Program-made: the position numbers and the translations under genes
The notes under the pieces: model-generated
Told to the model about the DNA's origin: nothing
The model's database searches: none
The model's input: the letters and a program-made list of their open reading frames with translations, nothing else
In this document: positions 1 to 64,000 of the stretch, one piece after another
How positions within the stretch are numbered: position 1 is the stretch's first letter
Layout of the letters: the number at the start of each line of letters is the position of its first letter
Assembly: GCA_013289585.1 (NCBI GenBank)
Contig: JABCZR010000003.1
Coordinates: 186,001 to 250,000 of the forward strand
Direction of reading: 5' to 3'
From: Acidobacteriota bacterium
Lineage (GTDB): Bacteria; Acidobacteriota; Terriglobia; Acidiferrales; UBA7541
Length of the DNA stretch: 64,000 bases

Positions 1-291
1 CTTGTTGAGAAAGCGAGCGTCTTTGCCCATGCTGCCCCACGCGATGTCATCCGACGATTTCCGCTTGGGGAGATTTGGCAAAACGGGCGGCTCCTCGCCG
101 TCATAAAAGAGTTGATAGAGTGGGCACTCGAGAGCGCGTGCCAGCTTTTCCAATGTTTCGATGGCCGGTACAGTGTGGCCATTTTCGACGCGGGAAATAT
201 AACAGCGAAGCAAGCCGGTACGTTTTTCGATGTCGCCCTGGGAGAGTTTCTTTTCTTCGCGGAGTGCGCGAAGTCGGTCACCGATAATCAT
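1..291 (-). CDS. XRE-family helix-turn-helix regulator (3' end off window)
   Basis: The frame reads leftward from an ATG at 291 and stays open to base 1, so the C-terminus lies outside the window. The 97 visible residues begin MIIGDRLRALREEKKLSQ and continue with GDIEKRTGL, a classic cro/C1-type HTH: a first helix, the LSQ turn, the recognition helix with RCYISRVENG, then the PAIETLEKLARAL helix. The residues that follow (YQLFYDGEEPP) are typical of short SinR/XRE regulators. Probable DNA-binding transcription factor; its target is not visible. It is divergent from the sigma factor gene at 404, so the 112-bp gap probably holds both promoters. Confidence 0.85.
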   Translation of the reverse strand, partial: MIIGDRLRALREEKKLSQGDIEKRTGLLRCYISRVENGHTVPAIETLEKLARALECPLYQLFYDGEEPPVLPNLPKRKSSDDIAWGSMGKDARFLNK

Positions 292-403
292 GGCGGCATT
301 ATTCCATGTCGGTAAGATGGGTTGCAAGTAAAAATTTGACCGGCCAGGGACCTGAAACATCTCGTGCAGTTCGGGGCATTCTGGCGATAATATCCGTAAC
401 CAA

Positions 404-1060
404 ATGGCTATGGCACGCGTCCCAAAAGTAGAGCCGATTGGCTCGCCAGTTACTCCGGCGGGCGCCAAGGTTCGCGTCCGCGAGCCGGCGTCGACGGCCG
501 ATGATCGCGAACTGGTTCGGCGGGCGCAAGCCGAGGATCAGGAGGCCTACGAGGAGCTTGTCCGGCGCCACCAGCACCGAGTCTTTGCGGTGGCGGGGGG
601 AATCCTTCGCAGGCGCGAGGATGTCGAAGACATCGCGCAGCAAGTCTTCGTAAAAGCCTATTTCTCGCTTAAGCGATTTGACCAGCGAGCGGCTTTCAGC
701 ACCTGGCTTTACAAGATTACGGTGAACGAGTGCTGGGACTTACTGAGAAAAAAGAAGGTGCGGCCGCTGGTTTATGAGTCGGATCTGAGTGAAGAGCAAG
801 CCCGACAGATCGTGGCCGCGGAGGCTAAGGGAGCTATTGCGCCGGACATCAGCGAAAGGCTCGAAGCGCGGCAGCGCGTCGAGCAGTTGCTCGAAGGGCT
901 GGACGATCGGGATCGGCTCATGCTGGTGCTGAAAGAAGTGGAAGGCTTTTCGATCGAAGAGGTCGCAGAAGTCCTGGACCTGAATGCCAATACGGTAAAG
1001 GTCAGACTGTTCCGGGCTCGGCGCCGCATCGTAAGCCTGGCCGCGAAGCGCGGAAATTAG
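404..1060 (+). CDS. ECF RNA polymerase sigma factor (RpoE/SigW type)
   Basis: A 218-residue extracytoplasmic-function sigma-70 factor. Region 2 lies at about residues 40-110 (LVRRAQAEDQEAYEELVRRH, then EDVEDIAQQVFVKAY and the promoter-melting segment FSTWLYKITVNECWD). Region 4 lies at about 165-215 (LLEGLDDRDRLMLVLKEVEG, then SIEEVAEVLDLNANTVKVRL, the -35-binding HTH). It has an N-terminal extension of about 35 residues. It should redirect RNA polymerase to envelope-stress promoters. The next gene downstream encodes a zinc-finger anti-sigma protein and the third a Spy-like periplasmic protein, so this is a self-contained sensing module. No strong Shine-Dalgarno precedes ATG 404; ATG 410 is an alternative. 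Confidence 0.93.
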   Translation: MAMARVPKVEPIGSPVTPAGAKVRVREPASTADDRELVRRAQAEDQEAYEELVRRHQHRVFAVAGGILRRREDVEDIAQQVFVKAYFSLKRFDQRAAFSTWLYKITVNECWDLLRKKKVRPLVYESDLSEEQARQIVAAEAKGAIAPDISERLEARQRVEQLLEGLDDRDRLMLVLKEVEGFSIEEVAEVLDLNANTVKVRLFRARRRIVSLAAKRGN

Positions 1061-1130
1061 CCGGTGCGGTCCAAACGATTTTAGAAATGGGTTGTAGCAG
1101 ATAGAGATGGCAGTTAGCGAGGAGGCGGGT

Positions 1131-1646
1131 ATGTGGAGCCTGCTGACGAAAACGAAAAAAGAATGCAGTCAGATGCGAGACTTGCTGGAAAATGCCGCGG
1201 CAACGCATCCCCATGGCGCAAGCATCGAATTGTTCCTGGAGGCGCTGCCGCCAGCCCGGCGCGCCCATTTTTCCGAATGCCAAAACTGTCGCGAGGCGGC
1301 GCAGGACCTGTTTGTAACCCGCGAACTCCTTGCGGGAGCTGCTTCGAACGCGGAGGAACCGGGGCCATGGTTTGCTGGCCGGGTTATGGCGGCCATCGCA
1401 GCGCGCAAGCGGGAGCTCGCGCTACCAGTGAGCGCGTGGAGCGTTGTTCCAAGGTTTGCTTCGAGGCTTTCCTGGATGACCGCGGCTGTCCTGCTGGTGG
1501 GTAGCACCTGGTTGTTCGAACGGCCGGTTAACGCGCCGACCAGACAACCCAGTGCCGTGGCCGCTCCAGAGTATCTGTTCGAATCGCCACAACCTCCCAT
1601 GAATCAGGATGACGTCCTTATGAGCATGGCGGAGAAAAACCAATGA
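1131..1646 (+). CDS. Zinc-finger (ZAS-type) membrane anti-sigma factor
   Basis: A 171-residue protein with the anti-sigma zinc motif HxxxCxxC (AHFSECQNC, about residues 46-53) in the cytoplasmic N-terminal half. One hydrophobic segment (SWMTAAVLLVGSTWLF, about 113-130) is followed by a short periplasmic tail. By family knowledge the zinc domain sequesters the cognate ECF sigma factor, here the gene just upstream, until a periplasmic signal triggers release. The ATG at 1131 is chosen because GAGGAGG at 1119-1125 lies 5 nt upstream. An in-frame start at 1107 is possible but lacks such a site. The 3' end overlaps the next gene by ATGA, so the two are translationally coupled. Confidence 0.85.
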   Translation: MWSLLTKTKKECSQMRDLLENAAATHPHGASIELFLEALPPARRAHFSECQNCREAAQDLFVTRELLAGAASNAEEPGPWFAGRVMAAIAARKRELALPVSAWSVVPRFASRLSWMTAAVLLVGSTWLFERPVNAPTRQPSAVAAPEYLFESPQPPMNQDDVLMSMAEKNQ

Positions 1647-2035
1647 GTGAGACAACTCGGAGAGCGGCTTTCTGGGTTGGCGTAGTATTCCTGCTGGGCG
1701 CGGCGCTTGGCGGAATGCTGGGCTACGTTTTCGCGCACCATACCGCGATGGCGGCTCCCGCGCAGATGACCGATGCACAGAAAAGAGCGCAGAAGGTCGA
1801 CCGCCTGACGCAGGAATTGAATTTGACGGCGTCCCAGCAGCAGCAACTGGACGCCATCCTGACGAGCGTGCAGAGTGAATACAAAGTGATCCGCCAGTCG
1901 ACGGAGCCGCAGATCGATCAGGCGCGGCAGAAGGGCCGCGAGCAGATTCGCGCCATTCTGACGCCGGAGCAGAAACCCAAGTTTGAGGAATTTCTAAAGA
2001 GATTGGACGAAGAACGAAAGAAAAATCCGCAGTAA
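1643..2035 (+). CDS. Spy/CpxP-like periplasmic stress protein
   Basis: A 130-residue protein with an N-terminal hydrophobic segment (about 9-31, FWVGVVFLLGAALGGMLGYV) acting as signal anchor, then a helical periplasmic domain. The domain carries two LTxxQ-like elements: LNLTASQQQQLDAIL and ILTPEQKPKFEEF. This is the hallmark of CpxP/Spy/heavy-metal-sensor proteins, which bind unfolded proteins or metals in the periplasm. The start overlaps the anti-sigma stop codon (ATGA), making it the third gene of the sigma operon. It is likely either the sensor that modulates the anti-sigma factor or an effector chaperone; the sequence does not decide which. Confidence 0.8.
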   Translation: MSETTRRAAFWVGVVFLLGAALGGMLGYVFAHHTAMAAPAQMTDAQKRAQKVDRLTQELNLTASQQQQLDAILTSVQSEYKVIRQSTEPQIDQARQKGREQIRAILTPEQKPKFEEFLKRLDEERKKNPQ

Positions 2036-2090
2036 CCTGCGCGCGCGCCATACTTCAATTCTGCGCAACATCCCCAGGCGATTTTGACCT

Positions 2091-3092
2091 TTAAATTTTG
2101 ACGATCAGTTTTCCGGTGTTTCCGCCGGTGAAAAGCATGTTGATGGCATCGGGAGCTTTTTCCAAGCCTTCCACGATGGTTTCGCGGTCCTTCAGTTTTC
2201 CAAACATTTTCCACTGGCCGAGCTGCGTGGCCGCTTCCATGAAGCGCGCGGCGTAATCGAGGAGCAGGAAGCCCTGGATGCGGAGGCGCTTCACTATTAC
2301 TGAGCCGAGGTTGACCATATTGGGGACTTCTTTGGTATAGCCGGAGATGAAGCCGCAAACCACCACGCGGCCATGAAGATTCATGCGGCTCACGACTTCC
2401 TGCATGATTTCTCCGCCGACATTTTCAAAATCAATGTCGATGCCATTGGGGGTGGCGGCGGCGAGCTTTTCCTTCCAGTCCGGATGCTTGTAGTTGATGG
2501 CGGCGTCGAAACCGAGATCTTTGGTGATCCAGGCGCATTTGTCATCGGTGCCGGCAATGCCAACGATGCGGCAGCCGTGAATCTTTCCGATTTGCCCCGC
2601 GATGCTGCCAGTGGCGCCAGCGGCTGCGGAGACAACCAGGGTTTCGCCCTTTTTCGGCGCTGCGATTTCCATGCCAAAAAAAGCAGTGAGGCCGTTCAAG
2701 CCGAGGACGCCGAGGAAGACCGTGTCCGAAACGAATGGAATCTTCGGAACTTTTTGGAAGAACTGCTTGGCGGAGGAATCGATGACAACGTATTCCTGAA
2801 GGCCGGTTAGGCCAGAGATACGGTCACCTTTTTTGTAGCCGGGGTGGCGGGATTCGACGATTTCGGCGAAGCCGCCCGCGCGCATGACTTCTCCGATGGC
2901 GACAGCGGGGAGGTAACTATCGACCGCCATCCAGACGCGCATGGTCGGATCGATCGACAAATACTTCACCTGCGCCAGTGCTTGCCCGTCTTTCAGCTCG
3001 GGCACGGGTGATTCCGCGAGCTGCAGATCACCGGGCGCGAGGAGACCTTTCGGGCGCGATTGCAGACGAAGCTGGCGATTGGTGGTTGGCAT
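2091..3092 (-). CDS. NADP-dependent MDR oxidoreductase, CurA/prostaglandin-reductase type
   Basis: A 333-residue medium-chain dehydrogenase/reductase without the zinc ligands, of the curcumin reductase / leukotriene B4 12-hydroxydehydrogenase type. It starts MPTTNRQLRLQSRPKG, contains the signature LSIDPTMRVWM, and carries the Rossmann motif AAAGATGSIAGQIGK near residue 155. The C-terminal half keeps DFENVGGEI and GRVVVCGFISGY. These enzymes reduce the C=C bond of enones with NADPH in the cytosol. The ATG at 3092 was chosen because it lies 1 nt after the ssb stop codon; the frame stays open upstream into ssb, but those residues do not resemble the family. Confidence 0.88.
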   Translation of the reverse strand: MPTTNRQLRLQSRPKGLLAPGDLQLAESPVPELKDGQALAQVKYLSIDPTMRVWMAVDSYLPAVAIGEVMRAGGFAEIVESRHPGYKKGDRISGLTGLQEYVVIDSSAKQFFQKVPKIPFVSDTVFLGVLGLNGLTAFFGMEIAAPKKGETLVVSAAAGATGSIAGQIGKIHGCRIVGIAGTDDKCAWITKDLGFDAAINYKHPDWKEKLAAATPNGIDIDFENVGGEIMQEVVSRMNLHGRVVVCGFISGYTKEVPNMVNLGSVIVKRLRIQGFLLLDYAARFMEAATQLGQWKMFGKLKDRETIVEGLEKAPDAINMLFTGGNTGKLIVKI

Positions 3093-3093
3093 T

Positions 3094-3576
3094 TTAGAAA
3101 GGAATGTCTTCGTCGGAGATTTCCGGGCCGCTGGCGGAGGGGGCGCTTCCGCCGTAGGAATCTTCGGCGGGGGCGGCATGAGATTCGAAGTCATCGCCGC
3201 CGCCGGAACGCGCGCCGGCGCCTGCGCCAGCCGCGGCAGCGCCTTCGGACCGGCCACCGAGCATGCGGAAATTACTCGCGACAATTTCGAAACTGGTGCG
3301 CTTCTGGCCTTCCTTGTCCTGCCATTCGCGGGACTGGATGCGGCCTTCGATAAAGATCAGCGAGCCCTTCTTGAGATATTGCTGGGCAATTTCCGCTTGC
3401 TTACCCCAGACGACGATTTTGTGCCACTCGGTGCGCTTCTGGCGTTCGCCATTTTTGTCTTTGTAAGTTTCGTCGGTAGCGACGGAGAAATTTGCGACGG
3501 CCTGGCCGCCGCCGGTGTAGCGCGTTTCGGGATCGCGGCCGAGACGGCCGACGAGAATGACTTTGTTTACGGACAT
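3094..3576 (-). CDS. ssb: Single-stranded DNA-binding protein
   Basis: A 160-residue SSB. The OB fold occupies residues 1-108 (MSVNKVILVGRLGRDPETRY, then WHKIVVWGKQAEIAQQYLKKG and FIEGRIQSREW). A low-complexity Gly/Ala/Ser linker follows, and the chain ends in the acidic tip DEDIPF, which recruits RecQ, PriA, exonuclease I and other partners. It coats single-stranded DNA during replication, recombination and repair. The CurA-like gene follows after 1 nt and may share its transcript, without an obvious functional link. Confidence 0.97.
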   Translation of the reverse strand: MSVNKVILVGRLGRDPETRYTGGGQAVANFSVATDETYKDKNGERQKRTEWHKIVVWGKQAEIAQQYLKKGSLIFIEGRIQSREWQDKEGQKRTSFEIVASNFRMLGGRSEGAAAAGAGAGARSGGGDDFESHAAPAEDSYGGSAPSASGPEISDEDIPF

Positions 3577-3764
3577 GGAAATCCCCCTGCGATGGCGAAG
3601 ATAGCATGCGGGTGAAGAAAAGGGAAATGGCGGAGGTGAACAGAGATCAGAGATGAGAGAAGAAAGACCCAGAATGTTGAATGTGCCCAGCGATCAAGAG
3701 AATTGACAATTGGTGCGGGGCATCCTAACGTTTGCGCTCGATTTGGCAAACGGAGGATTCCCCT

Positions 3765-5303
3765 GTGGGAAGAAAGCAATTTGTTGGGTTGAATGCTTTG
3801 GCTTGTGCGCTTGTGTTGGCCTTCGCCGCACAATACGGCGTGAAGGCTCAACAGGCCAATACGCCCGGTGCCGCGGGAGTCGGCATTTTTGAGGGGCATG
3901 AAGATGTCGGTACGGTGCTCCATCCCGGATCGGTGGAGTACGACGCGACGAAGGGAACTTACACGATTGCGGGCAGCGGCGAGAACATGTGGTTTGCGGC
4001 GGACGCGTTCCAGTTTGCCTGGAAGAAAATGGCGGGCGACGTGACGCTGACGGCGGATATTTCTTTCATCGGCAAAGGCGTGAATGAGCATCGCAAGGCG
4101 GTGCTGATGGTACGGCAAACGCTTGAGGCCAACTCTCCGTACGCGGATGCCGCGTTGCATGGCAACGGATTGACGTCGTTGCAATTTCGCAACGATCAGG
4201 GCGCCGCCACGCATGAAATTCAGGCTTATGTTTCGGCTCCGCGGCGGTTGCGGATTGAGAAGCGCGGCGAGTACTTCACGATGTGGCTGGCCGGTGCGGA
4301 CGGCGAATTTCATCTGGCGGGCGGATCCACGCGGATCGCGCTGAAGGAACCGTTTTACGTGGGGATTGGCGTATGCAGCCACGACAAGGATGTGATGGAG
4401 AAGGCGGTGTTCTCGAATGTGGAGTTGAAGACCGCGGCGCCCGCGGCGGCTGCGGCCACCACAGTGTACAGCACGCTCGAAATTATTACCGTGGCATCCA
4501 TGGACCGGCGCGTGGTTTACGTCGCTGGGGACCGGTTCGAAGCTCCCAACTGGATGCCGGATGGCAAGAATCTTTTGTTTAACCGGAATGGGAGAATCGA
4601 AAAGATTCCCGTTACCGGCGGGACTCCGCAGATTATTGATACGGGGTTCGCCGTGCGCTGCAACAACGACCACGGGATTTCGCCAGATGGGACGCAGTTG
4701 GTGATCAGCGACCAGTCGCAAGGAGAGCACCAGTCGCTCGTTTACATCGTCCCAATTGGCGGCGGAACGCCACGGCGCATCACGCAGAAATCTCCTTCGT
4801 ACTGGCATGGGTGGTCGCCGAACGGGAAGACGCTGGCGTTCGTTGGCCAGCGGATTGATGATTTCGATATTTACACGGTTCCTGTGGGCGGCGGGGAAGA
4901 GACGCGGCTGACGACGGCCAAGGGGCTTGATGATGGTCCTGAATACTCGCCGGACGGGAAATACATTTATTTCAACAGCGAGCGCACTGGTCACATGCAG
5001 ATCTGGCGGATGCGTGCCGATGGAAGCGAGCAGGAGCAGGTGACGTTCGACGAGTTCAACAACTGGTTCCCGCACATTTCGCCGGACGGGCAGCAGATGG
5101 TTTTTCTGACGTATGACGCCAGCGTGACCGGACATCCTGAGAATAAGGACGTGGCTCTTCGATTGATGTCGCTAAAGGACAAGAAAGTCACGGTGCTGGC
5201 CAAATTGTTTGGCGGACAGGGAACGATCAATGTGCCCTCGTGGTCGCCGGACGGGAAACAGTTGTCGTTCGTGAGCTATCAACTGGTGCCGCCCGGAAGG
5301 TGA
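3765..5303 (+). CDS. Exported TolB-like beta-propeller protein with N-terminal lectin-like domain
   Basis: About 512 residues. GTG 3765 is preferred because GGAGG at 3752-3756 lies 8 nt upstream and it opens directly onto a signal peptide ([20 protein letters not shown]); an in-frame TTG at 3732 has no such site. Residues about 30-220 form a beta-rich domain resembling DUF1349/concanavalin-like folds ([18 protein letters not shown]). The C-terminal half holds repeated PD40/WD40-like blades of the TolB type, each with a PDG motif ([48 protein letters not shown]). Probably a secreted or periplasmic binding protein. No enzymatic function can be assigned. Confidence 0.82.
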
Positions 5304-5391
5304 GAAAGACTGAAGGAGGATTGAGTCGGGCAGGTGGAAGGAAGGACATTGGCGGGGATGCCGGCGCTACAACGGGAATGGGCGGGGAGAG

Positions 5392-6282
5392 TTAGCGGGT
5401 GGCGGTGACAGGGACACCGAGTTCCTTGAGTTTGGCGCGGGCTTGGCGGTCTTCTTCGGTGCCGGGGTAGCGGCGGACGACTTCGCGGAGTTCGCGGACG
5501 GCTCCGGTTTTCTGGCCGAGCTCGATGAGGGCCATACCCTTCCGGAGGCGGGCCGGGGCGAGCTTGAAGCTCTTGGGATAGTTGGTGAGAACTTTGTCAT
5601 AGTCGGCGACGGCTTCTTCGTACTGTTTCTGCTTGTAGGCGATTTCGCCGAGGTAGAACTGGGCGTTGGAGGCGAGATCGGTGTCCGCGTAGAACTTGAG
5701 ATACTCCTGGAATTCGGAGCGAGCGAGATCATATTTGCCGCTGGTGATGTCCCGCAGGCCGTTGGAATAGAGCGTGTCGGCGGAAGGCGGTGGGGAACTG
5801 GGAGAGGCGGAAGCGGTCGGGCTCGCGGTACCCGTGGCTGGAGCGGGCGCAGTGCCGGAGATTTTGGCGTCAATGCTCTGGACGGAGTTCTGGAGATCGA
5901 CGAGCTGCTGATTGAGCTTGCCGAGGCGCGATTTGATTTCCTCTAGGTTGTCCGAAAGACCCTGAACTTGCGTGGACATAGTGTCGAGGCGCGCGCCGGA
6001 ATTCGCTTGAACATCCTGGACGGACTTCTGGAGCGAGCCCATGGTGCCTTCGATCTTGCCAAGACTGGAGTTGGTCTGGTCCACGATGGTGCGCATGCCC
6101 GTGTGCTCCTGGGTGATCTGCGTGGTCAGATCCTTCTGGCCCTGGAGCAGAGTGGTGACATCGCGCTGGAGTTCAATCATCTCGCGGGCAACGGCTTCGG
6201 CCGGGTGAGGGCCGACGAGGCTTCCGGCCATTGCCCCGGCGAGAACCGCGGCACTGAAAACGAGAACATTACGAATACGCAT
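5392..6282 (-). CDS. cpoB: CpoB/YbgF-like Tol-Pal-associated TPR protein
   Basis: A 296-residue periplasmic protein, last gene of the Tol-Pal operon. It has an N-terminal signal/anchor (NVLVFSAAVLAGAMAGSLVG), then a long coiled coil (about 33-135, heptads in MIELQRDVTTLLQGQKDLTT). After a Pro/Ser/Ala linker a C-terminal TPR domain (about 170-290) carries YSNGLRDITSGKYDLARSEF and AQFYLGEIAYKQKQYEEAV. This architecture matches CpoB, which coordinates Tol-driven constriction with peptidoglycan synthesis. ATG 6282 is chosen over TTG 6288 because AGGAGG (6290-6295 on the opposite strand) is correctly spaced for it. Confidence 0.9.
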   Translation of the reverse strand: MRIRNVLVFSAAVLAGAMAGSLVGPHPAEAVAREMIELQRDVTTLLQGQKDLTTQITQEHTGMRTIVDQTNSSLGKIEGTMGSLQKSVQDVQANSGARLDTMSTQVQGLSDNLEEIKSRLGKLNQQLVDLQNSVQSIDAKISGTAPAPATGTASPTASASPSSPPPSADTLYSNGLRDITSGKYDLARSEFQEYLKFYADTDLASNAQFYLGEIAYKQKQYEEAVADYDKVLTNYPKSFKLAPARLRKGMALIELGQKTGAVRELREVVRRYPGTEEDRQARAKLKELGVPVTATR

Positions 6283-6388
6283 GGACAATCCTCCTAAAGG
6301 GCTACAAAAGGCTCCCGGTAAATGGCGGCCAGCAGAGCGGCCAAGAAAATCCTACAGGCCAGGGAATGAGTTTCCACTTTAACCAAGA

Positions 6389-6428
6389 GAGCCGCGGGCG
6401 GGCAAGGGCTTGCCCGGGGGCGCGGCTC
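6389..6428. repeat. Strong GC hairpin between pal and cpoB
   Basis: Outer arms GAGCCGCG (6389-6396) and CGCGGCTC (6421-6428) enclose an inner GGGCAA/TTGCCC stem. It lies in the 191-bp gap after the pal stop codon and before cpoB. No T-tract follows on either strand, so it is not a clear terminator. It may be a processing or attenuation element that lowers cpoB expression relative to pal. Confidence 0.55.
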
Positions 6429-6473
6429 TGTCAGTCATGAAACGGCCATCGTCACGAACTGTGGCGCGGCAGC

Positions 6474-7226
6474 TTAGTTCGCCTTGACGAAATGACCGCG
6501 ACGGTTCTGCTGCCAGCAAGCCTCGGTGCTCTCCATGCAGAACGGCTTCTCCTTGCCGTAGCTGACGGTGCTCATGCGGTCCCCGGAGACGCCCAGGGAG
6601 ACGAGGTATTGCTTGACGGCGGCGGCACGGCGATCGCCGAGACCCAGGTTGTATTCCGTGGAACCGCGCTCGTCGCAATGGCCTTCAATGGTTACTTTCA
6701 CTTGTGGATAGTTCTTCAGGAATTCGGCGGTCTTGGCGAGCGCGACGTGGGCGTCGGGACGAATGTCGGCTTTGTCCAGATCGAAATAGGCGTCACGAAC
6801 TTCCTTCAAGAAGAGTGCATCAATGGAAGGTTCAGTGGGCGCCGGCGTCGGCGCGGGAGTGTTTACCGTCACGCTGGCGGAGGCGCTGGCATTGCCGCCG
6901 GGACCGGATGCCGTGATCGTGTAGGTAATCGAAGCCGCGGGAGTGACTTTGGTGGAGCCTTGCGCGGTCACGGGACCTACCTCCGGCGCGATGGAGAGCT
7001 GCGTGGCGTCGGTGGAATTCCAGCTCAAGGTCGAAGATTCACCCGGGTTGATGGAAGAGGGGCTGGCCTGCAGCGTCACCGTGGGACGCGCTGCCGCCGG
7101 CGCGGGCATTTGCGGCGTCGGCTTTTGTTCGACTTTTTTCGGACCGCAGCCGGCAGCAAAAACAAAGACGGCAACGAGCATCGCCATCAATCCGGGGCGA
7201 TAGAGCGAGCGTGAAGCCAATTTCAT
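6474..7226 (-). CDS. pal: Peptidoglycan-associated lipoprotein with extra Ig-like domain
   Basis: A 250-residue lipoprotein. ATG 7226 has AGGAGG 6 nt upstream. The signal peptide ends in a lipobox with the lipidated Cys at residue 27 (FVFAAGC). Residues about 45-120 form an Ig-like domain (TVTLQASPSSINPGESSTLS, then SITYTITASGPGG), absent from enterobacterial Pal. Residues about 135-245 are the OmpA-like peptidoglycan-binding domain (FDLDKADIRPDA, then VTIEGHCDERGSTEYNLGLG). Pal anchors the outer membrane to peptidoglycan and binds TolB. Position between tolB and cpoB confirms its role. Confidence 0.93.
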   Translation of the reverse strand: MKLASRSLYRPGLMAMLVAVFVFAAGCGPKKVEQKPTPQMPAPAAARPTVTLQASPSSINPGESSTLSWNSTDATQLSIAPEVGPVTAQGSTKVTPAASITYTITASGPGGNASASASVTVNTPAPTPAPTEPSIDALFLKEVRDAYFDLDKADIRPDAHVALAKTAEFLKNYPQVKVTIEGHCDERGSTEYNLGLGDRRAAAVKQYLVSLGVSGDRMSTVSYGKEKPFCMESTEACWQQNRRGHFVKAN

Positions 7227-7420
7227 GCTAATCCTCCTCGAGAGTAGAATCCCGTGTTCGTCCCACCAGAGCCAATATCCTAACACCAGCGGGCTGGGTC
7301 CGGGTAATATATCGCATCACGATAGATTATACATCGCGCACAAATTCCTGCGAGCGGAAACGTGAAATCCACTGGCATTGAACGAGATTCGCGCGCGTTC
7401 CTGCATGCGACACAGCCATC

Positions 7421-8770
7421 TCATTTGGACGACCAATTGGGCGACTCATTGTGGCCGGCGTTGGTCAACTGATGCGGCTGAGAGCCGTCGGCGAGCATGG
7501 TCCAGATCTGGCGGGTGCCGCTGCGGGTCGATTCGAACACGATGTGTCGGCCATCGGGAGCCCAGCTGGGTCGCTCATTACGGCCCTGGTCGCGAGTGAG
7601 CTCGACAAGTTGCTGGGTGGCGGCGTCCATGACGTAGATGTCGTAGTTGTCGTTAGGTCGGCGCCAACTGAAGGCCATCAGCTGGCCGTTGGGGGCCCAT
7701 GCGGGATCGATGACGTAGCCTTTATCGGGGAGGTCCAGCTTGGTAGTGCTGGTGCCGTCGGCATTCATCATGTAGAGCTGTGGAGTCCCGCCGCGGTCGC
7801 TGACGAAGGCGATGGTCTGGCCCGTTTTCGGATTCCAGGTCGGCGACATGTTGGCGCCGTTGGCAAAAGTCAGCCGCTTGGCGCGGTTGCCGCTGGCGTC
7901 GGTAACGTACAGCTCGGGGCTTCCCTGCATCGAGGAGGAAAAGACAATTTGTGCGCCGTCGGGCGACCAGGCGGGAGTGATGTTGGTGCCGCGGTAGCGC
8001 GCAAACGAGACGAGTTTGCCGGTGTCCATGGAGAACATGCAGATTTGCGCACTGGTGACGCCCGCGCTGGGGGCAAAGCAGGTAAAGGCGATGCGCGAGG
8101 CGTCCGGTGACCAGCGCGGCGTGAGCGAAATGGATTTCAGGGAAGTGAGCGGGCGCTGGTTGGAGCCGTCGTAATTCATTACCCAGATTTCCTTGGGGCC
8201 GCCGCGGGAGCTGACGAAAGCGATTTGCGTGGAGGCGACTCCCGGGAGGCCGCCGGAAAGTTTGCTGATAATTTCGTCGGCAAACTGGTGGGCGAATTTG
8301 CGGACCTGGGCGTCCGTGGGAGCGCCACGGTAGATTTTACCGACTACGGCTTGCGAGGAAGGATTGCGGACGTCGTAGAGCCAGGCTTCGATGGCGACTT
8401 CGGCGGTGGACTCGGAGAGATTGCCAAAGCCGAGGAAATTGGCGTTGGTGGGGGGATCAATCCATACGGCGGGCTTCAGTTCGGCGGGAACGCTGGGAGC
8501 TTGTGGCGGATAAAAGCTGGGGCTGGCGAGTTCGAGGATGCCGCTGAATTGGAGATCGTCCCGGACCACCTGGGTGAACAGGGAAGCGTGGGGCTTTGCG
8601 GAGTCCGAGCGTGCGGCGAAATCGGAGATGGCCAGGCGCGGTTTGTTGACATCACCGAGACCAGTGCCCGCGCGGAACCATCCCTGAGATTGCGCAAACG
8701 TCAGCTGCGCAGCCAGCCCAAATAAAACAACGATGGAAAGAAAGCGGAATCGATTGAGTGCGCCGTTCAC
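7421..8770 (-). CDS. tolB: Tol-Pal system periplasmic protein TolB
   Basis: A 449-residue secreted protein with signal peptide (FLSIVVLFGLAAQLTFAQ). The N-terminal TolB domain (about 40-180) carries RLAISDFAARSD and FTQVVRDDLQFSGILELASP. A six-bladed propeller follows (about 190-449) with PD40 repeats such as SPDASRIAFTCF, SPDGAQIVFSSS, APNGQLMAFSW and APDGRHIVFEST. TolB links the TolQRA inner-membrane motor to Pal. It is the fourth gene of the operon, 195 bp ahead of pal. Confidence 0.96.
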   Translation of the reverse strand: MNGALNRFRFLSIVVLFGLAAQLTFAQSQGWFRAGTGLGDVNKPRLAISDFAARSDSAKPHASLFTQVVRDDLQFSGILELASPSFYPPQAPSVPAELKPAVWIDPPTNANFLGFGNLSESTAEVAIEAWLYDVRNPSSQAVVGKIYRGAPTDAQVRKFAHQFADEIISKLSGGLPGVASTQIAFVSSRGGPKEIWVMNYDGSNQRPLTSLKSISLTPRWSPDASRIAFTCFAPSAGVTSAQICMFSMDTGKLVSFARYRGTNITPAWSPDGAQIVFSSSMQGSPELYVTDASGNRAKRLTFANGANMSPTWNPKTGQTIAFVSDRGGTPQLYMMNADGTSTTKLDLPDKGYVIDPAWAPNGQLMAFSWRRPNDNYDIYVMDAATQQLVELTRDQGRNERPSWAPDGRHIVFESTRSGTRQIWTMLADGSQPHQLTNAGHNESPNWSSK

Positions 8771-8825
8771 TTCGACCTCCCATTACCAGACGAAATTGAG
8801 ATTCTCAATCGATTCATCTCCTTCA

Positions 8826-9650
8826 CTAATTCTCTCTATCTGGAAAATCCCATAAGACGGATACGTCAGAAGCTCTCCAATCGGTGGGAAGCGGCGGAAA
8901 AGGGACCGAACTCTGGATTGCTCGCAGACCAGCGGTGTCCCAAGAGGAGTTCCCGCTCGATTGCTCGATACGAAGATTCTTTATGGTTCCATCGCGCATA
9001 ATCGTGAAGGAGATAACGCAGTGAAGCGTCCGGGAGTTGCGCGCCTGGGGATCAAGAAAGAGCAGATTCCAGTTAGGAGCGACGCGGCGTTTTGCGGCCG
9101 CAATGTACCAGCCGTAACGCGTGGCGAAGTCCGTGTTTCCCTGACCTGCGATAGATGAGCCGCTGGAACCTGTACCGGGCGTTTGGGAATAGCCGGTAGG
9201 AAGATCGGGATTGCCGCCTTTGCCGTAGGGGACGGCGTTGTCCGGTGGAGGCGTTTTGCTATTGAGAGTTCTGGAAGGGCGCGAAGGAGGCAGAGGTTTT
9301 TCTTTTTCGAATTTTGGAATTTTTGTGGCGTCGGTTTTGGGTTCGGGCGGTTTTGGCGGTTCTTCCTTGTAGAGGCCTTTTGTTGGATCGACGGCTTTGC
9401 TTTCCGTGACAACGGCTTCCTTCGCCATGGGGATTCCGGCGCTGCTGACCAGGCTCACTTTCGTCCCGCCGAGATCGCCGCCGACACCACCCCATTGGTT
9501 GTTTCGAAACTGGATGAACGCGGAGACAGCAATGACGACGGCCACGCTGACGTGCATGATGATGGAATAAATGAGGAACTGGCGTAGGCTCTGGTCCTCC
9601 TGTTGCGTGCCCCCGTAAGGGTCGAGCGAATTGGCGGCAAGGGTGGTCAT
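8826..9650 (-). CDS. TolA/TonB-like periplasm-spanning protein
   Basis: A 274-residue protein with one N-terminal membrane helix (about 26-46, FLIYSIIMHVSVAVVIAVSA), a Pro/Lys/Glu-rich stalk (about 90-150, KEEPPKPPEPKTDATKIPKF) and a C-terminal TonB/TolA-type domain (about 180-274). The last domain carries TLHCVISFTIMRDGTIKNLR and the conserved end SDVSVLWDFPD. Its place in tolQ-tolR-X-tolB-pal makes it the functional TolA, transducing proton-motive force from TolQR to TolB/Pal. The C-terminal fold is closer to TonB than to enterobacterial TolA. It starts 2 nt after the tolR stop. Confidence 0.88.
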   Translation of the reverse strand: MTTLAANSLDPYGGTQQEDQSLRQFLIYSIIMHVSVAVVIAVSAFIQFRNNQWGGVGGDLGGTKVSLVSSAGIPMAKEAVVTESKAVDPTKGLYKEEPPKPPEPKTDATKIPKFEKEKPLPPSRPSRTLNSKTPPPDNAVPYGKGGNPDLPTGYSQTPGTGSSGSSIAGQGNTDFATRYGWYIAAAKRRVAPNWNLLFLDPQARNSRTLHCVISFTIMRDGTIKNLRIEQSSGNSSWDTAGLRAIQSSVPFPPLPTDWRASDVSVLWDFPDREN

Positions 9651-9652
9651 CT

Positions 9653-10072
9653 TTATTGAGTGGACGCGCGGTTGGTGATGGGCTCCGTGACGATGCTGAT
9701 GTTGTTGATGCCGGACTGACGAAGCGCGTCCACAACCGCTGCAAAGCTGCCGAAAGGGACGGTTTCATCGCAGCGGAGGAATACGCCTTCCTGCGTATTT
9801 TTCAGCTGAGCATGGATTCGTGAGCCAAGTTGATGAATGTTGATGGGCTCATTGCCGAGGTAGATGCGCTGAGCCTTGTCCACGGTAACGACGAGGCGCT
9901 CCTGATTGATTTCTTTGACGGTGCGGGTTTTCGGGACGTCCACTTCGATGCCCGACTGGAGAATCGGCGCGGTGATCATGAAAATAATGAGCAGCACCAG
10001 AACCACGTCGACGAACGGGACCATGTTGATCTCGGAGAGGGAAGACTGCGTCGATTTGGAGAGTTGCGGCAT
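9653..10072 (-). CDS. tolR: ExbD/TolR-family motor protein
   Basis: A 139-residue protein with a short cytoplasmic N-terminus, one membrane helix (about 15-37, VPFVDVVLVLLIIFMITAPI) bearing the proton-carrying Asp, and a periplasmic domain (about 50-135). It begins MPQLSKSTQSSLSEINMVPF; the frame opens 14 residues upstream, but ATG 10072 fits family length better. Works with TolQ as the proton-driven stator. Immediately precedes the tolA-like gene. Confidence 0.92.
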   Translation of the reverse strand: MPQLSKSTQSSLSEINMVPFVDVVLVLLIIFMITAPILQSGIEVDVPKTRTVKEINQERLVVTVDKAQRIYLGNEPINIHQLGSRIHAQLKNTQEGVFLRCDETVPFGSFAAVVDALRQSGINNISIVTEPITNRASTQ

Positions 10073-10116
10073 TTTTCTGCGTCTCGAAATGCATCCGGGT
10101 CGGGACGGACGCACTG

Positions 10117-10710
10117 CTAGCTAAAAGTCTTTTCGATCTGTGCGGTCACTTCCAGCGCAAAGGTATCCAGCCTCTGCGCGAGATCGCGAATATTCTGCAA
10201 GAACTGATTGTAAAAGATTACCGCCGGGATTGCCGCGGCGAGACCGGCGGCGGTGGTCACCAAAGCTTCCGCGATGCCGGGGGCTACAGCGCGCAGGCTG
10301 GCGGCGCCGGCGCTGCCGAGTCCGGAGAAGGCGTCGATGATGCCCCAAACTGTGCCGAACAGGCCGATAAAGGGCGTTACGGAGCCGGTTGTGGCGAGCC
10401 AGGACATGCCTTTTTCCACGCGCCGGACTTCCTCGGCGGCGGCGAGCTGCATGCCGACGGTGACGGCGGCCAAACTTTTCAGCTTGGGTGGAGCTGGATT
10501 GCCAGCGCTGGTACCGACCTGGCTTTGAAGTTCGCGATAGCCCGCCGAATAGACAGAAGCGAAGGGCGAACCGGCGGTGGCTAGCGCTTGGGGATTTGCT
10601 ACCCCCCGCGTTGCGCGGAAGATGCGGAGAAATTGGTCGCTCTGGCGCCGAATGCGGCCGAACAGCCCGGCCTTCTGCAAAATGATGGCCCAGGAAATAA
10701 TGGAGAACAT
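10117..10710 (-). CDS. tolQ: ExbB/TolQ/MotA-family proton channel (start truncated by annotation rules)
   Basis: From ATG 10710 there are 197 residues with the TolQ core: FSIISWAIILQKAGLF, then EVRRVEKGMSWLATTGSVTP, FIGLFGTVWGIIDAFSGLG, and a last helix TTAAGLAAAIPAVIFYNQFL. The first membrane helix in TolQ homologues normally starts about 20-30 residues earlier. The same frame is open upstream to a TGA and reads TDLFEILKQTGWVARGVLLL, which looks like real TolQ N-terminus, but no ATG, GTG or TTG occurs there. The true start is therefore probably a non-canonical codon such as ATT at 10803 (behind GAGGGG) or CTG at 10797. First gene of the Tol-Pal operon. Confidence 0.9.
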   Translation of the reverse strand: MFSIISWAIILQKAGLFGRIRRQSDQFLRIFRATRGVANPQALATAGSPFASVYSAGYRELQSQVGTSAGNPAPPKLKSLAAVTVGMQLAAAEEVRRVEKGMSWLATTGSVTPFIGLFGTVWGIIDAFSGLGSAGAASLRAVAPGIAEALVTTAAGLAAAIPAVIFYNQFLQNIRDLAQRLDTFALEVTAQIEKTFS

Positions 10711-11016
10711 CAGAAGAAGCAGCAGAACGCCGCGGGCGACCCAGCCAGTTTGCTTGAGAATTTCGAAAAGATCGGTTGCAAGAATCGTCGTGAACAGAAA
10801 AATGATGTACCCCTCAGTGAGAACCAGTGGTATGTGACCGCCGAGCGGTCAACATTTTTCCGGGCATAAAAACCGTAGCACACGCCTCCAGAGCACGCAA
10901 CCGGTAGGATGCACAGGTTTCTGAATCTGATGCATCAAGGAAAGCGGCAAGAGTTAGGTTCAAAGCGCACCTGGGGCAGTCAGGGATTGAGCGGTGTGCT
11001 AAACTGCAATTTCGGC

Positions 11017-12411
11017 ATGGGCAAACTATTCGACATTGGACTAGAACGGCTCATCGGGCAAACCGCGGATACCGGTGTGGTCCGCAATGCTGCCGCTGGG
11101 CAGCGCGGGACATTTTTTTTGGAGACATTTGGCTGCCAAATGAACGACCACGATTCGGAGAAGGTCGCTGGAGTGCTGCTCGCGCGGGGATACCGGCAAG
11201 TGGAAACGCCGGAAGCGGCTTCGATGATTCTTTACAACACTTGCAGCATCCGTGAAAAAGCGGCACAAAAAGTTTTCTCGCGGCTGGGAGAGTATCGCGA
11301 CAAGCCGGGCGAAGGCAAAATCATAGGCGTGCTGGGTTGCGTGGCGCAACAAGAGGGCCAGGACATTTTCACGCGAGCGCCGTGGGTCAGCCTGGTGTGC
11401 GGTTCGGCGAGTTACAGCAAGTTGCCGCAGATGATCGCGCAGTTGGAAGCAGGGAATCAGCGTGTGACCGGCCTCGATACGGATACCGACGAAACGTTCG
11501 AGACGGAGGTGACCCGCCGCGATAATCCCTGGCGCGCTTATCTGACGATTATCGAGGGCTGCGACAAAGCGTGTTCGTATTGCGTGGTGCCCTACACGCG
11601 CGGACCGGAGCGGAGCCGCGGCAGTGACTCCATTTTGAAGGAAGTGCGGCAGTTGTCGGAGCTCGGTTACTCCGAGGTTCAGCTGCTTGGGCAGACGGTG
11701 AACTCCTACGCCGATCCAACTGCACGCAAGATGCGATTTTCGGAGTTGCTGTTGGCTGTTGCTGACGTGCCGGGAATTCGCCGCGTGCGTTTTACGACCT
11801 CGCACCCGAGCGATTTTACGCGAGACATTGTGGAAGCGATTGAATCCCAGCCAAAGATTTGCGACCACGTACATTTGCCAGTGCAATCCGGATCCACGGA
11901 ACTTTTGCATGCGATGCAGCGCACGTACACGCGAGAACAGTATTTGGAAAGAATCGCCATGATTCGCGGGGCGAAACGGCCAATCGCCATCACCACCGAC
12001 GTAATCGTGGGCTTTCCGGGAGAGACGGAAGCGCATTTCGCGGAAACTCTCAGCCTGCTCGAGGAAGTGCGCTACGACAGCCTGTTTGCCTTCAAATACT
12101 CGCCGCGTCCGAATACGCCGTCGCTCACCATGGGCGACACGATTTCCGAGGAAGAGAAAAGCCGGCGGCTGGCCGTGCTCCAGGAAAAGCAGCGCGAAAT
12201 TCAGACCTCCCGGAATGCGGAGTTCATTGGCGAGACGTTTGAGATTCTGGTGAGCGGCAAATCGCGCCGCGAAAACCAGTGGTTCGGGTACACCTCATCG
12301 CACCGCGTCGTTAATTTTGCTTCCCAAGAGCGCGAGCTTCTGGGAACCTACGTGCAGGTCAGGGTCACCGGCGCAGGACCGAACAATCTGGCAGGTGAGC
12401 AGCTCGTCTAA
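11017..12411 (+). CDS. miaB: tRNA-2-methylthio-N6-dimethylallyladenosine synthase
   Basis: A radical-SAM methylthiotransferase of about 464 residues. The N-terminal UPF0004 domain carries TFFLETFGCQMNDHDSEKV, NTCSIREKAAQKVFSRLG and LGCVAQQEG, giving the three Cys of the auxiliary cluster. The radical-SAM CxxxCxxC is in EGCDKACSYCVVPYTRGPER, and a TRAM domain closes the protein (about 400-464). It converts i6A37 to ms2i6A37 in tRNAs reading UNN codons. The start is uncertain: ATG 11017 gives the best length, and the frame is open back to 10909. Confidence 0.93.
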   Translation: MGKLFDIGLERLIGQTADTGVVRNAAAGQRGTFFLETFGCQMNDHDSEKVAGVLLARGYRQVETPEAASMILYNTCSIREKAAQKVFSRLGEYRDKPGEGKIIGVLGCVAQQEGQDIFTRAPWVSLVCGSASYSKLPQMIAQLEAGNQRVTGLDTDTDETFETEVTRRDNPWRAYLTIIEGCDKACSYCVVPYTRGPERSRGSDSILKEVRQLSELGYSEVQLLGQTVNSYADPTARKMRFSELLLAVADVPGIRRVRFTTSHPSDFTRDIVEAIESQPKICDHVHLPVQSGSTELLHAMQRTYTREQYLERIAMIRGAKRPIAITTDVIVGFPGETEAHFAETLSLLEEVRYDSLFAFKYSPRPNTPSLTMGDTISEEEKSRRLAVLQEKQREIQTSRNAEFIGETFEILVSGKSRRENQWFGYTSSHRVVNFASQERELLGTYVQVRVTGAGPNNLAGEQLV

Positions 12412-12425
12412 CTTGGGAGGCCACA

Positions 12426-12911
12426 ATGGAAGTGGAGATGAAAATCCGCGGCCTGATGATGGATCCCGTCACGAACATGCCCATCGTGGTTCTGAAGGAC
12501 GTGCAAGGCCAGGCGATCCTGCCGATCTGGGTGGGCGTATACGAAGCCAACGCCATCGCCCTGGAAATCGAAAAAGTACAGACGCCGCGTCCGATGACGC
12601 ATGACCTGCTGAAAAATGTATTGCTAGGCTTTGATGTGCGCGTGCAGAAAATCGTGGTCAATGAATTGAAAGACGACACGTTTTATGCGCTGATCTGGGT
12701 GGAACGCGACGGTCAGATGATGACCATCGATTCGCGGCCAAGCGACGCGCTGGCGCTGGCATTGCGCATGGACTGCCCTATTTTTGTGGATGAAGAAGTC
12801 CTGAAAAACTCCAAAATCTCCAGCGTGTTTTCCGAACGCAACACCAACGAGCAGCTGCGCTCCTGGCTCGAGGGCCTTTCCGACGAGGACCTAGGCCGCT
12901 ACAAGATGTAG
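12426..12911 (+). CDS. Bifunctional nuclease family protein (DUF151/BFN)
   Basis: A 161-residue protein with the BFN domain across residues 1-135: KIRGLMMDPVTNMPIVVLKD, ILPIWVGVYEANAIALEIE, RPMTHDLLKNVL and DSRPSDALALALRMDCPIFV. A short acidic tail (WLEGLSDEDLGRYKM) follows. Family members are cytosolic DNase/RNase-like proteins. GGGAGG lies 6 nt upstream of ATG 12426. The gene is 14 bp after miaB and probably cotranscribed, a pairing I recall as common in acidobacteria. Confidence 0.88.
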   Translation: MEVEMKIRGLMMDPVTNMPIVVLKDVQGQAILPIWVGVYEANAIALEIEKVQTPRPMTHDLLKNVLLGFDVRVQKIVVNELKDDTFYALIWVERDGQMMTIDSRPSDALALALRMDCPIFVDEEVLKNSKISSVFSERNTNEQLRSWLEGLSDEDLGRYKM

Positions 12912-12950
12912 CTATTTCTCGGCTTAACCGGATCAATCCTTTATTCCAAA

Positions 12951-14327
12951 CTAAATATGAATTCGCTCTGAGCTTCCGGTTATGACTAAGCGGCGAATCG
13001 TGCGGCGCCAGGCGAAGAGCAGCACAATCCCGATCAAGATCAATGCCAGACTGAGACCGGACCAGAGTCCAAAAGCCCCCCAACCGCGGCTAAAGCAGAG
13101 CCAGTAGCCCAGCGGCAGTCCGATGATCCAATACGCCGTGAAATGACAGAACATGGGCGTCCGCGTATCGCCCGCACCGCGCAGCGCGCCGGTCGCGACG
13201 GTTTGGATGCCATCGAACAACTGAAAGGCGGCGCCAGCGGCCAGCAGGTATATAGTGCTCTGGATGATGGTTACGTCGGGTGTAAAGATACGCGCGATCC
13301 CGCGCGGGAAGAGCAACAGAGCGATTCCTGCCAGGGTCATGAAGGCGGCTCCGAAGAAAATGGCACTGCCGCCGGCATCCGCTGCGCCTTGCGGGTCTCG
13401 GCGACCGATGGCCTGGCCGACTCGAACTGCAGCCGCCGACGAAATGCCAAGTGGAACCATATAGGTGAGGGAAACGGTGTTCAGAGCAATCTGGTGACTG
13501 GCGAGCGAAACCGCGCCGAGGCGCCCGATGAGCGCGGTAACCAGGGCAAATACTCCGATCTCCAGGGTGATCTGCATGGCCGCAGGCAGTCCCAGGGCGA
13601 TGAGTCGACGAATGCGCATCAGATCCGGCTGAATCGGCGTGCGCAGAAGTTCGGTGCGGTGCTTGTGGTCATACCAGAGCAGGTAGCCGACGAGGACTGC
13701 GGCGAGATAGATACGCGCCCAGGCAGTAGACCATCCGGAACCGACAGCCCCCATGGCGGGCGCGCCCAGTTTTCCGTAGATGAGGAGCCAGTTGCCGACG
13801 GCGTTGATGATATTTGCGGTTACAAGTGCAAAGGCGATTGGACGAACAAGGTTCATTCCCTGCATGCATCGCCGCATGGCGAAATAGAGCAGGAGGGGTA
13901 GCGTGCCCCAGGCCATCGCTTTGGAATACGGAACCGCCAAGGCAATGATATCGGGCGCGATGTGCGCTTGACGAAGCAGGGAATCGAAAAACCACACGGG
14001 CGCCATGAGCAGAGGCGCCAGCGCGAAACTGAGATAGATGCCGTGCACGAGAGAACGATGGCAGTCCTCGCGCTGTCCCGCGCCAAAGGCTTGCGATACG
14101 AGGGTATCCAGGCCGGTCAGAAGCCCAGCGCCGAAGAAAGCAAGGGTGTGCACAAGGATGCCGCCGAGACTGACGGCGGAAATGGCAACGGCGCTATTTG
14201 GAAGGCGTCCGACCATCATGGTGTCGACGATGGCCATGCTCATCCAGCCGAGTTCGGCGAGGACGAGCGGAATCGCGAGTCGCAGGGTAGGGCGGAATTC
14301 GCTGCGGAGTGTTTGGATTGCAAGCAT
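12951..14327 (-). CDS. MATE-family multidrug/Na+ efflux transporter
   Basis: A 458-residue integral membrane protein with about 12 hydrophobic segments in two six-helix bundles. The MATE pattern is visible in LRLAIPLVLAELGWMSMAIV, DTMMVGRLPNSAVAISAVSL and, in the second half, AMQITLEIGVFALVTALIGR. It should export organic cations or drugs in exchange for Na+ or H+. Convergent with the nuclease gene on the left; 72 bp separate it from the dehydrogenase gene on the right, which is transcribed in the same direction. Confidence 0.92.
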   Translation of the reverse strand: MLAIQTLRSEFRPTLRLAIPLVLAELGWMSMAIVDTMMVGRLPNSAVAISAVSLGGILVHTLAFFGAGLLTGLDTLVSQAFGAGQREDCHRSLVHGIYLSFALAPLLMAPVWFFDSLLRQAHIAPDIIALAVPYSKAMAWGTLPLLLYFAMRRCMQGMNLVRPIAFALVTANIINAVGNWLLIYGKLGAPAMGAVGSGWSTAWARIYLAAVLVGYLLWYDHKHRTELLRTPIQPDLMRIRRLIALGLPAAMQITLEIGVFALVTALIGRLGAVSLASHQIALNTVSLTYMVPLGISSAAAVRVGQAIGRRDPQGAADAGGSAIFFGAAFMTLAGIALLLFPRGIARIFTPDVTIIQSTIYLLAAGAAFQLFDGIQTVATGALRGAGDTRTPMFCHFTAYWIIGLPLGYWLCFSRGWGAFGLWSGLSLALILIGIVLLFAWRRTIRRLVITGSSERIHI

Positions 14328-14399
14328 AGTCGCAGAAAAGGATTAAAAAGAGTGTAAGCGGGGCCGAGAAAAGGAGCAAACGGCCGGAAGAGCCGGGAA

Positions 14400-15407
14400 T
14401 TATTTCGGCGGAAGAGCGGTGATAACCGCCTCAGCGAATTCGTCCGTGCCGGCCGGTCCACCGACGTCGCGCGTCGTGTGTATCGCTTCGCGGTAGACAG
14501 CTTCCAGAGCTTGTTCGATGCGCCGCGCGGTGGTGCGTTCCCCGAGGTGGTCGAGCATGAGAATGCTGCTCATCAACAGGGCGGTTGGATTGGCGAAGCC
14601 TTTGCCGGCGATATCGGGCGCGGTGCCATGGACGGCTTCAAACATGGCGCAGTCGTCTCCGATGTTGGCGCTGGGAACCACGCCGAGCCCGCCGACAAGA
14701 CCAGCGGCCAAATCGCTCATCACGTCTCCGTAGAGATTCGGAAGCAAGAGCATGTCGAACTGCTGTGGGTCCATCACAATCTGCATGCAGGCGTTGTCGA
14801 CGATCATCTCTTTGTATTCGATGTCCTTGAATTGCTCCGCCACCGCGCGAACCGAGCGCAGGAACAAGCCGTCGGATAGCTTCATGATATTGGCTTTGTG
14901 AATGGCGTGAATTTTTTTGCGGCCGTGACGCTTGGCATATTCGAAGGCAAAGCGGGCGATGCGTGTGGAGGCGCGCTCGGTGATGATTTTCAGGCTCTCG
15001 ACCACTCCGGGGACGACCTCGTGCTCCAGGCCGGAATACAAATCCTCAGTGTTTTCCCGAACGAGAACCAGGTTCACGTTGGAGAAATGCGATTTTACAC
15101 CGGGGAGATTTTTCACCGGGCGCAGATTGGCGTAGAGGTCGAGCGTCTTGCGCAGGGCGACGTTGACGCTGGGAGCGCCACCAGCGATGGCCGTGGCCAT
15201 AGGTCCTTTCAGGGCGACGTGGTTCCTGCGGACTGCATCCACGGCCAACTGGTTGACCACTTGTCCCTGATCCGTAGAGTTGCCGGTGCGGCCGCCAATC
15301 TCCTCCCAGTCGATCTGGACGCCAGCAGCTTCAAGGATGCGCCGAGTAGCACTGGCGACTTCCGGGCCGATTCCTTCGCCGGGGATGAGGGTGACTTTAT
15401 GTCTCAT
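14400..15407 (-). CDS. Isocitrate/isopropylmalate dehydrogenase family enzyme, NAD-IDH type
   Basis: A 335-residue beta-decarboxylating dehydrogenase. It shows the substrate loop [20 protein letters not shown], the [13 protein letters not shown] segment, the Tyr/Lys region ([19 protein letters not shown]), the metal-binding [19 protein letters not shown], and the cofactor loop [15 protein letters not shown]. The S-x-N plus YANLRP pattern favours isocitrate over isopropylmalate. Length fits the monomer of homo-oligomeric NAD-dependent IDH. It would produce 2-oxoglutarate in the TCA cycle. It could also act on homoisocitrate. Confidence 0.88.
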
Positions 15408-15510
15408 AAGAGCATCTTATTGTATGCGAAGCGATAATCCTTGTCGAAACTCGGCGGTAGTTGGAGTTTCGTGACAAGGACGTGGACGATGTGCAGCGCA
15501 AGGCAGATTT

Positions 15511-15519
15511 TGCTATACT
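15511..15519 (+). promoter_or_regulatory. Extended -10 promoter for the A-type Fe-S carrier gene
   Basis: TGCTATACT, an extended -10 element (TG at 15511-15512, TATACT at 15514-15519), lies 55 bp upstream of the gene start at 15574. No good -35 hexamer is visible, as expected for extended -10 promoters. The call rests on sequence pattern alone. Confidence 0.5.
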
Positions 15520-15573
15520 GACAGTGTTGTTTGCATCGCCGGTTCACCCGCGATGCGGAGGCCAAGAGGAATT

Positions 15574-15897
15574 ATGATTAATTTGACGCCCGTTGCGAGC
15601 AGCAAGGTCAAGGAAATCATGAGCATGCAGAGCCCGGCGCCGGTGGCGTTGCGCGTGGCCGTTGTGGGCGGCGGCTGCTCCGGTTTCCAGTACCACATGG
15701 CTTTTGAAAACCAGACCAGCGACGCGGACCAGATTTTCGACTTTGACGGTTTGAAGGTTGCGGTCGACCAGATGAGCTCCATGTATCTGGAAGGAATCGA
15801 GATCGACTACATCGAAACCATCGAGGGCGCCGGTTTCAAGTTCAACAATCCCAATGTGAAGAGCACCTGCGGCTGCGGCAGCTCATTCAGCGTATAA
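15574..15897 (+). CDS. A-type iron-sulfur carrier (ErpA/IscA/HesB family)
   Basis: A 107-residue protein with the three conserved Cys of A-type carriers: one in VVGGGCSGFQY and two in the C-terminal STCGCGSSF. It receives and delivers [Fe-S] clusters to apoproteins in the cytosol. ATG 15574 is chosen because AGAGGA lies just upstream; an in-frame start at 15553 would add seven residues unlike the family. Followed by a strong terminator at 15941. Confidence 0.93.
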   Translation: MINLTPVASSKVKEIMSMQSPAPVALRVAVVGGGCSGFQYHMAFENQTSDADQIFDFDGLKVAVDQMSSMYLEGIEIDYIETIEGAGFKFNNPNVKSTCGCGSSFSV

Positions 15898-15940
15898 CTG
15901 CGCGAGCCGGATCGGCGGACGCGGTTTCAACTCGGTTTTG

Positions 15941-15974
15941 GGCTCCTGAGCAGTCAGTTCAGGAGCCTTTTTTT
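15941..15974 (+). terminator. Rho-independent terminator overlapping the next gene's ribosome binding site
   Basis: GGCTCCTGA (15941-15949) pairs perfectly with TCAGGAGCC (15959-15967), with a 9-nt loop, followed directly by seven more T (15968-15974). The ATG of the methyltransferase gene begins at the very next base. AGGAG in the 3' arm sits 9 nt before that ATG, an ideal Shine-Dalgarno position. Confidence 0.9.
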
Positions 15975-16595
15975 ATGCCCTCAAGCCAATCGGATTGGGA
16001 CGCCAGGTATCGGAGCGCGGCGGAATCGCAGCTTCCGGAGCCAGTTAGCATCGTGCGGGAACTCCTGCCGCTCCTGCCGAGCGGTCCGGCGCTGGACATC
16101 GCGTGTGGCACGGGGCGGCACACCTTGTTTCTTGCTGCGCGACATCAGCATGTTACTGCCGTCGATTGGTCAGGCGAGGGACTTGACCTTCTGGAAAAGC
16201 GAGCGCGGACGTCACGCTTTCCGGCTCACCGAGTGAACGCCGTAGAAAAAATAGGCAAGTCTCCCCATGGCGGCATTGATTTGGTGCATGCGGATCTTGA
16301 ACGCCTGGAACTTCCTGAGAACGCTTTCGAGCTGATTTTGTGTCTGCAATACCTTCAGCGATCGCTTTTCCCTCAGATTCTTCGAGCGCTTCGGCATGGT
16401 GGGATGCTGCTTTTTGAAACTTTCACGCAATCGCAGCTCGAGTTTGCGGGCGGCCCGCGGAATCCGGAACATCTTCTGGAGGCTGGCGAGTTGCGAACTG
16501 CCTTTCCGGGACTGCGCGTGATTTTTTACCGTGAGTTGCGCGCCGGGCAGGGAATCGCCAGCTTGGTGGCGCGGAAGCCCGGCGAGAAGAGTTGA
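15975..16595 (+). CDS. Class I SAM-dependent methyltransferase
   Basis: A 206-residue Rossmann methyltransferase: motif I ALDIACGTGRHTLFLAARH (about 36-54), the acidic end of strand 2 in VTAVDWSGEGLDLL, and motif IV FELILCLQYLQRSLFPQIL. A TehB/UbiE-like small-molecule methyltransferase; substrate unknown. Its start codon abuts the terminator of the preceding gene, so it must be expressed by read-through or from a promoter inside the upstream region. Confidence 0.82.
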   Translation: MPSSQSDWDARYRSAAESQLPEPVSIVRELLPLLPSGPALDIACGTGRHTLFLAARHQHVTAVDWSGEGLDLLEKRARTSRFPAHRVNAVEKIGKSPHGGIDLVHADLERLELPENAFELILCLQYLQRSLFPQILRALRHGGMLLFETFTQSQLEFAGGPRNPEHLLEAGELRTAFPGLRVIFYRELRAGQGIASLVARKPGEKS

Positions 16596-16681
16596 GTTCA
16601 GGCAGGACGTTTGCGGGCCGGGCTTATCAACGGCTGGCGGTTTGCAATCCGCGAATTCCGACCGTATTCTAAAGTCTGCGA

Positions 16682-18319
16682 ATGAAAATAGCTCTCGCGC
16701 AGTTTAATCCTACCGTCGGCGACTTCGCAGGAAATTCGGCTCGCATTTTGAGCCTTGCGGCGCAAGCTAAGCAGCGCGGCGCCGAACTCGCCGTATTCTC
16801 TGAACTTTGCCTCTGTGGATATTTGCCCCAGGACCTTTTAGAACGCCCCGCCTTCATTGACCGCAACCACAAAGAATTGAAAGAACTTGCGACGAAGATC
16901 TCTTTGCCCTCCATCGTGGGTTACGCCGGCAGGGTGAAGAATGGAACGGGGAAGTCCATCGCCAACAAGGCGGCGCTGATTTACGGCGGGCGGATCGTCT
17001 TCGAACAGAGCAAAATGCTCCTTCCTACGTACGACGTGTTCGACGAATCGCGCTATTTCCAGCCGGCGGATTGCCAGAGCGTTTTCGGTTTCAACAGCGA
17101 ACAGCTTGGAATCACGATTTGCGAAGACGTTTGGAACGACAAGAATTTCTGGGCCAACCGGCGCTACGACCGCGACCCCGTGGCAGAAATTATCGGAAAG
17201 GGAACCACGGTTTTGCTGAATGTGTCGGCATCTCCCTACACGATTGATAAGCGGTCGCTGCGCTTTGAGATGCTTCGCTCGATTGCGATTAACCATCATC
17301 GTCCGGTCGTTTATGTAAACCAGGTGGGGGGCGACGACAGCCTGATTTTTGACGGCGCGAGCATGGCGCTGACCGCGGACGGAAACGTTGCCGCGCAGGC
17401 GCTGGCTTTTCAGGAAGATTTGGTGCTCTTTGACACGGCCACTGGCCAAGGAGAAATCCACGCCCAGGCGCACGAAGAAATTGCCTATGCCTACCGCGCG
17501 CTCGTGACTGGGACGTATGACTACGTGCGGAAATGCGGATTCAAAAAAGTGCACGTCGGGCTAAGTGGAGGGATTGATTCCGCTGTGGTGGCTTCGATCG
17601 CGGTAGACGCACTGGGCGCGGAGAATGTCCTTGGCGTGTCCATGCCCGGGCCATTTTCTTCCGCGGGCAGCAAGGCCGACGCCGAAACCCTCACAAAAAA
17701 TCTTGGCATCCAATTCCTCTCGGTGCCGATCACGGATGTTTTCGAGGCGTACCGGCGGTCCTTGGCGCCAGCCTTTGCTGGCCTGCCTGAAGATGTGACC
17801 GAGGAGAATATTCAGGCGCGGATTCGCGGGAATTATCTGATGGCGCTCTCGAATAAATTTGGCTCGATGGTTCTGAGCACGGGAAACAAATCGGAACTGG
17901 CGGTGGGCTACTGCACACTCTATGGCGATATGGCCGGGGGCCTCGCGGTGATCTCCGATGTGCCCAAGCTGATGGTGTACGAGCTGGCGCGCTGGATTAA
18001 CCGCGAAAGGGAACTGATTCCCCGGTCCACGATTGAAAAAGCGCCTTCGGCGGAGTTGCGCCCCAACCAGAAAGATGAGGATAGTCTGCCACCCTACGAT
18101 GTTTTAGATCGCATCCTCAAGGCCTATATTGAGGATTTGCGAAGCCCGCAGGAAATTGCGGATCATTATGGATTTGATCTAAAGCTGGTGCGCGACATTG
18201 CTATTTTAGTCGACCGCAGCGAATACAAGCGCAAACAAGCAGCGCCGGGCTTGAAAATCACTTCGCGCGCTTTTGGATTTGGCAGGCCGTTCCCGATCGC
18301 TCAGAAATTCATCCCCTAA
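16682..18319 (+). CDS. nadE: Glutamine-dependent NAD+ synthase
   Basis: A 545-residue two-domain enzyme. The N-terminal nitrilase-type glutaminase (about 1-255) shows the catalytic Glu-Lys-Cys triad in AVFSELCLCGYLP, KMLLPTYDVFDESRYF and GITICEDVWND. The C-terminal ATP pyrophosphatase domain (about 270-545) has the P-loop VGLSGGIDSAVVASIAVDAL and the motif STGNKSELAVGYCTLYGD. It amidates deamido-NAD with ammonia channelled from glutamine, the last step of NAD synthesis. The DsbA-like gene follows 14 bp later. Confidence 0.96.
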   Translation: MKIALAQFNPTVGDFAGNSARILSLAAQAKQRGAELAVFSELCLCGYLPQDLLERPAFIDRNHKELKELATKISLPSIVGYAGRVKNGTGKSIANKAALIYGGRIVFEQSKMLLPTYDVFDESRYFQPADCQSVFGFNSEQLGITICEDVWNDKNFWANRRYDRDPVAEIIGKGTTVLLNVSASPYTIDKRSLRFEMLRSIAINHHRPVVYVNQVGGDDSLIFDGASMALTADGNVAAQALAFQEDLVLFDTATGQGEIHAQAHEEIAYAYRALVTGTYDYVRKCGFKKVHVGLSGGIDSAVVASIAVDALGAENVLGVSMPGPFSSAGSKADAETLTKNLGIQFLSVPITDVFEAYRRSLAPAFAGLPEDVTEENIQARIRGNYLMALSNKFGSMVLSTGNKSELAVGYCTLYGDMAGGLAVISDVPKLMVYELARWINRERELIPRSTIEKAPSAELRPNQKDEDSLPPYDVLDRILKAYIEDLRSPQEIADHYGFDLKLVRDIAILVDRSEYKRKQAAPGLKITSRAFGFGRPFPIAQKFIP

Positions 18320-18333
18320 GACGAGAGGTCCTC

Positions 18334-19245
18334 TTGAAAAAAGCACTCAGCCTTATCGCCATTCTTGCGTTCAGCATGCTGGCAAATGATGCGCGTGGCC
18401 AACAGGCGGCTGCGACAGCCGCCAAGCCCGCATCGGCTGCGCCAACGCAAACGCAGAAAAACATCGAGGCGTATCTGCGCAATATCTACGCGTTTGGCCC
18501 GGATGTGAAGGTGACAGTCGGCCCGTTTACAGACTCCGGCGTGGACGGAGTCCTGGAGACCAGCATCGAGGTGCTCATTGGTGAAAATAAGGAAAATGCA
18601 AAGTTCTACGTGAGCAAGGACGGCAAGTATCTATTCCGAGGGGAAATGTCGGATATGACGAAGGACCCGCTTGCCGAGGCACGCGCGCTCATGCAAACGA
18701 AAGACGCGCCATCCCTGGGCGACCCCGGCGCTCCAGTAACGCTTGTCGAGTATGCGGATTTCGAGTGTCCCACGTGCCGCAGCCTGCACGATGTCCTGCG
18801 CGGCCTGCTGCCGAACTACGCGGGCAAGGTGCGCCTGATCTTCAAGGACTTTCCTATTGATCAGATTCATCCCTGGGCACGCACGGCGGCCATCGCGGGA
18901 CGTTGCGCGTATCAGCAGGACCCCAAGGCCTTCTGGAAGATGTATGACTTGATCTACGACAATCAGGAGGTCATCTCGGCGGCAAACGCCTGGACAAAGG
19001 TTTCGGACTACGCGGCGCAGTCTGGATTGAATGCCGAGACGTTCAAGGCCTGCAGGGCCAGCCCCGAGGCCGCAGACGCCGTGAATGCTAGCCGCGCCAA
19101 TGGCTTACAGGTCGAGGTCAACTCCACGCCAACCATCTTCGTGAACGGACGCCGAATTGTCGGCGCCGATCCGCATCTCCTCGAGCAGTACATCAATTAC
19201 GAGCTTGCACAACAAAAAACCGGAAAGCCTGCAGATAAGAAGTAG
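18334..19245 (+). CDS. Exported DsbA-like thiol-disulfide oxidoreductase
   Basis: A 303-residue protein starting at TTG 18334 behind GAGAGG. It has a signal peptide (LSLIAILAFSMLANDARG), a beta-rich N-terminal segment, then a thioredoxin/DsbA domain (about 125-290) with the active site FECPTCRSL (C145 and C148) and the cis-Pro loop NSTPTIFVNG. The layout matches the DsbA/DsbG-like 'thioredoxin domain' exported proteins. It probably forms or isomerises disulfides in the periplasm. Confidence 0.88.
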   Translation: MKKALSLIAILAFSMLANDARGQQAAATAAKPASAAPTQTQKNIEAYLRNIYAFGPDVKVTVGPFTDSGVDGVLETSIEVLIGENKENAKFYVSKDGKYLFRGEMSDMTKDPLAEARALMQTKDAPSLGDPGAPVTLVEYADFECPTCRSLHDVLRGLLPNYAGKVRLIFKDFPIDQIHPWARTAAIAGRCAYQQDPKAFWKMYDLIYDNQEVISAANAWTKVSDYAAQSGLNAETFKACRASPEAADAVNASRANGLQVEVNSTPTIFVNGRRIVGADPHLLEQYINYELAQQKTGKPADKK

Positions 19246-19523
19246 CAGAGAGGGAAAGGGCAGGAGCAACCTGGAAGGGGCCCTGCAGCGGGTGTACGGC
19301 GTGACTGGTTGAGCCCGATTTCTTAGTTAACATAATATAACTTATGGGACGCGATGTCAAGCGAAATCTTGGGTTTTTCCACAGTTTTCTGGGGTCAGCT
19401 ATGGAGATGGCGTGCCCCTTTGGAGGGTATTCGCGTGATTTCCATAGGCGGCGTATTCGTCTGCACCAGCCGGGCACTGGTGACGCCTACGAGGAAAGAT
19501 CAGAAGGTGGAAGCGTTTGCTGA

Positions 19524-19698
19524 TCAGAACGGCTGGCGCGGGGGGTGCGCCAGCCGTTCTGAGTTTGATACTCGTTTCAGGATTTGCGTGGCCCGAAAAC
19601 TTTCCTGCGTGGCGATCCGGCCCGGCATGGATTTCTTGCCACCCGGACCGAAACCGAGAATGACCAAGGGCAACAATCAGGCCAATGAGAACTGGCAC
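19524..19698 (-). pseudogene. Possible frameshifted small membrane-protein ORF
   Basis: GGGAGG (minus strand, at 19703-19708) precedes a GTG at 19698 that opens PVLIGLIVAL. The next frame continues sensibly as VILGFGPGGKKSMPGRIATQ up to a stop at 19524, within the hairpin. Joining the two needs a one-base shift near 19670. It may be a small membrane protein broken by a frameshift or sequencing error. Weak call. Confidence 0.25.
19525..19561. repeat. Perfect 15-bp inverted repeat
   Basis: CAGAACGGCTGGCGC (19525-19539) and GCGCCAGCCGTTCTG (19547-19561) flank a 7-nt loop, GGGGGGT. There is no T-tract on either side. It could end minus-strand transcription or be a mobile palindromic repeat. Confidence 0.6.
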
Positions 19699-19819
19699 GC
19701 GACCTCCCTCAAACTTCAAATGCGGGAGGCTGCGGAGCTTTCTCCATATTCTCGAAGCCGGCGACGGGGTTTTGCAGCAGGGAACCACTTCACTGCTGCA
19801 AAACCGGCGCGCTTCCCCG

Positions 19820-21706
19820 CTATGGGTGGATGCCGGCGAGGAACTGGGTGAACCGAGGATCGGAACGCAGCGGGTCGGCCATGGGTTCGACGCGGAGGTA
19901 GATGAGGCGGTCGATCCGTTCTTGATAAGCGAGATCGAGAAAATGAAAAGCCTGGGCTTTGTCTCCCAGGGCGACGTAGATGGCGGCGGGATAGAGATCG
20001 GGAACGAAACGGGTCTGTTTCAATTGCGCGAGCTTTTTTAGCGCGTTATTGGCTTGACCGACGTCTCCTGCCACGGCATGCGCGTAGCCGGCGGCCATCA
20101 CCAGGAATGGCAAGTCCGCGGTCATTTTTCTGGCCTGCTCAAAGGTGGCAATGGCCTCGGGGTACATCTTCTTTTCCCGATAGGCAGACCCCAGCCAGTA
20201 ATAAGCCAGAACAAATTCGGGGTGTGCTTGTACGACGCTGAGCGATTCGCTGATGGACTCGTCATATCTCCGGGCGTGATAGAGAATCTCAGCCCGAACC
20301 ACGTGGAAGAGTGGAGTCGCTGGCTCCAGCTCAAGGACTTGGTTGGTTTCGGCCAGAGCTTCATCAAAACGCCCTTCCACCATGAGCAGGTGGGCATACC
20401 ATTCGTGCGCAGTCCGGTAGCTGGGGTTCAGATTGATGGCGAGCTTGAGTTCTTTTTCGGCGGCTTGGAGATCCCAATCGTAGCTCATCGCAACATTTCC
20501 GAGTAACGCATGGGCCTCAACCAGCCGTGGGTCGAGTTCCAAAGCGTGGTTGGCCGCTTCACGAGCTTTCGGTCCGGCGTCTTTGGGAGGCATGCCGTCG
20601 TTGGGTACTTGGCCGAGGATCGCCGTGGCATTGGCAAGGCCTGCGTACGCTTGCGCGTTGTACGGATTCTCCTGGATTGCTTGTTCAAAAAACGCGATGC
20701 TCTTTTTCAAATCTCCGCGGCTGGTCCAGAGAACGATTCCTTTCAGGAAATCTTCGCTGGATTTACTCGCTGCTTCCGCCGAGACCGAAGCTGGATGCGG
20801 AAGAACTTGTGATGGCACGGGAAAGGTGGCCATCAGCTTGCGCGCCACGGCGTCGGACACGTCTGACTCGACTTGGAGAAAATCGGAGAGATCGCGAGTG
20901 AAAGAATCCGCGGCGGCCTGAACTTCATCACGCGCCTGGATCAGGCGAATGTCCACGCGGATCTGATTGGCTACGCGCTGCACACTGCCTTCCATGACGT
21001 ATTGCACGTTGAGTGCTTGCCGGATCTCGCTAATCGGTTTGCCGGCCATGACCTTCGCGGAGGTGGGAGCGATGACGTGGATGTGCTGGGGATCGAGGTG
21101 GCCGAGTTGCGTGGTGATTACATCGGTCAACCCCGCGCTGAGATACTCCTGGTTGGGATCGCCCGTTAGATTGGCGAAGGGAAGCACAACCAGACGGACA
21201 TTGTCGGAAGTTGAGGCGGTGGCTTGGAACCAATGAAAGGCGCGATAAGCGATGAATGCGAGGAGTGCGGCGGCGACCAGGGCAATTGTGACCCGCTTCC
21301 CGATCGGAGGTGTGGGTCGAGGGGGACCATCTGGGTCGATCCCATCACTTTCGCCGGTGATTTTGTTGCCAGTGGTCGCTAGAACAGAATCAGCGTTCCC
21401 GTTTTCGGCAGGCGCGTCGATGTCGGGCTCGGGGATGAACGCGGCGTCAGCTTCGGGGTCGTCGGCAGGCTGGCGATTCTTGACCCATTCATCCAGTTCA
21501 CTGGGGTAAGCATAGACGGTGGATTTTTTCATGTGTTCGTGGCGCCGGACGGGAAGGTCTTCGGTTTTCTCCCAACGCTGAACAGTGCGGACTTCCCTGC
21601 CGAGATAGGCGGCAATCTCTTTCCAGGAGACGAGTTTCTTTTCGGGAAGGGGCGACCCTTCGGGACCTGGCTTGGCTCCGCTCGGCGGTATGTCGGGGGG
21701 CGACAT
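19820..21706 (-). CDS. Membrane HTH-TPR protein (CadC/TolB-like domain plus tetratricopeptides)
   Basis: About 628 residues. Residues about 25-75 form an excisionase/MerR-like winged HTH (LVSWKEIAAYLGREVRTVQR, then DLPVRRHEHMKKSTVYAYPS). A disordered acidic linker leads to one membrane helix (about 138-158, VTIALVAAALLAFIAYRAFH). A TolB_N-like domain (VVLPFANLTGDPNQEYLSAG, then VQYVMEGSVQRV) and 7-8 TPR repeats (about 310-620) follow. This matches a family I recall as abundant in acidobacteria; its role is not established. ATG 21706 is used; TTG 21709 is adjacent. Confidence 0.85.
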   Translation of the reverse strand: MSPPDIPPSGAKPGPEGSPLPEKKLVSWKEIAAYLGREVRTVQRWEKTEDLPVRRHEHMKKSTVYAYPSELDEWVKNRQPADDPEADAAFIPEPDIDAPAENGNADSVLATTGNKITGESDGIDPDGPPRPTPPIGKRVTIALVAAALLAFIAYRAFHWFQATASTSDNVRLVVLPFANLTGDPNQEYLSAGLTDVITTQLGHLDPQHIHVIAPTSAKVMAGKPISEIRQALNVQYVMEGSVQRVANQIRVDIRLIQARDEVQAAADSFTRDLSDFLQVESDVSDAVARKLMATFPVPSQVLPHPASVSAEAASKSSEDFLKGIVLWTSRGDLKKSIAFFEQAIQENPYNAQAYAGLANATAILGQVPNDGMPPKDAGPKAREAANHALELDPRLVEAHALLGNVAMSYDWDLQAAEKELKLAINLNPSYRTAHEWYAHLLMVEGRFDEALAETNQVLELEPATPLFHVVRAEILYHARRYDESISESLSVVQAHPEFVLAYYWLGSAYREKKMYPEAIATFEQARKMTADLPFLVMAAGYAHAVAGDVGQANNALKKLAQLKQTRFVPDLYPAAIYVALGDKAQAFHFLDLAYQERIDRLIYLRVEPMADPLRSDPRFTQFLAGIHP

Positions 21707-21766
21707 CAAAGCGATTCAGTGCGGGGATTATACCCTAGGAATTGTGCAGGAATTGTGAAAACCGTA

Positions 21767-22144
21767 TCAACGAGCGGCCTTGGCGGCAACAGCGCCGGCG
21801 GCGGCGCCGATGAGGAACCATTTGGCGGCGCGGCCGATGCGTCGCCAAGCGGAGCCACCTTTGGCGATGCGCACGGCGTCGTCGCGTTCGTGGGTAAGTG
21901 CGGCGGTCTTTTTGCGCTCGTCGGTGAGGTCGTTCTGCGCGGTAGCGAGCTTGGCCTGGCAGGCTTTGCAGTCGATGGTGAAGTCGTAGAGAGGCTTTAG
22001 ATCTTCGGCGGGGATGATGACTTGTGGGGGCGTGGGTTTGGCGCTGCCGGCAGGCGATTCCTTTCCGGCGGCTGATTTACATTGTGCTGGAGCGCCGTCC
22101 GATAAATTTGCCGGAGCGGATTGCAGGAGGATCGGAGAGGGCAA
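21767..22144 (-). CDS. Phage-type small coiled-coil membrane protein (Rz-like), start unclear
   Basis: From TTG 22144 there are 125 residues: a Pro/Ala-rich segment, DLKPLYDFTIDCKACQAKLA, a coiled coil (TAQNDLTDERKKTAALTHER) and a C-terminal hydrophobic stretch (WFLIGAAAGAVAAK). The same frame stays open upstream to a TGA at 22271-22273 and reads LAQTLKALAAEKRAVVTPAQ, clearly protein-like but with no start codon. It overlaps the 3' end of the 84-residue membrane ORF in another frame. It resembles small lysis-cassette proteins; function is inferred from context only. Confidence 0.55.
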   Translation of the reverse strand: MPSPILLQSAPANLSDGAPAQCKSAAGKESPAGSAKPTPPQVIIPAEDLKPLYDFTIDCKACQAKLATAQNDLTDERKKTAALTHERDDAVRIAKGGSAWRRIGRAAKWFLIGAAAGAVAAKAAR

Positions 22145-22247
22145 ACCGAGTTCGCGGGGGAGCGCGCTTGCGATTTGTGCGGGAGTAACGACGGCGCGTT
22201 TTTCGGCGGCGAGCGCTTTAAGCGTTTGTGCAAGCTGGGAATCGCGG

Positions 22248-22502
22248 TCATCGCGAGCGCCGGTGACCGTTCAAATCCACAAAACGCACCATAGGCGTTT
22301 CCGGCAGGGTAATTCCCTGCCGCTCGGCGATTTCGTGTAAGGCGGTGTAGATGTGCGGCAAATGATTCGCGGCGATATCGCGAACGAAAGCGCCGACGAT
22401 TTCGTCGTTGCGCATGCGGCGATGCAGCCAGCGAAGAAATAGAACGAATTGCACCAACACTGGAACCAAAACACTGAGAAAACCGGATGCCAATGGGTGC
22501 AT
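22248..22502 (-). CDS. Small holin-like membrane protein
   Basis: 84 residues, starting at ATG 22502 behind GAGG. It has one long N-terminal hydrophobic helix (GFLSVLVPVLVQFVLFLRWL), then a basic loop and an amphipathic C-terminal half (VGAFVRDIAANHLPHIYTAL). Size and topology are holin- or Rz-like. It ends inside the following open frame, offset by one base, so the pair could be a lysis cassette or one gene split by frameshift. Confidence 0.5.
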   Translation of the reverse strand: MHPLASGFLSVLVPVLVQFVLFLRWLHRRMRNDEIVGAFVRDIAANHLPHIYTALHEIAERQGITLPETPMVRFVDLNGHRRSR

Positions 22503-22570
22503 CGTGCGGCCTCTTTAGACTTCTCGGATTGTTAGGAAGGAATCCGCAAAGGAGGATTCGTAAAGACTCG

Positions 22571-23050
22571 CTAAAGGGACAAGGTGAATTGCCCTGCGGG
22601 TCCGTTGTAGAACAGATTGCAGTTTTGAAGCACGTCTCTTCCGATAAGAACCAGCAACCCCTGTGACGCCAGGGCTGCTCCCATAGCTCTCGGGGCATTC
22701 AAGGTGACAATGGGCGTGATAATTTGAACGGGATAGACGTTACATGAATGTTTCTCATGGCTTGCGGACTGCATGTTGGCTACGTCAATCACTGGCAGTC
22801 CTAAATCCTTGGCCGTCTGCTCATCCACGCACGTGTTCGACGCACCCGTGTCAATAAGTGCGAGACCGGATTTTGCGATGGGCACAGTCTTACCCTGCGC
22901 CACAAGGCCTTTCCCGGCGTTCTGTTCGATGGTGAGCGATACTTGCAAAATGGGGCCGCGCAGTTGCAGGGCTGTAGCGGGAGGCACCTGAATGATTTTG
23001 CCGTCCGGTGCTTTTGCCTGCGCTGCTATTTGACTGTGGAAGATTGGCAA
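22571..23050 (-). CDS. Retropepsin-like aspartic protease
   Basis: A 159-residue single-domain protein. The aspartyl protease active-site motif is in GLALIDTGASNTCVDEQTAK (about residues 64-83), preceded by LQVSLTIEQ and followed by the C-terminal LVLIGRDVLQNCNLFYNGPA. These features match retroviral-type clan AA proteases, which act as homodimers. Its start overlaps the end of the DUF5678-like gene by 25 bp in another frame, so the two are coupled. The physiological substrate is unknown. Confidence 0.8.
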   Translation of the reverse strand: MPIFHSQIAAQAKAPDGKIIQVPPATALQLRGPILQVSLTIEQNAGKGLVAQGKTVPIAKSGLALIDTGASNTCVDEQTAKDLGLPVIDVANMQSASHEKHSCNVYPVQIITPIVTLNAPRAMGAALASQGLLVLIGRDVLQNCNLFYNGPAGQFTLSL

Positions 23051-23349
23051 CTGAGAATCTCTAGCGTCAAGGCTGGTGCAGAAAATTCAATTTGGGCCTC
23101 CGAGGGGCGCCGAATCAAAACGCTCGTGAGCCCATGCCGGGCAGCGGCTTGTTCCAGGGCCTGCTCAAGCGTATCCGATGCGCCGGTAACCTGCTCGCCA
23201 GAGATGATAAGAAATTTGTCTCCAAACTGCGCCAGCAACTCATCTCGATGAGAGTCCAAGTACCTGCGCTCTATTTCCAAAGCCGCCAAGTCTGCACCTC
23301 GTACTTGAAGTATAGCATTTCCCGGCGAATCTCCGATGCGCTGTTTCAT
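23026..23349 (-). CDS. DUF5678-like small protein
   Basis: A 107-residue protein. The middle part (SHRDELLAQFGDKFLIISGE, then QVTGASDTLEQALEQAAARH) has the pattern of DUF5678: a helix, then 'FGDKFLIISGEQV', then a helix followed by a basic end. The last part reads LIRRPSEAQIEFSAPALTLE. I recall such proteins next to retropepsin-like genes; here the overlap is direct. They may form an enzyme-partner unit. Identification is by pattern only. Confidence 0.65.
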   Translation of the reverse strand: MKQRIGDSPGNAILQVRGADLAALEIERRYLDSHRDELLAQFGDKFLIISGEQVTGASDTLEQALEQAAARHGLTSVLIRRPSEAQIEFSAPALTLEILSCQSSTVK

Positions 23350-23402
23350 CGCAATGGTTCAATAACATCCTTGACAGCCGGAACGCCATTTTGGATCGCC
23401 CC

Positions 23403-23938
23403 TCAAAACAAAGCGCCGGGGAGGGCGCCGAGCGTGGAGCCGAGGCCGGAGCCGAGCGCGGAGAAGAATCCGCCGTTGTTGCGTGAAGCGTTGGAGCGGA
23501 CATTCAAGAGTTCTGCGGGGATTCCCAGGGTGCGCCCAAGGAGATTGGAGTCGATGCCGTAGAGCCCGGAGAGCCCCTGGAGCGCGGCCATCTGACGTTG
23601 AAAGGCGGTGTTGGTGAACGCCAACTGGTTCTGCTGGGCCTGGCCCGCTTCCGCAATTCCCTTCTGGCGCGCGAGCTCGTCGGTGAGCTCGCCGAAGCCT
23701 GCGGAATTACGCGTGCGCGCAAGGCGGTTCTGCGCGGATTGCTGGAGCGAATCGAACGCGCTGGCCAGCGCGCCTTGGGATTGGCCTATTACCGCGGCTT
23801 TGTCCGCGGAGCTGAGGCCGGGATTATTCAGAATGCTCTGGTATTGCGGAAGCAGAAGATTCCCGACCTGTTGCTGCTGGCCGAGAAACTGCTGGTTAAG
23901 CGCGTTGACGTTGTTGAGCTGCTCGTCGGTTAACTACG
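23403..23938 (-). pseudogene. Start-less phage structural gene fragment
   Basis: The frame is open from just after a TAG at 23941-23939 down to the stop at 23403, about 178 residues. The only canonical start in the frame is a TTG at 23624, deep inside. It reads LTDEQLNNVNALNQQFLGQQ, then GLSSADKAAVIGQSQGALAS, and ends in a Gly/Leu-rich tail (FFSALGSGLGSTLGALPGAL) typical of phage virion proteins. Its first codons overlap the portal-like fragment in another frame, so the 5' part was lost by deletion. Confidence 0.6.
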
Positions 23939-24411
23939 CTGGGGACATCCTGCGAGAGCATGGCGATAAACGACAGGCCGAATCCCTGATAAAAGTTTGT
24001 GACGAACTGATAGCGCGGCATCTCCTCGAGCTCGCGATCGTCGCTGGACCGATTCTCGTACGGCAAATGCCAGTTCATGTCGTTGGGATTCCACCAGGCG
24101 TATTGCAAGCCTTGCCAGAAGAGCCGCGCCTGGCGAATGCGGCGGATTTCGTGGCGCCGCGCGACGAGCCCTTCCTGTCGGTACTGCCGCACCAATTCGC
24201 GCAGCGCGTGGACCAACTCCGGCTTTTCGTCCTCAAGCCGCTCGTTGTTTGCGCCGAGGTCGATCGGGGCATTCGCAGCGGCGCTGTTTAAGGCCGCATC
24301 TCTGGGCGCACTCGCGGATAACGGTCTGAAGCCAGGCTCAAACCCGGTTCCGTTATTCCCATCCGCCGGCGCGACGCTTCCTGGCAATTCAACTGTGGGA
24401 TACAGGTCCAT
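23896..24411 (-). pseudogene. Truncated phage portal-like protein
   Basis: 171 residues with a portal-type N-terminus: VHALRELVRQYRQEGLVARR, IRRIRQARLFWQGLQYAWWN and YQFVTNFYQGFGLSFIAMLS, ending in QDVPSV. After that the frame runs a few residues into the neighbouring structural gene in a wrong frame (NRRAAQQRQRA) and stops. Portal proteins are normally 450-700 residues, so about two thirds is missing. This looks like a deletion that fused two phage genes at about 23940. Confidence 0.6.
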
Positions 24412-24682
24412 TCGCTCTCGCCTCTTCCCTATCGTCAGAACTCAAAGTTGCATCGCGATTTGATCCGATCTCGCGCCACGCCTGGAGCTGATGCCACGAG
24501 CGCTTTCTCAACCGGGGCAAGGACTGAGGCTGCGGCGGTTCGGGAAACTCCAGCGGAGGAAATCCCGCCGTCCCCAGCAACGAGTTAGTCAACGCGCGAT
24601 TTTCTGCGCGCAGTCGCGCCACATCGGCTTCGAGCAGGCCGACGTACCGCCCGCGAAACAGCCTTTCGATCCAGTCCTTCAT
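24389..24682 (-). CDS. Small phage-associated coiled-coil protein
   Basis: 97 residues from ATG 24682: MKDWIERLFRGRYVGLLEAD, then VARLRAENRALTNSLLG, a short leucine-rich coiled coil, then a Pro-rich region (FPPLEFPEPPQPQSLP). It overlaps the portal-like gene start by 23 bp and shares its direction, so it belongs to the same remnant operon. Function unknown. The frame is open back to 24796, but the upstream part is not protein-like. Confidence 0.5.
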   Translation of the reverse strand: MKDWIERLFRGRYVGLLEADVARLRAENRALTNSLLGTAGFPPLEFPEPPQPQSLPRLRKRSWHQLQAWREIGSNRDATLSSDDREEARANGPVSHS

Positions 24683-24798
24683 GCTGTTTCCCACCTTGGC
24701 TTCACCAACGCCTTCGCGGCAGTTTGCTCTTAGGCCGTGCTGATGGAATATCGAGGAGAATCCAGCGGGTGGCTTGAGAGCCGCCCCTAAAAGCAAAA

Positions 24799-24819
24799 CG
24801 CCCCGACTGGATCGGGGCG
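24799..24819 (-). terminator. Hairpin with U-tract directly after a minus-strand promoter
   Basis: CGCCCCGA (24799-24806) and TCGGGGCG (24812-24819) form an 8-bp GC stem with a 5-nt loop. On the minus strand TTTTGCTTTT follows, an intrinsic terminator signature. It lies only about 20 nt past the -10 element at 24838, so it would act as an attenuator or yield a short RNA ahead of the phage-derived genes. Confidence 0.65.
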
Positions 24820-24837
24820 CACTTCTCTACAGGAGAA

Positions 24838-24865
24838 AGTGTACCATACCATTATATTTTGTCAA
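24838..24865 (-). promoter_or_regulatory. Sigma-70 promoter for the phage-derived operon
   Basis: Read on the minus strand: TTGACA (24865-24860), a 16-bp AT-rich spacer, and TACACT (24843-24838). The -35 is a perfect consensus match. It points leftward into the hairpin at 24799-24819 and the remnant phage genes. Confidence 0.6.
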
Positions 24866-25198
24866 GGGAAACTTTTGTTTTACGCAAAGATTTTTGCAAG
24901 CTTTTTATTTTCAATGAAATGGCGTTTCAAAAAAACGCTCGACAGCACTCTGCCAGCAGCACGCCGGCCCCTGCCACTAGCCCCTGCCTCGATCTGTACA
25001 TAGTTCCCTGCTGTAGTTGCTCCCGTCCCCCATTTCTCCTCTAGCTAATCCCGAGTCGATTCTCCCACCTACCGCAAACCGATTGGCGCGTCTGCCGGAA
25101 GCACAGTTTTCGCTTGCTTTCTCCACCTTGACACCGATGTTTTTCAGGCGCATATTTCTGCCATCCCCTAGAATTTCTGCCCCGAAAGGAGACCTGCC
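24866..25198. other. 333-bp intergenic region, AT-rich at its left
   Basis: The left 70 bp are AT-rich with A and T runs. It lies outside the promoter and hairpin described for the minus strand. The only site supported on the plus strand is the AAAGGAG ribosome binding site just before the GYD gene. No further gene or repeat is visible. Confidence 0.5.
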
Positions 25199-25546
25199 AT
25201 GCCGTTTTTTCTTCATCAAGTAAGTTACACCCCAGAAGCCTGGGCCCGGCTCATCGCTAACCCCCAGGATCGCTTTCAAGCTGTCCGCGGGCCTATTGAA
25301 AAACTCGGTGGAAAGATACACAACTCGTATTTCGCTTTCGGCGAGCACGATGCCGTGCTCATTACCGAGATGCCGGACAACGTTTCCGCCGCGGCGGTTG
25401 CCCTCGCATTCACTGCTGGAGGTGCGCTGCGCAGCGCCAAGACCACGCCGCTTATGACCGCCGCCGAAGGGTTGGAGGCCATGAAAAAAGCGGCGACTTG
25501 CGGCTACAAACCTGTTGCCGCCGTAGCAACCGCGGGCCACAGCTAA
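25199..25546 (+). CDS. GYD-domain protein
   Basis: A 115-residue protein with the ferredoxin-like GYD fold: FLHQVSYTPEAWARLIANPQ, RFQAVRGPIEKLGGKIHNSY, FAFGEHDAVLITEMPDNVSA and the end TTPLMTAAEGLEAMKKA. Here the usual 'GxYD' is replaced by GEHD. Family function is unknown. Preceded by AAAGGAG at correct spacing. Confidence 0.85.
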   Translation: MPFFLHQVSYTPEAWARLIANPQDRFQAVRGPIEKLGGKIHNSYFAFGEHDAVLITEMPDNVSAAAVALAFTAGGALRSAKTTPLMTAAEGLEAMKKAATCGYKPVAAVATAGHS

Positions 25547-25651
25547 CTCCAAGGCTGTTCGTTCCGTCTTTCGGCCACCCGACGGCGTGATAAACTGCCG
25601 GCCAATCAACATGCTGATGGTGTGCCTGATGCACTCCGCAGGAGGGTTTCC

Positions 25652-26323
25652 ATGAAGCGCAAAACCATCGTCACCTTGGCCCTGGCAGTCTCTTCATTCG
25701 CGCCGTTGGGTTACTCGCAGGAACAAAAGGCCGAGCAGACTGCGCAAAAAGAAACTCCGCCTCGCGAGCCTTCTGCTTCCGAGCTCAGCAAGCGGGAAAC
25801 CGTCTCCTCTGCGTTCCTCCGGGGCATGAAATATCAGGAATACCAGATCCGCTCTGCGGCTGAAGCCATGCCGGAGGAGAAATACGTTTACCGTCCCGCG
25901 GAAGGCAAATTCAAGAATGAAAAGCCGGAGTTCGGTCCCGCCGAAGTCCGTACCTTCGCCGAACAGGTCAAGCACGTGGCGTGCGCAAACTTTGCGTTCG
26001 CTGCCGAGCTGGACGGCCAGAAGCCTCCTGAAGCTTGCGACAAAGGCGGCCCGAGTCCGGCAAAATCCAAGAAAGAGTTGCTGATTTACTTACGCGATTC
26101 CTTCGGCGCGATTCGCAGTTCGCTGAACCGTCTCGACGCCAAGAACATGTTCGAACCGATCGAAGGCCCGTATGCCGGCCCGAACACGCGCCTCGGACTG
26201 GCTACCGTAATCGTGTGGCACGCCGCCGACCACTACGGCCAGATGACCCTCTACTTGCGGATGAACGGCATCGTGCCCCCCGCCAGCCGTCCGGATCCGC
26301 CGCCCGTCCAGGACAAATACTGA
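25652..26323 (+). CDS. Exported DinB-superfamily protein
   Basis: 223 residues. ATG 25652 has AGGAGG upstream and begins a signal peptide (TIVTLALAVSSFAPLGYSQ). The DinB four-helix bundle (about 55-210) shows the three metal-binding His: VKHVA in helix 2, and WHAADHYGQM in the last helix (two His). DinB-like proteins are metal-dependent, often thiol transferases or hydrolases. The signal peptide makes this one periplasmic, which is unusual for cytosolic DinB but frequent in acidobacteria as far as I recall. Confidence 0.85.
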   Translation: MKRKTIVTLALAVSSFAPLGYSQEQKAEQTAQKETPPREPSASELSKRETVSSAFLRGMKYQEYQIRSAAEAMPEEKYVYRPAEGKFKNEKPEFGPAEVRTFAEQVKHVACANFAFAAELDGQKPPEACDKGGPSPAKSKKELLIYLRDSFGAIRSSLNRLDAKNMFEPIEGPYAGPNTRLGLATVIVWHAADHYGQMTLYLRMNGIVPPASRPDPPPVQDKY

Positions 26324-26345
26324 GCGTTTTCACGATTTCTATCGC

Positions 26346-26419
26346 TTGTACATATACGTACAAATATCATTACTTGTACGAATTCATACAAGAATAAAAA
26401 CTTGTACATTTTTGTACAA
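26346..26419. promoter_or_regulatory. Three-copy operator array upstream of satD
   Basis: Three palindromes of the form TTGTAC-N6-GTACAA start at 26346, 26374 and 26402, an exact 28-bp pitch. Sites 1 and 3 are perfect; site 2 has right arm ATACAA. The third covers a plausible -35 (TTGTAC, 26402-26407), 17 bp from a TATCCT -10 (26425-26430), so a bound protein would block the satD promoter. Two more copies follow satD. Confidence 0.85.
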
Positions 26420-26445
26420 GTAGCTATCCTTGCCAAGGGTGCCCT

Positions 26446-27090
26446 ATGCCTTCAAAAACCTATGCGGTGTTGATCGCGGACGTGATGAAATCGCGCACCC
26501 GGGCGGATCTCCGCGGCTTGCTCGGGAAAAAGCTCGCCGCCATTTCCAGGCGCCATTTGCGCCGCAAGCTCATCCAGCTGCCATATTCGGTTACCGCCGG
26601 CGATGAATTTCAGACCGTTACCCGCAACCTCCCGTCGCTTCCCCTCGTCATTCAGGAGCTCCGCACCGCTCTCCGGCCGCTGTCTCTCCGTATCGGTGTC
26701 GGAGTCGGCAAAGTCCCTGGCCGCATTCAGTCGCCTGTGAACCGCCTCGGCGGCGAGGCCTTTCAATTCGCGCGGAGAGCCATCGAAAACATCAAGACCG
26801 GCAATCACTTTAAATTCCAGGTTTTGACCTCTTTTGTGTCTCGCCATGAGGAATTCAACAAAACCATCAATCTGATCTACGGACTCCACGACACCCTGGT
26901 GCTCAAGATCACCGCGCGCCAGTGGGAGACCATCGAAGCATTTCTCGGCACCCGAACGCTCGAGCAGACCGCCAGACGCCTCAAGCTCGACCCCTCCACT
27001 GTTTCCAGAAATCTCAAACGGGGGTATTATTGGCAAGTAACTGAAACTGTCCATGTAGCTGGATCGTTAATCAGGCGTACTTTTTGCTAG
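26446..27090 (+). CDS. SatD-family protein (cyclase-like domain plus C-terminal HTH)
   Basis: 214 residues. The start MPSKTYAVLIADVMKSR fits the SatD family. Motif order resembles class III nucleotidyl cyclases: Asp12 in LIADVMKS, GDEFQ at 52-56, RIGVGVGKV at 82-90, and GGEAFQFARRA at 102-112 (compare G-x-x-V-N-x-A-x-R). Residues about 157-195 form a sigma-region-4-like HTH (ARQWETIEAFLGTRTLEQTA, then RLKLDPSTVSRNLKRG). SatD function is not established; the cyclase resemblance is my inference. It is flanked on both sides by the TTGTAC palindromes and probably binds them. Confidence 0.82.
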   Translation: MPSKTYAVLIADVMKSRTRADLRGLLGKKLAAISRRHLRRKLIQLPYSVTAGDEFQTVTRNLPSLPLVIQELRTALRPLSLRIGVGVGKVPGRIQSPVNRLGGEAFQFARRAIENIKTGNHFKFQVLTSFVSRHEEFNKTINLIYGLHDTLVLKITARQWETIEAFLGTRTLEQTARRLKLDPSTVSRNLKRGYYWQVTETVHVAGSLIRRTFC

Positions 27091-27136
27091 TTGTACGAAA
27101 ACGTACAAATCCGGGAATTTGTACATAATGATGCAA
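27091..27136. promoter_or_regulatory. Two-copy operator array between satD and the DUF3307 gene
   Basis: TTGTACGAAAACGTACAA at 27091-27108 is perfect. A second, weaker copy starts at 27119 (right arm ATGCAA), again at the exact 28-bp pitch. The second overlaps the ATG at 27128 of the DUF3307 gene, so binding could also affect its translation start or transcription. Confidence 0.78.
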
Positions 27137-27925
27137 ATCCTATTTCGAGCTTTTCTGGCGATTTATCTGGCTCATCTGCTGACCGATTTTGTGTTTCAAA
27201 CACATGGCCTTGTCGAGCGAAAGCGGCGGGGGAAGCTTCCTGCCTATTTGCTCCATGGTTTTGTTCACTATCTTTCTGCAGTTACCATCGTCAGTTTCGT
27301 CCTCCCCGGTTCGCTGTTTTCGTTGCGTATGCATCTTGTGATTGCCGTGCTTACGCTCGTTCATCTGCTGATCGATTTTGCCAAGATCGAGCTCGCGCGA
27401 AAGTACGCCGCGTGCGACGGCTCATGGGCCTACGTAAGCGATCAACTCGTTCACCTGCTGACCGTCATTCTCGCGGCATGGCTGCTGTCGCCTGCGGTAC
27501 CTTTCAGCGAACTCATCTCGTTGGTCCAAAATTCCCGTGCGATGCCCAACAAGTTTCTTGCCGTGCCGGCGATTTATGTTGGCGTTGTGTTTGGCGGCGG
27601 ATACCTGATCCGTTTCCTGGTTCGTTCCCTGGCCGCCGGCGTGAGAAGCCATTCGCCGGAAAGACCCAGCGAGCAATTGCAAAACGCGGGCCTGTACATC
27701 GGATGGCTGGAACGCTTCCTCGTTATTACTGCGCTGCTTCTGCAATCTCCAGCGACGGTCGGCCTCATCCTGACGGCGAAATCCATCGCCCGCTATCCCG
27801 AATTCAAATCCGAGCGCTTTGCGGAATACTTTTTGATTGGCACGCTGCTGAGCATTTCCATGGCGATTCTCGGTGGAGCGCTTCTCGCGAAGCTCCTTTT
27901 TGGGCAGATACGATTCTCGGGATAA
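27128..27925 (+). CDS. DUF3307 integral membrane protein
   Basis: About 265 residues with roughly seven membrane segments. Conserved polar motifs lie in or next to the helices: AHLLTDFVFQTH, LHGFVHYLSAV, LVHLLIDFAKIELARKY and DQLVHLLTVIL, a repeated His-x3-Asp pattern suggesting a metal site or membrane enzyme. This is the pattern of DUF3307, often found beside satD. ATG 27128 is the first ATG; ATG 27131 is adjacent. No good ribosome binding site is visible because the operator sits there. Function unknown. Confidence 0.8.
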   Translation: MMQILFRAFLAIYLAHLLTDFVFQTHGLVERKRRGKLPAYLLHGFVHYLSAVTIVSFVLPGSLFSLRMHLVIAVLTLVHLLIDFAKIELARKYAACDGSWAYVSDQLVHLLTVILAAWLLSPAVPFSELISLVQNSRAMPNKFLAVPAIYVGVVFGGGYLIRFLVRSLAAGVRSHSPERPSEQLQNAGLYIGWLERFLVITALLLQSPATVGLILTAKSIARYPEFKSERFAEYFLIGTLLSISMAILGGALLAKLLFGQIRFSG

Positions 27926-27993
27926 GGCGCACGGTGGCCCGTTCTCGTGCGGAGAGCCGTCACCTGCCGCTTTGTGTCTGCTAAAATCTCTCT

Positions 27994-28800
27994 ATGAACA
28001 CTTCCCCGGTTTCTCCGCGGCTGGCGCTGATCCAACTCCATCCCATCAAAGCGCTGGACGCGGTTCTGGTGGACGAATCGCGGATCGGCCCAGGCGGCGG
28101 CCTCGAATTCGACCGGGTCTGGGCGTTGTACTCCGTTGACGGGCAATGGGTCAATGGCAAGCGCACTACGGCCATCCACGCAATTCGCGCGGCATACGCG
28201 CGGGATCTCAGTTCCGTCACACTTTCCGTTCCGGCCGATTCCCGGAAAATCCCTGTGAAAACTTTTGCGTTCCCGGGTGACACGGATGCCGCGGCTCAGT
28301 GGTTCAGCTATTTCTTCGCGCAGCCCGTCACCGTCCGCTATTCTCCTGAAGGATTTCCGGACGACTCCATCGCCAACGGCCCGACGATTGTTTCAACCGC
28401 AAGCTTGCACGCGGTGTGTGAACTATTTCCCCGAATGCCTGTTCACGAAGCGCGCTCTCGCTTTCGCACCACGCTTGAAATCGATGGCGTCCCCGCCTTT
28501 TGGGAAGATCAACTCTTCGGCGAGGAAGAACGCAGCGCCGTGCGCTTCCGCATCGGCGAGGTGCATCTGGAAGGCAGCAATCCCTGTGCGCGCTGCGCGG
28601 TGCCGCCGCGTGATCCTCGCAAGGGCGAGATCATCCCGGGGTTCCAGAAGAAGTATTCCGACTTTCGCCGCGCCAACATCCCCAGCTGGACCCCTGAGGC
28701 GCGCTTCGACCACTACTATCGCCTGGCCACGAACACGCGCGTAGCGCCCACGCAATCGGGTAGAATCCTCCGGCTGGGCGATCCTGTTGTACTGCTGTAG
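27994..28800 (+). CDS. MOSC-domain protein with N-terminal beta-barrel
   Basis: 268 residues. The N-terminal MOSC_N barrel (about 10-95) begins LALIQLHPIKALDAVLVDES and has GGLEFDRVWALYSVDGQWVN. The MOSC domain follows (about 120-268) with the conserved Cys region VHLEGSNPCARCAVPPRDP. MOSC proteins bind the molybdenum cofactor or move sulfur. It resembles the mARC/YcbX group. No molybdenum genes lie nearby. Confidence 0.85.
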   Translation: MNTSPVSPRLALIQLHPIKALDAVLVDESRIGPGGGLEFDRVWALYSVDGQWVNGKRTTAIHAIRAAYARDLSSVTLSVPADSRKIPVKTFAFPGDTDAAAQWFSYFFAQPVTVRYSPEGFPDDSIANGPTIVSTASLHAVCELFPRMPVHEARSRFRTTLEIDGVPAFWEDQLFGEEERSAVRFRIGEVHLEGSNPCARCAVPPRDPRKGEIIPGFQKKYSDFRRANIPSWTPEARFDHYYRLATNTRVAPTQSGRILRLGDPVVLL

Positions 28801-28825
28801 CTCTAAAATTCCTGAGAGGTTTACT

Positions 28826-29689
28826 TTGGCGAACAATCCCTCCCTAGAACCAACGACAGGAAGCTCCAGCTCGCCGGCCGCTGGCTACGCGATGGGATCC
28901 TCCGACCACGAACGCCGGCGATTGATGCGGCAAGGAGAGCTCCTGCGCGAGCTTCTGGCCGAGGCATTTCGTTCTGCCGGCATTCGGCCAGGCATGCGTG
29001 TATTGGACATCGGCTCGGGCGCTGGCGATGTTGCAATGCTTGCGGCGGAGATCGTCGGCCCTGCTGGCTCCGTCGTCGGAATCGATCGAGATCCGGCCAG
29101 CGTCGCCTGGGCAACCCGTCGCGTCGGCGAAGCGGGCCTCACAAACATCCGTTTTCAGGCCGGCGAATTCAATGAGTTTACCGATGCCCATCCGTTCGAT
29201 GCCCTCGTGGGCCGATTCATCTTGATGTACCTGCCGGATCCCACCGCCACGCTTCGCCACCTTTCGCAACAGCTCCGCAGCGGTGCCGTAATCTCATTCT
29301 TCGAGCCGGACTTCACCGTTCCGTCTTCCGTCTTTCCAGAAATGCCCGATTTCAAACGTTGCGGAGAATGGATTCAGGAAGCCCTGCGCCGCTCGGGCGC
29401 ACGCATTGACATGGGGATGCACTTGTACGCCACCTATCGTGACGCGGGATTCGTCGATACGGTGACTGCGGTTTCGCACCTCAGCGGCTGCGGTGTCAGC
29501 CGGGAGATGGTCGAGTTTTTCACGGAAACCATTCGCAGCGTCCTGCCCAAGCTGGAGCAATACCGCATCGCCACGCGCGAGGAAGTCCAGATCGACACGC
29601 TTGCGGATCGCATGGAGGAGGCAGGCCGCGCGGCTGATCCGCAGTGGGTCAGCACGCGCTACATCGCCGCTTGGGCGAAAAAGCCCTGA
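28826..29689 (+). CDS. Class I SAM-dependent methyltransferase (UbiE/ArsM-like)
   Basis: 287 residues from TTG 28826, with GAGAGG 6 nt upstream. Motif I is VLDIGSGAGDVAMLAAEIVG, the strand-2 acid is in VVGIDRDPASVAWATRR, and motif IV is FDALVGRFILMYLPDPTATL. A long C-terminal lid follows. Small-molecule methyltransferase; substrate unknown. It starts 25 bp after the MOSC gene and is followed 76 bp later by a PRMT-like gene. Confidence 0.82.
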   Translation: MANNPSLEPTTGSSSSPAAGYAMGSSDHERRRLMRQGELLRELLAEAFRSAGIRPGMRVLDIGSGAGDVAMLAAEIVGPAGSVVGIDRDPASVAWATRRVGEAGLTNIRFQAGEFNEFTDAHPFDALVGRFILMYLPDPTATLRHLSQQLRSGAVISFFEPDFTVPSSVFPEMPDFKRCGEWIQEALRRSGARIDMGMHLYATYRDAGFVDTVTAVSHLSGCGVSREMVEFFTETIRSVLPKLEQYRIATREEVQIDTLADRMEEAGRAADPQWVSTRYIAAWAKKP

Positions 29690-29765
29690 GCTATCACTCG
29701 TACCTTTGTGGCCTTCCAGAGCCCGGTACTGTAAGACAAATCACCCTTTTGACGGAATAAATGCA

Positions 29766-30773
29766 ATGACCCTAATCCCAGATGGGATCGCAACCGCAAG
29801 GAGGCTCCGGAAACTCCGGCGCTGGTTCAAACGCCATATCCTCAAAAAGGCATGGATGCTCGAAGGGTTTGGCAGCCCTTTCGCCCAGGAGGAAATGCTG
29901 CTCGACAAGATTCGCTGTGAAGCTTACCGCGAGGCCATTCGCCGCACGGTGAAGACCGGCGACGTGGTAGTGGATCTCGGCGCGGGCACAGGTATTCTTT
30001 CCTTCTTTGCACTGCAGGCCGGTGCGCGTCACGTTTACGCGATTGAAATGACCGGCATCGCGGACGCGGCCGCCGAACTCATCGAAGCGAACGGTTATCG
30101 CGACCGCATCACGCTCATTCGCAAACCTTCAAACCGCACGCGCCTGCCGGAACCTTGCGACGTCCTCGTCACAGAAACCCTCAGCACCTTTTGCTTCGAC
30201 ACGGAAAACACCATTGAGTTCGTTGCCGACGCGCGCGAGCGATTCCTGAAGCCCGGTGGCCGCATCGTCCCGGAGTGCGCGGACACATTTTTCCTGCCCG
30301 TTTCCTCGGAAGCTTTCGGACTGGGAAGCCTGCCGCCGCGCTTTTACGATCTCGATTACCGGCCTTTCATTAAGCGGCTAGCTTCCGAGTATCGTCGGCT
30401 CCGCGCGTCCGGCAAGCCTTTCCTGGCGCTAAGCGAACCCGCCGCGTGCTATCACGTGGATTTTCGCAAGGACACGCAGAACCCGGGAAAATCCTTCGTT
30501 CCCTTCCGTGTCACCTCGGACGGCCGCCTCGACGGCTTCCTCGGCTGGTTCGAGGCCCAGCTTTGCGAAGGCGTCACCCTCAGCAACTCGCCCTTCCTGC
30601 CGCTTACCAGTTGGTGGCAGCTCTATCTTCCCGTCGCCGAGCAGCCCCAATATCACGCCGGCCAAACCATGCTTCTCTGCATGGACCCCAACATTGTCGA
30701 CGGCGAAGCGGAATGGAAATATTCCGTCCAGCTCGCCACGCCGGTAGGCACTCCGGTTCCCTCGCAGAAATAA
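29766..30773 (+). CDS. Bacterial protein-arginine-methyltransferase-like enzyme
   Basis: 335 residues. The Rossmann half shows PRMT motif I VVVDLGAGTGILSFFALQAG, the post-I VYAIEMTGIADAAAEL, and a double-E-like loop in CDVLVTETLSTFCFDTENTI. The C-terminal half is a beta-barrel-like region (FLPVSSEAFGLGSLPPRFYD, then SWWQLYLPVAEQPQYHAGQT), the usual second domain of PRMTs. The THW loop is not obvious. By family it would methylate arginine in a protein; targets are unknown. ATG 29766 is used; an open frame extends further upstream without family similarity. Confidence 0.8.
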   Translation: MTLIPDGIATARRLRKLRRWFKRHILKKAWMLEGFGSPFAQEEMLLDKIRCEAYREAIRRTVKTGDVVVDLGAGTGILSFFALQAGARHVYAIEMTGIADAAAELIEANGYRDRITLIRKPSNRTRLPEPCDVLVTETLSTFCFDTENTIEFVADARERFLKPGGRIVPECADTFFLPVSSEAFGLGSLPPRFYDLDYRPFIKRLASEYRRLRASGKPFLALSEPAACYHVDFRKDTQNPGKSFVPFRVTSDGRLDGFLGWFEAQLCEGVTLSNSPFLPLTSWWQLYLPVAEQPQYHAGQTMLLCMDPNIVDGEAEWKYSVQLATPVGTPVPSQK

Positions 30774-30931
30774 GACCTGCAACTCCAGGACGTGATTCAC
30801 GGGAACAGCTCAGCCCGGCCCTCAACGACCTTGGCAGGGGCGCGCAGTGCATTCCAAATTGAGGACAATTCTCCGCTTCCTCTACTCGTTGCTGTATACT
30901 CCTGCCAGTTTTTAGACAGGAGTTAAAGCCC

Positions 30932-31336
30932 ATGTCCACTCCAAAAACACAAACAACTTCCGAACAGAACAAACAGCTCCTTCTTCGCCGGTTCGATGGG
31001 GTCTGGAGTCAAGGCCGGCGCGAAACCATCCACGAACTCTTCGCCCCGGAAGCCATCCTTCATGACGGCCAAGCGAGTTACCGTGGACCCGACGAATTCT
31101 GCCGGTTTTACGACTCCCTACGCTCTCAATTTTCCGACTTTCGTTTCCAGCCAATCGCTTCGCTGGCCGAAGGCGATCTTGCATGCCTCCATTGGTCCGC
31201 CGCTTTTCGCCATACGCCGACCGGCAAGCAAATGCAAATCACCGGCACTTCCGTGGTGCGCGCCCAGGACGGACGCTTCGTCGAAGCCTGGCAAAATTGG
31301 GATCAGGCAGACCTCGCCGCTCAGCTTGCCGAGTAA
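30932..31336 (+). CDS. SnoaL/NTF2-like ester-cyclase family protein
   Basis: 134 residues, all NTF2-like: LLLRRFDGVWSQGRRETIHE, FAPEAILHDGQASYRGPDEF, and HTPTGKQMQITGTSVVRAQD, ending FVEAWQNWDQADL. The conserved His and Asp at the pocket are kept. Ribosome binding site AGGAG lies upstream. A small-molecule isomerase/cyclase-like fold; substrate unknown. Confidence 0.85.
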   Translation: MSTPKTQTTSEQNKQLLLRRFDGVWSQGRRETIHELFAPEAILHDGQASYRGPDEFCRFYDSLRSQFSDFRFQPIASLAEGDLACLHWSAAFRHTPTGKQMQITGTSVVRAQDGRFVEAWQNWDQADLAAQLAE

Positions 31337-31419
31337 TTGTTCACTCTTCCTTCCTGGTGAAAAACGCAGGAGCGCGCGGAGCGTGGCCGGCCATCTGCGC
31401 AAGGCACTTCGGGAACGCA

Positions 31420-31455
31420 GCAGTGTGAGATGCCTCAAGAGGCCTCTCACACTGC
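31420..31455. terminator. Hairpin between convergent genes, likely bidirectional terminator
   Basis: GCAGTGTGAG (31420-31429) pairs with CTCACACTGC (31446-31455), and an inner GCCT/AGGC stem caps it. It sits between the SnoaL gene and the convergent beta-helix gene, but no T-run follows, so termination would be Rho-assisted or the hairpin would protect 3' ends. Confidence 0.5.
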
Positions 31456-31477
31456 CTGCCCCGATGGACTCTGAGGG

Positions 31478-32824
31478 TCAGTGTATAACGGCGAGCTTGG
31501 CGTACTTATCGAACCGGGCCTTGTGCGCGCTCCAGTCTGGCGTGGTCGGCAATGATTTGAAGGCATCTCGATTGCCGAGAGCGTGGGGAATTCTGCACGC
31601 CACTCCAGCGGCTGCCAGCGCACTGCTTGACCGTGTCAGGTCACTAACCATCCAGGAGCTGGAATCGCACGAGATGATCTCACCTTGCGCATTTCCAGCA
31701 AAAGTGACACCCGTGAAGTCCGCACTGGAGTTGACGAGAGCGAGGATTCCCGGTCCGTTGTTCTGTGCCACCTGTCCGCCGCGAAGGAGAACCTGGGAGT
31801 TTCCATCCACACGAATGCCGGCGCTGCGTGGGTCCGAAAACGTCCCGTTTTGCAGGATCTGGTTTGCACCGTTGAAGTACGCTTGGCTATTGGAGTAGAT
31901 ATCCACGCCGGCGCTGGTATGACCCGTAATTTGCGCGTTAACGGCCCCGCTGATGTCGAAGAAAGTGACTTGGCTGCCCAGCCCAACCGAAACCCCTACG
32001 GGCCCGTTGCCCTGAATCACATTTGGCTGCCCAAGACTGAAAAAGGAGATCTCCGAGTTCTCTTGGAGAAAGGCTCCGCCTGCTTGGTTGCCGGCAATCG
32101 TATTCGGGCCAAACAAGCTGCCAATTTGCGCCCTCGCCCCGCCTAGGAGTTCGAGCCCATATCCGGGATTCGTTCCCACTCCAGAAACATTGTTCGTTAT
32201 GGTCGCGGGGCCAAGGGTCGTAAACACGCTGCCTCCGGACTCCCAAACTCCAGGTCCACTATTGTTGCTGATGTCGACGGGTCCGGCCCAGGCAACTATC
32301 GCCACGAGCGAATTGCCGTTGACATTGATCCCACCATTGCCGTTATGGTCGAACGCTCCGCTGGCTCCCACGGTCACATCGGACATCCCATTTACGCTCA
32401 AGCCCATTCCCGCATTTCCGCTACTGTTGCAGACGTTCAGCGAAATTCCCCTGCTGTTGGAAACCGAAATACCGTTCCCTGCGGTGTTCGTCACGTTGAG
32501 CCCGTAAAGCATCACATTTTCAGAATTGCTGATGGAAATCGAGCCGTTGAGAGTTGCAGTCTGCCCATAGTAGGCGCCCAAGTTAAGCGCGTTAAGGCCG
32601 CTCAAGGTGACATTTTCCGCACAGGGACCTGTTACCAGGATGAAACTGCCGGGCGTTGCGTTTGGTAGCGCTGCGTTGATGCTCGGAAAGGCCGAGGTAT
32701 TTGCTCCCGTGCAATCGACAATCAGGTACTGCGCTCGAACACCCGTCGGGCAAAGCAGAAACATCGCAAATACTGGAATACTCAGAAACAAATTGCTGGC
32801 CGTCAGCTTCTTAAACACTTTCAT
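31478..32824 (-). CDS. Exported right-handed parallel beta-helix protein
   Basis: 448 residues from ATG 32824 (AAGGAG 6 nt upstream), with a signal peptide (LFLSIPVFAMFLLCPTGVRA). The rest is a repeated beta-helix pattern: VTLSGLNALNLGAYYGQTAT, ISISNSENVMLYGLNVTNTA, GNGISVSNSRGISLNVCNSS, then QVLLRGGQVAQNNGPGILAL. NosD/pectin-lyase-like proteins of this kind bind or cleave polysaccharides at the surface; no catalytic residues can be assigned. A long, hairpin-rich leader precedes it. Confidence 0.85.
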   Translation of the reverse strand: MKVFKKLTASNLFLSIPVFAMFLLCPTGVRAQYLIVDCTGANTSAFPSINAALPNATPGSFILVTGPCAENVTLSGLNALNLGAYYGQTATLNGSISISNSENVMLYGLNVTNTAGNGISVSNSRGISLNVCNSSGNAGMGLSVNGMSDVTVGASGAFDHNGNGGINVNGNSLVAIVAWAGPVDISNNSGPGVWESGGSVFTTLGPATITNNVSGVGTNPGYGLELLGGARAQIGSLFGPNTIAGNQAGGAFLQENSEISFFSLGQPNVIQGNGPVGVSVGLGSQVTFFDISGAVNAQITGHTSAGVDIYSNSQAYFNGANQILQNGTFSDPRSAGIRVDGNSQVLLRGGQVAQNNGPGILALVNSSADFTGVTFAGNAQGEIISCDSSSWMVSDLTRSSSALAAAGVACRIPHALGNRDAFKSLPTTPDWSAHKARFDKYAKLAVIH

Positions 32825-33060
32825 GGTCGCTCCTTGAGGCTGCGGTACGGTCCCGTCAGTTAGGAGCCACGACCTGGTGTGGCTCGTCATTCGGCCGGAA
32901 TCTTCCGGTACCGTCAGCTGCGGCCATCCTGGGGCGAGGCCTTTCGGCCCGCAAGCGACACCAGGCGACAAACGCCTCAAAAGTACGAATTGTCGTGCTT
33001 TGTCGTTGCGGATCCTGCTGCTGGAGAGACCTTTACGGTCCAGGGAGCGGTTTCGCCACA
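32825..33060 (-). promoter_or_regulatory. Hairpin-rich 5' leader of the beta-helix gene (candidate structured RNA)
   Basis: About 235 bp before the beta-helix gene hold several consecutive stems: 32963-32977 (AGGCG/CGCCT), 32938-32949 (GGCC-tetraloop-GGCC), 32894-32907 (CCGG/CCGG) and 32864-32885 (GAGCCAC/GTGGCTC, 7 bp). The region is too GC-rich and structured for ordinary leader sequence. I do not recognise a known riboswitch class. Overlapping open frames on both strands look like chance. Confidence 0.45.
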
Positions 33061-33086
33061 CTTTGACAATCCCGCCGTAGGAGTTG

Positions 33087-33485
33087 CTAGCTAGACGAGA
33101 CAAAGTACCTTCGCGGCGGGAACATCCCTCGCCTAAGAAGTTCCTTGCCGCAGCGGTAGCGGATCTCCTCCGACCAGTTCACCCAGCTGCGCTCGCTCAA
33201 GCCGAGAAAATGCCGGGCATTCTCGTACGCCGCCAGCCCCAGGTAGTACACCCGAAACATCACCATGCACGACGCCCAATCTGGCCCTTCGAGCGCCGCC
33301 TGCCCCGCCAGCGCGAAATCCGCCACCCACTCATTCAACCGCGGCCGAAAATCCGGCCGCCAGAGATACTTTCCCGTGTCCTTCCAGTTCAGCGCGGAAA
33401 TGCCGCGTTTCGTCTCCAGCACTTCGCGCGCTCCGCGGTACACTTCCCAGCACACATCAAACGCCAGCTCCGGCTTGACGCCCAT
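33087..33485 (-). CDS. Hypothetical protein, possible phage late-regulator-like HTH
   Basis: 132 residues from ATG 33485. The N-terminal part is helical (LAFDVCWEVYRGAREVLETK); the C-terminal part, YENARHFLGLSERSWVNWSE, reads as an HTH, followed by EIRYRCGKELLRRGMFPPRR. That end resembles small phage transcription regulators. It is the last of three minus-strand genes in an accessory cluster. Function not established. Confidence 0.6.
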   Translation of the reverse strand: MGVKPELAFDVCWEVYRGAREVLETKRGISALNWKDTGKYLWRPDFRPRLNEWVADFALAGQAALEGPDWASCMVMFRVYYLGLAAYENARHFLGLSERSWVNWSEEIRYRCGKELLRRGMFPPRRYFVSSS

Positions 33486-33514
33486 CGTTCCTCCGCCAAC
33501 CACGCTATTTCAAA

Positions 33515-33874
33515 TCAGCAAACCGCCGGTTGAAGCGCCCTCCGCATGCTGGCCCGCAGTCTCCGCCGCCGGCCCATGCTTCTGCGAATCCTGCGCGTAA
33601 GCTGATACTCCCAGACCGTGCCGAAATCCTCGCCGCGCAAAATCCGCCCTGCTTCCCGTAGCCGCTTCTCTACTACAAACGCCCCGTATTCCGGCTTCCG
33701 AAGATGCCGCAACTGAGCCGAGATGCTCGCCGGCGGGTAATGCGTGAGTTTTGCGAGCTCGTCCAGCGTCAACCACGTCTCGCATTCCCTCGCGCTCAGC
33801 ATTACGTCGCAGAGCACATCACGTTGCCGCCGCCGCGCGCTTCCCTCCGCTTTTCTTCCTCGAATGGTCCTCAT
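33515..33874 (-). CDS. Hypothetical winged-helix protein
   Basis: 119 residues. A wHTH-like segment lies at about 35-65 (TWLTLDELAKLTHYPPASIS, then AQLRHLRKPEYGAFVVEKR), with a very basic N-terminus and C-terminus. It resembles small DNA-binding proteins of mobile elements that process replication or packaging. Gene order suggests cotranscription with its neighbours. Confidence 0.6.
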   Translation of the reverse strand: MRTIRGRKAEGSARRRQRDVLCDVMLSARECETWLTLDELAKLTHYPPASISAQLRHLRKPEYGAFVVEKRLREAGRILRGEDFGTVWEYQLTRRIRRSMGRRRRLRASMRRALQPAVC

Positions 33875-33898
33875 CGTCGTTGCCTCCTCTCCCGCCGC

Positions 33899-34147
33899 TC
33901 AATTCTTCTCAGCGGGAAACTCTTTCTCATCCGCCGCCGGCAGGTCCTCTTGTCCGCGCGGCGGCCCTTCCTCGATCTCCTCGCCCGCCTCATCCGTCGC
34001 GCGGTCCGGATCCTCGTAATCGCCGGCGCAGGCGCTGCATGCCCGCATGGCAACGACCGGCCAGCCGCGCGACCTCTTGGGAGCAGCAAACGCGACCGTC
34101 CGCTGCCCGGGTTTTCCACAAATTTCCACAACTGTTGGCACCATCAT
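33899..34147 (-). CDS. Small hypothetical protein, Glu/Asp-rich C-terminus
   Basis: 82 residues: a basic N-terminal half with one CSAC motif (MRACSACAGDYEDP), then an acidic tail (DEAGEEIEEGPPRGQEDLPA). No family recognised. First gene of the three-gene minus-strand cluster, divergent from the gene at 34200 across a 52-bp gap. Confidence 0.45.
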   Translation of the reverse strand: MMVPTVVEICGKPGQRTVAFAAPKRSRGWPVVAMRACSACAGDYEDPDRATDEAGEEIEEGPPRGQEDLPAADEKEFPAEKN

Positions 34148-34199
34148 AACTATTGAACATTCGTACTATAGTGTTACTGTTCACAGAGGAGAAACATCC

Positions 34200-34511
34200 G
34201 TGACGCGCTACAAGACGCAGCCTCCCTGGGAATTCTTGCTTTCCGCTTCTCGCAATAGTTTGCAGAGCTATGAATTGACGCGGCTGAGTCACGCCGCCAA
34301 CCTTCGAAAGGAGATCAACGACTTGCTCGACCAGTGGCTCGAGGAAAATGCTTCCGCCATGCTGGCGCGCTGGTTGATGGAGCAGCGTGCCCGTCCGTCG
34401 GAGACCGACGCGGCACCCGGCGAGGCCAAATCGAATGGCGGGCCATCCGTGTCCGATAATTTTTTCACGGATACCGCGGTCCAACCTTCGGTAACTCGCG
34501 GCGCAGCCTGA
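34200..34511 (+). CDS. Hypothetical helical protein
   Basis: 103 residues from GTG 34200, with GAGGAG about 12 nt upstream. The first half is helical (WEFLLSASRNSLQSYELTRL, then LRKEINDLLDQWLEENASAM); the second half is low-complexity. No family recognised. An in-frame start at 34047 exists, but that part overlaps the divergent gene. The 52-bp gap to the left holds the AT-rich shared promoter region (TATTGAACATTCGTACTATA). Confidence 0.55.
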   Translation: MTRYKTQPPWEFLLSASRNSLQSYELTRLSHAANLRKEINDLLDQWLEENASAMLARWLMEQRARPSETDAAPGEAKSNGGPSVSDNFFTDTAVQPSVTRGAA

Positions 34512-34854
34512 CGTCATGGCCGCTTTTCGGGGCCCAAAGCACGGCTTGTTGCTGATCTTGCCGCGTTGGTTCTGGCTCGCAACGGCACGCGCGGGTGTGT
34601 CCATCGCGGCCACACCCGCGCGGCAAGCTTCCCTCGCCGACCCACTCCTTGCCAGCGCCACGCACTCCTCTGCCCTGCTCATCACCGCCTCCCGCCTGCG
34701 ACCACTTGCCACCATTGCCCCCTCCACCCGCTTACGTAATGGCACCGTTATATTTATTAGGAGACACAAAACGGCGTAATCGGGATCTGCGCAGGCAAAA
34801 ACAGAACTGCACTCGTCTGCATGCAGAAAAAATGGAGATTACTTCTGGATTGCT
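34512..34854. other. 343-bp intergenic region without recognisable gene
   Basis: Between the accessory cluster and the orphan nuoI gene. The open frames here are low-complexity and unlike proteins. There are short AT-rich and purine-rich patches towards the right but no clear promoter, repeat or terminator. Confidence 0.5.
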
Positions 34855-35331
34855 TTAACGCGCGGAAGCAGCTGCGGGAGCGGATTCTTTTTCGAGAAGT
34901 TGTTCTTTGCGGTACACAAGCGAATTGATGTCGTAAGTCGCCAGTTCAAAGCCATGCCCGTGCGTAATGGCGTCGGTCGGGCATGCCTCCACGCAATAAC
35001 CGCAAAAAATGCACCGTGAATAGTCGATGTTGTAAACGCTGGCGTACCGCTCGCCTGCTGAGATACGGTTCGCATCGACGTTTTCCGCGGCTTCGATGTA
35101 AATGCAGTTTGCCGGGCAAGCCGCCGCGCACAGGAAACATCCGACGCACTTTTCCAGGCCGTTTTCATCACGGTGCAGGACGTGGATTCCGCGATACCGC
35201 GGCTGAAAGTGTACCGGCTCATACGGGTAGTTTTCCGTCACCGTCTTGCGAAACATATTGCGAAAAGTCACGCTGAAGCCTTTCACCAGGGCCCCAGCGG
35301 TCTCCACAACTTCCCGAATGATGGATGCCAT
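34855..35331 (-). CDS. nuoI: NADH-quinone oxidoreductase subunit I (orphan)
   Basis: 158 residues with the two 4Fe-4S motifs of NuoI: CVGCFLCAAACPANCIYIEA and CIFCGYCVEACPTDAITHGH. The N-terminus (VVETAGALVKGFSVTFRNMF) is the membrane-associated helix. In complex I it carries clusters N6a and N6b to quinone. No other nuo gene is present, so it is either a detached copy or the only I subunit encoded away from a nuo operon. The residues that bind clusters are intact. Confidence 0.92.
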   Translation of the reverse strand: MASIIREVVETAGALVKGFSVTFRNMFRKTVTENYPYEPVHFQPRYRGIHVLHRDENGLEKCVGCFLCAAACPANCIYIEAAENVDANRISAGERYASVYNIDYSRCIFCGYCVEACPTDAITHGHGFELATYDINSLVYRKEQLLEKESAPAAASAR

Positions 35332-35470
35332 ATGCAGTTAGTCTAACAAACGGTTAGTACCCCAGCAAATCAGCCGCCGAGCGGTTAGCAGCCCGGTTTC
35401 CGACACGCGCGTTTAGCGGAGACTTGCGAGCGTCCATGTACGCGCCGTTCGGCAACGAGTTAGGTCCTGC

Positions 35471-36097
35471 CTACGGTTTACTTTTCTGCTGTTTTTCAGC
35501 TGTTTCGATGAGCTTGCGGAATTCTGCCACAGCGGGTACGTCCGGTGAATGCAGCGCGTCCTTGGCTACATAGCGCCATACAGGAGGCCGCTCCAAGGGA
35601 CCCGGAGCGTCGGTGCGGCCTTCATAGACGACAAAAATATCTTCCGCGGGCCCTATTTCCGTCTTGGGGTAAGGCTTTGTATCTTGCGGTCCGCTTTGCG
35701 CGACATCTGGCGTGTGCCCCTGCTGTCCGCCGAATCGGACCCCATTGTCGGTTGGCTGCACTACGACGGGACGATCGTTTGTTGGCGCCCCGCCAATCGT
35801 GGACTGCACCAATTTTCCGGACGATTTCCGGACGGTAATCACTAAATCGGCGGTTTGAGTCTCCATGACCGGAGTCAACCGGCCCCATTTTACGATGGCC
35901 TTCTCCACATCCTCTTGAGCTGTCTCGTTTGCGAGCGGAGAGTTCGCAGAAATACCCGCGTCCGGATCGATAAGTATCACAACAGTGCGGGCTTTAAGAA
36001 CAAACGTCGGCAGCGAATTCTTTTTCTTGTTGTCGGCGATGGCGAACGAAGCGGCCAATACCAGCAATAACAGCACGACGCGCATGCGAACGAGCAT
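35471..36097 (-). CDS. Hypothetical exported protein
   Basis: 208 residues from ATG 36097, chosen because GGAGG lies 6 nt upstream; an in-frame ATG at 36109 is possible. A signal peptide (MRVVLLLLVLAASFAIADNK) is followed by a soluble domain (about 30-208) with ARTVVILIDPDAGISANSPL and DVEKAIVKWGRLTPVMETQT. No family recognised. Not near genes that would suggest a role. Confidence 0.65.
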   Translation of the reverse strand: MLVRMRVVLLLLVLAASFAIADNKKKNSLPTFVLKARTVVILIDPDAGISANSPLANETAQEDVEKAIVKWGRLTPVMETQTADLVITVRKSSGKLVQSTIGGAPTNDRPVVVQPTDNGVRFGGQQGHTPDVAQSGPQDTKPYPKTEIGPAEDIFVVYEGRTDAPGPLERPPVWRYVAKDALHSPDVPAVAEFRKLIETAEKQQKSKP

Positions 36098-36255
36098 CAC
36101 AGCCTCCATGCGGCGAACACACAGGCGCATTGTAGTCCGCGATAATCGGATTAGGTAGGCAATTCTTTCCCGCAGGTTGTGCAGCTGAAGTTGACAGTGC
36201 TTATGCAACTAAACCAGAGCGGCAGCTGCCCTCGATCGTGGCGCGACGCCGTCAC

Positions 36256-37227
36256 TTAACCGGCCAGGCCCTCAATGATTTGCTTCCCGTGCAGTCGCCC
36301 GTTCTCGATGAAAATCTCGCCGGTGTGCCGGCCCCCGGTAACCACCCCAGCCAGATGGATGCCCGGCACATTGCTCTCCAGTGTCTTCGGATTCAACGCT
36401 GGCTTCCGGCTTTCGGGATCGAGCCGTACCCCGAGGCTTTCGATGAAGGTGTAATCGGGATGATAACCAGTCAGCGCAAACACTTGCCGCGTGGGCAATC
36501 TCCGCTCGCCCGCGCCGTTCTCCGTCACCACTTCATCCTTAGTGATCTCTTTGACTCGTGTTTCGAACAGCGCCTTCACTTGCCCTGCTTTGATTCGATT
36601 TTCGATGTCCGGACGCACCCAATACTTGATCGTTGCACCCAAATCTTTGTTCCGATGCACCAGCGTCACTCGCGCTCCGTTTCGAAAAAGATCGAGCGCC
36701 GCCTCCGCCGCGGAGTTCTTTCCCCCAATCACCACCACGTCCTGATTCCAGTATTCATGAGGTTCCGTGTAGTAATGAGAGACGTGCGGAAGTTCTTCGC
36801 CGGGCACGCCAAGTTTATTCGGCAGATCGTAGTACCCCGTCGCGAGAGCGATCTTCTTGCCGTGATACCTCTCTTCGAGTCCCTTGTCTGTCTGTGTGAC
36901 CACGGTAAAGTTCCCATCATGGCCTTCCACCCGCAACACGCGCTCATACAACCGCAACTCGAGTCCGTAGTGCTCCGCCGCCCTCCGGTAATATTTCAGC
37001 GCCTCCACGCGAGTTGGTTTTTCCGCCGCGCATACCAGCGGCAAGTCCCCAATCTCCAGTAACTCCGGCGTCGTGAAAAACACCATGTTCACCGGATAGT
37101 GGTAGATCGAATTGCAGAGGGACGCCTTATCGATTACCAGCGGGCGCATTCCCGCACGTTTCGCTTCAATGGCAGTCGCCAGACCGGTAGGTCCCGCTCC
37201 GATGCAAACAATGTCGTAAGTTTCCAT
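36256..37227 (-). CDS. ypdA: YpdA-family NADPH flavoprotein (putative bacillithiol-disulfide-reductase-like)
   Basis: 323 residues. FAD motif YDIVCIGAGPTGLATAIEA at the N-terminus, NADPH motif DVVVIGGKNSAAEAALDLF near 165, and a C-terminal FAD contact IHLAGVVTGGRHTGEIF. The CxxC of thioredoxin reductases is absent, as in YpdA. In bacilli YpdA reduces bacillithiol disulfide; here the thiol partner is not shown by the sequence. Confidence 0.88.
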   Translation of the reverse strand: METYDIVCIGAGPTGLATAIEAKRAGMRPLVIDKASLCNSIYHYPVNMVFFTTPELLEIGDLPLVCAAEKPTRVEALKYYRRAAEHYGLELRLYERVLRVEGHDGNFTVVTQTDKGLEERYHGKKIALATGYYDLPNKLGVPGEELPHVSHYYTEPHEYWNQDVVVIGGKNSAAEAALDLFRNGARVTLVHRNKDLGATIKYWVRPDIENRIKAGQVKALFETRVKEITKDEVVTENGAGERRLPTRQVFALTGYHPDYTFIESLGVRLDPESRKPALNPKTLESNVPGIHLAGVVTGGRHTGEIFIENGRLHGKQIIEGLAG

Positions 37228-37277
37228 AAGAATTTCAGTTTGCCGAGAGTTTTTCCGAATTGCAAATCTCGACGATT

Positions 37278-37613
37278 CTATTGGTTGGCGGGCAGTTCCA
37301 GGATTTCACTCAGTTCCCGGCGGAATGATTCTAGTTCGCTCAGTCGCTCTGGCGTCGCGTCAATTTCCTTCTTCTTCCACACAAACACTTCGCCTGATCC
37401 GCGTTTCAGTTTTACGCCGAGGTTGCCGCTCACCAGGTAAGACGGCGGCGCGAGCATCTTCAGCCCGCCATTGGGAACCGCCGCCAGCACCACGGCACAA
37501 TCCCCCTTTTTCATGCACAACGCGCTTTCGTACGGGGGAATGGCAATGGGGCGAAAGCCAGCCGCAAAAAGTCTCTCCATCGTCTGCATCTGCTGCGGCG
37601 TAAGTTCAACCAT
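37278..37613 (-). CDS. Conserved hypothetical protein
   Basis: 111 residues: ELTPQQMQTMERLFAAGFRP at the start, ESALCMKKGDCAVVLAAVPN, then FVWKKKEIDATPERLSELES. No known domain recognised. It lies between parB (downstream) and ypdA, on the same strand, and may be cotranscribed. Confidence 0.65.
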   Translation of the reverse strand: MVELTPQQMQTMERLFAAGFRPIAIPPYESALCMKKGDCAVVLAAVPNGGLKMLAPPSYLVSGNLGVKLKRGSGEVFVWKKKEIDATPERLSELESFRRELSEILELPANQ

Positions 37614-37666
37614 GGTTGGGAAGTCGATCTGTGGAAGCGCGCCTTGCTCCGCCTGCTCTTGCCGAG

Positions 37667-38491
37667 CTACGCCGCCGTGGAATCCGCCGCTTCTGTGGAA
37701 CTTCCTTCCAACTGCCCTAGAATCTCGCGCAGAGTCGCGATCAGTTCGTCCCGAGAAACGTGGCTCTTTTTGAACTGGATCCGAAACCTAAACGTCTCGC
37801 TTTGCGGTTCGAACTGGAAGATGAACGGCTGCGGCCGCTGCGGTCCCGCTTGCTCCTCGCGGCGCTCGCGGCGCGCTTCGTCGCGCGTCAGCCCGCCCTG
37901 CATGATGCGGTGGAACATCTCGATCATTTTTTTCTCGGTCGGCTGCCGCGCGATCTGCAACAAGAGCGATTTCGAAATGATCCCGTGCTCTACGCACTTC
38001 TTGCGCAGCGATTCCGGAATATTGCGCAGCGACAGCGTTTCTGTCACAGAAGAGCGCGCCCGTCCGATTTTCTTCGCAATGTCCTCGTGTGTATATTCGA
38101 ACTGCGTCCCCAGGCGGTGCAACCCGTCCGCCTCTTCAAACGGCGTCAGGTCTTTTCGCTGGATGTTTTCGATCAAACCAATTTCGAGTGTTTCCGCATC
38201 ATCCGCCGTCTTCTCGATGCACGGCACTTCGCGAAGACCCGCCGCGCGGGACGCATGGTAGCGCCGCTCTCCGGAGATGATGTAGAAGCAGTCCTCCCGC
38301 GGCACGAAACGCACCAGGAGCGGTTCCAGCACGCCCTTTTCGCGGATCGATTCCGTAAGTTCGCGCAGGTCTCCCAGCGCCTTGCGTGGCTGGTCCGGAT
38401 TCGGCCGGATTTGGTCCACGCGAATCATCCGCCCAACCGCTGCCCCGCTATAGCTTGTCAGCGATTCGACGTAGTGCGCGTCATGCCGCAT
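37667..38491 (-). CDS. parB: ParB/Spo0J-family partition protein
   Basis: 274 residues. The N-terminal CTPase/ParB box: IRVDQIRPNPDQPRKALGD, then FYIISGERRYHASRAAGLRE and ENIQRKDLTPFEEADGLHRL. HTH: YTHEDIAKKIGRARSSVTET. ATG 38491 overlaps the parA stop by 11 bp, so the pair is translationally coupled. It loads at parS and drives origin segregation with ParA. No parS palindrome could be found by eye in this window. Confidence 0.93.
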   Translation of the reverse strand: MRHDAHYVESLTSYSGAAVGRMIRVDQIRPNPDQPRKALGDLRELTESIREKGVLEPLLVRFVPREDCFYIISGERRYHASRAAGLREVPCIEKTADDAETLEIGLIENIQRKDLTPFEEADGLHRLGTQFEYTHEDIAKKIGRARSSVTETLSLRNIPESLRKKCVEHGIISKSLLLQIARQPTEKKMIEMFHRIMQGGLTRDEARRERREEQAGPQRPQPFIFQFEPQSETFRFRIQFKKSHVSRDELIATLREILGQLEGSSTEAADSTAA

Positions 38492-39281
38492 CTTCAGCGT
38501 GACGGGTAACCCGATCCTCTTCGACACGTTGGATAACCTCCCCTGCGAGTTTCTTGTACTCGATCGCACCGGGTGACTTCGGTGCAAAGGTCAGAATCGT
38601 TTCTTTGTAAGCCGGACTCTCTTCCAGCCGCACATTCTTCGTGATTTTCGTCTTGAACAACACTTCGCCGAACACTGTGCGAATTTGCCCGTGCGTGTCC
38701 TTCGAAATATTCGTGCGCTTGTCAAAAAGCGTGATCACTACACCCAGGACTTTCAGCCCCGGATTGGGCCGCGCGCGAATCCGCTCATAGGTTTCCAGTA
38801 AATCGTCCGTTCCTTCAATCGCGAAATACGCCGCCTGGATGGGTACCAGAAGATGGGTCGAAGCCACCAGTGCGTTCACCGTCAGGATTCCCAGCGACGG
38901 CGGCGTATCCAGAACGATGTAATCGTACTCCTTCAGGACCGGCGCCAGCGCGTCTTTCAATTTGAACGGAGCGTCAAATTGACCCGCCAGCACTTGTTCC
39001 AGTTTTGCAAGGGCCAGCCGTCCGGGCCCGAGAAACAGTAGCGAATCTTTTGTCGTTTTGACTACCGAAGCCAAGGTCACACGGCTGTCGCTTAGCACGT
39101 CGAACATGGACGTGGCAATCTCACCGGAATCATAGAAAGCAATCGTGGAATTGGCTTGCGGATCGAGGTCGATCAGCAGTGTGCGTTTCCCGCGAGCCGC
39201 CAGCGCCGCGGACAAATTGATCGCCGTCGTGGTTTTTCCGACGCCGCCTTTTTGATTCGCAACCGTGATGATGGCAGTCAT
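38481..39281 (-). CDS. parA: ParA/Soj-family partition ATPase
   Basis: 266 residues. Deviant Walker A ANQKGGVGKTTTAINLSAAL at residues 7-26, Walker A' and B in YDYIVLDTPPSLGILTVNAL. No N-terminal HTH, so it is the short Soj type of chromosomal systems. It forms an ATP-driven gradient on the nucleoid that ParB rides. Start ATG 39281. Confidence 0.95.
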   Translation of the reverse strand: MTAIITVANQKGGVGKTTTAINLSAALAARGKRTLLIDLDPQANSTIAFYDSGEIATSMFDVLSDSRVTLASVVKTTKDSLLFLGPGRLALAKLEQVLAGQFDAPFKLKDALAPVLKEYDYIVLDTPPSLGILTVNALVASTHLLVPIQAAYFAIEGTDDLLETYERIRARPNPGLKVLGVVITLFDKRTNISKDTHGQIRTVFGEVLFKTKITKNVRLEESPAYKETILTFAPKSPGAIEYKKLAGEVIQRVEEDRVTRHAEDAA

Positions 39282-39526
39282 CTATTTCTGCCTCCGCCCG
39301 CCTGCCCTGCGCAAACACCAAGGGCGCGCTCAAATTCCTGCCGCTGCGATCCGGCAACTGGGTTGCTATATATGGGTGCCGCCTTCAGTAAACCCCCAAG
39401 GCCTAGGCTTACTGTACGTTTCTAAAGGATTGATTGGCAAGGAAAAAGTGGAGGGAAACCCCATTCGCCCGTGGAAAACTTGCGGATACGATTTGGCACA
39501 GGCGCCCCGGAGTCTTCGATTCCGTC

Positions 39527-39865
39527 CTAAAAATCCAGTCCCCAGAAATCAGCGGAAGGTTCCTGCAGTTCCAATCCCAGCTCCCATCCCGCGCGCCCCT
39601 CGTGCCCGCGCCATATCAGCACGGCTTCGCAGGAGATTTGATTCGTCAGGTTGACCAGGCGCAGCCTCTGCCCGACGGCGAAGCCTTCTGGAACGACCGC
39701 CATGCAGCCTTTGGGCGCGATGTCTATTGTGTATCCTTCCGCGCGTAGGCTTCGACCTGCCTCCTCCCATTCGATCGCCACCGCCACCCGCGAATTCAGG
39801 CGCGCGCTGCTGCGCAGCTGCCGCATCCTCATTTCGTAACTCATGTCTCTCAAAAGCGCCACCAT
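39527..39865 (-). CDS. PilZ-like protein (divergent)
   Basis: 112 residues from ATG 39865. An RxxxR motif is present (ARLNSR), but the second motif reads DIAPKG, so the Ser of (D/N)xSxxG is replaced. Beta-barrel strands follow: RLRLVNLTNQISCEAVLIW, ending SADFWGLDF. Probably a PilZ-fold protein with altered c-di-GMP binding. The frame opens to 39958. Divergent from a related gene at 40218. Confidence 0.6.
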   Translation of the reverse strand: MVALLRDMSYEMRMRQLRSSARLNSRVAVAIEWEEAGRSLRAEGYTIDIAPKGCMAVVPEGFAVGQRLRLVNLTNQISCEAVLIWRGHEGRAGWELGLELQEPSADFWGLDF

Positions 39866-40217
39866 GGTCTCCCTGTCAACCGAGTGCCTGACAACCGATT
39901 TCGAGCACAGCCCATCCGTCACTCGTTCTGTTCCAGACCTTCCGAACGGGGGTGCCATAAAGCAAGGAATTTCAATAACATCTGCAGCCTACGGATGTTC
40001 CCGCACTCGGTCAATGGAACTTGATTCCCAGTACACTCCAGGAGTTAACCCCGACTTGGAGCCGCCCGCCGATCAAAGCGCCTTTCAGTTCTGGTTATTC
40101 ACGAAAAAGCCAAGGCTTGGTTCATGCTCCGTCCTACTTGTCAAAACACTTGTTTTTAAGGTGGAATCGTGACAATATGCGCTTTCGAAGCCTCAATCGT
40201 CCCCCCAAGGCGGCTTT
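39866..40217. other. 352-bp intergenic region between two divergent PilZ-like genes
   Basis: No convincing gene. It should contain the promoters of both PilZ-like genes; no strong -35/-10 pair was picked out by eye. AAGGCGG (near 40207) is the ribosome binding site of the right gene. Confidence 0.45.
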
Positions 40218-40622
40218 ATGCAACGAACCAGATATCCCGAGCGTCGGCGCACCATGCGCCTCTCTCTGCAGATACCTCTTACTGTCCAATGTCGTTTGCC
40301 GGAAGGTGAGACCATCGACCTTAGCGCTTCCACTTACATCGTCGGTGCCAACGGGGCGCTGCTCCTTATGGACACTCCCCTGATTCCCGGCCAGACTGTC
40401 AGAATCTTCAACGACCACACCGCTAAGTTCGTGGACTGCGTCGTCACTTCCCTCAGAGAAAAGAGAGAGAGACGCTTTGTGGGAGTAGCGTTCATCAATC
40501 CCAACATCGATTTTTGGCACATCGTATTTCCCAAGTCCGGCACCCGTCAGGCCATTCGCTCTTCTCAGACCGGTGCGCTGATGCCACCCGGCATTCGTCA
40601 GGACAACCCTCCGCAGTTCTAA
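40218..40622 (+). CDS. PilZ-like protein
   Basis: 134 residues. The start is basic (RTRYPERRRTMRLSLQIPL, PilZ-type RxxxR), followed by beta strands TVQCRLPEGETIDLSAST and VRIFNDHTAKFVDCVVTS. The middle motif is degenerate. It ends with DFWHIVFPKSG, parallel to the DFWGLDF end of the divergent neighbour, suggesting common descent. Possibly binds c-di-GMP weakly or not at all. Confidence 0.62.
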   Translation: MQRTRYPERRRTMRLSLQIPLTVQCRLPEGETIDLSASTYIVGANGALLLMDTPLIPGQTVRIFNDHTAKFVDCVVTSLREKRERRFVGVAFINPNIDFWHIVFPKSGTRQAIRSSQTGALMPPGIRQDNPPQF

Positions 40623-40652
40623 GGGAATTTCAATTGCGAGCGATCGCGAGCC

Positions 40653-41078
40653 TCAAGTGCTCGTCGGTACGTAGATCTGATAAAGCATCAAGTAGACGAT
40701 CACACCCGTCACACACACATAGAACCACAGCGGCAGCGTCCATCGCGCGATAGCCCTGTGTTTATCGAATTTTTCCATCCAGGCGCGGCGCAGTGTAATC
40801 AGAATCAGCGGCACAATCACAATCGCCAAAATAGTGTGTGAAATTAACAGAGCGAAGTAAACCGGCCGGATCCAACCTTGCCCTTGAAATGGAACGTGCC
40901 CGACCCGGATGTGGTAAACCACGTAGGAAATCAGAAAAACGGTGGAAACCGCGAAAGCCGAAATCATGAATCTCTTATGCACGTCTCGCTTCCCCGCGCG
41001 AATCGCTGCATACCCTCCCGCCAGTAGAACTCCACTTATTCCATTTAGAGAAGCATTGAGCGCAGCATGGGAGAACAT
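40653..41078 (-). CDS. DUF420 membrane protein (cytochrome oxidase assembly associated)
   Basis: 141 residues, four membrane helices (SLNGISGVLLAGGYAAIRAG, FMISAFAVSTVFLISYVVYH, VYFALLISHTILAIVIVPLI, WTLPLWFYVCVTGVIVYLML). DUF420/CtaM-like: His in YHIRVGH and SHTILA may bind heme. The frame is open further upstream over ctaB, but the family begins at ATG 41078. Last gene of the heme supercluster and adjacent to ctaB, consistent with a role in heme-copper oxidase biogenesis. Confidence 0.85.
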   Translation of the reverse strand: MFSHAALNASLNGISGVLLAGGYAAIRAGKRDVHKRFMISAFAVSTVFLISYVVYHIRVGHVPFQGQGWIRPVYFALLISHTILAIVIVPLILITLRRAWMEKFDKHRAIARWTLPLWFYVCVTGVIVYLMLYQIYVPTST

Positions 41079-41113
41079 GGTTGAAAGTAAATTCCTTCCT
41101 GGGGCGGCCCCGG

Positions 41114-42007
41114 TCAGCGCGGGATCTTGTCGTAGACCATCAGGCCCAATAGCAGCGGAATGTGGATAACCGTGGCGTGCATCAGCCATTTGGCGCGTGT
41201 GTTGGTCTTGTTGCGGGCAGCCCACAGGCAGACTTGTACCAGTGCCGTGCTCGAAACGAGCGCTCCGAAAAAATAAAGAACTCCCGCCAATCCCATCAGT
41301 GCAGGAAGCAAACTCACGATAACGAGCGCGGCCGCATACAGAATGATCTGTCGAAACGTGCGCGTGCCGTCGCGGTCCACCACCGGCAACATCATGATTC
41401 CCGCGCGCCCGTAGTCCTCCCGGTACATCCAGGAAATCGCGTGAAAGTGCGGGAACTGCCAAAGAAACAGAATCGCAAAGAGCAGCCAGGCGCCGCGGTC
41501 CAGCGAACCCGTGGCGGCAACCCATCCGATCATCGGCGGAATCGCCCCTGGAAAAGCTCCGACAAACGTCGCCCATACCGTGCGCTTCTTCAGCGGCGTA
41601 TATGCCAGCAAGTAGCTCAAGCAAGTCGCCACTCCCAGTCCCGCGGCGAGTGCTCCCGCAACCAGATACAAATCCAGCGCGCCGGCGATGGACAGCGTGA
41701 CGCCAAAGATCAACGCCTCGCGAGGCTGCAGCACACCGCTCGGAAGCGGGCGCGATGCCGTTCGCCGCATATAACGGTCGGAGTCGCGCTCAATGTAATG
41801 ATTCAGCGCTGCTGTCCCCGCCGCAATCATCATGGTGCCGAAAACCGCGTGAAGCATGTGCAGCCAGCCGACTGGGCCGCGAACGCCCATGTAATACCCG
41901 GCCGCAGTCGTCATGAGCACTAAAAATGACACGTCCGGCTTGGTAAGCGCGACGTATGCATTCGCGCGCGTCGAAAGTGTCAGCTCCGATGTCCGTGCCG
42001 TACTCAT
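41114..42007 (-). CDS. ctaB: Protoheme IX farnesyltransferase
   Basis: 297 residues, UbiA-superfamily membrane prenyltransferase with about nine helices. First Asp-rich motif: NHYIERDSDRYMRRTASRPL; second: YREDYGRAGIMMLPVVDRDG. Makes heme O from heme B and farnesyl diphosphate. ATG 42007 overlaps the ctaA stop (ATGA). The frame opens 23 residues upstream without family similarity. Confidence 0.94.
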   Translation of the reverse strand: MSTARTSELTLSTRANAYVALTKPDVSFLVLMTTAAGYYMGVRGPVGWLHMLHAVFGTMMIAAGTAALNHYIERDSDRYMRRTASRPLPSGVLQPREALIFGVTLSIAGALDLYLVAGALAAGLGVATCLSYLLAYTPLKKRTVWATFVGAFPGAIPPMIGWVAATGSLDRGAWLLFAILFLWQFPHFHAISWMYREDYGRAGIMMLPVVDRDGTRTFRQIILYAAALVIVSLLPALMGLAGVLYFFGALVSSTALVQVCLWAARNKTNTRAKWLMHATVIHIPLLLGLMVYDKIPR

Positions 42008-42912
42008 CCCGTGGTTACCTGCCGGGGCTCCGCCGCTTCGGCAACTTCCCTTCTGCGTGGTATCAACCGGTAGCACATTAAAACGATCAGGATCGAAAAT
42101 GCGAAGAGAATGGCTCCCAGGACTGTGTGAATCACGGTCAAACTCACCATTACCGGCATCGGCTGCGGCGCATCCGCCGTCGTCAGCCTCGACCAGTAGG
42201 CCCCTAACCCGAGAAGAAATTGTGTTCCAAAGATGGCGTGCAGCATCACACGCGCCTTGGAAAGCTCTCTCGAGTCTCCAAACCGCTTGCGAAGCACGAT
42301 CGCCGTCCAGATAACCGTCCCTAGCACTAGCAGCGCTCCTGCCATATGCGGCCAGATCGGAATTTCCTTGTGCCGAAACCCGGCGCCAAGTATCACTTGC
42401 AGATAGATAGCCGCCGCGTTAAGGAGCGCCACGGAGTGGATCGATGGACTGCCGCTGTCTTCCAATTGCGGCCGTTCCGAAACCCACCATTTGCTTGTAA
42501 ACACGGCGATGCTCAGCACCGCTGCAAAAACGATTTGCGCGAAGCACGCATGCAGAACGGGAAGCCAGTAATGCAGCAGCCGGAGGACAACTTGGCCCCC
42601 GAGAATCGCCTGCACGACCACCCCTCCTACGGCTATCGCGCTAAACCATCGGAGCCACGAGCGCTTCTCTTTGGTCCACACAACGATTGCCAAAATGAGC
42701 GTAAATACTCCAAGGGCTCCGGCAATCATCCGATGCGAGTGTTCGTAAAGGACTCCTCCAACCATCGGAGGCATTGCTGGCCCTGGCCAGGTCGGGACCG
42801 AAAGTGCGGCGTCTCTTGAGGTTACCAGCGCGCCGGCCACGAACAGCAGGACGGTCCAGCAGACGACGAAAACCGCATATCTGTGCACACCCGGATTGTA
42901 GGTCGAAGTCAT
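42004..42912 (-). CDS. ctaA: Heme A synthase
   Basis: 302 residues, eight-helix COX15/CtaA protein. Helices include YAVFVVCWTVLLFVAGALVT, and conserved His lie in GGVLYEHSHRMIAGALGVF, LPVLHACFAQIVFAAVLS, ILGAGFRHKEIPIWPHMAG and LTVIHTVLGAILFAFSILI, four pairs for heme binding. Converts heme O to heme A. Coupled to ctaB by a 4-bp overlap and 30 bp downstream of hemH. Confidence 0.94.
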   Translation of the reverse strand: MTSTYNPGVHRYAVFVVCWTVLLFVAGALVTSRDAALSVPTWPGPAMPPMVGGVLYEHSHRMIAGALGVFTLILAIVVWTKEKRSWLRWFSAIAVGGVVVQAILGGQVVLRLLHYWLPVLHACFAQIVFAAVLSIAVFTSKWWVSERPQLEDSGSPSIHSVALLNAAAIYLQVILGAGFRHKEIPIWPHMAGALLVLGTVIWTAIVLRKRFGDSRELSKARVMLHAIFGTQFLLGLGAYWSRLTTADAPQPMPVMVSLTVIHTVLGAILFAFSILIVLMCYRLIPRRREVAEAAEPRQVTTG

Positions 42913-42942
42913 TGCCCCTCTTCCAAGCCGCGGATTATACCT

Positions 42943-43992
42943 TCATCGAGCCGCAGTGGAAAGCCGCACGGAGGCTTCGTCGGAGGTCACACCCACCGCG
43001 CGCAGCACCAGGTCCTTGAGCGCTGCTATGAATAAGGGCGAGTCCCCCACTGCCGGCATCATTCGAAACGTCTCCACTCCGACTTTTTCTGCTTCTTCGC
43101 GCGCTTCGATATTGATCTCGTGCAGCGTCTCGATGTGCTCGGTGACGAACGAGATCGGCACCACCAGCATCTCTTTCACGCCTTCATGCCCCAATCGTTC
43201 AATTGTTGCCGTCAGTGGAGGCTGCAGCCACTTCGCCGGCCCCACGCGGCTCTGGTAGCACAGCAAATGAATCTTCGGCCAGCCGGCGAACTGTTTCGCT
43301 CCCAGCTCGCAAACCAGCCGCACCGTTTCTTCAATCTGCTGCGGGTAGGGATCGCCTTTTTCTACCAGGCTCATCGGCAATCCGTGCGCGCTGAACACCA
43401 GATGAATCCGCGAGCTGTCCGAAAATTGCCGCAATACAGAACCGATGCGTTGCACAAGCGCCTGAATATAAAAAGGGTGATCGTTAAACTGCGCCACCGT
43501 GTGCTGGGTCGGCCGGCCGCTCACTTGATCCCACTTCGATTGCTCCACAACTCGATTCCATTCTTTCAGGCTGCTCAGCGTTGTCGCATAGGAAAACTGT
43601 GGATACATTGGCAACAACACAATCTCATCCAGCGGTCCAGCCGCGCGCAACGTATCCACGGCTTCCGACGTCGTCGGATGCCAATAGCGCATGGCCGTAA
43701 CGGCTACCGGATCCACATACGGCGACACCGCTTCCATCAGCCGCACGCGTTGCCGCTCTGTCAGCGTGGCAATTGGCGAGCGTCGCCCAATTTCCGCATA
43801 CTTCTCCGCAACCGGGCCAGAGCGCCGCGACGAGATCAGCTTCGCAATCGGACGCCGCAAGAGCCCCAACGGCCCGAGCGGAATAATATCTGGGTCGAGA
43901 AACAGGTTCAGCAGAAACGGTTCGACCGCCTTCAGCGAGTCCGGCCCGCCCAGCTGAAACAAAACAATCCCGACTTTCTTCTTCCTTGCCAA
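42943..43992 (-). CDS. hemH: Ferrochelatase
   Basis: 349 residues. Catalytic His in RIHLVFSAHGLPMSLVEKGD; further motifs LLCYQSRVGPAKWLQPP and ISFVTEHIETLHEINIEARE with the conserved Glu. Inserts Fe2+ into protoporphyrin IX to form heme, supplying CtaB/CtaA and the Ccm system encoded on both sides. The start is TTG 43992, right after the ccmD stop. Confidence 0.95.
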   Translation of the reverse strand: MARKKKVGIVLFQLGGPDSLKAVEPFLLNLFLDPDIIPLGPLGLLRRPIAKLISSRRSGPVAEKYAEIGRRSPIATLTERQRVRLMEAVSPYVDPVAVTAMRYWHPTTSEAVDTLRAAGPLDEIVLLPMYPQFSYATTLSSLKEWNRVVEQSKWDQVSGRPTQHTVAQFNDHPFYIQALVQRIGSVLRQFSDSSRIHLVFSAHGLPMSLVEKGDPYPQQIEETVRLVCELGAKQFAGWPKIHLLCYQSRVGPAKWLQPPLTATIERLGHEGVKEMLVVPISFVTEHIETLHEINIEAREEAEKVGVETFRMMPAVGDSPLFIAALKDLVLRAVGVTSDEASVRLSTAAR

Positions 43993-43993
43993 G

Positions 43994-44137
43994 CTATTTG
44001 CCCCGATTCAGCGAATTCTTCAAGCGCTCCACATCTTCTCGCAGCGCCGCCGTCCGCCGCGCAATCGAGATGTAATACACAAAAAAGATGCCCCACCCGG
44101 CCAAATAGGCCGCAAACACACTATTCAGATTCTTCAC
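43994..44137 (-). CDS. ccmD: CcmD-like small membrane protein
   Basis: 47 residues, too short for automatic calling. GTG 44137 overlaps the ccmC stop by 4 bp. The sequence (VKNLNSVFAAYLAGWGIFFV, then YYISIARRTAALREDVERLK) is one membrane helix followed by a basic, heptad-like cytoplasmic helix, the CcmD pattern. CcmD stabilises CcmC-CcmE and helps release holo-CcmE with CcmAB. The stop codon is 1 nt before hemH. Confidence 0.75.
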   Translation of the reverse strand: MKNLNSVFAAYLAGWGIFFVYYISIARRTAALREDVERLKNSLNRGK

Positions 44138-44811
44138 AGTCCCTCCGCTTCACGCCGCACGAGCTCCATCTCTCCGCGCACCGCTTCAAAGTCGTAGCGT
44201 GCCCTCATCAGCAGCGCCATCAGACTGAGCATTGCTCCCCACGAAAAAAGCAGTACATACCACATTGTTGGTTCCAGGCCTGAACCCGAGCCGCCCATGA
44301 CAACCGGCTGGGGATGCTGCGTCCGCCACCAGCGTATCGAGCCGAATACCAACGGTACGTCGATGAACGCGAAGATTCCAAACAGCGCGCTGAACAGGGC
44401 GCGCCGGTCGGGCTCCTCGATCAGCGTCCGCAACAAGAGGTACGCAACGTAGAGCAGCCACAGCACAAATGTCGAAGTGAGCCGCGCATCCCACGTCCAC
44501 CAGATTCCCCACACCGGATGCGCCCAGATCGGCCCGGTCACCAGCACGACCGTGGTAAACACCAGCCCGACTTCCGCCGCGCATATTCCGACCCAATCCC
44601 ACCTTGGTTCGCGCCGCCAGACGTACATGAGGTTGCCGATAAAACAAATGAAAAATGCCGTCAGTCCGGTCCACGCACTCGAAACGTGCAGATAAAAAAT
44701 GCGCTGGATCGTTCCCATAGTCTTTTCTGTGGGCGCAACGAAAAGCGAGCCGTACGCAGCCGCACCCAGCAGTAAAAAGACTACTGCGCTGGCCAGAGCG
44801 TGCTTTTTCAT
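44134..44811 (-). CDS. ccmC: Heme exporter / heme-handling protein CcmC
   Basis: 225 residues, six helices, with the WWD domain VWGIWWTWDARLTSTFVLWL and heme-ligand His in FYLHVSSAWTGLTAFF and near QPVVMGGSG. Loads heme on CcmE in the periplasm. ccmB starts 5 bp earlier in the operon direction. Related to CcsA-type proteins. Confidence 0.92.
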   Translation of the reverse strand: MKKHALASAVVFLLLGAAAYGSLFVAPTEKTMGTIQRIFYLHVSSAWTGLTAFFICFIGNLMYVWRREPRWDWVGICAAEVGLVFTTVVLVTGPIWAHPVWGIWWTWDARLTSTFVLWLLYVAYLLLRTLIEEPDRRALFSALFGIFAFIDVPLVFGSIRWWRTQHPQPVVMGGSGSGLEPTMWYVLLFSWGAMLSLMALLMRARYDFEAVRGEMELVRREAEGL

Positions 44812-44815
44812 TCCG

Positions 44816-45490
44816 TTATTCCTCCAGAAGATACTCGCCGAAAAGCCACAGCGCCGTCAAAAAGACCACGTCAAAAGTCGCCAGAAATCCTATGCCCTTC
44901 CATTCCATATAGGGTGCGCGGTCCAGCAACCCGATCGTCACATAGGTGCTCGCAACCAGCACCGGCGTAAGCAAAGGCAACAGCAACAGCGGCAACAACA
45001 GTTCTCGCATCCGTGCCTGCGCGGAAATCGCCGAAAGCGCCGTCCCCGCAATCGAAACTCCCAGGCTCCCCAGGAAAAGCACGACGACCAGTTGGCCAAA
45101 CACGGGAAACACCGGCACGTTGAACAAAATAGAAAACACCGGCAGCATCAGCACTTCCGTGAGCAACAGGAAAAGTGTATTGGCAGCCAGCTTCGCAACA
45201 AAAATCGCAAAAGGGTCGGCAACGGACAATCGCAGCGCGCTCAGGGTATCGTTGTTCTGCTCGCGCAAAAAACACGGCTGCAGCATCAGCGACGCGGCAA
45301 ACAGAAACGCCAGCCAAAGCAGGCTCCCGGCGAACCGGCGCGATTCCGCGGAGGTGGGGTCGAAGGTAAAACTGAACAGCACCACGATCACCAGGATGAA
45401 AACAACCGTCGTCGTCAGCAGCTCGCGAGAGCGGAACTCCGTGCGAAGCTCTTTTCCCAGCAGCGCTGTCGTGTTGGAGAGCAAACTCAC
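44816..45490 (-). CDS. ccmB: Heme exporter membrane subunit CcmB
   Basis: 224 residues, six hydrophobic helices: ELLTTTVVFILVIVVLFSFT, FAGSLLWLAFLFAASLMLQP, LAANTLFLLLTEVLMLPVFS. The loop CFLREQNNDTLSALRLS matches CcmB. With CcmA it forms the ABC-type complex that frees holo-CcmE. ccmA ends directly upstream. Confidence 0.92.
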   Translation of the reverse strand: MSLLSNTTALLGKELRTEFRSRELLTTTVVFILVIVVLFSFTFDPTSAESRRFAGSLLWLAFLFAASLMLQPCFLREQNNDTLSALRLSVADPFAIFVAKLAANTLFLLLTEVLMLPVFSILFNVPVFPVFGQLVVVLFLGSLGVSIAGTALSAISAQARMRELLLPLLLLPLLTPVLVASTYVTIGLLDRAPYMEWKGIGFLATFDVVFLTALWLFGEYLLEE

Positions 45491-46192
45491 TCATGCACCC
45501 ACAAATGTCAAAATGGAACTAAGGCTGCCGCCCGTTCGTGTGTCCGCCATCACCGATCCTGCTTCGAGCCGCACCGCCCTTGTCGCCAGCGAGGAAATCT
45601 CTGATTTTCCGTGCAAACTCATCACAATCGTGTGTCCGGCATCCCTCATCCGCCGGAGCGTCTCTGCAAGCCACGACACCCCTTGCGGATCCAGTCCCGT
45701 CGCCGGCTCGTCCAATAGCAGAACCTCGGGCTGGTTCAGTAGCGCCCGCGCGATTGCCATCCGCTGCCGCATCCCACGCGAGAACGTGCGTACCAGCGAA
45801 CTCCGACGGTCATCCAATCCAACTTCTGCGAGCAGAATTCCCGCACGATCGGCGGGCTCTGCAATCCCCAGAAGGCGCGCAAAGAGCACTAGATTCTCCT
45901 CAGCTGTCAGCTCGTCGTAGACCATCGTGGCATGCCCCACGAACCCTACCTTCGGCGCTCCCTGCATCGGGCCCTTCCCGCTGTCCAGAAAAGTGACGCT
46001 TCCCGAAGACGGCCTCACAAGCCCCGCCGCGATTCGCAGCAGTGTAGTCTTCCCGGATCCGTTGCGCCCCGCCAGCACCACACACTCACCCGCGGCAATC
46101 TCCAGCGACACCCGTCGCAAAGCATAAAGCCCGCCGTATCGTTTTTCGATATTTTCAAAGCGAATCCCTGCAGGTGAGTCAACCGGCGTCAC
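45491..46192 (-). CDS. ccmA: Heme exporter ATP-binding subunit CcmA
   Basis: 233 residues. Walker A VLAGRNGSGKTTLLRIAAGL, ABC signature variant in TFSRGMRQRMAIARALL, Walker B PEVLLLDEPATGLDPQG, and H-loop VMSLHG. ATP hydrolysis releases heme-loaded CcmE from CcmC/D. The N-terminus (MTPVDSPAGIRFENIEKRYG) is a normal CcmA start. Confidence 0.93.
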   Translation of the reverse strand: MTPVDSPAGIRFENIEKRYGGLYALRRVSLEIAAGECVVLAGRNGSGKTTLLRIAAGLVRPSSGSVTFLDSGKGPMQGAPKVGFVGHATMVYDELTAEENLVLFARLLGIAEPADRAGILLAEVGLDDRRSSLVRTFSRGMRQRMAIARALLNQPEVLLLDEPATGLDPQGVSWLAETLRRMRDAGHTIVMSLHGKSEISSLATRAVRLEAGSVMADTRTGGSLSSILTFVGA

Positions 46193-46236
46193 CGCAGTAC
46201 CCCAGAGAGAGAGAATTCAGACTGCGCGTTCAACGC

Positions 46237-47547
46237 TCAGCCTCGCACCAGATCGCGCAGCACTTTTTCGGCACGCGCGCGTTCCTGTGCATACTCTTGT
46301 TCGGAGATCGTCCCCGCCTGATGCCGCAACTCCAGCCGGAAGAGCCGCTCCTTCAGCGCGTCCAGGCTCGTCCCGATGGCCGCATCCACGTCCGCCAAAC
46401 TCGCCGCACCATTCGTGGGAACAGTCGCCGTGGTTGTTGAAGCCTGCGCAGCCACGACTGCCCTGGTGCCTTTTGGCTTCGGCGCGGATTCATTTTCTTC
46501 GAGACCTGCCGGCCCCGCATAGGCCACCACTGGCTTACGCCACAAAAGGATTGCGAGCAAACCAAACACAACTACGAAACCAACGATCAAAGGTAGTTTC
46601 AGGGTCTCTAAACGCCCCGGAACCTGCTGAATCGGAACTCCCCCTGCCGCGCCACCTTGTTGAGCATCTCGGCCCTGCTGCCCCTGTTCCGCACCGCCGC
46701 CGGCATCGGGCGGAGGCGCCGTCCCGGACACATTGACCGCAACCAGAGTTCCCGCAGGAACATCTTCCCTGCCGTATAGATTCATTCCCTGCTCTTGCCC
46801 GCCTGCAGCCAGTCCATCTCCGCTGACCTGCATCGTCGGCGGCGCAACAACGATCAACCGACCGCCGGGATAAATCGTCGAAATTTTCACCGTCGCCGCG
46901 TTCCCCGGGTAAGGAATTTCGTAGGAATACCGCACCATGCTTTGCCCCGGCCGGAACGCATAGGCAATCGAATAGCGATTGTTCTTCTTGTCGATCGGTG
47001 CCTGCACCACTGGCATCCCTGTCGGACCCGAAGCCGCAACTTGCTGCAATTGGCTCTTCTCGGGCAGGGCAAAATCAAAATTGCCATCCGCGCGGTAGTA
47101 CGCCTGAGGAGGCTGCGATTTGTTCTCGATCTGATATTCCTCGCCGACAATCAGTGTCGCTCCGTTCGGCTGAAATACCACCACGTGGGACGGCACGTTG
47201 ATCGTCTTGGCATCCGTCGATGCTTCGAAAACGCTCACTTGCACGTTGGTGCTTCCCGGCGGAACCGGTTGATGGAAATTAATCCCGTGATACACGGCGC
47301 GTACGAGCATCGGCTGCGCGCCCAGGCCGGGATTGTCAAACGTGAATTCGCCTTTGGCGTCGCTCTTGGAATTGGCCACCGGCTGCATCCCGCCTTGAAG
47401 TTGGATCAGGATGACGTCCACGCCTGCGGCCGGCTTCCCGGTCGTGCCGTTCGTCACCGTCCCGTGCACGGTGCCAGCTTCGGCGATTGCGAATGGAGTA
47501 AGAATCAACGTTGCGGCTACGGCCAATCGAGCGAACCGGCTCTTCAT
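46237..47547 (-). CDS. Exported membrane-anchored protein with carboxypeptidase-regulatory-like domain
   Basis: 436 residues. Signal peptide (LAVAATLILTPFAIAEAG), then a CarboxypepD_reg-like Ig fold (VHGTVTNGTTGKPAAGVDVI, then NSKSDAKGEFTFDN). A longer beta-rich domain leads to one membrane helix at about 325-345 (LPLIVGFVVVFGLLAILLWR) and a cytoplasmic tail ending LRHQAGTISEQEYAQERARA, SHOCT-like. It starts inside the CcmI-like gene end (4-bp overlap), so it belongs to the ccm operon. Role in cytochrome assembly not shown. Confidence 0.72.
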   Translation of the reverse strand: MKSRFARLAVAATLILTPFAIAEAGTVHGTVTNGTTGKPAAGVDVILIQLQGGMQPVANSKSDAKGEFTFDNPGLGAQPMLVRAVYHGINFHQPVPPGSTNVQVSVFEASTDAKTINVPSHVVVFQPNGATLIVGEEYQIENKSQPPQAYYRADGNFDFALPEKSQLQQVAASGPTGMPVVQAPIDKKNNRYSIAYAFRPGQSMVRYSYEIPYPGNAATVKISTIYPGGRLIVVAPPTMQVSGDGLAAGGQEQGMNLYGREDVPAGTLVAVNVSGTAPPPDAGGGAEQGQQGRDAQQGGAAGGVPIQQVPGRLETLKLPLIVGFVVVFGLLAILLWRKPVVAYAGPAGLEENESAPKPKGTRAVVAAQASTTTATVPTNGAASLADVDAAIGTSLDALKERLFRLELRHQAGTISEQEYAQERARAEKVLRDLVRG

Positions 47548-47918
47548 TGAGCGCTCCGGTCGGCCGGCGTCGGACGTGTCCCGCGCGGCCGCCGCACCTG
47601 CGATTCCGTTACCTGATCAATTTCCGCCAGCACCAGCGCCGCTTCATTTTCCAGTGAAGTCTTCATCGCTTCGAAATCACCCTCGGAGTATTTTCCCGAA
47701 CGATATTCAAACCGCAAATCGCGCAAATTGTCATAAATCGTGTCGCGCCTCTCCAGTAGTTGATCCAGTTTCGTTCGATGCGGCGCAAGGTCCGACGCGT
47801 CTGGCTGAATGTAAAAAATAAAAAGCATCGTTGCCACAGCAAGCGCCAGGCAAGCACCGAGTACCGCCCAGTCTGCGGAGCCAATCTCTAGTACGGCGAA
47901 CATGTAAAAAAGTGTCAC
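47544..47918 (-). CDS. CcmI-like membrane protein
   Basis: 124 residues. One membrane helix (DWAVLGACLALAVATMLFIF), then a coiled-coil cytoplasmic/periplasmic segment with KLDQLLERRDTIYDNLRDLR, FEYRSGKYSEGDFEAMK, the typical CcmI N-terminal pattern. The long TPR part of CcmI is absent. Probably an assembly factor of the ligation complex; the start is uncertain (ATG 47903 also possible). Confidence 0.7.
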   Translation of the reverse strand: MTLFYMFAVLEIGSADWAVLGACLALAVATMLFIFYIQPDASDLAPHRTKLDQLLERRDTIYDNLRDLRFEYRSGKYSEGDFEAMKTSLENEAALVLAEIDQVTESQVRRPRGTRPTPADRSAQ

Positions 47919-47920
47919 AA

Positions 47921-48418
47921 TTAATCCTCAGTCTCGCGCGCTGCTTGCGCTCGCGCACGTTCCAGCAATTCCGCGGAAACTCCTGGTGTGTTTCCTGTGG
48001 GCGCCGTTCGCGCGGCAGGCGGCTTACGCCACCGTGAAATCACAAAAACCACCAGAACTGTTCCGAGCCCCAGATAAATGCTCGGCAGTGTCCATGCGAT
48101 CAAGCTAAACCCCGATTTAGGCGGTTCCGCGTACACCTTTGTCCCGAATTCCTGAACAAACATTTGTGTTACTGCGGTTTCCGAATCGCCCCGTGTTACG
48201 GCCTGATCCAGTTCCTTGAGCATCGTGGCCGACGTGCTGCATCCCACATGGTTGCACTGCGTGAGCACCTGGCTGCACCCGCACATGCACATGAACTTTC
48301 CCCCGATCTGCTTCGCGCGATCGGTCAATTGCTGCCCCTCGGTCGGGATGATCAGCAGAGGTGCTGCTGCCATCGCGAAGAGCATCGCAATGCCACTCCA
48401 ACGGCGCACCTTAGTCAT
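47921..48418 (-). CDS. ccmH: CcmH/CycL-type cytochrome c biogenesis protein
   Basis: 165 residues. Signal peptide (GIAMLFAMAAAPLLIIPTEG), a redox domain with the Cys cluster KFMCMCGCSQVLTQCNHVGC, then one membrane helix (TLPSIYLGLGTVLVVFVISR). CcmH normally has LRCxxC; here the motif is extended CMCGC...CNHVGC, as I recall for non-proteobacterial members. It keeps apocytochrome Cys reduced for ligation. ccmF overlaps its start by 8 bp. Confidence 0.88.
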   Translation of the reverse strand: MTKVRRWSGIAMLFAMAAAPLLIIPTEGQQLTDRAKQIGGKFMCMCGCSQVLTQCNHVGCSTSATMLKELDQAVTRGDSETAVTQMFVQEFGTKVYAEPPKSGFSLIAWTLPSIYLGLGTVLVVFVISRWRKPPAARTAPTGNTPGVSAELLERARAQAARETED

Positions 48419-50474
48419 GGCCCTCTCGCATCGTCACCGACGGCGAAGGCGTCAGCCCATGTTGCAGTTGCTGCCCCACCGGCTGCTGCGCTCCGGACAG
48501 CACCAACACCGCGCGGCGATTCGGCAGCAGTGCGACCAGCGTCCCGAAAACTACAACCACTCCGCCGAACCAGATCCACTTCACTAGCGGATTCAGATAC
48601 GCGTGAATCACCGGCAGTTGCGTCTGCGGGCTTTGTCCTGCGTACACCACGTACAAATCTTCCTTCAGCGTCGAATAAATCGCCACCATCGTGCCGTTCT
48701 CTACCGTCGTTGCGAACCGCCGCTTCTCCGGGTAGAGCATCATCATCGGCTTATTGTTCTTCATCACTTCGACGATCATTCGCTCCGCCGTGTAATTCTT
48801 CTCCGGCCTCGTGTCCACGCTCTGCAACAGCAGCGTATATGGTCCGATCTGCATCGTGGCCCCCAACTGCATCTCTTTCTGTACGTCGCGGTTGAACGCC
48901 GCCCCCGCCAGCCCGATAAAGATCAGCACCATCCCCATGTGCACGATGTAGCCGCCGTAGCGCCGCGTGTTGCGCATCGTCAGGTCGATCGCCGAAGCCG
49001 CAAGCGAAGCTCCCGAGCGCGTTCGAATCACTTTCGCGCCGCGATAAAACTCCATGGTGATTGTCGACGCCACGAACACGCACAGGATCAGGCACACCAG
49101 CGAATAAAACTGCCGGAACCCCAGCGCGAACGCTGTCGCTCCGCCAAGAACGCCTATCGCCAGCGGCCATCCAAAATTGCGCTTCAGGCTCTCCGTCGAG
49201 GTCTTTCTCCATGCGAGCAGCGGCCCAACTCCAGTCAGGAAAAGCAGTAGAAGTCCAAGCGGGATATTCACCTTATTGAAGAACGGCGCCCCCACGCTGA
49301 TGCGGTCACCGGTAAACCATTCCGAGAATACGGGAAAGAGCGTCCCCGAAAGAACCGCGATGCACGCCACCAGCAGCACCAGATTGTTGAACAGAAAGCT
49401 CGATTCGCGCGAAACAATCGCGTCAAGCTGGTTCTCGCTCTTCAGGTAGTCGCGATTCTTCACGTACGCGCCAAAACAAACCAGCAAAATAATAACGATG
49501 AATCCCACAAACCAGTTCCCGATGCTCGATTGCGCAAATGCGTGCACTGAGCTCACCACACCACTGCGCGTCAGCAGCGTGCCAAGGATGCAAAGCAGGA
49601 AGGTACAAAACACCAGCCACACGTTCCAAACTTTCATCATTCCGCGTTTTTCCTGCATCATTACCGAGTGCAGGAACGCTGTCCCCGTCAACCACGGCAG
49701 CAAGGACGCGTTCTCCACCGGATCCCAGCCCCAGTAGCCGCCCCAGCCAAGCACCGCATACGCCCAGTGCGCGCCCAGCAGAATCCCCATGGTCTGGAAT
49801 GTCCACGCTATCATCGTCCACTTGCGCGTCAGGTGAATCCACTTTTCGCCTGGATACCGCGCCAGCAGCGCGCCCAGCGCAAACGCAAACGGAATCGTGA
49901 ATCCCGTATATCCCGAATACAGGTTCGGCGGATGAATCACCATTTCCGGATACTGGAGGAGTGGTGTCAACCCGTTCCCGTCCCCTCGCGCCACCAGTTG
50001 CATCGCGCCATTCGCGCCCGGAATCGCCAGCGCTTTGAACGGGCTGACCACGAAATTATTCAACGTGAGGAAAAAAATCTGTACCCCGGCCATTACTACG
50101 CCGACGTACGGCATCAACTCGCCATTTTTGTTTCGGTAGGCTATCAAGACAGAGAAAACATAGATCGCCAGGATGAAACTCCAGAAGAGCAGCGATCCTT
50201 CCTGCCCGGACCACAGCGCGGCAATTTTATAGAAAGTCGAAAGGTCGCGATTGCTATGCGATACAACGTACGCGTTCGCAAAGTTATCGCTGAAAAAAAG
50301 ATATTCGAGGCTGAGAGTACCGAGGAAAACCAAACAGCAGGTGGCGATTCCCGCCTGCCGTGTGCTCTTCACCAGCAGCGGATGCCGCGTGAGAATCGCT
50401 GCGATTCCCCCGGCAAACGCATAGACCGCGCACACAAACGCTAGTAAGAGTGCAAAAGATCCGAATACATCCAC
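48411..50474 (-). CDS. ccmF: Cytochrome c heme lyase subunit CcmF
   Basis: 687 residues, about 14 membrane helices. The WWD domain reads VLGWGGYWGWDPVENASLLP; conserved His appear in EMVIHPPNLYSGYTGF, TAFLHSVMMQEKRGMMK and YIVHMGMVLIFIGLAG. A periplasmic C-terminal domain (MQIGPYTLLLQSVDTRPEKN) precedes the last helix. It attaches heme from CcmE to CxxCH apocytochromes. Confidence 0.95.
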   Translation of the reverse strand: MDVFGSFALLLAFVCAVYAFAGGIAAILTRHPLLVKSTRQAGIATCCLVFLGTLSLEYLFFSDNFANAYVVSHSNRDLSTFYKIAALWSGQEGSLLFWSFILAIYVFSVLIAYRNKNGELMPYVGVVMAGVQIFFLTLNNFVVSPFKALAIPGANGAMQLVARGDGNGLTPLLQYPEMVIHPPNLYSGYTGFTIPFAFALGALLARYPGEKWIHLTRKWTMIAWTFQTMGILLGAHWAYAVLGWGGYWGWDPVENASLLPWLTGTAFLHSVMMQEKRGMMKVWNVWLVFCTFLLCILGTLLTRSGVVSSVHAFAQSSIGNWFVGFIVIILLVCFGAYVKNRDYLKSENQLDAIVSRESSFLFNNLVLLVACIAVLSGTLFPVFSEWFTGDRISVGAPFFNKVNIPLGLLLLFLTGVGPLLAWRKTSTESLKRNFGWPLAIGVLGGATAFALGFRQFYSLVCLILCVFVASTITMEFYRGAKVIRTRSGASLAASAIDLTMRNTRRYGGYIVHMGMVLIFIGLAGAAFNRDVQKEMQLGATMQIGPYTLLLQSVDTRPEKNYTAERMIVEVMKNNKPMMMLYPEKRRFATTVENGTMVAIYSTLKEDLYVVYAGQSPQTQLPVIHAYLNPLVKWIWFGGVVVVFGTLVALLPNRRAVLVLSGAQQPVGQQLQHGLTPSPSVTMREGHD

Positions 50475-50510
50475 GGAGACCCCGCCTCTCCCCCGGCGAA
50501 ACCGGGTGCG

Positions 50511-50948
50511 CTACGTACCGCTATGCTGGGTCGAGCTGGCTGCGGCGCCACCTGTGACTCCCGGTGCCGCTTCGTACTTGGACGCGCATTTTGCTTGGAC
50601 ATGCTCCGCCACGAACCGCCCATCGGATCCAGGGCTTCCTTCCACCAGCGCCTGGGCCTTGTCCACAAACGTATCCGGCAGCGGATCGCTCCCGATGTAG
50701 CTGATCGGCAGCGATTTTCCTTCCCCCTCAAGCACAAAATCGACGCGGCCCGAATAACGGTGAATGCTATTTGGCGCCACCGTGCCGCCTACACGCATGC
50801 GTTGTTTAAGCGCGCGGCCTTGCAGCGTCTGCAGTTCGGCAATCGTGTGGTAATACGTCTTGCTCTCGCCATATCCCAGCCAGGCCAAAAACCCCATGGC
50901 CACAATGATCACGCCGATGCCGATCCCGAATTTCGCTTTTTTGTTCAC
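50511..50948 (-). CDS. ccmE: Heme chaperone CcmE, cysteine (CxxxY) type
   Basis: 145 residues from GTG 50948. One membrane anchor (GIGIGVIIVAMGFLAWLGYG) then the OB-fold domain (LKQRMRVGGTVAPNSI, SGRVDFVLEGEGKSLPISYI). In the heme-binding C-terminus, E. coli has HDENY; here AEHVQAKCASKY carries Cys121 and Tyr125, so the heme-binding His is replaced by Cys (CxxxY variant). The first gene of the supercluster. The frame opens 17 residues further without similarity. Confidence 0.88.
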   Translation of the reverse strand: MNKKAKFGIGIGVIIVAMGFLAWLGYGESKTYYHTIAELQTLQGRALKQRMRVGGTVAPNSIHRYSGRVDFVLEGEGKSLPISYIGSDPLPDTFVDKAQALVEGSPGSDGRFVAEHVQAKCASKYEAAPGVTGGAAASSTQHSGT

Positions 50949-51077
50949 GGAAGTGCTCCAGCCGCGCCTGCACTCACTCAACCCGTTTGATTCTATCACA
51001 GCTAAAAGTAGGGTCGAACGCAGTCAAGACCTGTTTTGGACCATCCCCGCGGGACAGTGTCCCACTTGCTCTTCCGG

Positions 51078-51698
51078 TCAGTCCGTTCGAATCGCCAGCG
51101 CCTCGCGCAAGTGCGCTACCGCTTCTCCCGCATTCGAACCATCGAGAATGAACGGCATGCCCTCATGCAAAACGATCGGACATCCCAATTGCATCGCTCG
51201 AATCTTTTCCACCAACGGTTCCAGCATCCGCGAAATCAGAACCACCCGTTTCGGCTTCAGCGATCGCCGAATTCTCACAGCTATCGTTGGCAGTCGCTGC
51301 TCCAGTAGGCGCCGCTCCCGCAGCTCCGAATCCTTCGAATCACCCCTCTCCTGAACGTTCGAATTGCCTCGCGATTCCCTTTCGAAGGCACACTCGAGTA
51401 TATGAGTCAGAAAAAATCCCGCCCGCTGAAACTCCGTCAGCACCGTTTCCCGCGTCTTGCTCGCTGCGGAAATGCCTGCCACCTCGAGCAACTTCGCGGC
51501 TTCGCCCTGAAACTCGCAGCTGGGAGAATAAAGGAAGTCTTGTTCCACCTTCGGTGACTCAGCGCTCAACAGCAACGTTTGAATGTGTACCGGCCGGTAC
51601 CGCGTGGTCCATTCCAATCGCTGAAGGCGCTGCTCGATATGCGCGGGGGAAGAAATTTGCCCGCATCCGTCGCACAGCAAATTCAAGGGACTAGTCAT
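51078..51698 (-). CDS. Conserved hypothetical protein with zinc-ribbon-like N-terminus
   Basis: 206 residues. The N-terminus has LLCDGCGQISSPAHIEQRLQ, a CxxC that could bind metal. A helical middle (EFQRAGFFLTHILECAFERE) leads to a C-terminal Rossmann-like region (RVVLISRMLEPLVEKIRAMQ, then GCPIVLHEGMPFILDGSN). The last part is reminiscent of uracil-DNA-glycosylase-like folds but I could not place it. Own transcript, upstream of ccmE by 129 bp on the same strand. Confidence 0.65.
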   Translation of the reverse strand: MTSPLNLLCDGCGQISSPAHIEQRLQRLEWTTRYRPVHIQTLLLSAESPKVEQDFLYSPSCEFQGEAAKLLEVAGISAASKTRETVLTEFQRAGFFLTHILECAFERESRGNSNVQERGDSKDSELRERRLLEQRLPTIAVRIRRSLKPKRVVLISRMLEPLVEKIRAMQLGCPIVLHEGMPFILDGSNAGEAVAHLREALAIRTD

Positions 51699-51906
51699 GT
51701 CTCAATTCGAATGTAGTGTAACGGGGCCAAAACCGCAAATGGCAGGATTCGAGCGAAGAACGGACAAAGTTCAAGGCAGGTTTACTGTCTTGAGCAGGTT
51801 TCTACTCGTCCATAATTCTTGCAGGATCGCTTAGCGGAGCTAAAAAAGCTACTTGCTGTCTCGCCTGATTCCAGGCGCTTCATCCTGCTCTCTGTTGTCT
51901 GATCTC

Positions 51907-52227
51907 TTACGACGAAACTGGAGTATCGGACGGCAGCTTCGCCCTCAGGCACCACTTCAATTCCTGGCTCATCTCGGAGATTTCCATCCCCGGCATCACG
52001 ATGAACTTGCAGCTCAGCATCTCGTGCGGTTCGTCCTCATCGGGCAATTGGCAGGTCACCCGGCAATATTGGCAATCTTGATTCCAGCAGAACCGACCGT
52101 ACGGAATCGTCTCCGGGCTGATGAACTGAAAGCAGCGCAACAACGAATTGCGTTCCGGGACCTGGAACTTTTTCCCAAAGACGGTGATCTCCACAAGTTT
52201 TTCATAAGGACGGAAGGGTTCCGACAT
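51907..52227 (-). CDS. 2Fe-2S ferredoxin-like small protein
   Basis: 106 residues from ATG 52227. VEITVFGKKFQVPERNSLLR resembles the ferredoxin fold start; CWNQDCQYCRVTCQLP has clustered Cys (C-x4-C-x2-C-x3-C) and a further C follows in MLSCKF. It may bind a 2Fe-2S cluster. Function is not known; the frame extends 28 residues upstream without conservation. Confidence 0.65.
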   Translation of the reverse strand: MSEPFRPYEKLVEITVFGKKFQVPERNSLLRCFQFISPETIPYGRFCWNQDCQYCRVTCQLPDEDEPHEMLSCKFIVMPGMEISEMSQELKWCLRAKLPSDTPVSS

Positions 52228-52481
52228 GATGAGTCCTGTTCTCCGTGACCCGGCCCCGCGTTGTTCCCAGCAGTTTCCCTGCACCGGTGCACCTGGCGGC
52301 TTGCCACACACGAATGATGGCTTTCACAGAGTAGACCGCGCGCATGTCTCCTACAACGCCGTGAGTTCCAGAAGTTTCCAATGTGCTACGGGGTCCGTCC
52401 CGGCAGTCCACGTCAAACGTCCAATCCCTGCGAAATTCAGAAAGATGGGCTGTTACCCCTTCCTTCTACAGAATAACCTGT

Positions 52482-53063
52482 ATGGAAATCGCCTCACGCA
52501 AACGGTATACCTTGCGGGTGCAGCCGAAAGTCGCTTCTGCCGATTTGTATTCGAACCCTGAGATTCAACGTTTACGGAGTTCAAGTGGATTCAAGACCTG
52601 CGCACGTGAGTGTCAGCAAGTCGATGGGCCACCAAAGCTCGGGCCCTTCAGCCGGCGTGGATTGAGCCGCGCCACAGCAGTCCGCGTTCTCATCGTCGAG
52701 GATTTCGCGCCCTACCGGCGATTCATCTGCTCGACACTGGCCAACCTGACGGGGTTAGAGGTCATCTCTGAAGCGTCCGACGGCTTGGAAGCGGTGCAGA
52801 AGGCGCAAGAACTGCAACCGGACTTGATCCTGCTCGACATCGGACTCCCCACGCTCAATGGAATCGAAGCTGCCCGGCGGATCCGCCAGCTTGCGCCGAA
52901 GTCCAAAATTATCTTTGTAAGTCAGGAATCCTCCGCTGATGTCGTGCAAGCAGCGCTCAGCCTGGGCGCAAGCGGCTACGTCGTAAAAGGGAAAGCCGCC
53001 ACCGATCTCCGCGCGGCCGTGGAGGCCGTCCTGGCGGGCAACACGTTTGTAAGTAGTCCGTAG
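52482..53063 (+). CDS. Receiver-domain protein without output domain
   Basis: 193 residues from ATG 52482, start uncertain; the domain itself begins about residue 68. REC domain: VRVLIVEDFAPYRRFICSTL, phospho-acceptor Asp in QPDLILLDIGLPTLNGIEAA, Thr/Ser region IIFVSQESSADVVQAALSLG, conserved Lys in GYVVKGKAATDL. The chain ends right after the fold (AGNTFVSSP), so the NarL-type HTH is missing. TTG 52664 would give the REC alone. Likely a phosphorelay or protein-binding regulator. Confidence 0.78.
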   Translation: MEIASRKRYTLRVQPKVASADLYSNPEIQRLRSSSGFKTCARECQQVDGPPKLGPFSRRGLSRATAVRVLIVEDFAPYRRFICSTLANLTGLEVISEASDGLEAVQKAQELQPDLILLDIGLPTLNGIEAARRIRQLAPKSKIIFVSQESSADVVQAALSLGASGYVVKGKAATDLRAAVEAVLAGNTFVSSP

Positions 53064-53319
53064 GCACACCGCAATTTCACCTTCCATGAGTCCCACGCCG
53101 GACGGCTGGCCGACGGGCCATCCGTGCAACGCATCAGATCGTTAGAACGCTATAACGATTGCACCTTGGAATCTTGAAATTAGGGAAGCTTGAGACCTGT
53201 GGAAAACGAAAATTTGCCGGGATGTCTCGAACTGCACAGAACTCCCGTTTCGTCTCTCTTAAGCTGCTGCCCGAGGGAAGCAAGGCGAGGCGATCCGCTT
53301 TCCTCAAAAGGAGAATCAC

Positions 53320-53715
53320 ATGGTGCAGCCAAAAGTAGCAAGGTATACAGATATTGTTCCTGCAAAGAAGACGGTCATAGGCAGTAAGGTCGTCAACATA
53401 CAGAATGAGGATCTTGGCAAGATCGAGGACCTCGTGCTCGACGCGGGAGCCGGCCGTATCGCTTATGCGGTCCTATCCTTTGGCAGTTTTCTCGGGATGG
53501 GAGGCAAGTATTTCGCCATTCCGTGGAACGCGTTTCATTTCAATTTGAAGGAAAACCAGGCTGTCCTGAACGTGGACAAGAAACTCCTGGAGAATGCTCC
53601 GGGATTCGACAAAGACAACTGGCCGAACTTTGCCGATACCACCTGGGGAAACAGCATTTACAAGCACTACGGCTACAAGCCTTACTGGGAAGATTTACTT
53701 GGCGACCGCGGCTAA
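53320..53715 (+). CDS. PRC-barrel domain protein
   Basis: 131 residues. PRC barrel at about 15-95: VIGSKVVNIQNEDLGKIEDL, VLDAGAGRIAYAVLSFGSFL, KYFAIPWNAFHFNLKENQ. An acidic/aromatic C-terminal tail (WGNSIYKHYGYKPYWEDLLG) follows. Preceded by AAAGGAG. PRC proteins bind RNA-processing or photosynthetic partners or respond to stress; the function here is unknown. A small membrane protein gene follows. Confidence 0.82.
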   Translation: MVQPKVARYTDIVPAKKTVIGSKVVNIQNEDLGKIEDLVLDAGAGRIAYAVLSFGSFLGMGGKYFAIPWNAFHFNLKENQAVLNVDKKLLENAPGFDKDNWPNFADTTWGNSIYKHYGYKPYWEDLLGDRG

Positions 53716-53839
53716 GGAACAGACCGAGCCGTCCGGACCCAGCCGGGCGGCCAATTCCCGGAATCTGCGTGGCTGCAGAACCATCAGAATGCATTCCCGA
53801 TTCGCGCTTGCCGTTTGAAATCCTGAAAGGAGAATTTTG

Positions 53840-53992
53840 ATGCTACTTCTCATCATCGTTCTGCTGCTGTTGTTCGGCGGAGGTGGCGGTTATTACGGGT
53901 ATTCCCGATGGGGCAGAGGCGGAGGCCTCGGGGTCGTCGGGACGGTGGTGCTAATCGCACTAGTCCTTTATTTCCTCGGCGTCTTGAGTTGA
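53840..53992 (+). CDS. Small DUF3309-like membrane protein
   Basis: 50 residues, ATG 53840, with AAAGGAG upstream. Two hydrophobic helices flank a glycine- and tyrosine-rich turn (LLLIIVLLLLFGGGGGYYGY, then GVVGTVVLIALVLYFLGVLS). The pattern is that of DUF3309, widespread tiny membrane proteins often near stress genes. Too short for most ORF callers. Confidence 0.72.
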   Translation: MLLLIIVLLLLFGGGGGYYGYSRWGRGGGLGVVGTVVLIALVLYFLGVLS

Positions 53993-54202
53993 CGTTGCGA
54001 AATTTGAGCTCTTGAGTCCCAGGAGAAGTCGGAATCCCCCAAGCCAAACCCCGCGTATGGGCCACTAGGAGATTTAGGGTGGGCTGTCGAGGCGGAATTC
54101 AGGTTGACTGTTGTCCGGACGCGGAACACACTTTGAGTGCTGGGACATACCCTCCTCTGCTCCCCCTATAAGGCTGATTCGCGCCCACACTTCGTCAAGG
54201 GA

Positions 54203-55210
54203 ATGCGATTGAACAAGACAGCGGTCCGATTGATTCCATTATTGTTGTGCTGCTGCATTGTCCCGATTGCTGCACTGGGGCAATGTGCCAATCCCCTGTG
54301 CCAAAATTTGAAGAACATCCTCGACGCGGCCATTACTGACTTCAGAGAATACGGGCCGGATGGGGCAGCAGGGCCGGAACTCTCGGTCAACGATACGAAA
54401 TTACCGTGCAAAAAAATGGCTTGGGCCAACAACGTTCTGATGTACATGTGCTACGCCCAGGTGCCGCTCGCAAGAGGTCAGAGCGCGTACGAGAGCACGC
54501 TCGCGGCCTTGAAAAGTCTCCAGCCAGACTGGCACTTCCAGGTCAGTTCGCCGGACGAAGACCATTTTGTGTACGCCGGGCCCCCGGATTGCGTAAATCC
54601 GCCGAATGATGGCCCGTACATCGGCCAGTGTCCTCTTCATCTGCAGACCGTGAAGCAACCCGATGGAACGATGAAGGTACATTTCTGGATGAACTCGCTC
54701 TCCTCGCCCTACCTTGTAAAACCCCGCGCTGCTCCAACTGTTGCTCCCAAAACGGCTCCCAAAGCTGCCCCTAAAGCTGAGGGCAGCGACTGCGATGACT
54801 TCTGCCAGAACTTCAAGAAAGTGTTTGCGGCCCGCATGAATTCGTTCGAGGACGTCCGTCTTGCCAAGACGAATGGCGAGACAACCGATACAACCGTAAA
54901 ACTTGCGGGGGCTAAGGAGTGCATCATCAAGCCGGCCACGAAGCCCCCATCCAGCGAGGCTGGAACGGAATTCGTGTGCTACTGGCCGGAAGCTTCAGGC
55001 GCGGAGGCGGAGACGAGATTCCGCGATCTGATTGCCCGCGCCCAAGCCGTGATCCCGCTGGATTGGCCAACGCACCAGGACAGCGAGTTGGATGAGCGTA
55101 CCGGCTCCAAATCCACGAAGTGGGAAGCCGTCGAGCCGGGCGGCAAGAATGACGTCCGAATCTATCTGTCTGGAGATGCCGTAGGCTTGCATATCATGTC
55201 TTGGCGCTGA
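54203..55210 (+). CDS. Exported protein with two related Cys-rich domains
   Basis: 335 residues from ATG 54203, with a signal peptide (AVRLIPLLLCCCIVPIAALG). The mature part holds two related halves separated by an Ala/Pro/Lys linker (TVAPKTAPKAAPKAEG). First half: ANPLCQNLKNILDAAITDF, then LPCKKMAWANNVLMYMCYAQ. Second half: CDDFCQNFKKVFAARMNSF, then CIIKPATKPP and FVCYWPE. Each probably has a disulfide-stabilised fold. No family recognised. Confidence 0.65.
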   Translation: MRLNKTAVRLIPLLLCCCIVPIAALGQCANPLCQNLKNILDAAITDFREYGPDGAAGPELSVNDTKLPCKKMAWANNVLMYMCYAQVPLARGQSAYESTLAALKSLQPDWHFQVSSPDEDHFVYAGPPDCVNPPNDGPYIGQCPLHLQTVKQPDGTMKVHFWMNSLSSPYLVKPRAAPTVAPKTAPKAAPKAEGSDCDDFCQNFKKVFAARMNSFEDVRLAKTNGETTDTTVKLAGAKECIIKPATKPPSSEAGTEFVCYWPEASGAEAETRFRDLIARAQAVIPLDWPTHQDSELDERTGSKSTKWEAVEPGGKNDVRIYLSGDAVGLHIMSWR

Positions 55211-55391
55211 TCAGTTTTAGCAGCAGCAAGCACACGAGAGTACCCAGAAAAACTCGAACTTGACTTTCAAAGGCCTCCCCGCAGAAACCGCAAGTGGGAC
55301 CATGTGCCCTAGCTACCTGCGTTACGTTCTGGCTGAGTTGTGCCCCTCTGCTTCCTTACTCGATGCTCTCATGCAACAATTCCGAGGCTCT

Positions 55392-56528
55392 ATGAACCGG
55401 GCTCGGAACTTTCGCGTTTACTTCTTGCTCGCTGTGCTGGCCGTTGCGGGACTGATCCTGCTTCTGCGCGAGCACCGGCCATCGTTTCTGCGCCCAGATT
55501 TACACCTTTCCGCTTATGTGACGACAGCGGATGGCAGCGTCACAGTAGTGGACCTCGTAAAGTTGCAAGCAATTGCGCGCGTGGCGGTGGGCCCGGGGCT
55601 TTCCGGGATGCGAGAGCATCCGACACGCGCCGAAGTGTTTGGCGTGAGCAGCGGCGGCGGGTACGTATGGATCCTGGATTGCCGCAGCAGCCAGATTACG
55701 GCGCGCATTCCCGTGGGGCCGCTGCCCTACGCAATTGATTTTTCGCCGGACGGCAAGCGCTTGTTCACGACTTCGTCGGGGAGCGACACGCTGCTGGCGA
55801 TAGACGTGGCATCGCGAGCGATTGTGGCACACGCGGCGACCGGCCACGAGCCGGTCCTGGCGCGGGTGACGCCGGACGGCAAAACGGTAGTGGTGGTAAA
55901 CCGCCGCGACGCGAGCTTAGGCATTCATGACGCGGCATCTCTGGTTCGACGCGGGAGTGTTCCGGTGGTGGCGCAGCCGGAGGCGGTGGTGGTCTTGCCG
56001 GACAGCTCAGTAGCGTTTGTGCTGAGCCGGAGCGAGCGGCGTATCTCCGTGGTGGACCTCCGCCGGGGAGTGCTGGTGACCAACCTGGAGCTGGCGGGCA
56101 AACCCACCGATATGCTGCTGAAGCCGGACGGCGGCGAACTCTACGTGATCTCTCCGGAAGCGCACGGGCTGCAAGCCATCAATACCTGGACGCACGAGAT
56201 GGGCGATTACATGGTGCTGGGGTCGGCGCCGACGCGCGGGGTTCTGAGCGAGGATGCTAGCCTGCTCTACGTTTCGGACACGGCGGCGGGGCGGGTGACG
56301 CCCGTGGATATCTTCAACCGGCGGATTGTGCGCGAGGCCGGGAAAGGGTTCCCGGTGCCGGCGGGGGATTCTCCCGCCGCGCTGCGATTTGATCCGGCGG
56401 AGAATTTGCTGCTGATTGTGAGCCAGGGGTCGGGGGATCTGGCGGTGATTCGGGTGCGGACGAATTTTCTGGTGACCATGATTCCTGTGGGGGATCGGCC
56501 GGAGGAGCTCGCGGTAAAGTTGTATTAG
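55392..56528 (+). CDS. Membrane-anchored beta-propeller protein (YVTN type)
   Basis: 378 residues from ATG 55392 (GAGG upstream); the frame opens at 55260. One N-terminal anchor helix (YFLLAVLAVAGLILLLREHR), then seven YVTN/NHL-like blades, e.g. AYVTTADGSVTVVDLVKLQA, YAIDFSPDGKRLFTTSSGSD, VLARVTPDGKTVVVVNRRDA, LLKPDGGELYVISPEAHGLQ. Such propellers act in the periplasm as binding or scaffolding proteins. Function unknown. Confidence 0.8.
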   Translation: MNRARNFRVYFLLAVLAVAGLILLLREHRPSFLRPDLHLSAYVTTADGSVTVVDLVKLQAIARVAVGPGLSGMREHPTRAEVFGVSSGGGYVWILDCRSSQITARIPVGPLPYAIDFSPDGKRLFTTSSGSDTLLAIDVASRAIVAHAATGHEPVLARVTPDGKTVVVVNRRDASLGIHDAASLVRRGSVPVVAQPEAVVVLPDSSVAFVLSRSERRISVVDLRRGVLVTNLELAGKPTDMLLKPDGGELYVISPEAHGLQAINTWTHEMGDYMVLGSAPTRGVLSEDASLLYVSDTAAGRVTPVDIFNRRIVREAGKGFPVPAGDSPAALRFDPAENLLLIVSQGSGDLAVIRVRTNFLVTMIPVGDRPEELAVKLY

Positions 56529-56628
56529 AAGGAACGAAAAGAACAGAGATCAGTGAACAGAGGTCCGTCTCGGAAGGCGCACCATTCAAGAGTTAAAGTA
56601 AAACATTAAGAAGGAAAGGGCTGCGGTT

Positions 56629-58833
56629 TCATTCGGGCTTTAATTCCGGCGGCCAGGCGGCGTGGTCTTCGCCGAGTTGGACGTCCAGGAATCCTTCCGC
56701 GGGAAGGACGTCCACCGGAAGACCGCCGTGCCAGAGCGCTACGCCGAGTCGAAGCTTTGTTTGGCCGGCGAGGTCAATCTGGTCCTTGTTGATCGCGACT
56801 TCAAGGATCCGTTCGAAGGCGACTTCGGCTACGAGCTTGGGATTGAGAAGGCAGAGACGGTCCTTTTCCACGGCGAAGCTTTGGACGTGGCCGCGCTCGA
56901 GGAGGACAACGATGGTAGCTTCCGCCGCACCGCTGATGGTGATGCGAAACTCGGGATCTTCGAGCTCGCTGAGCGCTTCGACGAAGGGATCGATGCGCAC
57001 GCAGAAGCGGCCGTCTTCGAAGCCGTAGCGCAGTTCGTGGAGATAGAAAATGCGGCCGTGCATCGAGCCGCCGCGGCGCTCCGGGGAAAAGAGGCCGGCG
57101 CCGAGCCATTCGAAATAGGAAGTGTCCCGGCCGTCGACCTTAATGTTAAGCATAGAAGTGGGCGCGATTTGCACCGCGTGCTCGGGCTTGCGCTTGATGG
57201 GCTTGGCCAATTCCTCGGGAGCGACCTGGCCGAGCGCGAGATAAATGGCGGTGAGATGCTTGCGGTACAGGGCGTCGAATTCAGCATCATTGGCGGTGCT
57301 GTGTTCGGGGCCGTACCACCAGCACCAGTCGCTCCCTTCCGCGGCGAGGAGCGATTCGAGAGCTTCCTTCAGAGCGGTTTCGGTGGGGGCGTCTTTGCGG
57401 CCTTGTTTCCTTGCTTCTACGGCGCGGCCGTACGCTTCGCGTGCGTCCCACAATAATTCCCAGGCGGCGACGTCTTCGGCGTGGCCGATCCAGACGTCAA
57501 AGTTCGCGTTGATCCAGGAGGCGGGGAAAATTCCCGTGGTGGCGGGGATCTCTCCGGCAGCGGCGTTGGCTTCACTAGCGGTGAGGGCGCGGAAATCCTG
57601 GTCAGACTGGATGCGGCCATAGAATTCGCGGAGAAATTCGCGCCCGTTGCCGGGGTAGTATTCCCAGGCATTTTCGCCGTCGAGGAATAGGCAAATGGTG
57701 AGCGGCTGCGCGCTTTGGACGGCTTCACCGAGGTGACGCAAGCGGCCGTGAAGGTCGGCAGCAGCGGCTTTAGCGTCCATGCGGCTGTAAACGAACCCGA
57801 TGAGATCGGAAAGATGGTGGTCCCGGAAGAGGCCCGTGATGGACTTGGTCCCGAGCTGTGCGCGCCACGGTTTGTAGAGGCGGTCAGCGTTGGCAGGAAT
57901 GCCGTTGGCGTCCCGGAAAAAGCCGACATTGAGCGTGCGGCCCAGGACGCCTTCATCGGTGCCGAACCATTCGAAGCCGAGTTCCGCGGCGATGGTGAGC
58001 GCTTGATCGGAGACGGAGCCTTCAGAAGGCCAGACACCTTTGGGCTTCACCCCGAAGATTTTTTCGTGGTAATCGCGGGCGCGCTGCAGTTGTTCGCGCG
58101 CATCTTCCGGATGCCGAAAAGCGCGGCGAGGCAGGGGCGTGCCGGGATTCGCCACGCGGGCAATGTCAGAGTCGCAGATGAGCGGAAGAATCGGATGATA
58201 GAACGGCGTGGTGCTGAGCTCGATCTGGCCGCGCTGGGCAGCTTCGCGGTAGGCGGGCAAAACGAGTCCGAGAAAGTCCAATTGTTTTTGCTTTAACGCG
58301 GACTTGTCTTTTTCTGTGTAGTCCTTCCCTTTCGAATTGAGCTTGCTCACGACGGGATCTTTTTGCAGCCAGGATTCCTCCATCCATGCGAGTTGTGAAA
58401 GAAGTTGGAGGTCGCGCCAGTCGCGCGGCGTAAAAGTAACCAGGGCTTGCGCGCCGCCCGCCGGGCGGGACCATTCGTAAAGTTCCACGAAGCGTGGCCA
58501 GCGCGACATCAGGCGCTCGTGATTCACCTGAAACGCGCGGGCTATGATTTCGGCTTTATCTTCTCGAGTTAGCTCCTCGGCATTTTTGAAGGCGAGGGAA
58601 AACCACGGCTCGTTGAAATTGCCGCTGGCGTACTCCTCGAGCTGGATTCCGAGGGCAGGCACGACGTTGAACGTGGCGTGAAATTTGGGAAACTCGCGGA
58701 GCATCTCCACCATGCCCCAGTAATCCTTGAGCGCGTGCAGCCGCGTCCATGGAAGGACGTAACGGCCGCTCTCGGGATCGCGGTACTGCGGCTGATGCAT
58801 GTGCCACAACACAACAAGGTGAACCGGTTTCAT
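56629..58833 (-). CDS. Glycoside hydrolase family 57 protein
   Basis: 734 residues. GH57 starts with the metal-site-like HLVVLWHMHQPQYRDPE. The nucleophile region GVKPKGVWPSEGSVSDQALT has the conserved Glu; the acid/base Asp is in GFEWFGTDEGVLGRTLN. Further motifs: LTICLFLDGENAWEYYPGNG. C-terminal alpha-beta and carbohydrate-binding regions occupy about 560-734. Acts on alpha-glucans (amylase/4-alpha-glucanotransferase or branching type); which one cannot be told here. Cytosolic, no signal peptide. Confidence 0.88.
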   Translation of the reverse strand: MKPVHLVVLWHMHQPQYRDPESGRYVLPWTRLHALKDYWGMVEMLREFPKFHATFNVVPALGIQLEEYASGNFNEPWFSLAFKNAEELTREDKAEIIARAFQVNHERLMSRWPRFVELYEWSRPAGGAQALVTFTPRDWRDLQLLSQLAWMEESWLQKDPVVSKLNSKGKDYTEKDKSALKQKQLDFLGLVLPAYREAAQRGQIELSTTPFYHPILPLICDSDIARVANPGTPLPRRAFRHPEDAREQLQRARDYHEKIFGVKPKGVWPSEGSVSDQALTIAAELGFEWFGTDEGVLGRTLNVGFFRDANGIPANADRLYKPWRAQLGTKSITGLFRDHHLSDLIGFVYSRMDAKAAAADLHGRLRHLGEAVQSAQPLTICLFLDGENAWEYYPGNGREFLREFYGRIQSDQDFRALTASEANAAAGEIPATTGIFPASWINANFDVWIGHAEDVAAWELLWDAREAYGRAVEARKQGRKDAPTETALKEALESLLAAEGSDWCWWYGPEHSTANDAEFDALYRKHLTAIYLALGQVAPEELAKPIKRKPEHAVQIAPTSMLNIKVDGRDTSYFEWLGAGLFSPERRGGSMHGRIFYLHELRYGFEDGRFCVRIDPFVEALSELEDPEFRITISGAAEATIVVLLERGHVQSFAVEKDRLCLLNPKLVAEVAFERILEVAINKDQIDLAGQTKLRLGVALWHGGLPVDVLPAEGFLDVQLGEDHAAWPPELKPE

Positions 58834-58889
58834 GGAATGCGTCGCTCCCGTGTTCGTGCTGTGACCATGCTACACTCACCGTTCGCGCC

Positions 58890-61214
58890 ATGCGCATCCT
58901 GGACCGTTACATTGTCCGCGAAGTGTTCCGCCACGCCGTCCTGGGACTCGTCGTCTTTACGTTTGTCCTGTTCGTTCCCAGACTTGTTCGTTTGATGGAG
59001 ATTTTGGTTCGTCATTCGGGGTCCGGAAGCCAGGTCCTCAAGTCGTTCCTTTGCGTTTTCCCGGGCATTTTCATTTTCACCATTCCCATGGCCATTTTGA
59101 TTGGCGTGCTACTGGGCCTCGGGCGCATGTCTGCGGACAGCGAGATTATCGCCTTGACCGCGTTGGGTATCGGCCGCCGGCGCATTCTGCTTCCCGTCGG
59201 GGTCCTCGCCGCGATGGGAGCCGCACTCACCCTGCTCATGAGCGCATGGCTCTCACCTCTGGCCTTGCGCTCCCTCCATGCCATCGAAGCCGACCTGATC
59301 GCATCGCAGATTTCGTTTGCCGTACAGCCACGCGTCTTCGATGAGTTTCCCAGCATGGTCCTCTACATCAACGACGTTACCGCCAGCGGCACCCAATGGC
59401 ACGGTGTGTTCCTCGCAGAGGCCGGTGGAGAGAGCGGCTCACGCCTCACCCTGGCGAAGGACGCGATTGTAATTGCCGAACCGAAGCAGGGCAAGCTGGA
59501 GCTGCATCTGCAAGGCGGCACGACACATGAATTCTCTCGCGAAGATGCGGACCATTATTCCGTTACGGCGTTTGGACAGAGTGACTGGCCCATCGAGGTC
59601 AACGACCTGAATCCCGTGCAACCCCGCCAGCGCAGCAATCCGGAGCGCTCCGTGCGGGAGCTCCTCAACGACAAAGGGCCCGGCTGGCGCGAAGCCCGCG
59701 TGGAACTTCATGGGCGCTTCGCATTTCCGGTGGCGTGTTTTGTCTTTGCCCTTGTCGCTGTTCCGCTTGGCGCCCAACCGCGCCGCGGCGGGCGTGCCGC
59801 CGGATCGTTGATCGCGATAATCCTCATCGCGTCATATTATCTCCTTTTTGTTATGGGTGCGGGACTCGCCCGCCAGGGGACACTCTCTCCGGGCCAAGGA
59901 ATCTGGATTGCCAACACCGTACTGGCTCTCATGGGATTGGCGTTGCTGCCGCGCATGGAGCAGTTTCGCGGTGAAAGCCGCTGGCTGCAACCCCTTGGAA
60001 ATTTCAGACGCAGAATACGTCTGATGCGGCGCCGTAAAGCCCAGGCGCGCGCGCGCGCCGCCTCCCGCGCTCCCAATGGCGACCACGCCCCAAGTGAGCT
60101 CGCGGCGCCGGATGGCAGCAGCTTTCCGCGGCTGTTGGATCTCTATATTTTGCGGCGGTTCTTTTTCTATTTCGCGTTGCTCATGGGCACCTTCGTCTTT
60201 CTCTTCGAGACCTTTACCTTTTTCGAATTGCTGGATGATATCGCGCGTCAGCGCGTTCCTTTCCTGATCGTCATCGACTATTTTCGCTATCTTGCGCCGT
60301 ATTTGCTCTACCAGTTAGCTCCGCTCGGGGCGCTTGTGGCGGTACTCGTTACCCTGGGAATCATGAGCAAGAACAACGAGATCGTGGCCATCAAGGCCAG
60401 CGGCATCAGCCTGTATCGGCTCGCGGTGCCCCTGCTTCTCGCGGGAATGCTGCTGGCGGCGACCATGGTCGTTCTCGACGACACTTATCTTCCCTACGCG
60501 AACCAGAGGCAGGACGCTCTGCGAAACATGATCAAGGGCAAGCCTCCGCAGACCTACACGCGCCCGCAGCGCTGGATCTTCGGCGAAAACAACAAGATCT
60601 ATAACTACGATCTGTTTGACCCGGCGCAGAAGCTCTTTGGCGGCTTGAGCGTGCTGGAAATAGATCCGGTTGACTTCCAGTTGCGTCGCCGAATCTTTGC
60701 TTCACGGGCGAGATGGTCGGATTCACAGAAGGTGTGGGTGCTCGAAGGGGGCTGGGTCCGCGATTTCCAGAACGGCACAATCGTGCGCTATGACCGCCTT
60801 CCTCCCGTGACCTCGCTCCCGGAGTTGACGGAGCCTCCCACGTACTTCAACCGGGAGGTGCGGCAGGCCTTTCAAATGAGCTGGCGGGAACTCAGCACGT
60901 ATGTCAGAGGGCTCCGCCGTGCAGGTTTCGATGTTTCCGCGCTCACCGTGCAATGGCACCGGAAGCTCGCGTTTCCCCTGATTGCGCCAGTAAGTATGCT
61001 GTTGGCCATACCCTTTGCGTTTCTTGTCGGTACCCGAGGCGCCATCGGTGGGGTGGCGCTGGGCGTCGCTATTGGCATCACCTACTGGTCGTTAGCGGAA
61101 CTCTTGCAGGCTATGGGAGGTGTTGGGCAACTGCCGCCGCTGCTCGCCGGATGGTCCCCGGATATTATTTTCTTTTTCCTGGGCTTGTATTTCTTTTTCA
61201 AGATGCCGACGTAA
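58890..61214 (+). CDS. Fused LptF-LptG lipopolysaccharide export permease
   Basis: 774 residues with two YjgP/YjgQ permease domains in one chain. First: ILDRYIVREVFRHAVLGLVV (about 3-22) to GNFRRRIRLM (about 375), with periplasmic domain at 105-260. A basic linker (about 375-410) leads to the second: LLDLYILRRFFFYFALLMGT, with FEYLAPYLLYQLAP-like helices and the end IIFFFLGLYFFFKMP. E. coli has separate LptF and LptG; each is about 360 residues, so this is a tandem fusion. Works with LptB to move LPS to LptC/A. ATG 58890 chosen; it overlaps nothing upstream. Confidence 0.9.
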   Translation: MRILDRYIVREVFRHAVLGLVVFTFVLFVPRLVRLMEILVRHSGSGSQVLKSFLCVFPGIFIFTIPMAILIGVLLGLGRMSADSEIIALTALGIGRRRILLPVGVLAAMGAALTLLMSAWLSPLALRSLHAIEADLIASQISFAVQPRVFDEFPSMVLYINDVTASGTQWHGVFLAEAGGESGSRLTLAKDAIVIAEPKQGKLELHLQGGTTHEFSREDADHYSVTAFGQSDWPIEVNDLNPVQPRQRSNPERSVRELLNDKGPGWREARVELHGRFAFPVACFVFALVAVPLGAQPRRGGRAAGSLIAIILIASYYLLFVMGAGLARQGTLSPGQGIWIANTVLALMGLALLPRMEQFRGESRWLQPLGNFRRRIRLMRRRKAQARARAASRAPNGDHAPSELAAPDGSSFPRLLDLYILRRFFFYFALLMGTFVFLFETFTFFELLDDIARQRVPFLIVIDYFRYLAPYLLYQLAPLGALVAVLVTLGIMSKNNEIVAIKASGISLYRLAVPLLLAGMLLAATMVVLDDTYLPYANQRQDALRNMIKGKPPQTYTRPQRWIFGENNKIYNYDLFDPAQKLFGGLSVLEIDPVDFQLRRRIFASRARWSDSQKVWVLEGGWVRDFQNGTIVRYDRLPPVTSLPELTEPPTYFNREVRQAFQMSWRELSTYVRGLRRAGFDVSALTVQWHRKLAFPLIAPVSMLLAIPFAFLVGTRGAIGGVALGVAIGITYWSLAELLQAMGGVGQLPPLLAGWSPDIIFFFLGLYFFFKMPT

Positions 61215-61264
61215 GAAAAAGCCAGCGAGCGCGCAGAAAGTTTGAAAATGTCTGCGCGCCGACG

Positions 61265-61285
61265 ACTTAAAGTATTACTTTAAGT
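61265..61285. terminator. AT-rich hairpin between convergent lptFG and ppdK
   Basis: ACTTAAAGT (61265-61273) and ACTTTAAGT (61277-61285) form a perfect 9-bp stem with a 3-nt loop. It sits 51 bp after lptFG and 23 bp after the end of ppdK on the opposite strand, so it can serve both, but there is no clear T-run. Confidence 0.4.
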
Positions 61286-61307
61286 ATGCGAAGCTCGCAT
61301 TCTCTTC

Positions 61308-64000
61308 TTACTTTCCCTTCTTTTTCTTGGATTGTTCTTCTTCAACCATTGCTTGAGCTGCCGCTAGACGCGCAACAGGCACTCGAAACGGTGAACAGCT
61401 CACGTAGGACAATCCGGCACGATGGCAAAATTTGACGCTGTCCGGGTCACCGCCGTGTTCGCCGCAGATGCCGAGCTTGATCCCGGGGCGCGTCTTATTC
61501 CCTTTCTCCACGGCCATGGTGATCAGCTGGCCGACGCCCGCCTGGTCGATCGTAGCGAATGGGTTCTTTTTGACGATCTCCAATTCCTGGTAAGGCCCGA
61601 GGAAGGAGCCGGAATCGTCGCGACTCATGCCTAGGCAGGTCTGGGTCAAATCATTGGTGCCAAAGCTGAAGAACTCGGCTGTCTCCGCAATTTCATCGGC
61701 GGTAAGCGCGCCACGAGGCACCTCAATCATCGTGCCCACGAGGTAATTCAGCTTCACACCCTTTTCCTTCATGACCTCGCTCGCGATGTGATGGACGACT
61801 TCGACTTGCAGGTCGAGCTCTTTCTTGAAGCCGACCAGCGGAATCATGACTTCGGGATGAACCGTGATGCCGGCCTTTTGAACTTCCGCCGCGGCTTCGA
61901 AGACCGCGCGAGACTGCATCTCGGAAATCTCGGAATAGACGATTCCCAGTCGGCAGCCGCGGAATCCGAGCATCGGATTAAACTCATGTAATTCTTTAAC
62001 TCGCTGTTTTATCTTTTCAACCGGCACGCCCATTTTTTTGGCTAAGTCGTTCTGCGCTGAGCCTTCGTGCGGCAGGAACTCGTGCAATGGTGGATCGAGG
62101 AACCGGATCGTCGCAGGAAATCCCTTCAACTCTTTGAACATCCCGACGAAATCTTCCCGCTGATAGGGCAGAATCTTGGCAAGCGCCTGTTGTCGGTGTT
62201 CCTTGGTGTCCGCCAAAATCATCTCGCGCATGGCGTCAATGCGATTGCCTTTAAAGAACATGTGTTCGGTGCGGCACAAGCCGATGCCCACGGCGCCGAA
62301 GGCGATGGCATGGGCGGTTTGTTCAGGCGTATCGGCGTTGGTGCGAACATCGAGCCGCGAGATTTTGGCGCACCAGTCCATAAGCTTCTTGAAGTTCTGG
62401 TAAGTCTGGCTCTTCTTGGCGTCGAGGGACTTCTCAATAAGTACTTGAACTATCTCGGACGCGGCCGTGGGAATTTGACCTGGATACACCTCGCCGGCGG
62501 TGCCATCGATGGAGAGGAAGTCGCCTTCCTTGTACGTCACGCCATCAACGGCCATGGTTTTGGCGGTGTAATCAATCTGCAGCGCCGCGGCGCCGCAGAC
62601 GCAGACCTTCCCCATCTGGCGCGCTACGAGCGCGGCGTGTGAACTGACGCCGCCCTTGGCAGTAAGAATGCCTTCGGCGGCGATCATTCCTCGCAAATCT
62701 TCAGGCGAGGTCTCATTCCGGACAAGCAAAACCTTTTCGCCCTTTGCTGCGGCGGCTGCAGCACGATCCGCATTCAAATACATCTTACCGGCGGCGGCTC
62801 CGGGGCCGGCGGGCAGACCTTTGGCAATGCACTTGGCGGCTTTGACAGCGTTGCGATCGAACACCGGAGCCAGCACTTGGTCGAGTTGATCGGCGGGAAC
62901 GCGCCGGATCGCGGTCTTCCAGTCGATGAGCTTCTCCTTTTCCATCTCAATGGCGAAACGCACAGCAGCGAGGCCGGTGCGCTTGCCGTTGCGCGTCTGC
63001 AGCATGAACACGTTGCCATCCTGGATGGTGAACTCGAAGTCTTGCACGTCCTTAAAGTGTTTCTCGAGGGTCTGGCGGATTTTCTCCAACTCGTGAAAAG
63101 CCTTGGGCATGTAGTTCTTCAGCTGCGCGACCGGTTCAGGCGTGCGCACGCCGGCCACCACGTCTTCGCCCTGGGCGTTGATGAGGAATTCGCCGTAAAA
63201 AACCTTCTCGCCTGTTGCCGGATCACGCGTGAAAGCCACACCGGAGCCGGACTTGTCGCCGGTATTGCCATAAACCATTGCTTGAACATTCACCGCCGTG
63301 CCCCATTCGGAAGGGATGTTGTATTTCCGGCGATACACCACAGCGCGATCGTTCATCCAGGAGCCAAACACCGCGCCCACCGCACCCCAGAGCTGCTTCC
63401 AGGGATCCTGCGGAAACGCACTGCCGGTGCGATCCTTGATGAGTTTCTTGAAGCGAGCAACCAGTTCTTGAAGATCGCTCACCGTGAGCTTCGGGTCGTC
63501 GATGTCCGCTTGATAGCGTTCGTGTTTCAGTTCGTGAATAACCACTTCGAATGGTTCGTGGTCCTCGTTGGCGCGCTTCTGCACATTCATGACGACATCG
63601 CCGTACATTTGAATGAACCGGCGATAGCAATCCCAGGCGAGCCGGTCGTTCTTGGTGGCCGCGGCCAGCGTGAGCACGGTTTGATCATTCAAGCCGAGAT
63701 TCAGAATCGTATCCATCATGCCGGGCATGGAATCGCGCGCGCCGGAGCGGACGGACACCAGCATCGGCATGGCGGTCTTGTCGCCAAACTTCGTGCCCAT
63801 GATTTTCTCGACCCGCGCGGCAGCCCCCTTGACCTCGGCCTCGAGAGATTTTGGATAGGTCTTCTTGTTTCCGTAGTAGTAGGTACAAACCTCCGTCGTG
63901 ATCGTGAAGCCGGGAGGCACTGGCAGGCCAATGCGGCTCATTTCCGCAAGGCCGGCGCCCTTCCCGCCCAAGAGTGCGCGACGACTCCCGTCACCTTCTG
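61308..64000 (-). CDS. ppdK: Pyruvate phosphate dikinase (5' end off window)
   Basis: The frame is open through the right edge, reading [20 protein letters not shown] at the N-terminus, so the first residues lie outside. Nucleotide-binding domain: [20 protein letters not shown]; the phosphohistidine loop: [21 protein letters not shown]-terminal PEP/pyruvate barrel: [20 protein letters not shown], then [20 protein letters not shown]. It interconverts ATP + pyruvate + Pi with AMP + PEP + PPi. The long length (about 890 visible residues) and the GGVSSHAA loop separate it from PEP synthase. Confidence 0.96.

Follow-up and report, generated by a model that had tools for sequence, protein, structure and literature searches.

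Rows of palindromes at a 28- or 29-bp pitch beside satD genes suggest that SatD represses its own operon

The satD locus and its operator array

The window (the whole stretch of DNA analysed, 64,000 nucleotides) contains a satD gene followed by a DUF3307 gene, with five palindromic sites in two groups, one upstream of satD and one between the two genes. The features are given below by window position; no strand is assigned to the palindromes.

26346..26363, no strand: operator copy 1, TTGTAC-N6-GTACAA with 0 mismatches, kept in relatives
26374..26391, no strand: operator copy 2, 1 mismatch
26402..26419, no strand: operator copy 3, 0 mismatches, left half a probable -35 box
26402..26430, plus strand: probable satD promoter, TTGTAC (26402), 17 bp, TATCCT (26425-26430)
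26446..27090, plus strand: satD, 214 aa, PF16264 with E 2.2e-16
26446..26904, plus strand: SatD residues 1-153, nucleotide-cyclase/GGDEF/palm-like domain
26914..27024, plus strand: SatD residues 157-193, helix-turn-helix (HTH) by model, recognition helix STVSRNLKRG
27091..27108, no strand: operator copy 4, 0 mismatches, immediately 3' of the satD stop codon
27119..27136, no strand: operator copy 5, 2 mismatches, right half ATGCAA containing the DUF3307 start codon
27131..27925, plus strand: DUF3307 gene, 264 aa from ATG 27131, PF11750 with E 5.4e-17
Flanking genes: a DinB-family gene upstream and a MOSC-domain gene downstream

The first-pass annotation had described five TTGTAC-N6-GTACAA sites on an exact 28-bp pitch, three of them perfect, and this was reproduced: sites start at 26346, 26374, 26402, 27091 and 27119, the in-group distances are 28, 28 and 28 bp, and copies 1, 3 and 4 have no mismatch. 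Copy 3 and the downstream pair are 689 bp apart. At up to two mismatches the window contained six matches, namely the five array copies and one at 34900, and shuffled windows gave a mean of 0.49 and a maximum of 3, with 0/100 shuffles reaching six. When the genome itself (4.73 Mb) was searched at up to one mismatch, TTGTAC-N6-GTACAA was found at five places, four of them in this array, and the reversed control pattern at three. The half-site is better written TTGYAC/GTRCAA than TTGTAC/GTACAA. All three exact matches to TTGYAC-N6-GTRCAA in the genome lie in the satD array, and at up to one mismatch there were 21 places against 18 for the reversed control. Since exact matches occur only here and the rest is background, the sites appear to serve the satD locus; a global regulon was rejected, there being no signal above background in this genome.

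The earlier suggestion that copy 3 covers a -35 box is plausible, as TTGTAC at 26402 is followed after 17 bp by TATCCT at 26425, which by consensus reading has 4/6 letters of TATAAT; in four relatives (L055, L065, L066 and L069) TATAAT stands in the same register as the window's -10. The reported overlap of copy 5 with the DUF3307 start codon was borne out, ATG 27131 being the most likely start: in the window and its relatives the final listed site ends in ATGCAA in 17/36 loci and in ATGCAT in three more, which favours this ATG.

Conservation at the satD genes of close relatives

A scan of GTDB genomes with a SatD alignment gave 52 satD loci. Two peptide patterns were used, and since one of them was the recognition helix, its constancy in the nearest loci (L036-L070) is in part built in by the method; the scan made no use of DNA sites. 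Palindromes at a 28-bp pitch near other satD genes, for which the first-pass annotation had proposed a search, were found: all 35 nearest loci (at least 39% identity to the window SatD) carried at least one flank site at up to one mismatch, 34/35 had a 28-bp step, and the remaining one (L065) a 29-bp step. None of the 17 more distant satD loci (0/17) carried a TTGYAC-type site at up to two mismatches in the flanks. Outside satD flanks, 340,525 positions held no exact site, one with one mismatch and 25 at up to two. Distances between site pairs were collected for the window and the 35 loci at up to two mismatches upstream and up to three downstream; 28 bp occurred 76 times, and 27, 29 and 32 bp once each. 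Of the other distances, 10 (10 pairs) and 18 (6 pairs) come from half-sites of adjacent copies and 56 (16 pairs) from two steps; the remainder were 38 (3 pairs), 84 (2 pairs), and 55, 60 and 65 (once each).

Across the class, a tandem array at up to two mismatches was found in 30/299 genomes, and with the reversed control in 0/299. PF16264 was matched in 32 genomes of the class, including 26 of the 30 bearing an array. The four array-bearing genomes without a PF16264 match are G199, G256, G283 and G042. G199 has a partial satD (L053, residues 80-214 matched). In G256, two operator copies at 28 bp lie between genes judged by eye to be the same DinB and MOSC genes (L207, 1736-1781), with no satD or DUF3307 frame between those genes, and this array is probably a relic of a deletion. 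The arrays of G283 and G042 without satD are unexplained exceptions; that of G283 (L192, 1501-1546) is a perfect TTGCAC tandem array; no satD can be recognised near it, and it is preceded by a sigma-factor-like frame and a small one. A second tandem array was observed in G274 (contig C306, L204, 132-177); the satD of this genome lies elsewhere, and the array precedes by about 370 bp a frame resembling a sensor kinase. Among the six satD genomes without an array call, G190 and G277 have more degenerate sites, G130 has a 29-bp step, G033 has two exact sites that stand singly beside decayed copies (this genome entered only its own single-site inspection), and G103 and G185 carry other SatD types.

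A fixed pitch across the SatD family

SatD matches were found in 52/118 genomes of the genus of the S. anginosus locus, 18/296 of Actinomycetota (17 over the cut-off), 54/299 of Bacillota (53 over the cut-off), 2/147 in the class of L071 and 4/95 in the phylum of L074. For Streptococcus, 30 of the 52 matching genomes were read; from the 54 matching Bacillota genomes, 26/30 loci among the matches listed were used, and from Actinomycetota 17/18 loci. L153 (truncated start), L162 (internal stop), L135 (weak, HTH only), L136 and L166 (repeats) and L137 (streptococcal genome) were dropped, and L010-L035 were left out as the same loci as L036-L070 or the window. The resulting 135 loci, in 50 clusters at 50% identity, include same-genome repeats (L076/L107, L077/L092, L084/L129, L074/L169, L075/L171 and L078/L170) that share a cluster in the 50-cluster analyses. 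The frame of L133 was too short for protein alignment, and this locus entered the motif-free pitch scan only.

That scan covered positions -180 to +6 of the 135 loci for two palindromes of any letters at any pitch from 19 to 45. With one random draw of one member per cluster, the best pitch was 28 or 29 in 28/50 clusters (18 at 28, 10 at 29), as against 7.6% of 2,000 shuffles and 3/50 clusters for a stretch inside satD; without the TTGYAC and Streptococcus/Gemella clusters it was 28 or 29 in 20/41. The other 22/50 clusters had no best pitch of 28 or 29. The pitch was looked for only at satD, the control inside satD being the sole other stretch.

Twenty-six of 31 streptococcal and Gemella loci had exactly three sites of the type TKTCCRTTATAAYGGAMA at up to five mismatches, and 56/59 adjacent steps were 28. 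This consensus was drawn up after reading those loci, and its background was 52 sites in 111,814 positions at up to five mismatches. At one streptococcal satD (L103) the candidate sites numbered five, of which four stand at 28-bp steps. A search of plasmid records with the window SatD gave two haloarchaeal matches (L208 and L209), both of them SatD-DUF3307 pairs; each locus has four palindromes, arranged as two pairs at 29 bp. Their palindromes are of GTTCGC/GTTCGG type and scored 22 against a shuffle maximum of 18; the two loci took no part in building the test, their SatDs are near-identical to each other, and the shuffles kept single bases only.

Family-wide, then, the proposed search for palindromes at other satD genes succeeded in spirit, with the same pitch and other letters. 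Within the loci compared, it is the pitch, rather than the operator letters, that is the family trait of SatD, which the first-pass annotation did not foresee. Chance origin of the array is ruled out by the shuffles, the genome-wide counts, the relatives, the class-wide control and the family pitch.

Operator letters and the recognition helix

Helix classes, which were drawn up after reading the loci, pair with half-sites as follows: ST[VAL]SR with TTGYAC, QNV.KR with CACC/GGTG, Q[AN][VI]SK[QH] with CAAC/GTTG, and S[AST][FL].KR with TKTCC. Exact CACC-N8-GGTG stood in the satD flanks of 7/9 QNV-type clusters, with at least two copies in four, and was absent from 2/9; it was found in 0/5 STxSR, 0/3 Q[AN][VI]SK[QH], 0/5 S[AST][FL].KR and 3/30 other clusters. 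The QNV clusters come from Acidobacteriota together with the phylum of L074 (one cluster), Bacillota and Actinomycetota. Three loci without a 28/29 array in the motif-free scan (L159, L165 and L148) nevertheless have one, three and one exact CACC-N8-GGTG, respectively. At least two exact copies of CAAC-N8-GTTG were present in 3/3 Q[AN][VI]SK[QH] clusters and in none of any other class.

Operator similarity was correlated with protein identity over 46 loci with a pitch of 28 or 29, an even spacer and a shuffle p <= 0.05, thinned at 80% identity; as loci were preselected by pitch, this tests the letters and not the pitch. The partial r was 0.50 for helix identity given the N-terminal domain (0/2000 permutations) and 0.30 for the N-terminal domain given the helix. 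In AT-rich streptococcal loci (e.g. L102, L108 and L114), which entered the correlation, the best register is sometimes the spacer. Among 758 pairs with N-domain identity below 40%, the 19 with helix identity of at least 0.6 had a mean operator similarity of 0.70, against 0.23-0.29 for the remaining pairs; these 19 comprise nine in the TTGYAC group (mostly with L070) and ten of QNV type. By these comparisons, the operator letters follow the recognition helix of SatD beyond general relatedness. In each of two genomes, G142 and G150, there are two SatDs (25% and 23% identical, respectively), one satD having CAACC-type operators and the other TTGYAC-type.

SatD and its partner protein

The window SatD scored 60.6 bits with PF16264 against a cut-off of 29 and thus meets membership. 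Its AF2 model has a pLDDT of 91. D12, S16, G52, D53, G86 and G103 were invariant in 50/50 cluster representatives, and E54 was kept in 48/50. The C-terminus, which had been called an HTH in the first-pass annotation, is predicted to be helical in an HTH-like arrangement, in keeping with that call, though all Pfam HTH matches lay below their cut-offs. In NCBIfam, SatD matched a sigma-factor HTH and a Csm3 model, both below threshold, and the DUF3307 protein matched nothing.

The DUF3307 gene matched PF11750 with 62.4 bits against a cut-off of 23, DUF3307 being the usual, not the defining, neighbour of SatD. From its helices, its product is inferred to be a membrane protein of unknown function; the structure model is modest (pLDDT 77.6) and had no match below E 1 in a PDB search. 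With a profile of the window partner, a relative was found downstream of satD in 113/135 loci and 41/50 clusters, and some loci without one are contig ends. The profile also matched the partners of L125, L168 and L009 and those of L057, L059 and L008, the last three having no Pfam DUF3307 match. By eye, the window at 27600-27900 and these six loci have in common a C-terminal segment, AGxxIGxLER...AKSIARYPEF. As the profile catches partners that Pfam does not, the constant companion of SatD seems to be this common C-terminal part.

With respect to mobile elements and defence, the S. agalactiae SatD had no match in 50,697 phage records. PADLOC gave no convincing defence match for SatD, the best being a CARF model aligned to the HTH (E 0.0042, 14.8 bits), and none for DUF3307 proteins; a known anti-phage defence system was rejected on this ground.

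Proposed mechanism and alternatives

We consider it very probable that SatD represses its own operon, with HTH-bound dimers, packed at 28 or 29 bp, covering the promoter. Palindromes over the gene's own promoter with HTH-specific letters fit an autoregulatory repressor with an array, the promoter being a consensus reading. The autoregulation suggested in the first-pass annotation is supported; binding, cooperativity and repression themselves are inferred. A SatD dimer would bind each 18-bp palindrome through its C-terminal HTH; neighbouring dimers would touch at the fixed 28-bp step (29-bp in some lineages) and bind cooperatively; and, as the promoter boxes overlap the sites, the bound dimers would block the satD promoter and so repress both satD and the DUF3307 gene. 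Copies 4 and 5, which lie across the junction of satD and DUF3307, may block read-through or an internal start into DUF3307, and we infer either a roadblock or a looping partner of copy 3. The N-terminal nucleotide-cyclase-fold domain may serve in sensing or in dimerization, probably with a nucleotide and metal ions bound, the ligand being an inference. The purpose, likewise inferred, would be to keep a harmful membrane protein low.

The 28-bp pitch might be thought to follow from the layout of sigma-70 promoters (-35, 17 bp, -10) rather than from protein packing, and some relatives do have the left half-site as the -35 box, with the -10 following after 17 bp and, in several loci, ending where the next site begins. 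Other relatives, however, have TTGACA upstream and the -10 within copy 1, again at a pitch of 28; the streptococcal operator sites contain a TATAAT-like core; the downstream pair is mostly at 28 too; and the two haloarchaeal loci hold a 29-bp pitch in organisms without sigma-70. The same pitch in two promoter registers and in archaea must come from the protein, and promoter geometry, to which we give very little credence, is rejected as its cause. It is scarcely credible that the palindromes act as RNA hairpins controlling translation or decay. The sites are self-complementary and copy 5 covers a start codon, but the variable position in 73 exact TTGYAC-N6-GTRCAA sites is T/A in 37, C/A in 18, C/G in 10 and T/G in 8; the 18 non-pairing C/A sites mean that the variation is not kept complementary, and on their account the hairpin was rejected. 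The upstream copies, moreover, themselves hold promoter boxes, and the letters follow the HTH.

No binding assay links SatD to the sites, and a few arrays have no recognised satD nearby, so a DNA-binding protein encoded elsewhere might read them, satD being merely a regulated gene. We regard this as improbable. The operator letters track SatD's own recognition helix, the pitch is the same beside satD in bacteria and archaea, and a single outside regulator does not explain two operator types at the two SatDs of one genome. It is unlikely, though less so, that SatD activates, or that the two genes form a toxin-antitoxin-like module, with SatD also neutralizing the DUF3307 protein directly. We know of no toxicity of the DUF3307 protein and of no contact of it with SatD. 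The frequency of a window-like downstream partner would suit such a module, as would satD being essential yet accessory in S. pyogenes, according to the accessible part of PMC11323703. Against it, the sites overlap the -35/-10 region, which favours repression, and PADLOC gave no convincing match.

Self-repression by stacked SatD dimers also has a geometrical consequence, in that 3 x 28 bp = 84 bp is, by arithmetic, eight B-DNA turns at 10.5 bp, so that three dimers would sit 120 degrees apart. An extended reading, which we offer only tentatively and think rather less likely than not to hold in full, is that SatD forms a separate class of nucleotide-sensing, perhaps nucleotide-making, repressors in bacteria and archaea: dimers would stack at the 28/29-bp step, three would wrap all faces of the promoter, and a nucleotide would open the stack and release a harmful DUF3307-type membrane effector. 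Such release would account for the essentiality of satD in S. pyogenes despite its being an accessory gene, essential-like behaviour being expected of the repressor of a harmful neighbour (toxicity of DUF3307 not having been shown).

Rows of palindromes 28 or 29 bp apart at satD in many unrelated bacteria and two haloarchaea thus suggest that SatD is bound there and keeps its own gene and the neighbouring membrane-protein gene off. If true, this would give the SatD family its first molecular function, that of a local transcription repressor with readable operators. It would make testable the puzzle of why satD is the one accessory gene that acts as essential in S. pyogenes, since loss of SatD may release the neighbouring DUF3307-type gene. 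A pitch constant at 28/29 bp while the letters change would be protein packing geometry readable from genomes, and the invariant aspartates of the cyclase-fold domain raise the possibility that a nucleotide is the signal, cyclase activity being inferred at most.

Comparison with known systems

No described SatD operator was found in the literature on SatD, DUF3307, the sat genes or the motif, most subscription papers being outside the scope of the search. The Streptococcus sat operon encodes the same protein family as the window SatD, and in S. agalactiae the gene after satD is DUF3307 (E 2.6e-32), as in the window; in S. mutans this gene is named satE. The streptococcal operator letters, TKTCC...GGAMA, differ from those of the window. 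Earlier labels for satD, so far as the available parts of the sources go, are acid tolerance, the role attributed to the sat operon as cited in PMC11323703 and the only label in PMC10326533, and, in one table, 'DNA-binding protein', where it is also an sRNA target (PMC12005413). In S. pyogenes, where 178/249 genomes carry it, satD is reported as the only accessory gene to rank in the uppermost quarter for essentiality (PMC11323703), and SatD is reported to be among the greatest protein changes of a lineage (PMC10210942).

Toxin-antitoxin and abortive-infection operons such as HigBA and AbiE consist of two genes, like satD-DUF3307, and the HigBA antitoxin is a promoter-bound repressor, according to the portions available of PMC6987408 and PMC3985639. 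They differ in that no toxin is known at the SatD locus, where the partner is a helical, membrane-like protein.

The fold of SatD residues 1-153 matched GTP cyclohydrolase III (Z 10.7), class III cyclases and Cas10/Cmr2 (Z about 9 each) and the diguanylate cyclase SiaD (Z 8.6). For the class III cyclase fold, Z was 8.6-9.6 over 125-140 residues, which is a fold match and not membership; identity of SatD to class III cyclases, GGDEF proteins and the Cas10 palm is low (12-21%), and SatD is fused to an HTH. D12 and D53 presumably stand at the places of the cyclase metal ligands, without residue-level superposition.

Proteins of the PucR/CdaR type, such as MabR (Rv2242) and BAD_0249 (which we take to be PucR-type), have a GGDEF-like domain followed by a C-terminal HTH, a layout that the model suggests for SatD as well. 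Ranked by E-value, they head the Foldseek matches of that model (3onq, 2.5e-5; 9f80, 4.3e-5), with a poor global fit (TM 0.26-0.37, rmsd 14-16). SatD shows a PucR-like feature in a very weak HTH_30 match, but the PucR HTH PF13556 stayed below its cut-off (13.5 bits against 27) and the GGDEF-like domain PF17853 did not appear among hits to E 1, a range in which weak matches are often lost to HMMER filters, so that SatD fails both Pfam tests of PucR membership. No 28-bp operator array was met for the PucR/CdaR type, the literature not having been queried by that phrase. In the accessible part of PMC11617747, MabR consists of a GGDEF domain without catalytic motifs and a C-terminal HTH, whereas SatD has the invariant D12 and D53. 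PucR-type regulators such as MabR are the closest described layout to SatD.
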